Below, one piece after another: positions 1 to 30,422 of a DNA stretch of 30,422 nucleotides. The stretch lies in IMG/VR virus record IMGVR_UViG_3300042291_002225, positions 1 through 30,422 of that record; one strand, 5' to 3'. The notes under the pieces are model-generated. The model was not told the origin of the DNA. It made no database searches and saw only the letters and a list, made by a program, of their open reading frames with translations. The position numbers and the translations under genes are program-made. Source of the DNA: a virus. The stretch's first letter is position 1. Each line of letters begins with the position of its first letter.

Positions 1-60
1 GAGCTCTCCGAGGAATGGGAGACCGGCCGCGCATACCTCACCGAACAACCCCAAGCCTAA
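1..60 (+). CDS. 3' end of an unidentified gene (partial)
   Basis: Frame 1 from the first base encodes 19 residues, ELSEEWETGRAYLTEQPQA, followed by TAA at 58-60. The composition reads like a natural protein C-terminus, loosely like the end of a transposase, but it is too short to assign. Its stop overlaps the stop of the convergent minus-strand ORF ending at 57. Confidence 0.4.
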   Translation, partial: ELSEEWETGRAYLTEQPQA

Positions 61-290
61 CAGAAACAAACCACCCCCGCCTCCTCATCAGCCTGAAACA
101 CTTTTACAGAAAAGAATTTGCGCGGCCTCGCGATGTCCGTGCTAATAACCAAGCCTGATTTGGATTGCGTGAACCCGTCATATCGCCGATCTGCCTCGGG
201 AAGATCACGAAGTAAGTCGCGCATGGCCTCGAAAGCCTTTTGCTGCTCCTTGGAGAGATTCTTGGGTGGCTTATCGGGGAACTCAAGCAT
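57..290 (-). CDS. Small hypothetical protein, possibly the 3' half of a frameshifted gene
   Basis: A 77-residue ORF beginning ATG at 290 (MLEFPDKPPKNLSKEQQKAF) and ending CFC. It has a charged, helix-prone middle (EQQKAFEAMRDLLRDLPEADRR) and no recognised domain. There is no clear Shine-Dalgarno sequence, and TAA lies in frame five codons upstream of the ATG. The adjoining reading frame at 290-457 also looks protein-like, so this may be the downstream half of a gene broken by a frameshift. Function unknown. Confidence 0.4.
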   Translation of the reverse strand: MLEFPDKPPKNLSKEQQKAFEAMRDLLRDLPEADRRYDGFTQSKSGLVISTDIARPRKFFSVKVFQADEEAGVVCFC

Positions 291-457
291 CGCGTTGGAG
301 GCTTACCAAGCCGGACTCGCATTGGAAGCCCGGGATTCTGGCTCTGCCAGATTTCATATGCTTCTTCCAGTTGCCCCGCTGCAGAGTGGATTGCGGCGCG
401 TGGATTTGATCTGATGGCAACGATCCAGTTCGGCTTGATCGTCGCTGACAGCTCCAA
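290..457 (-). pseudogene. Protein-like fragment upstream of the 77-residue ORF
   Basis: From a TTG at 455-457 the minus strand reads LELSATIKPNWIVAIRSNPR and continues with a helix-rich stretch (AAGQLEEAYEIWQSQNPGLP) up to about 290. There it loses protein-like character in this frame while the ORF at 57-290 takes over. No ATG is available. A frameshifted or start-less remnant is the simplest reading. It lies directly downstream of the lectin-gene terminator. Confidence 0.3.
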
Positions 458-465
458 ACAATAAC

Positions 466-496
466 CCCCTCCCGGTCTTGCCGAGAGAGGGTGTTG
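466..496 (-). terminator. Hairpin terminator of the lectin/TSP3 gene
   Basis: On the minus strand CCCTCTCTCGG pairs with CCGGGAGGGGG around a CAAGA loop (11 pairs, two of them T-G), followed by TTATTGTTTGG. A near-identical hairpin with a better T run closes the capsid operon at 4240-4273. It lies about 30 bp after the stop codon at 526. Confidence 0.7.
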
Positions 497-525
497 GACT
501 CCGGGGATGAAAAGTTCGAGGTCGC

Positions 526-2511
526 TCAATTCCGCTTCACGCGGAAGTAGCGCTTCGGCTGGTTCTCGATGCTGTAGAAACGGGTGACCACGCCACCGGT
601 GCCGATGATGTCGGTTTCGACGACCTCCCAGTTCTGGAGGTCGGTCGATCCCTCGATGCGGTAGCTCGCACCATTGCCGGCGTTGAAACGGAATTCGACG
701 GCGGTGCGGATGGTGGAAAGCGCGTCCGGCGTGCTCGAATCCAGCGTCGGATCGAAGCCGGTGTTGATCTCGAACAGGTCGTCGAAGCCGTCTCCGTCGC
801 TGTCCTTGAGAAGCGGATTGGTGCCGTGAGTGACCACCTCGGCGAAGTCGCTGAGACCGTCGCCGTCGGTATCGGCGAGTTTCGGGTTCGTGCCGTGGAT
901 GTTGATCTCCGCCCCGTCGGTCAGGCCGTCGCCGTCGCTGTCGTCCAGCATCGGGTTGGTCTGGTGGGTGTTGACCTCCGCACCGTCGCTCAGGCCGTCG
1001 CCGTCGGTGTCGGTGGCCAAGGGATCGAGGCCCACGCGCTCGAAGAGATAGCCCGCCGCGACGAAGTCGGCCGCGGCATCGGCCCACTGGTTGCTGTTTT
1101 CCATCAGCACGGCGTGGTTCTCCGCGGTGCCGCCATCCGGTTGGCCGCTCAGCCAGCGTGCGTAGGCTGGGGCGTTGCCGTCGGACCACAGCCAGGTGCC
1201 CTCGGAAACGGCGTCGGACAGGCCGAGCCACAGGTAGCCCTGGGTCGTCTTGCGAGCCCGTCCAGCGGCACGGGTGAAGTCGTTGGCATTCGGGAAGCTG
1301 GCGAGGTGGCCGCGGCGGGTGGCGGCATCGGCGGCGGCTTGGGCGTGGGTGAAGGAACCCTCGACCAGGGTGAAGTAGCTACCCGGGTAGCTGAGTTCCG
1401 CGCGGTCCGAAAGCCCGTCGCCGTCGGTGTCGGACTTGAGCGGGTCGGTTCCGTGCTGGGCGATTTCCGCGAAATTGCTCAGTCCGTCGCCGTCGGGGTC
1501 GGAGGCGGCATCGTTGGTTCCGTCACCATTCGTGTCGGCCAGCTTTGGATTGGTGCCGATCAGATTGACCTCCTGGCCGTCGCTGAGGCCATCACCGTCA
1601 GTGTCGGCGGTAGATGGGCTGGTGCCTGCGGTCTGTTCTTGGCCGTCGTTCAAGCCGTCGCCATCGGCATCGGCCGTGGTCGGGCTGGTCGCGTAGCCGG
1701 TTTCCAGCAGGTAGCCGTCGCGGATCGTGGTCGGCGAGCGGTCATACCACTTGCCGATTTCCGCCCCGCCGCCGCCGCTTACCTCGGCGAAGTCGAGGCT
1801 GTTGCCGCTGGTCGAACTCGGGCGGCCAGTGCCCCAGGGCGCGAAGCTGAAGGGCTCGCCGTTGACCCAGGTCCAGGTGCCTTCCACCGCGGCGTCGCTC
1901 GTCCCGATCCACAAGCCGGTGAATTCTTCGAAGGGATCGGCGCCGAGGTTCTGCATCGCGCGGTTCCAGCGGTCTTCGGTCGGGAAGCTGGCGAGGTCAC
2001 CACCCTTGCTCCGGGCGTCGTCGCGAGCCTGCTGCCAGGTGAAGGAACCGGTGATGATCGAGAAGCGACCGACGCCGAGTTCGTAGCCGTCGCTCAGGCC
2101 ATCACCATCGGTATCGGCCAGTGCTGGGTTGGTGCCATAAAGCACCAGTTCATCGTAGGCGGTGAGACCGTCGCTGTCGCTGTCTGACAGGTCCTTCTCG
2201 AAGGTGGCGCCGACCGTCTTGTCGGCATTCATCGTGATCGTCTGCGGGTTGACCGTGCCTGAGGCATCGCCGGTCCAGCCGGTGAAGCGGTAGCCGGGGT
2301 TTGGTGTGGCGGTGATGGTGGCGGAGGCTCCTCCTAGGTCGAAGATTCCACCACCTGACAAGGTGCCGTTCTGAGCAGATGGGAGGGTGAGTGACCAATA
2401 GCGGGTGTCGACCACCGCGTCACCACTCAGGCTCGTATGGGTGGCCGCGTGCAGGAAGCTCGGCGCGAGCAAGCACAGCGCGCAAGCTAAGATGGGAAGA
2501 CGGTTTTTCAT
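526..2511 (-). CDS. Secreted calcium-binding protein with two C-type lectin domains and TSP3 repeats
   Basis: A 661-residue protein starting at the ATG at 2511, chosen because it opens a clear signal peptide (MKNRLPILACALCLLAPSFL, then HAA). An InlB-type divergent beta repeat follows (FTGWTGDASGTVNPQTITMN). Then many calcium-binding thrombospondin type 3 motifs of the form DxDGDGLSDxxE alternate with two C-type-lectin-like domains. The first contains FTGLWIGTSD...WTWVNGEPF, the second LWLGLSD...WLSGQPDGG, with a QPD sugar-binding type motif. The C-terminal module (ASYRIEGSTDLQNWEVV...YFRVKRN) is typical of secreted verrucomicrobial proteins. It is probably extracellular, binding carbohydrate or other cells. 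It sits between two copies of the same terminator, beside a DGR remnant. Whether it belongs to the phage or the host is not clear. Confidence 0.88.
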   Translation of the reverse strand: MKNRLPILACALCLLAPSFLHAATHTSLSGDAVVDTRYWSLTLPSAQNGTLSGGGIFDLGGASATITATPNPGYRFTGWTGDASGTVNPQTITMNADKTVGATFEKDLSDSDSDGLTAYDELVLYGTNPALADTDGDGLSDGYELGVGRFSIITGSFTWQQARDDARSKGGDLASFPTEDRWNRAMQNLGADPFEEFTGLWIGTSDAAVEGTWTWVNGEPFSFAPWGTGRPSSTSGNSLDFAEVSGGGGAEIGKWYDRSPTTIRDGYLLETGYATSPTTADADGDGLNDGQEQTAGTSPSTADTDGDGLSDGQEVNLIGTNPKLADTNGDGTNDAASDPDGDGLSNFAEIAQHGTDPLKSDTDGDGLSDRAELSYPGSYFTLVEGSFTHAQAAADAATRRGHLASFPNANDFTRAAGRARKTTQGYLWLGLSDAVSEGTWLWSDGNAPAYARWLSGQPDGGTAENHAVLMENSNQWADAAADFVAAGYLFERVGLDPLATDTDGDGLSDGAEVNTHQTNPMLDDSDGDGLTDGAEINIHGTNPKLADTDGDGLSDFAEVVTHGTNPLLKDSDGDGFDDLFEINTGFDPTLDSSTPDALSTIRTAVEFRFNAGNGASYRIEGSTDLQNWEVVETDIIGTGGVVTRFYSIENQPKRYFRVKRN

Positions 2512-2560
2512 GGGATCGATGGAATGGATGGGCTGAAGCAATGCGAAATTAGTGGGTGGC

Positions 2561-2602
2561 GGCGGTTCCACCGCCCGGGGCCTTCGAACCCGCCTCCGCG
2601 GG
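2561..2602. repeat. Two adjacent GC-rich hairpins
   Basis: GGCGGT-TCC-ACCGCC at 2561-2575 and CCCGC-CTCC-GCGGG at 2589-2602 are perfect short inverted repeats, between the template-repeat-like segment and the start of the lectin gene. They may be regulatory, or leftovers of the DGR. Confidence 0.45.
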
Positions 2603-2717
2603 CCTACCAGCGCCGGGCGGCGGATCTTGCGTTTCGTCGTCGGGGTAGGCCCCGGACGAGCAGGACGGCGGTCGGTTCAGTCCCTCGCTCAGGCGGGAGC
2701 CATCCGGCCCCGGAGGT

Positions 2718-2780
2718 CTGAGCTGCGGGCCACCCGGAACCCGATGTTGTTGTTCGTGTTCGTCGGGTTGTTGTTGGGGG
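2718..2780 (-). repeat. Template-repeat-like segment of a degenerate DGR
   Basis: In one frame the minus strand reads PNNNPTNTNNNIGFRVARSS: seven AAC and two ACG codons, then a conserved IGFRVARSS end. Adenine-rich AAC runs in this context are characteristic of DGR template repeats, where adenines are randomised during copying. The last 28 bases (2718-2745) match 27 of 28 bases at 3090-3117, the 3' end of the FGE-fold gene. The upstream part of the repeat appears to be lost at the junction with the accessory-gene remnant near 2779. It is either a decayed template repeat or a fragment of a second variable gene. Confidence 0.6.
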
Positions 2781-2927
2781 ACACAGAAGGCCCAGAACGA
2801 ATCCTCGCCGTTCGGCACGAATTCCTTTCGCACTGACGCGATGCGCCCGCCGCGAAGGAGCTGGTTCAGTTCCTCCTTTGCGTTTCCCTGCCCATTGGCG
2901 GGGGATCTGGATGAATTCAAAAGGCAT
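2779..2927 (-). pseudogene. Truncated, frameshifted DGR accessory gene (HRDC-type)
   Basis: From the ATG at 2927, preceded by AGGTAG as ribosome site, the sequence reads MPFEFIQIP. After removal of one base from the G run at 2900-2904 it continues NGQGNAKEELNQLLRGGRIA and then KEFVPNGEDSFWAFCV. Length about 49 residues. The pattern (FxIP, xELNxxLRxxRI, VxxxFVxxGxxSFWAFCV) is the N-terminus I recall for the accessory protein encoded beside some DGR reverse transcriptases (HRDC-containing type). Translation stops matching right where the AAC-rich segment begins, suggesting a deletion. Recognition is from memory; a profile search would settle it. Confidence 0.55.
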
Positions 2928-2952
2928 CTACCTGAAATTTTTCCGAAAATCT

Positions 2953-2973
2953 TTCAGGGGCTTCGCCCCTGAA
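2953..2973. repeat. Perfect 9-bp stem hairpin downstream of the FGE gene
   Basis: TTCAGGGGC pairs with GCCCCTGAA around a TTC loop (GAA on the minus strand). On the minus strand it precedes AAAGATTTT, so it is a weak candidate terminator for the FGE-fold gene. Compact GC-rich hairpins also lie downstream of variable repeats in active DGRs. Confidence 0.55.
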
Positions 2974-3029
2974 CCCCTTTGAGGGCCTACATTTGAATGA
3001 TCATCATGCTCACCGAACCGCTCCGCTCT

Positions 3030-3058
3030 GGCAGGACGGGCTCCGCCTCCGTCCCGCC
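3030..3058. repeat. 10-bp stem hairpin 24 bp after the FGE stop codon
   Basis: GGCAGGACGG pairs with CCGTCCCGCC (one mismatch or wobble) around nine bases. Its position just downstream of a candidate variable repeat fits the hairpin or cruciform seen in characterised DGR targets, but an ordinary mRNA 3' structure is equally possible. Confidence 0.4.
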
Positions 3059-3081
3059 GGTCGCTCCGCTGCCTGCGGGTT

Positions 3082-4158
3082 CTAGGGGACTGAACTGCGG
3101 GCCACCCGGAACCCGATGGGGTAGCCTTTCGAGCCCGCCCCCCAGCCGGCGCGGCTCGCGACGCGGCAGTAGAACGGGCCGTCGTTCCAATTGCTGCCCC
3201 GGTGCACCCGGACCTGGCCCAAATCCTCCCAGTCGTCGAAGCACCATTCCGAAACGTTCCCACTCATGTCCGATAGATCTAGCTCGTTGGCTAGCTTCGT
3301 CGCCACATCTTGGTTCGAGCCGCCACTATTGCTCAAATACCACGCCACCGCATTGACGTCGTTGCTGCCGCTATATTCGTAGCCGTTGGTCTTCAATCCA
3401 CCTCGGGCAGCAAATTCCCATTCCTTCTCGCTCGGCAAGCGATAGCCATTTGCGGTGGCATCAACCGTCGGAATGGCGTCGCCGGTTCGATAGACCGCGG
3501 TGCCCACCTTATAAACCGGAGTCAAACCTTCCTTTTCGCTCCGGGCATTGCACCACTTCAGTGTTTCATACCAACTAACGTCCGTCACCGGGCGGTTCAG
3601 TCCCGTTCCTGCTCCCACACTGTCGATGTCGTAACCGTTGGCGGCGGCCCAAGTGCGGACCGTCTGGAACTCTGCCCAAGTGACCTCGGTCTTCGCCATG
3701 AAAAACGCATCCACGGTCTGTGCTCCAGCCCACGACGAGACGGGCAGGGCTCCCGCTGCAACGTAGGCAAAACCTTCCGGGGCCACACCATCGTCCACCT
3801 TGACTTCGAAGCGCATCGCCGTGCTGTAATTTCCCAACCAGTCGGTTCCCGCGTTCCAGGTGATCACCTTGCCCGTGCCGACCGGCACATTCGGCCCCAC
3901 CGCCCCGCTGAGGGTCGTGGCCGGGACATCGAAGGTTGCTCCGCCGTCGCTGGAAATCCGCAGCGTGACGCCGACCGTCGGCGTGTCCGCGGTCACGTCG
4001 TAGGTGATGTCTACTAGCTTCGTACCCGGCCGTTGCAGCCCTTGGACGTTCGAAACGACTGGATCCGCCGCCAGAAGCGTGCTTGATAGGAAAACGAGCG
4101 ATGCGACGACCTTCAGGCATGTCAGGGCTGCCGAGCCGGATGGTGATTTTCGGTTCAT
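3082..4158 (-). CDS. Secreted FGE/SUMF1-fold protein, candidate DGR target
   Basis: A 358-residue protein; the start at 4158 has GGAAAGCCG just upstream and opens a signal peptide (KVVASLVFLSSTLLAADP). An Ig-like N-terminal region (VVSNVQGLQRPGTKLVDI) precedes a formylglycine-generating-enzyme-type domain. Its hallmarks are MAKTEVTWAEFQ, PVTDVSWYETLKWCN, GYRLPSEKEWEFAARGG, MSGNVSEWCFDDW, HRGSNW and IGFRVARSSVP. Catalytic FGEs use a cysteine pair near the C-terminus, which I do not see, so a binding or structural role is likelier than sulfatase activation. The C-terminal end is shared with the template-like segment at 2718-2745, making it a possible DGR-diversified protein. Similar endings occur in ordinary verrucomicrobial FGE proteins. 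Confidence 0.85.
   Translation of the reverse strand: MNRKSPSGSAALTCLKVVASLVFLSSTLLAADPVVSNVQGLQRPGTKLVDITYDVTADTPTVGVTLRISSDGGATFDVPATTLSGAVGPNVPVGTGKVITWNAGTDWLGNYSTAMRFEVKVDDGVAPEGFAYVAAGALPVSSWAGAQTVDAFFMAKTEVTWAEFQTVRTWAAANGYDIDSVGAGTGLNRPVTDVSWYETLKWCNARSEKEGLTPVYKVGTAVYRTGDAIPTVDATANGYRLPSEKEWEFAARGGLKTNGYEYSGSNDVNAVAWYLSNSGGSNQDVATKLANELDLSDMSGNVSEWCFDDWEDLGQVRVHRGSNWNDGPFYCRVASRAGWGAGSKGYPIGFRVARSSVP
3090..3117 (-). repeat. Variable-repeat-like 3' end of the FGE gene
   Basis: Twenty-eight bases encoding IGFRVARSS plus the following base match 27 of 28 with 2718-2745. Immediately upstream the two copies diverge: AAC-rich codons in one, GWGAGSKGYP codons in the other. The last three variable codons differ only at adenines (AAC to GGC, TAC, CCC). 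Codons further upstream also differ at C and G positions, so a strict adenine-only copy relationship does not hold. Confidence 0.5.
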
Positions 4159-4239
4159 CGGCTTTCCTATCCCAGTCGTCCGTTCCGCGGTCAAGGCTCA
4201 AACCCGCGTTGGGTCGGAGCTTCCATGTGAGATCGGAAC

Positions 4240-4273
4240 AAAAAGCCCCCTCCCGGTTTCCCGAGAGAGGGTG
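4240..4273 (-). terminator. Rho-independent terminator of the capsid operon
   Basis: On the minus strand CCCTCTCTCGG, GAAA and CCGGGAGGGGG form a hairpin followed by CTTTTTG: a classical intrinsic terminator about 30 bp after the capsid stop codon. It shares nearly all of its sequence with the hairpin at 466-496. Confidence 0.85.
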
Positions 4274-4300
4274 CTTGTGGTGATAGCCGAGGTCCCCTGC

Positions 4301-5197
4301 TTACACCGGGCGGGTGATGCGCTCGAGCACCGGTTTGTTGCCGGCGGCGAAGCCATACATCAAGGTGAAGCTCACCTCCTGCTTGCCGAGGCGGCCGTCG
4401 TAGCGGTCACGGACCTGGACGGACAAACCGGTGCGTGGGTCGGTGACGACGCGGATCACGGTGTCGCCGGTGTTGGCGGGCACGTCCGGCACGCGGGCGG
4501 CCATGATGAGTCCCTCGCGGATTCCCGCGAAACCCACCAGACGTTCGGCGTTTTCAGGGAGTGCCGAGTATTCGATCACGGTGAAGCCATTCACGTCGGG
4601 TAGCATGCCAGTGACCACCACGTTGCCCGCCGCCGGGGTGATGTAGGCTTTGTAAAGAGCCTCGTCCTTTTGCAGGGCGTTGTAGTAGTCGGAATTGACG
4701 AACATGAAGCGGCCCATGTCCGGGATGAACCGCTTGTTGAGCTTGGTGCTGATGTCCACCACGGCATTGCGCCCGAATGAGGCGGCGGCAATTTCCGTTT
4801 TGTTGGTGAAATTGGCGTTGATGATCAGCGCCATCAGGTCATCGCTCACCTTGCGGCCGAGGGCGTAGGCCACCTTGTCGGCGTAGCGTTGGTTCAGGTC
4901 GATCTGGCTGGTGGAGCGTTCCACGTCGGTGATGGCATAGCCCGCGTAGGCGTGCTTGTTGATCTTCACGCTGACATCGACCTGTGCCTGGTCATCGGGG
5001 ACGTAGCCGGTGGCGGCAACGAAGTCCTTGGCCACGGTGGGAGTGACGATGTGGGTGACGATGTCCTGGTTGAACTTGACGCTCGCCGATGAGAAGTCGG
5101 TGGCGATCTGTCCGAGGAGCGGGAACTTCGCCAGAAGCGTGGTGAGCGCGGTCTGGGCGATGATCGCGGAATTAACCGTGGCGTTGGTGTTGGGCAT
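4301..5197 (-). CDS. Major capsid protein
   Basis: A 298-residue protein in the place where lambda-like phages carry the major head protein, 6 nt after the protease/scaffold gene. Visible features fit an HK97-fold coat protein of the P22-coat-like type: an N-terminal helix (IIAQTALTTLLAKFPLLGQI), a VDVSVKINKHAYAGYAITDV strand region, a central helix with DRYADK-like spacing, RFMFVNSDYYNALQKDEALY, a MLPDVNGFTVIEYSALP strand pair, and a C-terminal VRDRYDGRLGKQEVSFTLMYG. No own Shine-Dalgarno sequence is obvious, so translation may be coupled to the gene before it. The last gene of the head operon; a strong terminator follows. Confidence 0.85.
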   Translation of the reverse strand: MPNTNATVNSAIIAQTALTTLLAKFPLLGQIATDFSSASVKFNQDIVTHIVTPTVAKDFVAATGYVPDDQAQVDVSVKINKHAYAGYAITDVERSTSQIDLNQRYADKVAYALGRKVSDDLMALIINANFTNKTEIAAASFGRNAVVDISTKLNKRFIPDMGRFMFVNSDYYNALQKDEALYKAYITPAAGNVVVTGMLPDVNGFTVIEYSALPENAERLVGFAGIREGLIMAARVPDVPANTGDTVIRVVTDPRTGLSVQVRDRYDGRLGKQEVSFTLMYGFAAGNKPVLERITRPV

Positions 5198-5203
5198 GGC
5201 AGG

Positions 5204-5665
5204 TTAGCGGGTGAAGTGTTGGGCGAGGTGTTGTTGGTAGAACCTGGCGGCCTCCTCGGGCTTGCGCTCGGTGACCAGGCGGTCGTATTCGGCGACGAGT
5301 TGATCGATGGTGGCTCCGGAAGCTTGCGGGGAATGGTCACCGGCCGGGGTGACGCGGGCCGGGACCGTGGTGCCGGTGGAGGCCGCGACGCGGGCGACTT
5401 CCAACTGGAGCTTGCGGTCGAAATCGGCCTGGGACGCCTGGAGTTCGGTGACGCGGCTCCGCAGCGCGGAGGCTTCGGTGGTCGCCGTATCGCGCTCGGC
5501 TTTGAGCGTGTCGATCTCGGCGGTAAGCAGTTCGACTTCCCCGCGCAATGAGTCCGCGGCGGTCGAAGCTTCATTGAGAAGTTCGGTCTGGGCTTGATGG
5601 TCCCGCTGGAGATTCGCGAGTTCGGTGCGGGCCTGGGCGAGTTCGTCTTCGATGGTCGTGTCCAT
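5204..5665 (-). CDS. Scaffold protein from an internal start within the protease gene
   Basis: ATG at 5665 (MDTTIEDELAQARTEL) would give a 153-residue coiled-coil protein identical to the protease C-terminus, as lambda Nu3 is to gpC. The internal start is preceded by GTTGACACCGG at a 15-nt spacing, the same element that precedes the protease start itself (14 nt) and other phage starts. That is independent evidence that this internal codon is used. No strong Shine-Dalgarno sequence is seen. Confidence 0.6.
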   Translation of the reverse strand: MDTTIEDELAQARTELANLQRDHQAQTELLNEASTAADSLRGEVELLTAEIDTLKAERDTATTEASALRSRVTELQASQADFDRKLQLEVARVAASTGTTVPARVTPAGDHSPQASGATIDQLVAEYDRLVTERKPEEAARFYQQHLAQHFTR

Positions 5666-6487
5666 TGCCCGTGATCCGGTGTCAACCGGCGCGGTGTGAT
5701 AGACCCGCAGGCGGCGCATCGCTTCGGCGCGGTCGGGAACCATGCCCGCGAGGTTCTGGCGCTGGGCCTGCCTGCCGCTGAAGGTCTGGCCTTCCATCGC
5801 CTCGGCGGGGATCGCCCGCCCCTTGGCCAGAACCGCCGTATGGAACTCCCCGGCGATCTCCGCGAGGTTGGAGGAAATGAGTTCGCGCTGGTCGTCGGTG
5901 AGCGGCGTCCCGGGTGCCCCCATCGCCTTGTATTTGCCGACCGAAAAGACCTCCACCTTGATGCCGGCCTTGTCGAGGGCGGCGGAGTTATCGACGACCG
6001 CCTGAACCACGCCGATCGAACCGATCTGGGCGGATGGCGTGACGTAGATCGCCCGCGCCTGGCTGGCCACCCAGTAGGCGGCGGAGCACATCAGGCCGGA
6101 CGAGAAGGCATAGACCGGTTTCTTCTTGTCGAGGGCCGCGACGGCATCGGCAAGCTCCGGCGTGCCGGCCACGGTGCCGCCTGGAGAGTCGATGTGAAGG
6201 AACACCGCCTTGATGTCGTCCCGTCCCGCGGCCTCGCGAAGCGCCGCGCCGATGTCTTCGGAACCCGTGGCACCAAAGAAAATCCGGGCGAACAGGTCCG
6301 GCTTGCGCAGGATCGGACCTTCGATGGCCACCACGCCGATGCCGTCCTCGACGGAGAGCAGCGGGTTCTCGGATGCCTGCTTGGGAAGAAACCCGCCGCG
6401 ATCCACGACTCCCCGCGCGGCGGCGGCCATGGATTGCAGGGCTTCAGGCTGGATCAGCCACTCGCGGTTCTGGATTACCGGACTCAC
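5204..6487 (-). CDS. Prohead protease (S49 family) with C-terminal scaffold domain
   Basis: A 427-residue protein with a GTG start at 6487, 14 nt after a GTTGAC element. Residues about 50-250 are an SppA/SohB-type S49 serine protease, with HIDSPGGTVAG, GLMCSAAYWVAS (nucleophile Ser135) and GKYKAMGAPG (Lys187). The 52-residue Ser-Lys spacing matches the catalytic dyad of bacterial SppA. Residues about 275-427 are a long coiled coil (ELAQARTELANLQRDHQAQT and onward) ending in a short helical tail, the profile of a capsid scaffold. In lambda the gene C protease likewise contains the scaffold Nu3 as its C-terminal part. It cleaves and guides assembly of the procapsid and lies directly upstream of the major capsid gene. 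Confidence 0.88.
   Translation of the reverse strand: MSPVIQNREWLIQPEALQSMAAAARGVVDRGGFLPKQASENPLLSVEDGIGVVAIEGPILRKPDLFARIFFGATGSEDIGAALREAAGRDDIKAVFLHIDSPGGTVAGTPELADAVAALDKKKPVYAFSSGLMCSAAYWVASQARAIYVTPSAQIGSIGVVQAVVDNSAALDKAGIKVEVFSVGKYKAMGAPGTPLTDDQRELISSNLAEIAGEFHTAVLAKGRAIPAEAMEGQTFSGRQAQRQNLAGMVPDRAEAMRRLRVYHTAPVDTGSRAMDTTIEDELAQARTELANLQRDHQAQTELLNEASTAADSLRGEVELLTAEIDTLKAERDTATTEASALRSRVTELQASQADFDRKLQLEVARVAASTGTTVPARVTPAGDHSPQASGATIDQLVAEYDRLVTERKPEEAARFYQQHLAQHFTR
5681..5686 (-). promoter_or_regulatory. GTTGAC start-associated element, internal scaffold start
   Basis: GTTGACACCGG, 15 nt between the hexamer and the ATG at 5665. It lies within the protease reading frame (codons for VDTG). 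Confidence 0.55.
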
Positions 6488-6501
6488 GCCCGGTCGCCGG
6501 T

Positions 6502-6507
6502 GTCAAC
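6502..6507 (-). promoter_or_regulatory. GTTGAC start-associated element, protease start
   Basis: GTTGACACCGG, 14 nt from the GTG at 6487, in the gap after the 130-residue gene. Confidence 0.55.
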
Positions 6508-6519
6508 GAGGCGCTGCCG

Positions 6520-6912
6520 CTACGGGTATTCGTAGGCTGTCTTGCTTCTGATGATTTGGCCGGTTCCGTCCAACTCCATTGAAATCACGCAACCTGTCCA
6601 ACGCTGACCATAGTCGCTGAAGATCGAGTGCAACTTGCTGCTACTGTCGAAGAGCTCGCGGGTGAAATCGTCGGCTTCATCTCCGTTCTCCGGGTTGGTC
6701 AGCCGGTGATGAATCGCGAGAGGTCCGAAACCGGGGAGTCCCGTGACCTTGAGTTCCAGGGTGGCGGCCATCCAGCCGGCCGGGATGCATGCGAGGGCAT
6801 TGTCGAAAACCTGCTGCTTGGCGGCTTGCGACTGCTCGTGGAACTCGAACTGATTGCCAGGGCCCATCGTCGGGGCACCTATACCGGTTACCGGCTCACC
6901 GGACAAGCTCAC
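6520..6912 (-). CDS. Small phage protein between portal and protease, function unknown
   Basis: A 130-residue protein. The GTG start at 6912 overlaps the portal stop by four bases (GTGA); a later ATG (MGPGNQFEF) is an alternative. The sequence contains a short helix (QAAKQQVFDNALACIPAGWM), alternating strands (TLELKVTGLPGFGPLAIHHR, WTGCVISMELDGTGQI) and a helix between them. It faintly recalls YezG/DUF600-type immunity proteins in the 'HHRLTNPENGDE' region, but I do not assign it. The position suggests a head-assembly accessory or a cargo gene inserted into the head operon. Confidence 0.65.
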   Translation of the reverse strand: MSLSGEPVTGIGAPTMGPGNQFEFHEQSQAAKQQVFDNALACIPAGWMAATLELKVTGLPGFGPLAIHHRLTNPENGDEADDFTRELFDSSSKLHSIFSDYGQRWTGCVISMELDGTGQIIRSKTAYEYP

Positions 6913-8351
6913 TTCTCCGCGGAGCGCACCCCACCCGGCAGCAGCGGAACCGCCGAGCCAGCGGACGGCTTCCACAGCATTTCCACCGGCACGCCATGTT
7001 TGGCCGCGGTCTCCAGGATCAGCTTGGCGTCGGCTGCCCGCCGCTCGATCTCCTCGCCGAAGTCGGCACCGAGTTCCTGGAAGTGATCCGACAGCGTCTT
7101 GAGTCCCATCTCCACGTCGGCGCGGTTCTGCTGGGCTTCGCGTCCGGCATCGACGGTCACCCGCTTGGGTGGGACGGAGCTGATCTTCCACCAGCCGGCA
7201 GCGGGCGGCAGGATTCCCCGGCTGATCGCGTCGCCGATGACATAGGCCCACACCGGCCGGATGAGTCGGCGTTCGAGGATCATCTGTCGGAACGAGAAGC
7301 GACGGTCGGCCTTGGCGACGATCAGCCTAACACCCGCGCCGCCGATCTTGCTGGAATCCGCCGCGAACTCGAACGGGATCATCCCGAGCGCGGAATCCCG
7401 CCGCAGGTGTTCCAGGAAGCCGGTGAAGGTGGGCGACGGGCGGTTCGACTGGAAACTGTCGAGAGACTCGTCGGGCTTCAGCGCGATCAGCTTGCCGCCT
7501 ACAATGCGCTGGAGCGTGACCGGATCGCTGCCCTCCCCCGCTCCGGCATGGCCGCCGACCACGAAGTCGCCGTTGTCGTCAATTTCACCCCGCGCCGTCT
7601 TGAGGATGCGGGACACGTCGGCGTTGTCCTTCACCGCGTGCTTCTCCAGCGCCAGCAACTCCATCTCGTCGAGGGCGTGGTTGATGGAATGCTGGATGGT
7701 CGGATGGGAGCGCACTCCGCCCGCCCATTCCGGCTCGTGGATATGGAGGATCGCCTGGGCCGCCAGATCGCGGGCGATGCCGTCATCCTCCAGCACCCGG
7801 TAGAAGATCGGCGCGCCCCAGGCATCGAGGCCGACTCCGTCGATGGTGTCCTTCGACCCGAACTCATCCCCGACGCGGTGGGACTCGATCAGCTGGATCT
7901 TCGGTTCGCCGTCGGCATCGCGGGTCTTGTGGATGAAATACTCGCCGTCGATGTCCATGCCCCGGCAGACGAGCGCCTGGCACTCCTCGAACGAGAAGCG
8001 GCGCGTCACCTCACAGCGGGCCGACCACAGCGCGAAGTGGGCCTCGGCGGCGCGGTTCCAGTCCGGATCGGGCGACTGCGCCTGGACCCGGATGCCGTCG
8101 CCGGTCGAGTAGATCGCCATGTTGGCGACCAGCTCGCGCATGAAGCCGCTGTTCTTGTGAAGGTAGCGAGACTTGCGGACCAGCTCGCTGCGGACGCCGG
8201 GCGTGAGTTCGTTGCGGGCGTCCGTGGGTGCAAACCCCGGAACCAATCCACGGCGAGACGACCAGTTGGCAGCCTCGAACGGCGATCCCCATGCCTTCGG
8301 AACCAAGACGGGCGGCAGCCAGCGCATGGCGATTTGCTTGAGGCTGGTCAT
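6909..8351 (-). CDS. Portal protein (lambda gpB family)
   Basis: A 480-residue protein starting MTSLKQIAMRWLPP at 8351, where ATGA overlaps the preceding gene's stop. Lambda-type portal hallmarks are visible: an early WSSRRGLVPGFAPTDARNEL, RKSRYLHKNSGFMRELV, a central GMDIDGEYFIHKTRDADGEP and LIESHRVGDEFG, HIHEPEWAGGVRSHP, and a late EFAADSSKIGGAGVRLIVAK followed by helices. It forms the dodecameric DNA channel at the capsid vertex and docks terminase and connector. It follows a gpW-like gene and precedes the protease, as in lambda. Confidence 0.9.
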   Translation of the reverse strand: MTSLKQIAMRWLPPVLVPKAWGSPFEAANWSSRRGLVPGFAPTDARNELTPGVRSELVRKSRYLHKNSGFMRELVANMAIYSTGDGIRVQAQSPDPDWNRAAEAHFALWSARCEVTRRFSFEECQALVCRGMDIDGEYFIHKTRDADGEPKIQLIESHRVGDEFGSKDTIDGVGLDAWGAPIFYRVLEDDGIARDLAAQAILHIHEPEWAGGVRSHPTIQHSINHALDEMELLALEKHAVKDNADVSRILKTARGEIDDNGDFVVGGHAGAGEGSDPVTLQRIVGGKLIALKPDESLDSFQSNRPSPTFTGFLEHLRRDSALGMIPFEFAADSSKIGGAGVRLIVAKADRRFSFRQMILERRLIRPVWAYVIGDAISRGILPPAAGWWKISSVPPKRVTVDAGREAQQNRADVEMGLKTLSDHFQELGADFGEEIERRAADAKLILETAAKHGVPVEMLWKPSAGSAVPLLPGGVRSAEK

Positions 8352-8608
8352 TTCGGGAGGTAGCCGGAGATGAACGAGGCAACGGCGATGCGGGGTTTGC
8401 CGTAGGTGGCCGGATCCAGCACCCGGAGCGCGTGGCCGCATTCCTCAAGCACTTGATCGACGGCCATGGTGAACTGCTTGGAGACGGACGTTTCCGCGTC
8501 GTTCCAGTTCATGATGGTCTTGCCCTCCAGCAGCAGCTCTTTCGCCCGCTGCTGGATGGCGAGAACCTCGGAGATCGTGAAGCCGGTGATGAAGAGTCCG
8601 CGGGCCAT
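8348..8608 (-). CDS. Small connector-like protein (gpW position)
   Basis: An 86-residue protein starting at 8608, with GGAAAGGGAAG upstream as ribosome site. The sequence ITGFTISEVLAIQQRAKELL...EGKTIMNWNDAETSVSKQFT has the helix, glycine-lysine turn, strand, helix plan of the lambda gpW head-to-tail joining protein. The gene sits between the lysis genes and the portal, the slot gpW occupies in lambda. Assignment is by size, position and pattern; sequence identity to gpW is low. Confidence 0.6.
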   Translation of the reverse strand: MARGLFITGFTISEVLAIQQRAKELLLEGKTIMNWNDAETSVSKQFTMAVDQVLEECGHALRVLDPATYGKPRIAVASFISGYLPK

Positions 8609-8611
8609 GGG

Positions 8612-9046
8612 TCACTTCCCTTTCCAAGTGGCGTTCCGCCCCCGGGTGTCGATGTGGACGAATCCCGACGACGGATAGAGTCCGAGCCCACCGGTGAACT
8701 TCCCTGCCTTCCGCCATTCGAGGAGCCGGTCATACACACGCTGCGGGCTCACGCCGTCGAAGGCGATGTCCAGCGCCGTGAACTCCAGGTGCTGGCTGAG
8801 CGAGGCTCCGCCGACCGCCCGGTTGTAATCGGGCGAGCGGTAGGAGCTGAGGATGCGGCAGGGTTTGCCGAAGGAAGCACGGAGTTCATCGACCACCCGC
8901 AGCGTCGGCACGATGTTCTTCCATAGCCGCTTCGGCGGCGGGCTGTTTCGCGCCCCGTGTCGCTGCACGGCGAAGTAGGATTCAAACTCGCCAGCGCCAA
9001 AGTGCCGGAACCCTTGGGCCGTGAACCATTCGTTGAACGCGCTCAT
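8612..9046 (-). CDS. Endolysin, M15-type D-Ala-D-Ala carboxypeptidase
   Basis: A 144-residue peptidase M15-like protein. Zinc-site motifs are visible: SQHLEFTALDIAF (His and Asp ligands of the SxHxxxxAxD motif) and GFVHIDTRG near the C-terminus (third ligand). RILSSYRSPDYNRAVGG is the substrate-pocket strand. It would cleave peptidoglycan peptides at lysis. Four nucleotides separate it from the upstream membrane/lipoprotein gene, with which it probably forms the lysis cassette, placed unusually between terminase and portal. Confidence 0.85.
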   Translation of the reverse strand: MSAFNEWFTAQGFRHFGAGEFESYFAVQRHGARNSPPPKRLWKNIVPTLRVVDELRASFGKPCRILSSYRSPDYNRAVGGASLSQHLEFTALDIAFDGVSPQRVYDRLLEWRKAGKFTGGLGLYPSSGFVHIDTRGRNATWKGK

Positions 9047-9049
9047 GGA

Positions 9050-9427
9050 TCACTTGTCGGTGAGAGGTTCGACGACGAGTTCCACGCGGCCGTCGGGCCG
9101 AACGGTGAGCCGCCCGTCCCTGGTGATGAATTCGCCGGTGACGGCAGGCAGCGTGGAGCACGAGCTGAGCAGCGGGAACGTCATCAGCGCCATGGCGAAG
9201 CAGAACAGGCCGATCTTGAACGACTTGTTCGGCTTGCCATCGTCGAAGAGGTCGCCGAGCACGACGACGATTTCCTTGAGTGCGAGCGCAGCCGGCCCGG
9301 CGATGAGCAGGTATTCCGCCTTGCCAGCATCAAGCAGGTTAGCGATGCCGGTGAGATCGAGCGCGGCCAGCGTGGTAAGCCCGGAACCGATGAAGGTGAG
9401 GAAGCGGAGGAAGGTGACGGTCTTCAT
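9050..9427 (-). CDS. Holin-like membrane protein with an internal lipobox
   Basis: A 125-residue protein starting at 9427, where ATGA overlaps the large-terminase stop. The N-terminal half has hydrophobic segments (MKTVTFLRFLTFIGSGLTTL, YLLIAGPAALALKEIVVVLG) as in small holins. The C-terminal half has a second hydrophobic segment (KIGLFCFAMALMTFPLLSSC) ending in a good lipobox, LSSC, followed by a small beta-rich domain, as in outer-membrane spanin lipoproteins. It lies next to the endolysin. Either holin and spanin functions are fused in one chain, or the lipoprotein starts internally at MALMTF. A GTTGAC element lies 17 nt upstream of the main start. Assignment is inferred. Confidence 0.6.
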   Translation of the reverse strand: MKTVTFLRFLTFIGSGLTTLAALDLTGIANLLDAGKAEYLLIAGPAALALKEIVVVLGDLFDDGKPNKSFKIGLFCFAMALMTFPLLSSCSTLPAVTGEFITRDGRLTVRPDGRVELVVEPLTDK

Positions 9428-11250
9428 GACTCCCCGTCCGGAGTGTCAACCGCCGCAGCCATGACGGACTCCCGTCCGACGATCTTGAGCATGGTGGCGG
9501 CCGTGGACTGCATCGACTCCGCGTCGAAGTAGTGGTTCGGCCGCGAGCCGATCTGCTTCCACATCCACTGGCCCTTCTCCTTGATCCGCTGCTCGCTCTC
9601 CAACTGGGCGAGGTAGTCGTCGTCGATGTCGTCGGGGACTTCCCAGGTCGGGCCCCTCGCCGGATCCTGGTTGCGGCGGAGCCGGGCGAGCGTGTCCTTG
9701 ATGTTGAGGTTGCTCCAGTAGTGGACGTGGCAGTGCTGGCGGTGCGAGAGGACCACCTTGCGCCGGGGCGAGTAGAACCGCTGGACGGTTTTGCCGTCGC
9801 GGCCCTTGTGGGCATAGACAGGGCGCCGGTCGCCGATGAGCGCCACCCAGCCGCGCTTGGCGCACTCGCGATAGACGTCGTAGGTCGCATAGCCGGCGTC
9901 GAGGAATACGAGGCTCGGATGCACGCCGAAGCGCTCCTGCAGGACGTCGATGTCGGTGAAGGTCAGGATCCGCTCGTTCCAGACCAGACGGCTCGATCCC
10001 TCCGCCGACCACGAGCGGACCACGGCGAAGAGGTGGTCCATCTGGCAGTCCACCGTGATGAAGCGCAGCGGGATCAAGCCGGTGCGCCCGGGCAGCGGCG
10101 CGGCGAGGATCTTGCCGGTCTTAGGATCGATCGCACCTTCCTCTTCCCAGGTCTCGCCGCGCTTGTAGCCGGATTTGACGATCTCCAGCTTGTAGTCCTC
10201 GACATACTCGCGCCACGGCAGGCCGAGCCGCTTTTGGTAGAACTGCTGGAGCAGCGAAACGTCGCCCTTCCGCGCCGCCGCCTTGGCCCGCAGGTAGAGT
10301 TCGGCGAGCTGCCCCCAGCTCATCGCGCACAGGGCGTTCCAGTGGAAGCCGACATTCTCCTTCGAGGCTTTCGGGTTCTTCGCGACGAAGGCCCCGCTCG
10401 CGTTGAGTTCGCGCCGGGTGCGCTCGCCGTCGTTGAAGTAGTGGTTGCACGACTCGCAGCGCATCGCGGTGGTGCGCCGGACCTCGTCGAAATCCCACTC
10501 GCCGAATTCATCCTTGGCCGACTTGCTCCACTCGACGCATTCCCAACGGAAGGGTTGGCGATGGCCGCATTCCGGGCAGGCGAAGGTCCACTCCCGCTGG
10601 TCGGTCGCCTCGAACTTCCGGTGGGTGTCGTCATCCTCCTCGCCGCCCTGCGACATGAAGATGCACTTGCCGAGCCAGCCGAAGGCGGTGACCCGGGCCT
10701 CGGCCTCCGCCATGTGTCCCTGCGGCCAGCGCCAGGTTTCGTCACCGATCAGCCAGCGGATCGACCGCCGCTGGAGGTTGGTCTTGTTGTGCGCCCCGAG
10801 GATCCAGAGCGTCATGCCGTTGGTAAACTGGATCGCGTTGTTCTTGCGCTTGTGGCGGTGGATGCCGGTGGGCATCAGCCGGGCGACCGGCTGGCACTGG
10901 TCGAAGAGCTTCTGCAGTCGCGACTCGGAATAGTCGCGCGCGTCCTCGTCGGTCTGGTCGAGCCACAAGGCGGGCCCGGGCAGGTTGGAAATGATGTAGC
11001 AGAGCGTGAGCTCCGGCGCGGTGGTCTTGGACGACTGGACCGAGGCGATGATCGAGACCAGGCGGACGCGTGGATCGACCAGCGCTTCCATCACCTCGCG
11101 GATCCACGGCGAGTTTTCCGAACGGAAGCGTCCAGGGTTTGGTGAATACGGGATGCCCTCGATGTGATCCTCGCACCACTCCCATGCCGGCCGCCGGTCG
11201 GGCGGCTGCCAGGCCTCGCGCCAAATCTCCTTCAGGGCCTTCATGCCCAT
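9424..11250 (-). CDS. Terminase large subunit (GpA family)
   Basis: A 608-residue protein (start at 11250, or MKALKE at 11244). ATPase: the Walker A variant ASVQSSKT around residues 69-76 and Walker B WLIGDE at 166-171. A zinc ribbon (CPECGH at 225-230, CESCNHYF at 265-272) lies before the nuclease domain, as in lambda gpA-type terminases. Nuclease-region acidic motifs include ITVDCQMDH and FLDAGYATYDVY. It packages DNA into the procapsid and cuts concatemers. It follows the small subunit with a 21-nt gap that contains GTTGAC. The C-terminal codons overlap the next gene's start region. Confidence 0.93.
   Translation of the reverse strand: MGMKALKEIWREAWQPPDRRPAWEWCEDHIEGIPYSPNPGRFRSENSPWIREVMEALVDPRVRLVSIIASVQSSKTTAPELTLCYIISNLPGPALWLDQTDEDARDYSESRLQKLFDQCQPVARLMPTGIHRHKRKNNAIQFTNGMTLWILGAHNKTNLQRRSIRWLIGDETWRWPQGHMAEAEARVTAFGWLGKCIFMSQGGEEDDDTHRKFEATDQREWTFACPECGHRQPFRWECVEWSKSAKDEFGEWDFDEVRRTTAMRCESCNHYFNDGERTRRELNASGAFVAKNPKASKENVGFHWNALCAMSWGQLAELYLRAKAAARKGDVSLLQQFYQKRLGLPWREYVEDYKLEIVKSGYKRGETWEEEGAIDPKTGKILAAPLPGRTGLIPLRFITVDCQMDHLFAVVRSWSAEGSSRLVWNERILTFTDIDVLQERFGVHPSLVFLDAGYATYDVYRECAKRGWVALIGDRRPVYAHKGRDGKTVQRFYSPRRKVVLSHRQHCHVHYWSNLNIKDTLARLRRNQDPARGPTWEVPDDIDDDYLAQLESEQRIKEKGQWMWKQIGSRPNHYFDAESMQSTAATMLKIVGRESVMAAAVDTPDGES
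9445..9450 (-). promoter_or_regulatory. GTTGAC start-associated element, holin/lipoprotein start
   Basis: GTTGACACTCCGG, 17 nt from the ATG at 9427; it lies within the last codons of the large terminase gene. Confidence 0.5.
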
Positions 11251-11259
11251 GCCGACAAC

Positions 11260-11265
11260 GTCAAC
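11260..11265 (-). promoter_or_regulatory. GTTGAC start-associated element, large terminase start
   Basis: Nine nt from the ATG at 11250, or 15 nt from the ATG at 11244; the other spacings favour 11244 (MKALKE) as the true start. Confidence 0.45.
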
Positions 11266-11271
11266 GCCCCG

Positions 11272-11868
11272 TCAGCCCTCGTGGAGGCAAAGTAGCACCT
11301 CGTCGATGGCGCGGCGGCATTCCCGCTGGATGCCGGTGGCGTCGAGACCCGACAGCACCGGCGGCAATTCCGACTCGAACTTCGCCCGCAGGATGGAGGT
11401 CGCCTGGGCGACCAGGCCGATCCATTCCTCACGGACCTTGGTGAGCGGAACGTATTCGCCCTTCTTCACCGCGATCCTCAGCTCCCGCTCCTCGACTTCC
11501 GCCAACAGTTTGCGGGCCTTCAGCGCCTCCTCGTTGCCGAGCGGCACCTTGCCCACCTTCAAGCCACGGAGCCGGACGAACTCGCGCCAGTCGGCCACCG
11601 GCCAGAGCCCGTTGGACAGCGGCTTGGGAGCGCCCTCCAACTTCTGCCAGGTGTTGAGCGTCCGGCGCGTCACTCCGAGAACCGCCGCGAGTTCCACCAG
11701 GGTCTTGGCGTAGGCCAGCGTTTCCACGCTGCCGGCCGCCCGTGATTCAATGCGCGCCCGCTCGGCCACGGTGAGCGGTTTGCCCGCCGCCACTTTGCGA
11801 ACTACATTTTGAAAATCCGCGTCGAGGATCTTGCCCGCGACATCTGGCGACAGCTCTTTTGGTTCCAC
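11272..11868 (-). CDS. Terminase small subunit (Nu1-like)
   Basis: A 198-residue protein with a GTG start at 11868. It contains a winged-helix-like DNA-binding region (LVELAAVLGVTRRTLNTWQK, then GAPKPLSNGLWPVADWREFV), followed by a long charged helix (EEALKARKLLAEVEERELRI) and a C-terminal helical region, the plan of lambda Nu1-type small terminases. It recognises the packaging site and recruits the large subunit encoded next. TTTTGACACC lies upstream with the last T of the GTTGAC-like hexamer 14 nt from the start codon. Confidence 0.82.
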   Translation of the reverse strand: MEPKELSPDVAGKILDADFQNVVRKVAAGKPLTVAERARIESRAAGSVETLAYAKTLVELAAVLGVTRRTLNTWQKLEGAPKPLSNGLWPVADWREFVRLRGLKVGKVPLGNEEALKARKLLAEVEERELRIAVKKGEYVPLTKVREEWIGLVAQATSILRAKFESELPPVLSGLDATGIQRECRRAIDEVLLCLHEG

Positions 11869-11882
11869 GTAGGCGACGAGGT

Positions 11883-11888
11883 GTCAAA
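11883..11888 (-). promoter_or_regulatory. GTTGAC-like element, small terminase start
   Basis: The minus strand reads TTTTGACACC; the hexamer (TTTGAC) differs from the others in its first base. It is 14 nt from the GTG at 11868. Confidence 0.45.
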
Positions 11889-11960
11889 ACGTGCCGAAGA
11901 CACGGAGCTCAAAGGGGTTGCCCCATCTTCCCTGACCAGGCGGCAAAAGAGGCGATGGTG

Positions 11961-12020
11961 CATAATGTTTGACAGACCGCACAAAATTGCCCATTCGTGT
12001 CCATTCTATCAGACATTATG
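11961..12020 (+). promoter_or_regulatory. hipBA promoter/operator with inverted half-sites
   Basis: CATAATGTTTGACA at 11961-11974 and its near-inverted copy at 12007-12020 (TATCAGACATTATG; 12 of 14 positions agree) flank a short spacer. TTGACA at 11969-11974 within the first site could be a -35 box, with a poor -10 around 11992-11997. HipB-type repressors bind such palindromic half-sites for autorepression. The second site runs into the ATG at 12018. Confidence 0.6.
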
Positions 12021-12344
12021 GGACGAGAAACCAGCACCCTTTTACCCAAGCACGAGCGTCTCCTCGCCGAGTTGGGCGAGAATCTCAGACTGGCGCGGTT
12101 GCGGCGAAAGCTGAGTGCCGAACAGGTCGCGGAGCGGGCGGGTGTCAGTCGTTCGACGCTCCATCTGATGGAAAACGGATCAGCCGGCACTTCGTTGGGC
12201 AAGCTCGTGCAGGTGTTGGCTGTTCTGGGACTGGAGCAAGACCTCTCCGCGGTCGGTATCGACGATGTTCTGGGCCGCAAGCTGGAAGACGCTCGTCTCA
12301 CTGAGACCCGGCGACGGGCACCGAAAAGGAAACTCAAGGAATGA
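12018..12344 (+). CDS. hipB: HipB-like antitoxin, XRE-family repressor
   Basis: A 108-residue protein from the ATG at 12018 (MGRETSTLLPKHERLLAELG). A GTG at 11997 would add seven residues but lies upstream of the probable transcription start. The XRE-type helix-turn-helix is clear: LGENLRLARLRRKLSAEQVA, ERAGVSRSTLHLMENG, TSLGKLVQVLAVLGL. A basic tail (RRRAPKRKLKE) follows. The stop overlaps the hipA start by four bases. It would bind HipA and repress the pair through the inverted repeat at 11961-12020. It is on the opposite strand from the phage structural genes, in keeping with an inserted module. Confidence 0.85.
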   Translation: MGRETSTLLPKHERLLAELGENLRLARLRRKLSAEQVAERAGVSRSTLHLMENGSAGTSLGKLVQVLAVLGLEQDLSAVGIDDVLGRKLEDARLTETRRRAPKRKLKE

Positions 12345-13609
12345 GCAGGGAAATTGAAGTATGGGCCGACTGGCAGGAACTCGGTGCGCCGATCCTGATG
12401 GGTCACCTGCATTCCTCTCTGACCCGGGGGAAGGAGGTGTTTTCTTTCTCCTACGGGGGCGAATGGCTGGCAAGTGGTGCCGCGCGGCAGCTCGATCCCG
12501 ATTTGCGACTTTTCGGTGGACCCCAATATCTGAACTCCGGGGAACGGCCGAACTTCGGGTTGTTTCTGGACTCGTCCCCGGATCGATGGGGACGGCTCCT
12601 CATGCAACGGCGGGAGGCGGCTCTCGCACGCGAAGCCAATCGTCCCGCCCGTCGCCTGCAGGAAACCGATTACCTTCTCGGGGTGCATGATGAGCAGCGC
12701 TCCGGTGCGTTGAGATTCAAGGAGCGCGAAACGGGCGATTCCTGGCTCAACAACGAATCCTCGATGCGGACCCCGCCGTGGACATCCTTGCGGGAACTTG
12801 AACATGCCAGCTGGAAGATCCAGGACGCTTCCGCAAACGATGACCCTCATTATCTCGAATGGCTCAACCTCTTGATCGCGCCGGGTTCGTCGATCGGTGG
12901 AGCACGTCCGAAAGCCGGGGTCAGGGATCCTGATGGCGATCTTTGGATCGCGAAGTTTCCCGGACGCAACGATGCGCGCGACATGGCCGCGTGGGAGATG
13001 CTTACCCACCAACTCGCAATCAAGGCGGGCCTTCGTGTCGCGGAAGCCGAACTGCAACAATTCGGAAGCGGCCATCGGACATTCATGACCCGCCGCTTCG
13101 ACCGGGTGCGGGGGAGCAACGGGACGCAACGAGTCCATTTCGCCTCGGCGATGACCCTGCTCGGGCACAACGATGGAGACGATCATCATGCCGGGGCAAG
13201 CTACTTGGAGATCGTCGAGTTTCTCTCGCGCCAGGGAGCCGCCCCCGTCAGCGATTTTGAGGAACTGTGGAGACGGATCGTTTTCTCCATCGCGGTTCGC
13301 AACACCGATGATCATCTTCGCAACCACGGTTTCCTGCTCACGGATGGCGGATGGCTTCTTTCTCCCGCCTATGATCTGAATCCCGATCCCACCGGCACCG
13401 GACTGAGCCTCAATATCTCGGAAACCGACAATGCGTTGAGCTTTGATCTGGCCATGGAGGTGGCTGCCTACTTCCGGCTCAAGCAACCGGCGGCGGAAGC
13501 AATTCTGCGAGAGGTCAAGGTTGCCGTGGGAACCTGGGAAAAACATGCAGGTGATCTTGGAATCGCGCGCACCGAGCAGGAAATCATGGCGACAGCCTTC
13601 GAAGCCTGA
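12341..13609 (+). CDS. hipA: HipA-family serine/threonine kinase toxin
   Basis: A 422-residue, full-length HipA-type kinase. Visible parts are the N-terminal subdomain (GLFLDSSPDRWGRLLMQRRE), the phosphate loop with an autophosphorylation-type serine (GSSIGGARPKA, residues 182-192), lysine in LWIAKFPG, the catalytic loop NTDDHLRNHGF (321-331) and the metal-binding AYDLNP (343-348). E. coli HipA phosphorylates glutamyl-tRNA synthetase and causes persistence; the target here is unknown. It is coupled to hipB by ATGA overlap. In a prophage it may stabilise the element or defend against other phages. The 35-bp gap after it separates it from the convergent methyltransferase gene. Confidence 0.9.
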   Translation: MSREIEVWADWQELGAPILMGHLHSSLTRGKEVFSFSYGGEWLASGAARQLDPDLRLFGGPQYLNSGERPNFGLFLDSSPDRWGRLLMQRREAALAREANRPARRLQETDYLLGVHDEQRSGALRFKERETGDSWLNNESSMRTPPWTSLRELEHASWKIQDASANDDPHYLEWLNLLIAPGSSIGGARPKAGVRDPDGDLWIAKFPGRNDARDMAAWEMLTHQLAIKAGLRVAEAELQQFGSGHRTFMTRRFDRVRGSNGTQRVHFASAMTLLGHNDGDDHHAGASYLEIVEFLSRQGAAPVSDFEELWRRIVFSIAVRNTDDHLRNHGFLLTDGGWLLSPAYDLNPDPTGTGLSLNISETDNALSFDLAMEVAAYFRLKQPAAEAILREVKVAVGTWEKHAGDLGIARTEQEIMATAFEA

Positions 13610-13644
13610 CCCGAATTCTCGGTTCATCATGATCGGATAGAGAT

Positions 13645-14367
13645 TCATGGCTTCACCGCCACCCATCCGGCGAAGTTCAGGTGCCGCCAGAAGCAATCGA
13701 CCGACGCGAACCCTTCCTGATGGAGGAGTTCCTCGTTCCAGCGGGCGGTGACGGGCACCAGCACGCCTTCCAGCGACATCCGCTTGCGGTCGATCTGGCT
13801 CTCCGAATAGCCGTTCTCCCGCTTGATGTTGAGGAAGAGTTCCACGAACGCCTCGTTGAGCCGAGAGGTGGCACCAAGGATCTTCTCCACCAGGATGAAG
13901 GCCCCGCCTGGTGCCAGCGACTCGAACACCCGGCGGATGATCTGCTGGCGGTACTCGATGGGGGTAAACTGGAGCGTGAGCACCGAGAGCACGAGGCTGG
14001 AGGTCACACCGGGGAACTCGTGCCGCAGGTCGGCAGACTCGATGCTGACGCAGTTGCCGTGCGGGTGGTAGCTGAAGTTCTGGCGGGCCGCCTCGATCAT
14101 CGGCTCGCTGATCTCCAGGCCGATGTAGTCGTTTGCCGCGCCGAAGGTGGAGACGAAGGGCAACAGCGCCTGGCCCCGGGAGCATCCCATGTCGATGATG
14201 GTGGTGCCGGGTTGCACGAAGCGTCGTCCGACCTCGAAGGTCACCATCCGCATCGCGTTGTATTGCGGGATCGACCGCTGGAGCATGTCGTCGAAGACCG
14301 CGGTCACCTCCTGGTCGAACTGCCAGGCACCGCGTGGAACCACCTCGTCGCGTTGGGCTTCACTCAT
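13645..14367 (-). CDS. CmoA-like methyltransferase-fold protein, possible carboxy-SAM synthase
   Basis: A 240-residue class I SAM protein resembling E. coli CmoA along its whole length: WQFDQEVTAVFDDMLQRSIP, RRFVQPGTTIIDMGCSRGQA (SAM loop at 59-65), LTLQFTPIEYRQQII, LAPGGAFILVEK, IKRENGYSESQIDRKR and C-terminal HLNFAGWVAVK. CmoA makes carboxy-S-adenosylmethionine from SAM and prephenate. Arg196, in the QIDRKR segment, aligns by eye with the arginine I recall as Arg199 of E. coli CmoA, which holds the carboxyl group. The normal partner CmoB (tRNA uridine carboxymethylation) is absent. The gene starts 15 nt after a GTTGAC element and follows the HAD gene. A plain methyltransferase remains possible. 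Confidence 0.75.
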   Translation of the reverse strand: MSEAQRDEVVPRGAWQFDQEVTAVFDDMLQRSIPQYNAMRMVTFEVGRRFVQPGTTIIDMGCSRGQALLPFVSTFGAANDYIGLEISEPMIEAARQNFSYHPHGNCVSIESADLRHEFPGVTSSLVLSVLTLQFTPIEYRQQIIRRVFESLAPGGAFILVEKILGATSRLNEAFVELFLNIKRENGYSESQIDRKRMSLEGVLVPVTARWNEELLHQEGFASVDCFWRHLNFAGWVAVKP

Positions 14368-14382
14368 GCCCGCGTGGCGGAT

Positions 14383-14388
14383 GTCAAC
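14383..14388 (-). promoter_or_regulatory. GTTGAC start-associated element, CmoA-like start
   Basis: Fifteen nt from the ATG at 14367. The TGA within the hexamer is the stop codon of the HAD gene. Confidence 0.55.
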
Positions 14389-14836
14389 GCGGCAGCCGTT
14401 TGACGATGCGCGTGCCCTCGGTCAGGCAGGTGCCTTCCTCCGTCACCCAGAAGCACGGGATCGAGAACCGGGCATACATGTCGCGGGTCCGCGGGTTGCT
14501 CTCAATCGCGAGATAGCGGGCGTCCTCGCCGTGGATCGGAAACACGTCCTTCCGCAGCAGGTGTTCCTTGATGGCCGGCGGATTCCACCAGCCCTGCGGC
14601 GCGAAGCACGCGTCCTGGGGACGCCAGCCGGTTTGCTCCTCGATGCGGTCGAGCGTCTTGATCGTCCAGGTTTCCGGGCGGGCGGTGATCAGGACGACGG
14701 TGTGCGGCCGCACGAGTTCCACCAGCCACTGGCGGTATTGCTCGCCCGCGAGGCGCTTCTCCATCCGGACGGGCGTGGTGCCGCGGGCCGGGTTGTTCGC
14801 CACCAGCGTGTAGTTGAGGTCCAGCAGGATGATCAT
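14384..14836 (-). CDS. HAD-fold phosphatase-like protein
   Basis: A 150-residue protein with HAD motifs: MIILLDLNYTLV (motif I), VVLITARPETW (motif II), KEHLLRKDVFPIHGEDARYLAIESNPRTRDMY (motif III lysine and acidic motif IV region). Motif I reads DxNxT, with Asn in place of the second Asp that normally acts as acid/base, so catalysis may be altered. Phage HAD proteins of this size include polynucleotide and nucleotide phosphatases. Its start overlaps the stop of the ParB-methyltransferase gene, and its own TGA lies within the GTTGAC element of the next gene, indicating tight co-expression of the cassette. Confidence 0.7.
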   Translation of the reverse strand: MIILLDLNYTLVANNPARGTTPVRMEKRLAGEQYRQWLVELVRPHTVVLITARPETWTIKTLDRIEEQTGWRPQDACFAPQGWWNPPAIKEHLLRKDVFPIHGEDARYLAIESNPRTRDMYARFSIPCFWVTEEGTCLTEGTRIVKRLPR

Positions 14837-16347
14837 AGGGTAGTCTGAAGACGTTGCGAGAAGGCGTCCATGGCACATTGCACGAGATCCATGCGGGTGC
14901 CGTCCGGATAGGGTAGGTCGAACTCGAACCCGATGGCCGCGCGGAGGCGGGCGGGATCGACCGGACGGGCCGCGGAGCAGGCGGCGTTGATGTTGTTGGA
15001 AAAGTCATCGACCTTCACCGAGCGGAAGAAGGTGCCGAAGAGGTCCTTGAACTCCGACACGGTGTGATACTTCTGGACCTTGGGCTTGTCCTGGAAGTCG
15101 CCGATCCGAATGCCCGGTTCGTAGTCGAGGCGGAACGCGATGTTGCCCGCGTTGCTCTCGTTCATGAAGGCCTTGCCATTGACCTGCCGCCAGCCGGACT
15201 CCCCTGCCGAGGACGCGCAGGCATAGACCTTGGTGAACGGCTTGCAAAGGGCGGCGCAAAGGCAGGCGATGTGCTCGCGGTCCTCGCGGAACGGCACGGA
15301 GTTCAGCACGCTGGCGATGAAGATGCTGGTCCACTCCTTGCCCGCCGCCACTTCGGCCAGGAACGCGCGGGCCAGCTCGACGCTCTCGGCCCTGTTGATA
15401 CCGCCGGGTCCCAGCCGGTAGGGCTCGAACGGCGTGCAGTCGATCCCGGCCTGGCGAAGCAGGAAGGTTTCGGTCAGGTGGCCGGCCCCGAAGTCGAGGA
15501 TGGTCGTGCCGTGTTCCTTCACCCAGCGGGCGCGGTCGGTCGCCTTGGCGATGTCGAAGTCTTTGCAGGGCTTCGCGCCGTGGGTGGCGAAGATGAAGCC
15601 GTTGCCCAGCTCGCGCCTCACGCGGCGTGCCCGGCGGAACGAATTGAAGCGCAGCATGTCGGCATAGCGCGTGTGGATGTCGAAATCCATCGACAGCAAG
15701 TTCATCATGGCCCGGGCGAACTCCGCTTCCTCCCCGGTGACGAACACGACCGGCGCGAACGCGGCGCCCTTCTCGGCGAGCATTTCCAGTCGGCCGATGC
15801 CGTTGATCACCGTGAGGTCCTCGCGGCAGACGATGGGCATGAGGATGCCGTGGCGATGCAGCGTGCGCGCGAGGTTGCGGGCATACTGGATCCAGCGGCC
15901 CGAGTTCACCTTGCAGAGATCCCTGACGGAAACCTCCGCGGGCTTGAGGCAGCGCAGGAAGCCGTCGCCGCCGACCTCCTTGTCAGGGATGCGGGCGGCG
16001 AGCGCCTGGATGTCGATCGATTGCAGCTCGCTGGTGACCCTGCCCGGCGTACTGTTGAAATCGAAGTCGTTGGTCGCCCGGTTGAAGACAATGTTGAGAG
16101 CCTTGCGCTGGTCCAGATCGAGCGCCTTGGTCCGGAACACCGGGACGTGCGTGGCACCCATCCGCGAGGCGACGAGGTGGCGCTGGTGGCCGGACAGGAT
16201 CTCGCCGTCCGAGTCGGCGAAGATCGGGGCGATGAAGCCGAGCTTGCGCAGGGAAAGTTCGATCAGGTCGAGCCGCTCGGCGACCGCCGACCGCGGGTTA
16301 TAAGTCGACGGTTTGATGGAATCGATGGCTTCGAGGGTGATGTTCAT
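14833..16347 (-). CDS. Double ParB-like domain fused to a class I methyltransferase-like domain
   Basis: A 504-residue protein, overlapping the upstream ParB-like gene by ATGA. Residues 1-95 are a ParB/sulfiredoxin-type nucleotide-binding domain (DGEILSGHQRHLVASRMGAT, GHQR at 53-56). Residues about 150-205 look like a second, shorter ParB-like unit (GILMPIVCREDLTVINGIGR). Residues about 280-380 form a Rossmann methyltransferase-like domain, with TTILDFGAGHLTETFLLRQA as motif I and IFIASVLNSVPFREDREHIA as the central strand-helix. Phage ParB-like domains often accompany DNA methyltransferases. The acceptor is unknown; DNA is the likely substrate given the ParB domains and the location upstream of the packaging genes. 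Neighbours suggest a base-modification role. Confidence 0.78.
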   Translation of the reverse strand: MNITLEAIDSIKPSTYNPRSAVAERLDLIELSLRKLGFIAPIFADSDGEILSGHQRHLVASRMGATHVPVFRTKALDLDQRKALNIVFNRATNDFDFNSTPGRVTSELQSIDIQALAARIPDKEVGGDGFLRCLKPAEVSVRDLCKVNSGRWIQYARNLARTLHRHGILMPIVCREDLTVINGIGRLEMLAEKGAAFAPVVFVTGEEAEFARAMMNLLSMDFDIHTRYADMLRFNSFRRARRVRRELGNGFIFATHGAKPCKDFDIAKATDRARWVKEHGTTILDFGAGHLTETFLLRQAGIDCTPFEPYRLGPGGINRAESVELARAFLAEVAAGKEWTSIFIASVLNSVPFREDREHIACLCAALCKPFTKVYACASSAGESGWRQVNGKAFMNESNAGNIAFRLDYEPGIRIGDFQDKPKVQKYHTVSEFKDLFGTFFRSVKVDDFSNNINAACSAARPVDPARLRAAIGFEFDLPYPDGTRMDLVQCAMDAFSQRLQTTL

Positions 16348-17000
16348 AGTCCGAGGCGGCTGCGGATTTCCTGAATGACCGAATCCTTGTCGAAACCGGC
16401 GTCCTGCTTCACGCGGTCGCCCCACGCGATGAACTCGTCCTGGCTGATGCGGAACCGGTAGAGGCCGACCGCGACCGTGACGTCGCTCTTGTCGAGTTCC
16501 TTGTCGTGCCGGTCATCGTCATCCTCGTCGTCGTCATCGCCGCCGGGATTGAGCAGGCCTTCGAGGTCGGCGGGCTCGAACCCAGCGAGGATCGTGTCGA
16601 AGTCGGCCGACTTCCACTCGCTGGCGATCTTTTCGAGTTCGTTGAGATCGACCGAGGAAAGTTCCGCCAGGCGGTTGTCGGCGACAAGCACGGCGAGTTC
16701 GTCGTTCTCGCTGGCAAAGTCCTGGTAGTCGACCGGCACGACCTCGACGCCGAGGTGCTTCGCCGCCATCAGCCGGCCGTGGCCGGAAACGATCAGGCCG
16801 GTGAGATTGGAAACGGTGATCGTCTGCCGCCATCCGAAGTAGCGGATGTTCTTGGCGAGCAGTTCGACCTGCCGCTGCGGGTGGGTGTTTGGGTTGCGCG
16901 GGTTGGGCTTCAACTCGCCCACCGGCACGAGCTTGTCGAAGCTGCACCAGACCTCGATGCCATTGGCGAGTGTGCGGGCTTTGGGGGAATCATCGGTCAT
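16344..17000 (-). CDS. ParB/Srx-domain protein with acidic linker
   Basis: A 218-residue protein. The start at 17000 (MTDDSPKART) lies 16 nt after GTTGAC; the longer upstream frame runs through a remnant of the AAA gene and is not used. The ParB N-terminal fold is visible in FDKLVPVGELKPNPRNPNTH, LLAKNIRYFGWRQTITVSNL and GLIVSGHGRLMAAKHLGVEV (GHGR at 73-76), then VLVADNRLAELSS. An acidic run at 154-163 (DDDDEDDDDR after GG) links to a small C-terminal region. Such proteins bind or hydrolyse nucleotides and occur beside phage terminases and DNA methylases. First gene of the four-gene modification-like cassette. Confidence 0.82.
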   Translation of the reverse strand: MTDDSPKARTLANGIEVWCSFDKLVPVGELKPNPRNPNTHPQRQVELLAKNIRYFGWRQTITVSNLTGLIVSGHGRLMAAKHLGVEVVPVDYQDFASENDELAVLVADNRLAELSSVDLNELEKIASEWKSADFDTILAGFEPADLEGLLNPGGDDDDEDDDDRHDKELDKSDVTVAVGLYRFRISQDEFIAWGDRVKQDAGFDKDSVIQEIRSRLGL

Positions 17001-17016
17001 TGCCGTGGAGGCCGCT

Positions 17017-17022
17017 GTCAAC
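17017..17022 (-). promoter_or_regulatory. GTTGAC start-associated element, ParB-like start
   Basis: Sixteen nt from the ATG at 17000; its TGA is the stop of the AAA-remnant ORF. Confidence 0.5.
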
Positions 17023-17089
17023 AGCCGCCGGCATCCAGCCAGGATTCGAGATCGGCCAGCGTGGCCCGGACGCATCCGCCGCCTACCAT
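17018..17089 (-). pseudogene. Duplicated 3' end of the AAA ATPase gene
   Basis: The ORF from 17089 encodes GGCVRATLADLESWLDAGGC, nearly the C-terminus of the AAA protein at 17980-18648 (GGCVRAALADLESWLDAEG). The nucleotides at 17031-17081 match 17996-18046 at 49 of 51 positions. It is a non-functional copy left by recombination when the lipoprotein gene arrived. Its TGA lies within the GTTGAC element upstream of the ParB-like gene. Confidence 0.65.
17031..17081. repeat. Left copy of a 51-bp direct repeat flanking the lipoprotein gene
   Basis: Matches 17996-18046 at 49 of 51 bases in the same orientation. The repeat comes from the 3' end of the AAA gene. The two copies bound about 965 bp containing the lipoprotein moron and the two related small ORFs. 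Confidence 0.8.
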
Positions 17090-17166
17090 CCGAGGGCGAA
17101 CCATTCACCGCTGCCGGCTACCTCGCGCCATTCCATGGTAACCAGGGCTTTGGGTGCATTCGCCAT
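17083..17166 (-). CDS. 27-residue small ORF, paralogue of the ORF at 17807-17902
   Basis: It begins MANAPKALVTMEWREV and ends EWFALGW. Its core aligns with VTVEWCDMV...ERFAFG in the ORF at 17807-17902, with roughly 70% nucleotide identity by eye over about 70 bases. The stop overlaps the start of the AAA remnant (ATGGTAG). Conservation of frame in both copies suggests the tiny ORF is, or was, translated. Function unknown. Confidence 0.35.
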   Translation of the reverse strand: MANAPKALVTMEWREVAGSGEWFALGW

Positions 17167-17183
17167 TTTTGGGTAATTTCAGC

Positions 17184-17211
17184 TTGACTAAATTGGCGTC
17201 ACCGATAAATT
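17184..17211 (+). promoter_or_regulatory. Promoter of the lipoprotein gene
   Basis: TTGACT (17184-17189), a 16-bp spacer and TAAATT (17206-17211) make a sigma-70-like promoter. The expected transcription start is about 17218, one base before the GTG start codon, so the mRNA may be leaderless. Confidence 0.45.
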
Positions 17212-17218
17212 CCATCTG

Positions 17219-17797
17219 GTGATTAGTAAATACAAACTTTTAATTTTTTGTGGAATGGCTTTCGTGCCAATTGTGTCCCTTTCCAGCTGCCAGGAGAAGC
17301 AAGCTGAAATGGCTAAGCCAGAAGCACCGAAACTTTCTGCTGTTTTCCAAAGTCAAGTCATGAAGCTTCTTGAGGTTGGCACAAAGTTGAATTCCGCCTC
17401 TTCAGAAGGAGTCTCATTCGCTAGCTTCAATAACATGCTTGAGGATGTGAATGGCGCATTTGAATTGTGCGAAACGATGTGGCCAGAAGGTTTTTCGAAT
17501 GATGCAAGAAGTTCTTTCAAGAAAACTTTAGCAGGCTGGAATTTCACAAGGAAGCTTTGGGAGAACAAGATTTCCAACGCCAAATACGATTTCGTGGATG
17601 GGGCAAGATTGCACAACATTCCGTATGAAGATATGCCGGAAGACTTCAAGGAATTAGTTCCCACTGAAGATGTCGATTGGACGGAGGATGATAAGACTGA
17701 TAAACATGTTCGGTTCGATAAACTTTCGCTCTGTCTGACCTACTCTTCTTTGAATTTCGAGATTGCTAGAAAAAGTTTGTTGGAAGCCCTAGAGTAA
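17219..17797 (+). CDS. Small lipoprotein, probable prophage moron
   Basis: A 192-residue protein with a GTG start. Its signal peptide has a lipobox (FCGMAFVPIVSLSSC, cleavage before Cys24), followed by a soluble helical domain with no family I recognise (VMKLLEVGTKLNSASSEGVS, FELCETMWPEGFSND, and an acidic DMPEDFKELVPTEDVDWTED). The gene is clearly AT-richer than everything around it, is on the opposite strand, has its own promoter and is flanked by duplicated phage sequence, all signs of independent acquisition. Prophage lipoproteins commonly block receptors or DNA entry of related phages, so superinfection exclusion is a reasonable guess. No direct evidence for the function. Confidence 0.8.
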   Translation: MISKYKLLIFCGMAFVPIVSLSSCQEKQAEMAKPEAPKLSAVFQSQVMKLLEVGTKLNSASSEGVSFASFNNMLEDVNGAFELCETMWPEGFSNDARSSFKKTLAGWNFTRKLWENKISNAKYDFVDGARLHNIPYEDMPEDFKELVPTEDVDWTEDDKTDKHVRFDKLSLCLTYSSLNFEIARKSLLEALE

Positions 17798-17806
17798 AAC
17801 GGAAGT

Positions 17807-17902
17807 TCAGATTGCACTATGGCGGGCAGATCCGAAAGCGAACCGTTCTCGGCTGTCGACCATGTCGCACCATTCCACGGTGACCGGTGTTTCCCGGCGC
17901 AT
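17807..17902 (-). CDS. 31-residue small ORF
   Basis: Encodes MRRETPVTVEWCDMVDSRER followed by FAFG and a short tail. It resembles the 27-residue ORF at 17083-17166 in its VEW...RFAFG core. It lies downstream of the AAA gene and a 22-residue ORF, and ends just beyond the lipoprotein gene's stop. Possibly a real phage microprotein; unassigned. Confidence 0.35.
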   Translation of the reverse strand: MRRETPVTVEWCDMVDSRERFAFGSARHSAI

Positions 17903-17914
17903 GTCAGGTGACCG

Positions 17915-17983
17915 TTAGCGAAACACCGCGCGGGTGAGACGATCACGGCGGTCGAAGGTGATTTGCTGGAGTCGAGCCTTCAT
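17915..17983 (-). CDS. 22-residue small ORF coupled to the AAA gene
   Basis: ATG at 17983 overlaps the AAA stop (ATGA). It encodes a basic peptide, MKARLQQITFDRRDRLTRAV plus FR, ending in TAA. The overlap suggests coupled translation, but at this length chance is not excluded. Confidence 0.3.
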   Translation of the reverse strand: MKARLQQITFDRRDRLTRAVFR

Positions 17984-18648
17984 GAGAGTCCCTCCGCATC
18001 CAGCCAGGATTCCAGATCGGCCAGCGCGGCCCGGACGCATCCGCCGGATCCCACCGCGATCCGCAGCGAGGTGGCTTCATCGACCGGCCAGTGGTGCTTG
18101 AGCATCGCGGCGAGTTCCTCGGTGGTCGGAGCCGCGAGCTTGATCGACTGGAAGCGCGTCTGAAACCGCTCGGTGAGCAGGTCGAGTTGCAGGTTGCTGG
18201 TGCCGATCACGGCGCGACCCGGTGGGAGGCGGTCGAGGTAGCTGAGGAGCAAGTCCTGCGCGTCCCGCGTGCAGCGGTCCATCTCATTGATGATCTTGAC
18301 CGAATAGACCCCGAACAGCGAGCAGGTGGCGAGGGTGCCCATCCACTGCTTCACGGTTTCGACGGTGACGAGCTTGCCGTTGAACTCTTCGACGGCGAAG
18401 CGCGTGCCGGCCAAGGCGTCCGCCACCATGTCGGCGATGCTGGTCTTGCCGACACCGGGCGGGCCGTAGAGCAGAATCTTCACCGGAACCGCGGGATCGT
18501 CGTGAAGTTTCCTCGCCTTGGCGACAAGGCGGGCGGCGACGGTGGCGGCGGGGCCGCAGAGGTCATCGGGTCCGGTAGGTCGCCACGCCAGCGGCGGGCT
18601 TGCGGGGCGTGGCGGCGGGGTTGGGAGAATCTTCAAGGAACGTGACAT
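17980..18648 (-). CDS. Clamp-loader-like AAA+ ATPase
   Basis: A 222-residue protein: a proline-rich N-terminus, Walker A YGPPGVGKTS, a sensor-type region (VEEFNGKLVTVETVKQWMGT), Walker B-like VKIINEMDR, arginine-rich DAQDLLLSYLDRL, sensor 1 VIGTSN, and FQTRFQSIKLAAPTTEELAA as in RFC/RuvB-type ATPases. In Walker B the usual Asp-Glu is Asn-Glu (INEMD), so hydrolysis may be weakened, although the Glu is kept. Probably a phage DNA replication or helicase/clamp-loading factor. It overlaps the upstream small gene by 86 bp in another frame. Its 3' end was duplicated at 17031-17081. Confidence 0.8.
   Translation of the reverse strand: MSRSLKILPTPPPRPASPPLAWRPTGPDDLCGPAATVAARLVAKARKLHDDPAVPVKILLYGPPGVGKTSIADMVADALAGTRFAVEEFNGKLVTVETVKQWMGTLATCSLFGVYSVKIINEMDRCTRDAQDLLLSYLDRLPPGRAVIGTSNLQLDLLTERFQTRFQSIKLAAPTTEELAAMLKHHWPVDEATSLRIAVGSGGCVRAALADLESWLDAEGLS
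17996..18046. repeat. Right copy of the 51-bp direct repeat
   Basis: This is the resident copy, within the intact AAA ATPase gene; see the left copy at 17031-17081. Confidence 0.8.
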
Positions 18649-18802
18649 GGGGATCTGGATTGGAGTGGTTGAGGGCCCTGGCGACGGCCAGCGCGCCCTT
18701 GCGGTAGAGGGTGACGGCGAGCAGTTCGCCGTTCACCACGACCGACCAGTAGCGCGTGGCGTAGCCATCGGGTTTGCGGTGACGGGTGACTTCGACCTTC
18801 AT
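18563..18802 (-). CDS. Small phage protein, unknown
   Basis: A 79-residue protein starting MKVEVTRHRKPDGYATRYWS, with the start overlapping the previous gene's stop (TGATG). Two beta strands and a helix (LLAVTLYRKGALAVARALNH) suggest a compact alpha/beta fold, with a proline/alanine-rich tail that overlaps the AAA gene in a different frame. No family recognised. Coupled translation within the minus-strand early operon is likely. Confidence 0.6.
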   Translation of the reverse strand: MKVEVTRHRKPDGYATRYWSVVVNGELLAVTLYRKGALAVARALNHSNPDPHVTFLEDSPNPAATPRKPAAGVATYRTR

Positions 18803-19137
18803 CAGAAGTTGTAGTCGTGGAACTGATGGCGACCGGGGACGACCGGCTCGCCGTTGGTGGTCCGGTAGCGGCCGTCCTTGCGGAGGCTTGCGCGGTGGAG
18901 CGGAGCCCCGGGATCCGGCTGGTAGGTGTAGCGCTGCTCGTGGTTGTTCACGCAGTGGCCGGCGAAGCCGCCCGGGAGGATCTCGGGCTTCCATCCGTCC
19001 AGCGTGGCGATGTCGGGCTGGAGGTAGAGGGTCTTGCCGCTGGGGCTGACGCGGACCACGGTGCAGGCGGTCCGGTCGCTGTAGTGGCAGATCGTCGCGC
19101 CGTCGCCGACGATGGGATTCCATGGAGGAGTGCTCAT
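18802..19137 (-). CDS. Small phage protein, unknown
   Basis: A 111-residue protein (MSTPPWNPIVGDGATICHYS). The pattern of short strands, VGDGATICHYSDRTACTVVR and VSPSGKTLYLQPDIATLDG, suggests a small beta-barrel. The C-terminal part (YTYQPDPGAPLHRASLRKDG...PVVPGRHQFHDY) recurs in phage and plasmid proteins of unknown role that I cannot name. It starts a few bases after the upstream gene's stop. Confidence 0.6.
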   Translation of the reverse strand: MSTPPWNPIVGDGATICHYSDRTACTVVRVSPSGKTLYLQPDIATLDGWKPEILPGGFAGHCVNNHEQRYTYQPDPGAPLHRASLRKDGRYRTTNGEPVVPGRHQFHDYNF

Positions 19138-19142
19138 GGCCG

Positions 19143-19661
19143 TCACTTGTTCCAGCCCTCCCTGCGGCTGCGGGTTTTGATCGAGTTCGGCGAGATCCCG
19201 AAGTGCTCGGCGGTTTGCTTCACGCTGCGGCATCCCTCCCAATGAGCCCGGACCTGCGACCAGTGGTCGTCGCCGTGGCCCGGGTTGCCGACCTTCTTGG
19301 AAGGTTGGGGCGGCTCGGCCTCGGGCGCGGGGGCCTCCGCGGGCGTCGGTTCGGCCTCCGCCGCCTCGGCGAACGCGTCGTAGCGTCCCGGGCTGACCTC
19401 GGGCTCGGGACGGGTGATCGGCACGATGTTCGCGGCCTGCGTGATGGTGCCGCCGTCGCCCCCGGCGAGGATCTCCGCGACAATCTCGCGGATCAGCGGC
19501 ACCGGGATCTCGGTGATGGTGAAGACCAGTCCGTTGAGCGTCTTTCGCCCGATGGACTGCTTGAGGAACTTCAAGGCTTCTCCGCGGGTACGGCCCTGGT
19601 AGCGGCCTTCGAAGACGTTGGTTTCCTTGTCGTCGCAGACGATCCAATAGAGTTTGTTCAT
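19143..19661 (-). CDS. Phage protein with C-terminal helix-turn-helix
   Basis: A 172-residue protein. The N-terminal strand-helix domain (MNKLYWIVCDDKETNVFEGR, ALKFLKQSIGRKTLNGLVFT) is followed by a long proline/alanine/glutamate linker and a C-terminal helix-turn-helix (SVKQTAEHFGISPNSIKTRS). The latter resembles the N-terminal DNA-binding unit of some small terminase or regulatory proteins. Probable DNA-binding protein of the early region. The domain combination is not one I recognise. Confidence 0.65.
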   Translation of the reverse strand: MNKLYWIVCDDKETNVFEGRYQGRTRGEALKFLKQSIGRKTLNGLVFTITEIPVPLIREIVAEILAGGDGGTITQAANIVPITRPEPEVSPGRYDAFAEAAEAEPTPAEAPAPEAEPPQPSKKVGNPGHGDDHWSQVRAHWEGCRSVKQTAEHFGISPNSIKTRSRREGWNK

Positions 19662-19673
19662 GATGGTGTTTGG

Positions 19674-19898
19674 TTATGGGGTGGTGACGTTGCCGTCGGT
19701 GTCGATCCGGACGCTGAAGACCAGCAGTCCGGCTCGGGTTGGCCTGGCGAAGTCGGCGCGGAACTCGCGGGCGTGGACGCCGGCCATCGGGGCGACCGGC
19801 AGGATGCGCCGGACTCGGAAGCCGTTCGTTTCGAGCCCGAGGATGCGGTTCCGCATGGCCTTCGTCAGGTAGCTGTTAGGGATGGATGCTGTTGTCAT
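19674..19898 (-). CDS. Small phage protein, unknown
   Basis: A 74-residue protein starting MTTASIPNSYLTKAMRNRIL at 19898, preceded at a good distance by GAGGG. The upstream in-frame ATG (MRDAMTT) is less well placed. The basic N-terminus and a strand-rich C-terminus (AGLLVFSVRIDTDGNVTTP) give no family. Separated by 12 bp from the next gene. Confidence 0.55.
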   Translation of the reverse strand: MTTASIPNSYLTKAMRNRILGLETNGFRVRRILPVAPMAGVHAREFRADFARPTRAGLLVFSVRIDTDGNVTTP

Positions 19899-19966
19899 GG
19901 CATCCCTCATCTGCCTGTCTGATCGGGTGCGTCCATGGTGTTTTTCCTCTTTCTGTCGCCTCATTT

Positions 19967-20668
19967 TCATGACGGAAGCGGGCGGTTGATCTGGATGGTC
20001 CGGCCTTTGGTTTCACCGGCGGCGTAGCTTCCGGAATGGAGGTTGCGGCGGCGTTGGTTCCGGTTGCGGAGCTTGCCGTAGTGGTCGGCGACGTAGCGGG
20101 TGATCGCCGCCTCCTGATCCACGACCACCAGTCCGTAGGCCTGGCGCTGGTCGGCGGCGTAGGACTGCTCGGTGCGATCCTTGGCCGCCTTGAGCTCGGC
20201 GTTCAGGCCGTCGCGCAGGCCCCGGTAGTAGGACGCCTTGTCCGGGTTGGCATGGGTCCGCTTGAACTCGTTCCAACAGCGGAAGAAGGTCTGCCGCAGG
20301 TAGTTGAAGGCGAAGATCGCGAAGTCGATGTCGGCGGGTGCCCCGATGATGTCCACCGCCGTGCCCCGGCCGCCGGACATCAGGATCGTCTTCACGTTGA
20401 AGTGCACCTGCAGGAGCGAGAGGATCATCAGGTCGGCCGGGTTGAGGGTCTTCGGCAGGTCGAGGTTCCCCTTGTCCACCGTGAACGACCCGCCGCCGGA
20501 TTCGCCGCGCTCCATCCGGAGCAGCGCCGAGTCGATGTTGTGGCGGGTCATCAATTCCTGCGCCTTGGTCAATGCGACCTTGGCTTCGTTCTCGGTGGCT
20601 CCGCGCGAGCGGTCAGCCAGGCGGAGGAGTTTGCGGATCTTTTCGAGGATCTCGGATTCGGATTTCAT
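19967..20668 (-). CDS. DUF2786-type phage protein
   Basis: A 233-residue protein with the DUF2786 signature at its N-terminus (ILEKIRKLLRLADRSRGATE, NEAKVALTKAQELMTRHNID), followed by an alpha/beta region typical of the longer family members (FAFNYLRQTFFRCWNEFKRT, ASYYRGLRDGLNAELKAAKD). The tail is basic. The biochemical role is unknown; family members are frequent in phages and plasmids. It lies in the leftward early operon. Confidence 0.8.
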   Translation of the reverse strand: MKSESEILEKIRKLLRLADRSRGATENEAKVALTKAQELMTRHNIDSALLRMERGESGGGSFTVDKGNLDLPKTLNPADLMILSLLQVHFNVKTILMSGGRGTAVDIIGAPADIDFAIFAFNYLRQTFFRCWNEFKRTHANPDKASYYRGLRDGLNAELKAAKDRTEQSYAADQRQAYGLVVVDQEAAITRYVADHYGKLRNRNQRRRNLHSGSYAAGETKGRTIQINRPLPS

Positions 20669-20687
20669 GGGATCTCAGGTTCAGGTG

Positions 20688-20978
20688 TTAGATGTCCTCG
20701 CCGGGAAGACCGGCGGTGATGACGCTCACCGGGATGTGGGTGGAGCCACCTGCATCGCAAAGGTCGGCATAGCGGACCTTCGCGGCCTTGAGTTCGGCCC
20801 GGGCGCTGCCGAGGTCGTCCCAGCTTTCAAGGAAGACCCGTCGCGGGCGGCCGGCGAGCACCGAGCTGCGGCCATAAGTGGAGTGGCCGTAGAGCGTCGG
20901 CTTGTTGGAGCTGTAGGTTTCGCCGCGCCCGAATTCAAGGGTCAGGCGGCGGTGTTGTTTGATGTAATCGATGTCCAT
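20688..20978 (-). CDS. Small phage protein, unknown
   Basis: A 96-residue protein (MDIDYIKQHRRLTLEFGRGE), with a strand-rich N-terminus (PTLYGHSTYGRSSVLAGRPR) and one helix (SWDDLGSARAELKAAKVRYA). No family recognised. It is an early gene of the leftward operon, near the divergent control region at about 21000-21250. Confidence 0.6.
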   Translation of the reverse strand: MDIDYIKQHRRLTLEFGRGETYSSNKPTLYGHSTYGRSSVLAGRPRRVFLESWDDLGSARAELKAAKVRYADLCDAGGSTHIPVSVITAGLPGEDI

Positions 20979-20997
20979 GGTTGTGTGGGATTGTGAA

Positions 20998-21156
20998 TCA
21001 ACCGACGGCCGGCTCCTCGGGACGGATCGTGCGGAATCCTTGAACCTCGATGGATCGGGCAGTCGCTTTCATCGTCCCCGATCTGCCAGCCGGACACCAC
21101 GAGTCCATGTCGTTTTTGTCTTTCTTGCATATCGTAAGATGACAGGTGTTTGGCAT
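20998..21156 (-). CDS. Possible 52-residue small protein, perhaps leaderless
   Basis: The ORF from the ATG at 21156 (MPNTCHLTICKKDKNDMDSW...) ends with TGA at 20998. It starts about 3 nt downstream of the transcription start expected from the promoter at 21166-21194. A longer ORF from 21219 would begin upstream of that promoter. Two overlapping frames look equally plausible here, so coding status is uncertain. Confidence 0.3.
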   Translation of the reverse strand: MPNTCHLTICKKDKNDMDSWCPAGRSGTMKATARSIEVQGFRTIRPEEPAVG

Positions 21157-21165
21157 GGATTGTGA

Positions 21166-21194
21166 ATTGTAAGATTGGCGAAAAGGTTTGTCTT
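21166..21194 (-). promoter_or_regulatory. Leftward promoter in the divergent region
   Basis: On the minus strand AAGACA (21194-21189), a 17-bp spacer and TACAAT (21171-21166) fit a sigma-70 promoter (four and five of six matches). It would drive the leftward early genes from 20978 down. I see no equally good rightward promoter for the amidoligase gene; the rest of 20979-21252 shows nothing else I can support. Confidence 0.4.
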
Positions 21195-21252
21195 TTTCTA
21201 TCCAAATCCACTTAGCCATGGACGCGAGGTGGCACCATGGCAGATATTACCC

Positions 21253-22059
21253 ATGACAACGCCAACGATGTCCCGCCGCTTCGGAGTCGAGATTGAATTC
21301 CTCTCCACCATCACCACCGACCAGGCACTCGCCAGTCTGAGATCCGCCGGCATTCAGGTCGAGTTCGAGGGATACTCCCATGCCACCACGCCGCATTGGA
21401 AGATCGTCGCCGACGGGTCCTGCGGTTATGAACTCGTCTCCCCGGTTCTCGAAGGCGAGGCCGGTCTTGAGGAAGTCCGGATCGCAGCCGCCGCGCTCGA
21501 AGCCGCCGGAGCCCAGGTCGACCGGCGCTGCGGACTCCATGTCCATTTCGACGCCCGCACGATGTCGCTCAAGGCGGTCAAGAACCTCTTCAAACTTTGG
21601 CTGAAATTCGAGGATGTCCTCGACACCTTCCAGCCGCAGTCGCGCCGGGGGAACGCCAACACCTACTGCCGCACCAACCTCGAAGACAGCATCGCGGGAA
21701 GCGAGGATCACAAGAACCAGTGCTCCCGGAGGTTCCGCAGCATCGACGCCTGCCGCAGCATCGAGCAGATGAAGCAGCTCTACCCCTGCCGCTACCGCAA
21801 GCTGAACATCCACTCCTACTTCCGCCACCAGACGCTGGAAGTCCGCCACCACTCGGGAACCACCGATCCCGAGAAGATCACCAACTGGGTACGACTGATG
21901 GCCCGCCTGTTCGACACCGCCGAGTCCGCCGCCACCGTCCGCAACCGCCCGGAGGACAACGGAGTCGGGATGCCACGCATGAAGTGGTTCTTCCAAGCCG
22001 TCGACGCCAAGGGCCTCGTCAAATTCTACACCGAGCGGGCCAAGAAGCTCGCCGCCTGA
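21253..22059 (+). CDS. Amidoligase-family enzyme (ATP-grasp-like)
   Basis: A 268-residue protein. The start at 21253 (MTTPTMSRRFGVEIEF) is chosen over 21175 because the conserved fold begins at FGVEIEF. Other hallmarks of the putative amidoligase family (COOH-NH2 ligase fold) are WKIVADGSCGYELVSPVLEG, CGLHVHFDA, a helical middle, and KLNIHSYFRHQTLEVRHHSG followed by ITNWVRLMARLF. The family is predicted to form amide bonds on peptides or proteins, and phage members are proposed to modify cell-wall or protein targets; none is established here. First gene of the rightward accessory island. The two small genes that follow are close enough to be co-transcribed. Confidence 0.82.
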   Translation: MTTPTMSRRFGVEIEFLSTITTDQALASLRSAGIQVEFEGYSHATTPHWKIVADGSCGYELVSPVLEGEAGLEEVRIAAAALEAAGAQVDRRCGLHVHFDARTMSLKAVKNLFKLWLKFEDVLDTFQPQSRRGNANTYCRTNLEDSIAGSEDHKNQCSRRFRSIDACRSIEQMKQLYPCRYRKLNIHSYFRHQTLEVRHHSGTTDPEKITNWVRLMARLFDTAESAATVRNRPEDNGVGMPRMKWFFQAVDAKGLVKFYTERAKKLAA

Positions 22060-22067
22060 TTTCCACC

Positions 22068-22346
22068 ATGCAAAACGAAACCATGAACACCGACTACCAC
22101 ACCATCGATGGCGCGACGTTCTCCGCCGCCGATGCCACCGAGCTGATGACCAAGCTCCGCCAGGACAGCTTCAACCCGGAAGCCGACCTGCCATCCTACT
22201 GCCGGGCCACCGCCCGCGCGTCCAAGATGCAGACCGGCGAACAGCACCGCGCATGGCCGCCCAAGGCGCTGGTCGAAGACATGCTCGCCTCCGGCCTGAT
22301 CGCCACCGGCGAGCGCCACCCGGCGTGGGGAAACTCCAACGACTGA
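22068..22346 (+). CDS. Small conserved-looking phage protein
   Basis: A 92-residue protein (start 22068, or MNTDYH at 22083), with IDGATFSAADATELMTKLRQ, PEADLPSYCRATARASKMQT, and a C-terminal helix VEDMLASGLIATGERHPAWG. No family I can name. It lies 8 bp after the amidoligase and 6 bp before the next gene; a peptide substrate of the ligase is conceivable but unsupported. Confidence 0.6.
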   Translation: MQNETMNTDYHTIDGATFSAADATELMTKLRQDSFNPEADLPSYCRATARASKMQTGEQHRAWPPKALVEDMLASGLIATGERHPAWGNSND

Positions 22347-22352
22347 ACGACC

Positions 22353-22631
22353 ATGGCCTACCGACTCATGGAACCGCGGTTCCCGCTGGGGACCACCGTC
22401 GCCACGCCGGCCGCGATGGCGCTGGGCATCGACCTGGCGTCCTACCTTCGCCGCCACCACTGCGGCGATTGGGGCGACCTTTGTGCCGAGGACAAGCAGG
22501 CGAACGCGGATGCGCTGATCCACGGCGACCGCATCCTCAGCCACTACAAGCTCGGCGGTGATCGCCGGATCTACATCATCACCGAGGCGGATCGCAGTTC
22601 GACCTGCATCCTGCTCCCGGAGGAGTATTGA
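22353..22631 (+). CDS. Plasmid/phage-associated conserved protein of unknown function
   Basis: A 92-residue protein with a pattern I recognise from many plasmids and integrative elements: EPRFPLGTTVATPAAMALGI, LASYLRRHHCGDWGDLCAED, and the closing IITEADRSSTCILLPEEY. Function has not been established to my knowledge. Its stop lies within the promoter region of the TacA-like antitoxin gene. Confidence 0.7.
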   Translation: MAYRLMEPRFPLGTTVATPAAMALGIDLASYLRRHHCGDWGDLCAEDKQANADALIHGDRILSHYKLGGDRRIYIITEADRSSTCILLPEEY

Positions 22632-22633
22632 CT

Positions 22634-22652
22634 TTCCGGCAAATTGCCGGAA
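22634..22652. promoter_or_regulatory. Perfect 19-bp palindromic operator upstream of the TA pair
   Basis: TTCCGGCAAATTGCCGGAA is a perfect inverted repeat (9-bp arms, one central base). It lies directly after TTGACT (22628-22633), a plausible -35 box, and ends 10 bp before the antitoxin ATG. It is well placed to bind the RHH-type TacA antitoxin and autorepress the pair. Confidence 0.75.
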
Positions 22653-22661
22653 GATGCTGGC

Positions 22662-22964
22662 ATGCGTGCCACAAAATCAAAACAACCTGTCAAGCCGACG
22701 ACCGAACGGCTCGAAGCCCGTGTTCCCGCACCGATCAAGGATCTGATCGGGCGCGCGGCTTCCCTCGAAGGCGTGACCCTGACCGATTTCGTGATCGCCA
22801 CCTTGCAGCGCAGCGCCGCCGAGGTGGTTCGCGAGCACGAGGTTCTGAACCTCAGCGTCAGGGACAGCGCAGCATTCGCCAAGGCCATGCTTGCCCCGCC
22901 CAAACCCAACCGGAAGCTCACCCAGGCATTCGCCCGTCACCAGCATAGCGTCACGGTGAAATGA
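22662..22964 (+). CDS. DUF1778 (TacA-type) antitoxin
   Basis: A 100-residue protein from the ATG at 22662. The ribbon-helix-helix region is clear: TTERLEARVPAPIKDLIGRA, ASLEGVTLTDFVIATLQRSA, EVVREHEVLNLSVRDSAAFA. A C-terminal toxin-wrapping tail (APPKPNRKLTQAFARHQ) follows. It neutralises the GNAT toxin encoded next by blocking its active site, and with it would repress transcription at 22634-22652. The stop overlaps the toxin start (ATGA). Confidence 0.85.
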   Translation: MRATKSKQPVKPTTERLEARVPAPIKDLIGRAASLEGVTLTDFVIATLQRSAAEVVREHEVLNLSVRDSAAFAKAMLAPPKPNRKLTQAFARHQHSVTVK

Positions 22965-23476
22965 ACGGCCTGCGCTCCGAAGCCCTGAATCCTTCCCACG
23001 ACCGGGAGGGTTTTTCCTGCGGCGTTGCCGCTCTGGACAACTACCTGCAGCGGCAGGCCTCGCAGGACATGCGGCGTCATGTGGCGGCGGTCTTTGTCAT
23101 GGTGAGCGAGGACCGGCCGCAAGGAATTCTTGGCTATTACACGCTTGCCTCGTATGCAATCGAGACAAGCGGACTTCCCGATGAAACGGCCAAAAAGCTG
23201 CCGCGCTATCCGACCACACCCGCAACGCTGATCGGCAGACTGGCGCGGGCCGTTGATCAACCCGGGTTGGGCAGCCTCCTGCTGGCCGATGCCCTTGGGC
23301 GGATTCTGGCGAATACCCGGGAGGTGGCATCCGCTCTGGTGGTGGTTGATGCAAAGGACGATGCGGCAGCGGAATTCTACCGAAAACACGGCTTCATTCC
23401 GTTTGGCGGTTCTGCCCGGAAATTGTTCCTTCCGATGAAGACGATTGCCGAAGCAGCGCAACGATCCGCTCGATGA
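22961..23476 (+). CDS. GNAT acetyltransferase toxin (TacT/AtaT-like)
   Basis: A 171-residue GNAT protein with the TacT-type features: FSCGVAALDNYLQRQASQDM, RRHVAAVFVMVSE, ILGYYTLASYAIE, the acetyl-CoA site region LIGRLARAVDQPGLGSLLLADAL, and VVVDAKDDAAAEFYRKHGFI. Toxins of this type acetylate the amino group of aminoacyl-tRNAs and stop translation. It is paired with the DUF1778 antitoxin. Its 3' end overlaps the convergent nuclease gene by 83 bp. Probable role: stabilisation of the prophage or defence. Confidence 0.87.
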   Translation: MNGLRSEALNPSHDREGFSCGVAALDNYLQRQASQDMRRHVAAVFVMVSEDRPQGILGYYTLASYAIETSGLPDETAKKLPRYPTTPATLIGRLARAVDQPGLGSLLLADALGRILANTREVASALVVVDAKDDAAAEFYRKHGFIPFGGSARKLFLPMKTIAEAAQRSAR

Positions 23477-23762
23477 AGTCGATTTCGAGCTGGCGCTCGG
23501 TCAGGCGGATGACCGTCCAGCCTGCCAGCACGGCTTCGAGATACTTCTCGGCATCCTTGGCGTAGCCCGCCCCGCGGCTGTGCCGGCCACCGCCGGGGAG
23601 GAAGATCCCGCCCTCGATCTCGATCAAGGTCCGGCTTGCCAAGTGCGCGAAGTCGGCGCGCCAGCGACGGGAAGCGTGGAACTTCACTTCCCGCTCCAGC
23701 GGTGGACCTTGCGCCACTCGCCAGAGCAGCAGAAACCTTGATTCCAAGCGGGATGCAGCCAT
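23394..23762 (-). CDS. DUF559/Vsr-like nuclease
   Basis: A 122-residue protein starting MAASRLESRF at 23762, 17 nt after GTTGAC. The PD-(D/E)XK-type core is visible: EREVKFHASRRWRADFA (Asp37), LIEIEGG (Glu48 and Glu50), GRHSRGAGYAKDAEKY and AGWTVIRLT. It resembles a common phage protein distantly related to very-short-patch repair endonucleases, possibly a Holliday-junction or structure-specific nuclease for the phage. The serine-rich C-terminal tail overlaps the toxin gene on the other strand. Confidence 0.78.
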   Translation of the reverse strand: MAASRLESRFLLLWRVAQGPPLEREVKFHASRRWRADFAHLASRTLIEIEGGIFLPGGGRHSRGAGYAKDAEKYLEAVLAGWTVIRLTERQLEIDFIERIVALLRQSSSSEGTISGQNRQTE

Positions 23763-23779
23763 TTCCCCTGGCACCCGGA

Positions 23780-23785
23780 GTCAAC
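23780..23785 (-). promoter_or_regulatory. GTTGAC start-associated element, DUF559-like nuclease start
   Basis: GTTGACTCCGG, 17 nt from the ATG at 23762. The spacing argues for MAASRL rather than the upstream GTG as start. Confidence 0.5.
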
Positions 23786-23876
23786 GTCCGGAGAGCCCGT
23801 TATGTGGGAAGTCGCAATGGCGCATTTCACGGGAAATGGAAACGGGTGGGGAGGTCCCTGAAAGCAGTCTGGATGG

Positions 23877-24695
23877 CTAGAAGACTCCTGATCGGGTCCG
23901 AGCGTAGGATCGGAGCTGGATCTGGCTGAACGACAGTTCTCCGCGCACCCAGCACCGGAATCCGGACTCGTTGAGAAGCGTTGCGCCCATGCGGCGCAGC
24001 GCCGCAACCCAGGCTTCGTGCGGCACCACATCATCCGGCACGACAAGCATGCAACTGTGTGGAGTGTGGGTCTGATAAAACCAGCACTGTCCGAGCGCCT
24101 TGGTCATCCCGATGTGTGAAACGTCTACCTTGCACTCGATCATGACCGAATCGATGAGGAAGTCGCCTCGGACTCGCAGGCCCTTGATGCTAGGCTCGAC
24201 CGAGTAGGAGCACCCGGCGTCATCAAGAATCTCCCGGATTACTTCCTGAAACCGTCGCTCCTTCGGATATTGCTGGCTCAACCAGAGTCCGTCGCGGCGT
24301 GCCTTGATCTGGTCGGGATACTTCCTTTTTTGTCGGCGCTTGACCGCGTGATAGGCAGGGAGCGTCCGAAGGTGGTTCCAGATCGATCTCACATTCCATC
24401 CGTGTTCGCGGCAGATGCCCTCGACGGACTCACCATTGCGCAACGCCCGCAGGCACCCCGCCAGCCTGCGGCGACGTTCACGCTCGTCGAGCAGCACCCT
24501 TTCCCGTCTCTGTTCATCCGGTTTGCATGCCGCCTCTTCGCCGCGATAGACGCCATGTTTGAGGAGGATCTTGATGATGGTGGACCGGCACGGACGACCG
24601 TTGAAGTAGCGGCGGATCGCCTTCGCACCGAGCTTCTCATCGGTGTAGAGGCGAACGATTTCAGCCTCCTTCTCCGTCGATTGATCCCGTCCCAT
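23877..24695 (-). CDS. Helix-turn-helix protein with a PD-(D/E)XK nuclease-like domain
   Basis: A 272-residue protein. ATG at 24695 (MGRDQSTEKEAEIVRLYTDE) is preferred over GTG at 24701 because of the 14-nt distance to GTTGAC. Two helix-turn-helix-like units (KLGAKAIRRYFNGRPCRSTI and ESVEGICREHGWNVRSIWNH) precede a nuclease-like fold: RFQEVIREILDDAGCSYSVE, RGDFLIDSVMIECKVD (Asp178, Glu187-x-Lys189) and LGQCWFYQTHTPHSCMLVVP. The D...ExK spacing and the following helix fit restriction-endonuclease-type active sites. It may be a site-directed nuclease such as a homing or anti-phage enzyme. No family name is certain. Confidence 0.7.
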   Translation of the reverse strand: MGRDQSTEKEAEIVRLYTDEKLGAKAIRRYFNGRPCRSTIIKILLKHGVYRGEEAACKPDEQRRERVLLDERERRRRLAGCLRALRNGESVEGICREHGWNVRSIWNHLRTLPAYHAVKRRQKRKYPDQIKARRDGLWLSQQYPKERRFQEVIREILDDAGCSYSVEPSIKGLRVRGDFLIDSVMIECKVDVSHIGMTKALGQCWFYQTHTPHSCMLVVPDDVVPHEAWVAALRRMGATLLNESGFRCWVRGELSFSQIQLRSYARTRSGVF

Positions 24696-24843
24696 GCGCA
24701 CCGGCCGGAGTCAACCGTGACGGGGTGAGGATTGATGTGGTCGGCTGTTGGACCTTGTAAACCGTGGCGATCACGTTGGGCGTGAGGTCGATGGCGTCAT
24801 GCCCTGGCAGTTCGGCAATGAACCCCGCCGGGTCGTCGAGAAG
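24661..24843 (-). other. Protein-like open frame without a start codon
   Basis: Directly after the tRNA-like gene one minus-strand frame reads LLDDPAGFIAELPGHDAIDL then TPNVIATVYKVQQPTTS, down to TGA at 24661, overlapping the next gene's start. It looks coding, but no ATG, GTG or TTG is well placed before it except GTG within it. It may be a remnant or a chance frame. Confidence 0.25.
24710..24715 (-). promoter_or_regulatory. GTTGAC start-associated element, HTH-nuclease start
   Basis: GTTGACTCCGG, 14 nt from the ATG at 24695; there is no Shine-Dalgarno sequence in the intervening bases. Confidence 0.5.
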
Positions 24844-24915
24844 TGGTTGCAGGGGCGGGAATTGAACCCGCGGAGGTCGAGGATATGAGTCTCGCCTGGG
24901 ACCGCCCTCCCTGCG
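24844..24915 (-). tRNA. Degenerate tRNA-like gene, probable CAU anticodon
   Basis: On the minus strand the acceptor arms CGCAGGG and CCCTGCA pair except at the first position, followed by A and encoded CCA. The T-arm is perfect (GCGGG-TTCAATT-CCCGC). The anticodon arm CGAGA-CTCATAT-CCTCG has one mismatch and would expose CAT. The D region is only 14 nt (about GGG-CGGT-CCC), shorter than normal, giving 72 nt including CCA. It is either an unusual phage tRNA, a decaying one, or a tRNA-derived attachment remnant. Confidence 0.5.
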
Positions 24916-24921
24916 ATTTGG

Positions 24922-25536
24922 TTAGAGCGCGTCGTAGATGTCGACGACGAACTTGAAGTCCCTCTTGAGTCCTTGGCGTCGGTCCTCGTCCCATTCCTCG
25001 ACGGGGGCCTTCTCGGTTTCACGCGCCCACCACCGCCGGATGCGGTTCAGCAGCGCGAGGTAGGTGACGTAGCCGCGGTCGGCGGGATCGCCCTGGACTT
25101 CCTTCTCGGTGGCCAGACGACCGAAGTTGATCGACTTCTGGAGCCGGCGTTTCCCGAGCTTGTGCTTCACCGCCATCTTCAGCCAGTGCTTCTGCTCCTC
25201 AGGATCCTTGAGTTTGGCGACCACCCGGTGATGGATGAAATCCAGATTGTTGATCCGGGTCAACAAATCGACCCGACGGGCCACATGGGCATACATCCGC
25301 AGCGTCTGGTAGGCCATGCCGGTGCGCTTGATCGCTTCCTCGTATTTGTCGCCCCAGCGCTTCTCGCCGTAGTTGATCCAGTCGCCGACGATGAAGCCGA
25401 TTGACCTGCCGACGGGTGCGAGTTGCTGGCCGAGCGCTTCCCATTCCTCGAAGCTGAGGTCTTCTTTGAACTCGATGCCGGTGGGCGTGATCGAGAACTT
25501 GGGATCGCTGATGGCAAGGGTGGTGAGCGTGCTCAT
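24922..25536 (-). CDS. Phage regulator-like protein (LmbU-like pattern)
   Basis: A 204-residue protein starting MSTLTTLAISDPKFS. The region LSFEEWEALGQQLAPVGRSI, FIVGDWINYGEKRWGDKYEE, AIKRTGMAYQTLRMYAHVAR, and IHHRVVAKLKDPEEQKHWLK resembles the helical core of LmbU-type and phage/plasmid DNA-binding proteins I have seen, with a likely helix-turn-helix at the 'TGMAYQTLRMYAHVAR' segment. Start overlaps the upstream gene's stop by four bases. The C-terminal half is basic and tryptophan-containing. Probably transcription or plasmid-like replication control; role inferred. Confidence 0.65.
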   Translation of the reverse strand: MSTLTTLAISDPKFSITPTGIEFKEDLSFEEWEALGQQLAPVGRSIGFIVGDWINYGEKRWGDKYEEAIKRTGMAYQTLRMYAHVARRVDLLTRINNLDFIHHRVVAKLKDPEEQKHWLKMAVKHKLGKRRLQKSINFGRLATEKEVQGDPADRGYVTYLALLNRIRRWWARETEKAPVEEWDEDRRQGLKRDFKFVVDIYDAL

Positions 25537-26078
25537 GGATTGTTGTGCAGGTGTTGGTCGAGCTGGGATCGTTGGTAGATGTGGCGTGCCTTCTCGCTGC
25601 GCATGGCGCGGGACGGCGGGAGGTTCAGTTGCTGCGTGATGTCAACGCAGCGCTTCGAGACGGCGGCGCGGGACACCCCGTGGCGCTTGGCAATGGTGGT
25701 CATGCTCTCGCCGTTGTAGGCGCTGAGCCCGAGAGCCACGGCCAGGCACTCGACGGTGAGCCGGGTGTTCCCTTCGGAAATCAGGTCGGCGACGAAATGC
25801 CGGAGCACCTCGATGGCATCACGCGTGACGGCGCCGGCCGGATCGCCCTCGTGATCGACCAGGGCCGCGATGTCCGGCGTGTGGCTGGCCGCAGGGGTAT
25901 CGGCCATGTCGTGGTCGGCAGCGCCGTTGCCATGGCGTTGCAGGCAGGGTTTGAGCAGGCCGAGCTTCTCCGCCTCCCGACGTTCATCGAGGGACATCGA
26001 CTTCACCCAGGCCTCGTATTCGCGCTCGTACTCGCCATCCCGCCGGCTCTGCTTCTTCGCGTAGTCGTCGGAGCTCAT
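25533..26078 (-). CDS. Helix-turn-helix regulator-like protein
   Basis: A 181-residue protein starting MSSDDYAKKQSRRDGEYERE at 26078, which has an ideal AAAGGAGG ribosome site nearby; the upstream in-frame start lacks one. The N-terminus is highly charged. The C-terminal helix-turn-helix (ESMTTIAKRHGVSRAAVSKR, then CVDITQQLNLPPSRAMR) has sigma-region-4/ParB-like spacing. Likely a phage transcription regulator. Its stop overlaps the next gene's start. It lies in the operon just downstream of the candidate origin. Confidence 0.68.
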   Translation of the reverse strand: MSSDDYAKKQSRRDGEYEREYEAWVKSMSLDERREAEKLGLLKPCLQRHGNGAADHDMADTPAASHTPDIAALVDHEGDPAGAVTRDAIEVLRHFVADLISEGNTRLTVECLAVALGLSAYNGESMTTIAKRHGVSRAAVSKRCVDITQQLNLPPSRAMRSEKARHIYQRSQLDQHLHNNP

Positions 26079-26350
26079 GGCCGGCCTCCTTTCCGTCCAC
26101 ACCAGGTCCGGGTGTTCGGGTGGAATCGAATCACACCGGCATGCCTGGCCGCCCGAAAGATACATTCGGCTTCCCGCAGGTCACAGCCATAGCCAGTGAC
26201 GATGAAGGCGATCACCTCACTGCATTCCGCTTTGAATGGATCTGGCCGATCCGGCCAATGGTCGAGTTCCGGCATGAATGCCAGTTCCGGCCAGAGATGT
26301 TCGTAGGGTGATGTCCGGGTTCTTTTCCGGTTTTTCCTCCGAGGTTTCAT
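26075..26350 (-). CDS. Small phage protein, unknown
   Basis: A 91-residue protein starting MKPRRKNRKRTRTSPYEHLW at 26350, with AAGGAGG six bases upstream. The basic N-terminus suggests nucleic-acid binding. The rest (ECSEVIAFIVTGYGCDLREA, ECIFRAARHAGVIRFHP) is an alpha/beta stretch with a likely helix-turn-helix-like end. Unassigned. First gene after the iteron region. Confidence 0.6.
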   Translation of the reverse strand: MKPRRKNRKRTRTSPYEHLWPELAFMPELDHWPDRPDPFKAECSEVIAFIVTGYGCDLREAECIFRAARHAGVIRFHPNTRTWCGRKGGRP

Positions 26351-26420
26351 TTTGAACCTCCTTCCCGGTGAACCCAAAAATGGTTAGCGCTGCGGCTGTT
26401 TCCAACAAAGCCAGCAGCGT

Positions 26421-26467
26421 GCGAGAAACAATCCGTAAGGTTGTTCTCGCTGCTTTTGTAAAAAAGC
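26421..26467. repeat. Two adjacent hairpins with GTAA loops
   Basis: GCGAGAAACAATCC and GGTTGTTCTCGC (26421-26450; 12 pairs with two single-base bulges) and GCTTTT with AAAAGC (26452-26467) each enclose GTAA. They lie in a 246-bp AT-richer gap, beside iteron-like repeats. They could be origin secondary structure or a terminator. Confidence 0.55.
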
Positions 26468-26534
26468 TGTAAGGCGGCTAGTAAGTGCCTAATAAGGATC
26501 CTGACTGGCGACTTCTTAAAACTGTTAGAACGAG

Positions 26535-26601
26535 CGGGTTCAAACGGGTTCAAACCGATTTGAATCCGGGGTGCAAACACTGCCGGGATGACGGGTTCAA
26601 A
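26535..26601. repeat. Iteron-like cluster, candidate replication origin
   Basis: CGGGTTCAAA occurs at 26535-26544, 26545-26554 and 26592-26601, an inverted copy with one mismatch at 26559-26568, and a degenerate GGGTGCAAA nearby. The cluster abuts the end of the primase/RepA-like gene and a hairpin pair. Iterons beside a replication gene are typical of plasmid- and phage-type origins; a repressor operator is the alternative. Confidence 0.55.
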
Positions 26602-28627
26602 TTGCATGATTGCGCCCCCTCCACAGGCGGGTTGCTTTGTCGAAGACGAGCGGTCCCGACTTCATGTTGGCGAGGCAGTAGAAGACCCGCTGGGCCTCCT
26701 TGAGCGTGCAGTCGCCGTCGATCTCGGCGATCCGGTCGGAAAGGTAGGCGAACACAGCGGACTCCTGGGCGACCCGCCCGTTGGCGAGCGGCGGCATCGT
26801 CTCGACGGCGCTGGCGTAGCGGTCGGCCGCGCTGCCCAGCTTGTAGGTGGACTTCGCCTTGTCGCTCTTGGGATTGCCCTGGGGAGCCTTGAGCTGGGCA
26901 GGATCGGCATTCCGATCGGTGATGAAGATCGACTCGCACCAGCGGACCACGAACGGCTTCACGGGCGGCAGGGCGCGCAGGGTGAGGTCGATGACGTGGG
27001 CGTCGTCCTCCTCGTGCGGAGTCATCGTCAGGATCACGTCGGGATCTCGGGCAAAGACGCCCGATCCGCCGATGCGGTCGATGGACTCCTTGCCCGCCTG
27101 GTTCCCCTTCGAGAAGTGGGCGCCGAACACGGCCGCGGCTCCGGACTTGGCCGCCAGTTGCTCGACCTCGTTGAGCAGGCTCGCGATGTCGCCGGCGTCG
27201 TTCTCGTTCCGCGCACCGAGCCCCTTGTAGATCGGGTCGATCAGGATCAGCGAATACCCGGTGTCGCGGATGCGCCCGAGGATCTTCGGGATGAGCGCCG
27301 AGAAGTCGGTCGCGTGGCCTCGCAGGTTCCAGATGTCGAAGCCGGTGAAGTCGCTGATCTGCTTTGCCGCCGCGATCCGGTGGATCCGGTATTGGAGCGC
27401 GAAGGGAGGCAGCTCGAAGTTCAGATAGAGGGCGCGGCCACGGCGGGTCGGGAATCCCCACCACGGCGTGCCGGTGGCCACCGAGAGCATCAGGTCGATC
27501 AGCGACCAGCTCTTGCGCGCCTTCGACGGGCCGCCGAGGACCATCTTCGCTCCCTGGTGCAGGATGCCATCGACGAGCTGGGGCGGCTCCGGCTCCGGCT
27601 GGCCCATGAATGCCTGGCCGGGCAGGATCGGCGGCAGGTCTGAGTTCGAGTGCGCCGCCTCCCAGGCCGTCCACGATTCCGCGCCGAGCTCCAGCGCGAG
27701 CAAACACTGGCGGCGGAACTCGCCATCAACGGTGCGCCAGCCGTCCGGGCAGCGCGACAGGCGCGACGGGTTGCGGTTCTGCTTGTCCAGGTTGATGCCG
27801 GAAAACCAGCCCCAGATGACCTCGACCCGCCGCTTGTATTCCGCCTCGTCCGGAGCATCGACCCGGATCCATGCGTGCAGGCTCTTGTTGCCCGAGTCGA
27901 GCAAGGCCGCGACCGGCATGCCGCTGGCGACCACCGCATGATACTGCTCTTCCTTTGGGATCGGCTTGCCGGCTTCGTCGCGGTCGAACTCGACCAGGAC
28001 ATGGCGGAACGCGGTGACATCCTCGTTCTTCGCGCCGCCCTTCGCCATCGGGTTGATCCGCAGGAACAGCCCGAGCTTGGTGCCGAACACGCGGTCGATC
28101 CCGCCCTTGGCCGCCACCTTCGATTTCCACTCGGCGGCGGTGAGCGTGACGCCACGGCGAGGCGCGATTTCGCCCTCCTCGTTCTCGGCCGCCGGGGAAA
28201 TGGCGACGAATTCATCTGGCTGGAAACACGCGTCGAGGAGGCGGACGAAACCGTCGTCCAGAGTGACCGGCAGCGCCATCGTCGAGCGCTCGCGGTGGAC
28301 CGGTGTTGGTGCCGGTGCCAACCGCCGAGCCGGTGGCGACGGGACTTTCGGCACCGGCGCCACGCCGGCGCCGAGCGGTTCCCGCGACGTCCGGGCATAG
28401 ACCGAGCGGATGGTCGTCCGCGCTTCGGCCTCGGTCAGCCCGTCGGCCAGCGCGCGGGCGAGCAGTTGGGCTTCCGTTTCTTCCAGCGGGTGGCCGGCGT
28501 CGCGGAACTGGCAGGTCGCGTCGAAGAGTTCGGCATTGCGCATCCCCTCGCCGGCGCCGCGCTGGAGGTATTCCAGCGTGCGGCGCGGCAAGGCCATGGC
28601 GAGGCCGGTGGATCGGTATTTTGCCAT
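26597..28627 (-). CDS. Primase-RepA-like replication protein
   Basis: A 676-residue protein. The N-terminus (residues 12-80, TLEYLQRGAGEGMRNAELFD ... ALADGLTEAEARTTIRSVYA) resembles the PriCT primase-associated domain. Residues about 120-310 contain an archaeo-eukaryotic-primase-like core (HVLVEFDRDEAG at 209-220, KSLHAWIRVDAP at 248-259, SRLSRCPDG). Residues about 345-600 are a RecA/RepA-type ATPase (Walker A LGGPSKARKSW at 364-374, Walker B LILIDPIY at 460-467, AVFGAHFSKGN). It would prime and unwind DNA at the phage origin. It is followed by the iteron region and preceded by an SF2 helicase gene 4 bp away. Confidence 0.82.
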   Translation of the reverse strand: MAKYRSTGLAMALPRRTLEYLQRGAGEGMRNAELFDATCQFRDAGHPLEETEAQLLARALADGLTEAEARTTIRSVYARTSREPLGAGVAPVPKVPSPPARRLAPAPTPVHRERSTMALPVTLDDGFVRLLDACFQPDEFVAISPAAENEEGEIAPRRGVTLTAAEWKSKVAAKGGIDRVFGTKLGLFLRINPMAKGGAKNEDVTAFRHVLVEFDRDEAGKPIPKEEQYHAVVASGMPVAALLDSGNKSLHAWIRVDAPDEAEYKRRVEVIWGWFSGINLDKQNRNPSRLSRCPDGWRTVDGEFRRQCLLALELGAESWTAWEAAHSNSDLPPILPGQAFMGQPEPEPPQLVDGILHQGAKMVLGGPSKARKSWSLIDLMLSVATGTPWWGFPTRRGRALYLNFELPPFALQYRIHRIAAAKQISDFTGFDIWNLRGHATDFSALIPKILGRIRDTGYSLILIDPIYKGLGARNENDAGDIASLLNEVEQLAAKSGAAAVFGAHFSKGNQAGKESIDRIGGSGVFARDPDVILTMTPHEEDDAHVIDLTLRALPPVKPFVVRWCESIFITDRNADPAQLKAPQGNPKSDKAKSTYKLGSAADRYASAVETMPPLANGRVAQESAVFAYLSDRIAEIDGDCTLKEAQRVFYCLANMKSGPLVFDKATRLWRGRNHAI

Positions 28628-28631
28628 GGGA

Positions 28632-30158
28632 TCAGCGGTGGGCGAATTGGGCGTCGAGGAATGCCTTGGCTTCCTCGAAGGTGGCGGTTTCCGGACGCTG
28701 GTGGCCGAAGCGGCGCATCACGCGGGCCTGCTTCGGCGTCGCCAGCCCGAGCTTTCGTCGGGTGATCAGGCGGTCGAGGATCAGCGAGGCATGGCCCTTG
28801 GTCAGGACTCCCATGGGATCCAGCCCGAAGTTGGCCAGCACATCGAGCTGCTTGCCCGTGGGCGCTTCCGCCTGCCATTTCATGGTCGGGACGTAGTCGG
28901 CCAGGGCGGCTTCGTTGAGGGACACGGCAAGCTCCAGTGGATCGAGCACGCTGCCGCGACGCGTCCGGTTGGCGCGGAGCCGCTCGGTGAGCGACTTGGT
29001 GCGGTCCGCGTTCACTTCCTCGCGGGCTTCTTCGAGGTCGCCCTCGGCCCCCAGCTTCTCGGTGAGCGCCTTCGCGTCGGCTTCGTCCTCGGCGATCAGG
29101 TTCGCCGGCCGCATCAGGCTGAGCTCTTCCGCCTGCCAGAGGAAATCGAGCACGAGCAGGTGATCCTTGCCCGGCCAGATCCGCGTGCCACGGCCGATGA
29201 TCTGCGAGTAGAGCGCCCGCACCTTGGTCGGGCGCAGGCAGACGACGCAGTCGATCGACGGCTCGTCGTAGCCTTCGGTCAGCAGCATCGCGTTGCAGAG
29301 GATGCGCGTCTCGTCCCGCTTGAACCGCTCCAAGGTCGCCTGCCGCTCGGTCGTCTGGCCGTCGACGTGCTCGGCCAGCAAGCCACGGTCGCGGCAGATC
29401 TGGGCGAAGCGCTTCGACACCGCGATGAGCGGCAGGAAGACCAGCGTCTTGCGGTGCCGGTGCTCCACCAGAACGTCGGCGATCTGTTCGAGATACGGTT
29501 CCAGCGCATGGCCGAGGTCATCGGCGCTGAAATCGCCATGGCTCGTCCGCACGCCCCGCAGGTCCATTCCCAGCGGAACCGTCTTCACCTGGATCGGCGA
29601 GAGCCATCCCTGGTTGATGAGGTCGAGCAAGGTCACCTCGCAGGCGATGTTCTCGAAATAGCGGCCGAGGTTCTTCTTGTCGCCGCGGTCCGGCGTCGCG
29701 CTGACGCCCAGCACCTTCGCGTGATCGTGGAAATGCCCAAGCGTGTTGAGGTAGCTGTCGGCCAGCGCGTGGTGCGCTTCATCGACCACCACCAACCCGA
29801 AGTGATCCCGCGGCCAGCGCTCGCGGCGCTTCTCCCGCATCAGCGTCTGGACGGAGGCCACGACCACCGGCGCATCGAGCGACGCCCGATCTTCGCCCAT
29901 CTCCACCTGGGCCTCGATGCCGGTGGAAACGCGCAGCTTGTCGACGGCCTGGGTGATGAGTTCCTCGCGGTGGGCGAGGATCAAGGTGCGCCGGGGCTGG
30001 TAGTCCTGCGCCAAGCGGCTGAACAAAATAGTTTTTCCAGCCCCGGTCGGGAGCACACCGAGCTGGCGGTCGAAGTCCTCGAAGCCCTTGTGGATGTCCT
30101 GCCGGGCTTTCATTTGATAGGCGCGGAGGCCCATCGTTTCAGAACGGCTCGTTGTCAT
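28632..30158 (-). CDS. SF2 DEAH-box helicase
   Basis: A 508-residue ATP-dependent helicase of the ResIII/UvrB-related type: Q-like RAYQMKA, Walker A PTGAGKT (37-43), AHREEL, motif II DEAH (126-129), motif III SAT (153-155), TLVFLPLIAVSKRFAQICRD, LCNAMLLTEGYDEPSIDCVV (motif V) and QIIGRGTRIWPGK (motif VI). The C-terminal extension (about residues 375-508) contains charged helices and KQLDVLANFGLDP. Probably unwinds DNA during phage replication or recombination. The start overlaps the end of the DUF669-like gene by 20 bases. Confidence 0.9.
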   Translation of the reverse strand: MTTSRSETMGLRAYQMKARQDIHKGFEDFDRQLGVLPTGAGKTILFSRLAQDYQPRRTLILAHREELITQAVDKLRVSTGIEAQVEMGEDRASLDAPVVVASVQTLMREKRRERWPRDHFGLVVVDEAHHALADSYLNTLGHFHDHAKVLGVSATPDRGDKKNLGRYFENIACEVTLLDLINQGWLSPIQVKTVPLGMDLRGVRTSHGDFSADDLGHALEPYLEQIADVLVEHRHRKTLVFLPLIAVSKRFAQICRDRGLLAEHVDGQTTERQATLERFKRDETRILCNAMLLTEGYDEPSIDCVVCLRPTKVRALYSQIIGRGTRIWPGKDHLLVLDFLWQAEELSLMRPANLIAEDEADAKALTEKLGAEGDLEEAREEVNADRTKSLTERLRANRTRRGSVLDPLELAVSLNEAALADYVPTMKWQAEAPTGKQLDVLANFGLDPMGVLTKGHASLILDRLITRRKLGLATPKQARVMRRFGHQRPETATFEEAKAFLDAQFAHR

Positions 30159-30422
30159 GGCGGCGCGCGGGTTGGGGTTGGGCGGGCTTCGCGGTGCCGA
30201 CGATCCAGGCGGCGACCTTGTTGCGCTTCTTGCCGTTGTATTCCTCGACGGTGAGTCGGGCGGTGCCGGTTCGGCCGATCACGTGATCGGGAGTGATCTC
30301 GACGTCCACCTCGGGCTCGACCACCTCGCCGGTGGCGGCACGGAAGGCGTCGATCTTCCAGAACGCGGTCGGGATGAAGACGAGGAAGTCGTAGAGGTAG
30401 CTGCCGGCGGATGTCTTGAGCT
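30139..30422 (-). CDS. DUF669-like phage protein (partial, runs off the window)
   Basis: The 3' part only: 93 residues in frame from the right edge, with FLVFIPTAFWKIDAFRAATG, ITPDHVIGRTGTARLTVEEY, NGKKRNKVAAWIVG and a basic proline-rich tail ending DNEPF. The FWKxDAFxxA pattern and an ending of this sort fit DUF669 phage proteins, proposed single-stranded-DNA-binding partners of phage recombination ATPases. The true start lies beyond 30422. It is the first visible gene of the helicase-primase operon. Confidence 0.7.
   Translation of the reverse strand, partial: LKTSAGSYLYDFLVFIPTAFWKIDAFRAATGEVVEPEVDVEITPDHVIGRTGTARLTVEEYNGKKRNKVAAWIVGTAKPAQPQPARRHDNEPF

Follow-up and report, generated by a model that had tools for sequence, protein, structure and literature searches.

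Remains of a diversity-generating retroelement in a phage genome fragment, very probably left by a single 1,398-bp deletion

Diversity-generating retroelements (DGRs) with an HRDC accessory gene and FGE-fold targets are known from Treponema denticola (PMC4891356), and the replacement of the variable region (VR) of a target gene by adenine-mutated cDNA, worked out for BPP-1 (PMC3240598), has been proposed for T. denticola as well (PMC4891356). In the group 3 DGRs of DiGReF, the template repeat (TR) overlaps the open reading frame of the reverse transcriptase (RT) (PMC3521204). How DGRs end is sparsely documented. T. denticola isolates without RT and TR that carry target genes are regarded as remnants (PMC4891356), and for incomplete or degraded loci of cyanobacteria (PMC7517822) and of Thiohalocapsa PB-PSB1 (PMC10907252), removal of the machinery or action in trans has been proposed. 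Here, we describe a phage locus that very probably is what remains of a DGR of the FGE-target/HRDC-accessory type, with its TR at the 3' end of the RT gene (the DiGReF group 3 layout), after loss by one 1,398-bp deletion. Orphan targets and degraded DGRs are already known from T. denticola, cyanobacteria and Thiohalocapsa, and the locus is a clean, recurrent example and not a new system; the new elements are the exact anatomy with which a phage lost its DGR, the recurrence of such losses in Verrucomicrobiota and their link to gene fusion. No prior account of such phage DGR loss was found in the open literature, most subscription journals being outside the scope of the search. One cassette can be aligned in its intact, half-deleted and fully deleted states, with exact breakpoints, so that the discarding of mutation machines after use becomes a testable question.

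The locus lies on virus record IMGVR_UViG_3300042291_002225, a genome fragment that was analysed over its 30,422 nucleotides (hereafter, the window) and that carries genes for terminase, portal, S49 protease and major head protein. The scar sits within the phage structural region, and all features of the locus are on the minus strand. The upstream neighbour is the major head protein gene (4301-5197; phrog_283, E 3.8e-27; PF25209). It is followed by the FGE-fold target gene (3082-4194; likely start ATG 4158, stop 3082), which is intact, as stated in the initial annotation, and whose FGE-sulfatase domain was confirmed in a Pfam profile search of the window (PF03781, E 1.3e-31). Its final 40 codons, up to GFRVAR, form the VR (3097-3216), as delimited by alignment to intact TRs and VRs, and end in an IMH-like conserved 3' end that reaches about 3090. 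Between the target gene and a TSP3-repeat/C-type-lectin gene that adjoins the scar (526-2571; PF18884, PF00059) lie about 500 bp of seeming junk, which comprise, in minus-strand order, a spacer that contains a strong inverted repeat, a 49-codon fragment, an AAC-rich piece and about 140 further bases.

By homologue comparison, the fragment consists of the first 49 codons of an HRDC-type DGR accessory gene (2780-2927), truncated and frameshifted; from ATG 2927, its frame is restored if a single base is dropped from the G run, as initially noted, and the homologous fragment in viral contig L001 is open without any change. The AAC-rich segment (2780-2718) does translate to NNNPTNTNNNIGFRVARSS and matches the 3' end of the FGE gene at 27 of its last 28 bases, with a 23-mer core that has only these two sites in the window. 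Aligned to the TRs of the intact cassettes L002, L013, L014 and L015, it represents the 3' remnant of a TR (2715-2776), which meets the accessory fragment at about 2777-2780 and is followed by a TR 3' flank (2571-2714) conserved with intact cassettes, among them the intact DGRs of genomes G005 and G006. A DGR-type RT is absent from the locus, as is a full TR paired with the VR, about 60 TR bases being left, and the RVT_1 profile had no match in the window, L001 and L003 records. With no RT and no complete TR, the locus is not a functional DGR, and no diversification in cis is possible. A TR piece, an accessory piece, an FGE target with a 3' VR and relatives with adenine-specific VR differences identify it as a DGR remnant.

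Searched against 2.9 million viral contigs, the 49-residue fragment matched three. It is 100% identical to one viral contig and 90% to another, and the likeness of the remnant pieces to their counterparts is far above chance. Viral contig L002 carries a complete DGR, with an FGE-type target gene that includes Ig domains (3929-5806; FGE-sulfatase, E 5e-53), an accessory gene (6001-6468; HRDC, PF00570, E 1.5e-14), an RT gene (6465-7640; RVT_1, E 7.9e-18) and, nested in the 3' portion of the RT frame, a TR that translates to NRGGSWNNNANNCRVANRNNNNPSNTNNNIGFRVAR. The cassette order target-VR / HRDC accessory / RT / TR is shared by L002 and by L013-L016, bacterial MAG contigs from Akkermansiaceae, other Verrucomicrobia and one labelled Chthoniobacter, and is identical in L020, labelled Treponema. 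The host of the window phage is probably a member of the Verrucomicrobiota as well. In intact homologues, the 49 residues form the N-terminus of the HRDC-domain accessory protein (about 155 aa), encoded between a diversified FGE target and the RT, which bears out the assignment of the fragment to a DGR accessory gene; the 49-aa piece itself had no Pfam match because the HRDC domain is in the lost part. In the working form (L002, L013-L016), the RT, with the HRDC protein as presumed helper, reads the TR RNA and introduces errors at its adenines, and the resulting cDNA replaces the VR at the end of the FGE-fold gene. The target is probably a surface or adhesion protein. No relative that has an intact DGR at the very locus of the window emerged from a lectin-gene scan.

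The family of the window resembles the T. denticola DGR in its FGE-sulfatase-type target and in an HRDC accessory gene that adjoins the RT gene (PMC4891356). However, the accessory gene is located between VR and RT in the window's family and between TR and RT in T. denticola, and, unlike in T. denticola, TR and RT 3' end overlap. L002 and L013 correspond to DiGReF group 3 in that the TR is embedded in the RT frame, in its 3' part, whereas in the window the RT and half of the TR are gone. The positions of the RT frame and of the TR within its 3' end (6465-7640 in L002 and 6465-7637 in L013) mean that the RT C-terminus and the TR share bases in these two cassettes.

Compared with L002, L014 and L015, the window scar resolves into two collinear blocks, separated by a gap of 1,398 bp in each comparison. 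The first block, spacer and accessory start, has 75-78% identity over 187-204 bp; the second, TR tail and 3' flank, has 81% over 207-213 bp in L014 and L015, and window 2776-2571 has 80-81% over about 206 bp to the intact DGRs of G005 and G006. About seven bases lie at the joint between the two blocks. By this alignment, an internal deletion from accessory codon 49 to mid-TR took out the accessory gene past that codon including the HRDC domain, the whole RT and the TR's 5' half. Given the order target-accessory-RT-TR, a single 1,398-bp deletion accounts for everything. The initial annotation had accessory gene and TR truncated into each other, which is what the joining of codon 49 to mid-TR amounts to, and had the RT lost or located elsewhere. 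None is present on the 30-kb record, and this second claim can be refined, as the place of the RT between accessory gene and TR puts it in the same deletion and requires no separate event. The window thereby differs from the T. denticola remnants in that its accessory-TR junction is kept, which ties the loss to one deletion, and in its location in a phage. It is like the cyanobacterial and Thiohalocapsa loci in having a VR-homologous target and no local RT, and differs from them, as far as the available descriptions go (PMC7517822, PMC10907252), in its accessory-TR fusion.

GFRVA-like ends are common in FGE-type genes. The 27/28 match by itself would be compatible with a locus that is no DGR relic but has the conserved, AAC-rich end of another FGE gene next to an unrelated pseudogene of 49 codons. 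This is extremely improbable, as the homology to intact DGRs does not stop at the TR piece but extends through its 3' flank, over about 206 bp in all, and the fragment is a DGR accessory N-terminus at its normal place after the target. Alignment with real TRs and continuation into their flank place the AAC-rich stretch on the TR side and not at the end of another FGE gene family, and the reading of the locus as a wrecked DGR, put forward from the window alone, was essentially right in the light of the intact homologous cassettes.

Differences between VR and TR are confined to adenines in the five intact cassettes. In L002 and L013-L016, the VR is changed relative to its own TR at 22/33, 18/32, 18/32, 17/32 and 22/31 A sites and at 0/78, 0/79, 0/79, 0/79 and 0/80 non-A sites; these DGRs are active or were so very recently. 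The L001 VR differs from the window TR remnant at 10/17 A and 0/34 non-A sites (Fisher p 1.5e-6) and the L009 VR at 10/17 and 2/34. The fit of the L009 VR to the window TR indicates that the L009 lineage probably was once under such a DGR and lost all its other parts. The window VR, in contrast, differs from the window TR remnant at 14/17 A and 8/34 non-A sites; given these non-A mismatches, it was not directly written by the retained TR version and may be older, derive from another TR or be recombination-borne.

About 40 bp past the VR, a 10-bp GC-rich inverted repeat, GGCGGGACGG ... CCGTCCTGCC (3030-3058, minus strand), is a candidate DGR target hairpin or cruciform according to DNA folding. 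Its loop is not GRNA, the target-site criterion being a GC-rich hairpin or cruciform 4-34 bp after the VR with a GRNA loop (compare PMC3240598). The hairpin is identical in L001, L173 and L174, has a counterpart of other sequence and similar structure in L176 (DNA fold), and no comparable hairpin was found in L002. Since target, VR and hairpin survive in the window, the deletion would have fixed the variant then present, unless RT and TR act from elsewhere, and we infer that the VR is now frozen. The surviving target site (VR end and hairpin) could in principle be used in trans.

The latter would apply if the FGE gene were a remote or satellite target, still diversified by machinery (RT and TR) located in the host chromosome or elsewhere in the phage, with the accessory stub having come along when the target was copied. 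As the record is a fragment, an RT could act in trans, and the retained VR 3' end and hairpin fit such a use. Together with about 98 bp of its 3' flank, in which the hairpin lies, the VR end recurs at 97-98% identity in L173 (3876-4083) and L174 (4003-4101) behind otherwise unrelated FGE genes of genome G143 (contigs C45 and C49), whose target proteins share only about 36% identity with that of the window; the exact TR pattern was not found in G143. Trans action has also been inferred in Thiohalocapsa PB-PSB1 (PMC10907252), and L001 and the window differ in VR despite their common scar. We nevertheless regard diversification in trans as unlikely: the TR tail and its 3' flank, both present in the window, would not have travelled with a copied target, and the window VR, which L006 shares unchanged, has non-A mismatches to the window TR. 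In-trans writing was rejected for L022, which has 15/79 non-A mismatches to the TR of the intact DGR of its own genome (L015).

The scar in L006 is identical base for base, and window positions 2401-8000 match exactly, VR included, within an overall identity of 99.2% over 12 kb (two records compared). Such VR identity would not be expected for an active DGR. L001 has the scar with small differences from the window, and the presence of the scar in L006 and L001 shows that it is not an assembly artefact of the window. In a search over all viral contigs, the DNA patterns of junction and TR remnant occurred in L001 and L003/L006 only. L001 and the window share 70% identity around the VR and 79-95% along the target gene, in contrast to about 700 bases of scar and flanks that are 94-100% identical, the flanking genes being mostly at 77-95%. 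This largely non-coding segment (window 2401-3100, L001 about 1930-2630) is thus conserved above its neighbours. Its high identity points to recent recombination or constraint, and neighbouring phage genes swap partners among L001, L003 and the window.

Another reading is that the fused frame (accessory codons 1-49 plus RT tail, 125 aa) is a new functional gene. It is open in L001 and lies in the segment that exceeds its flanking genes in identity; yet it is frameshifted in the window and L003/L006, and the conserved segment includes non-coding flanks, as after recent recombination, which makes a new gene very improbable. A common scar with different VRs in window and L001 requires recombination or continued diversification after the deletion. 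We read the pattern as a scar segment moved between phages by recombination; post-deletion diversification is the rival explanation of the differing VRs, and the comparison is one of two sequences.

In other relatives, the target is fused to the lectin gene and the cassette is absent. At the same phage locus, the FGE domain and the TSP3/lectin part are encoded in one ORF, of 1122 codons in L010 (2021-5386) and 1085 codons in L012 (2027-5281), and L009 (3561-5108) and L011 show the same joining as far as the contigs reach. The linkers differ among L009, L010 and L011/L012, and L011 and L012 have nearly identical, TR-unlike ends. In the fused frames of L009, L010 and L012, the former VR is in mid-protein.

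Accessory-to-TR deletions recur elsewhere. In L017, the accessory gene is cut after about 104 codons and joined to the TR tail; in L019, it is cut after about 54 codons and joined just beyond the TR, with an 8-bp overlap of the two blocks that resembles microhomology. Both deletions are independent of that in the window. L018, L021-L025, L028 and L035-L037 keep roughly 14-110 accessory codons followed by other sequence, and the stubs of L021, L022 and L024 run into a relative of the lectin gene. In a census of the 387 genomes in the order of G004, an RT was on the same contig for 20 of 21 full-length accessory genes and for none of 13 N-terminal-only genes among the matches listed (hypergeometric p about 1.5e-8); the stubs were read by eye except those of G064, G049, G176, G138 and G301. 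The genomes are drafts, so that absence of the RT from a genome is weak evidence and adjacency the stronger statement; the exact TR pattern was not found in the stub-bearing draft genomes G008, G009 and G011-G015. With 13 of 34 accessory-gene starts among the matches listed being stubs without an RT on the contig, surveys keyed to the RT miss many former targets. A lone TR tail with flank is located in genome G363 (L175, 3560-3870, contig C253, minus strand) behind an unrelated small gene that looks HicA-type toxin-like, and no RT was seen nearby.

It is tempting, and quite speculative, to propose that DGR demolition is a recurrent and selected route in Verrucomicrobiota and their phages, in which the RT-TR block is deleted at many independent breakpoints after a useful variant has arisen, the VR is fixed and some binding domains are fused to the neighbouring lectin/TSP3 gene (L009, L010). 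If so, the DGR would be a temporary tool for making adhesins.

Two further features of the window concern its gene content. The FGE gene and the TSP3/lectin gene have apparent signal peptides at their N-termini, as judged by eye, and lie right behind the head gene (526-4194), an odd site for secreted proteins; they are perhaps lysogenic-conversion genes. Farther along, a HipA-like kinase gene (PF07804; 12341-13609, plus strand) behind a small helix-turn-helix-like gene (11997-12344) likely forms with it a HipBA toxin-antitoxin pair.
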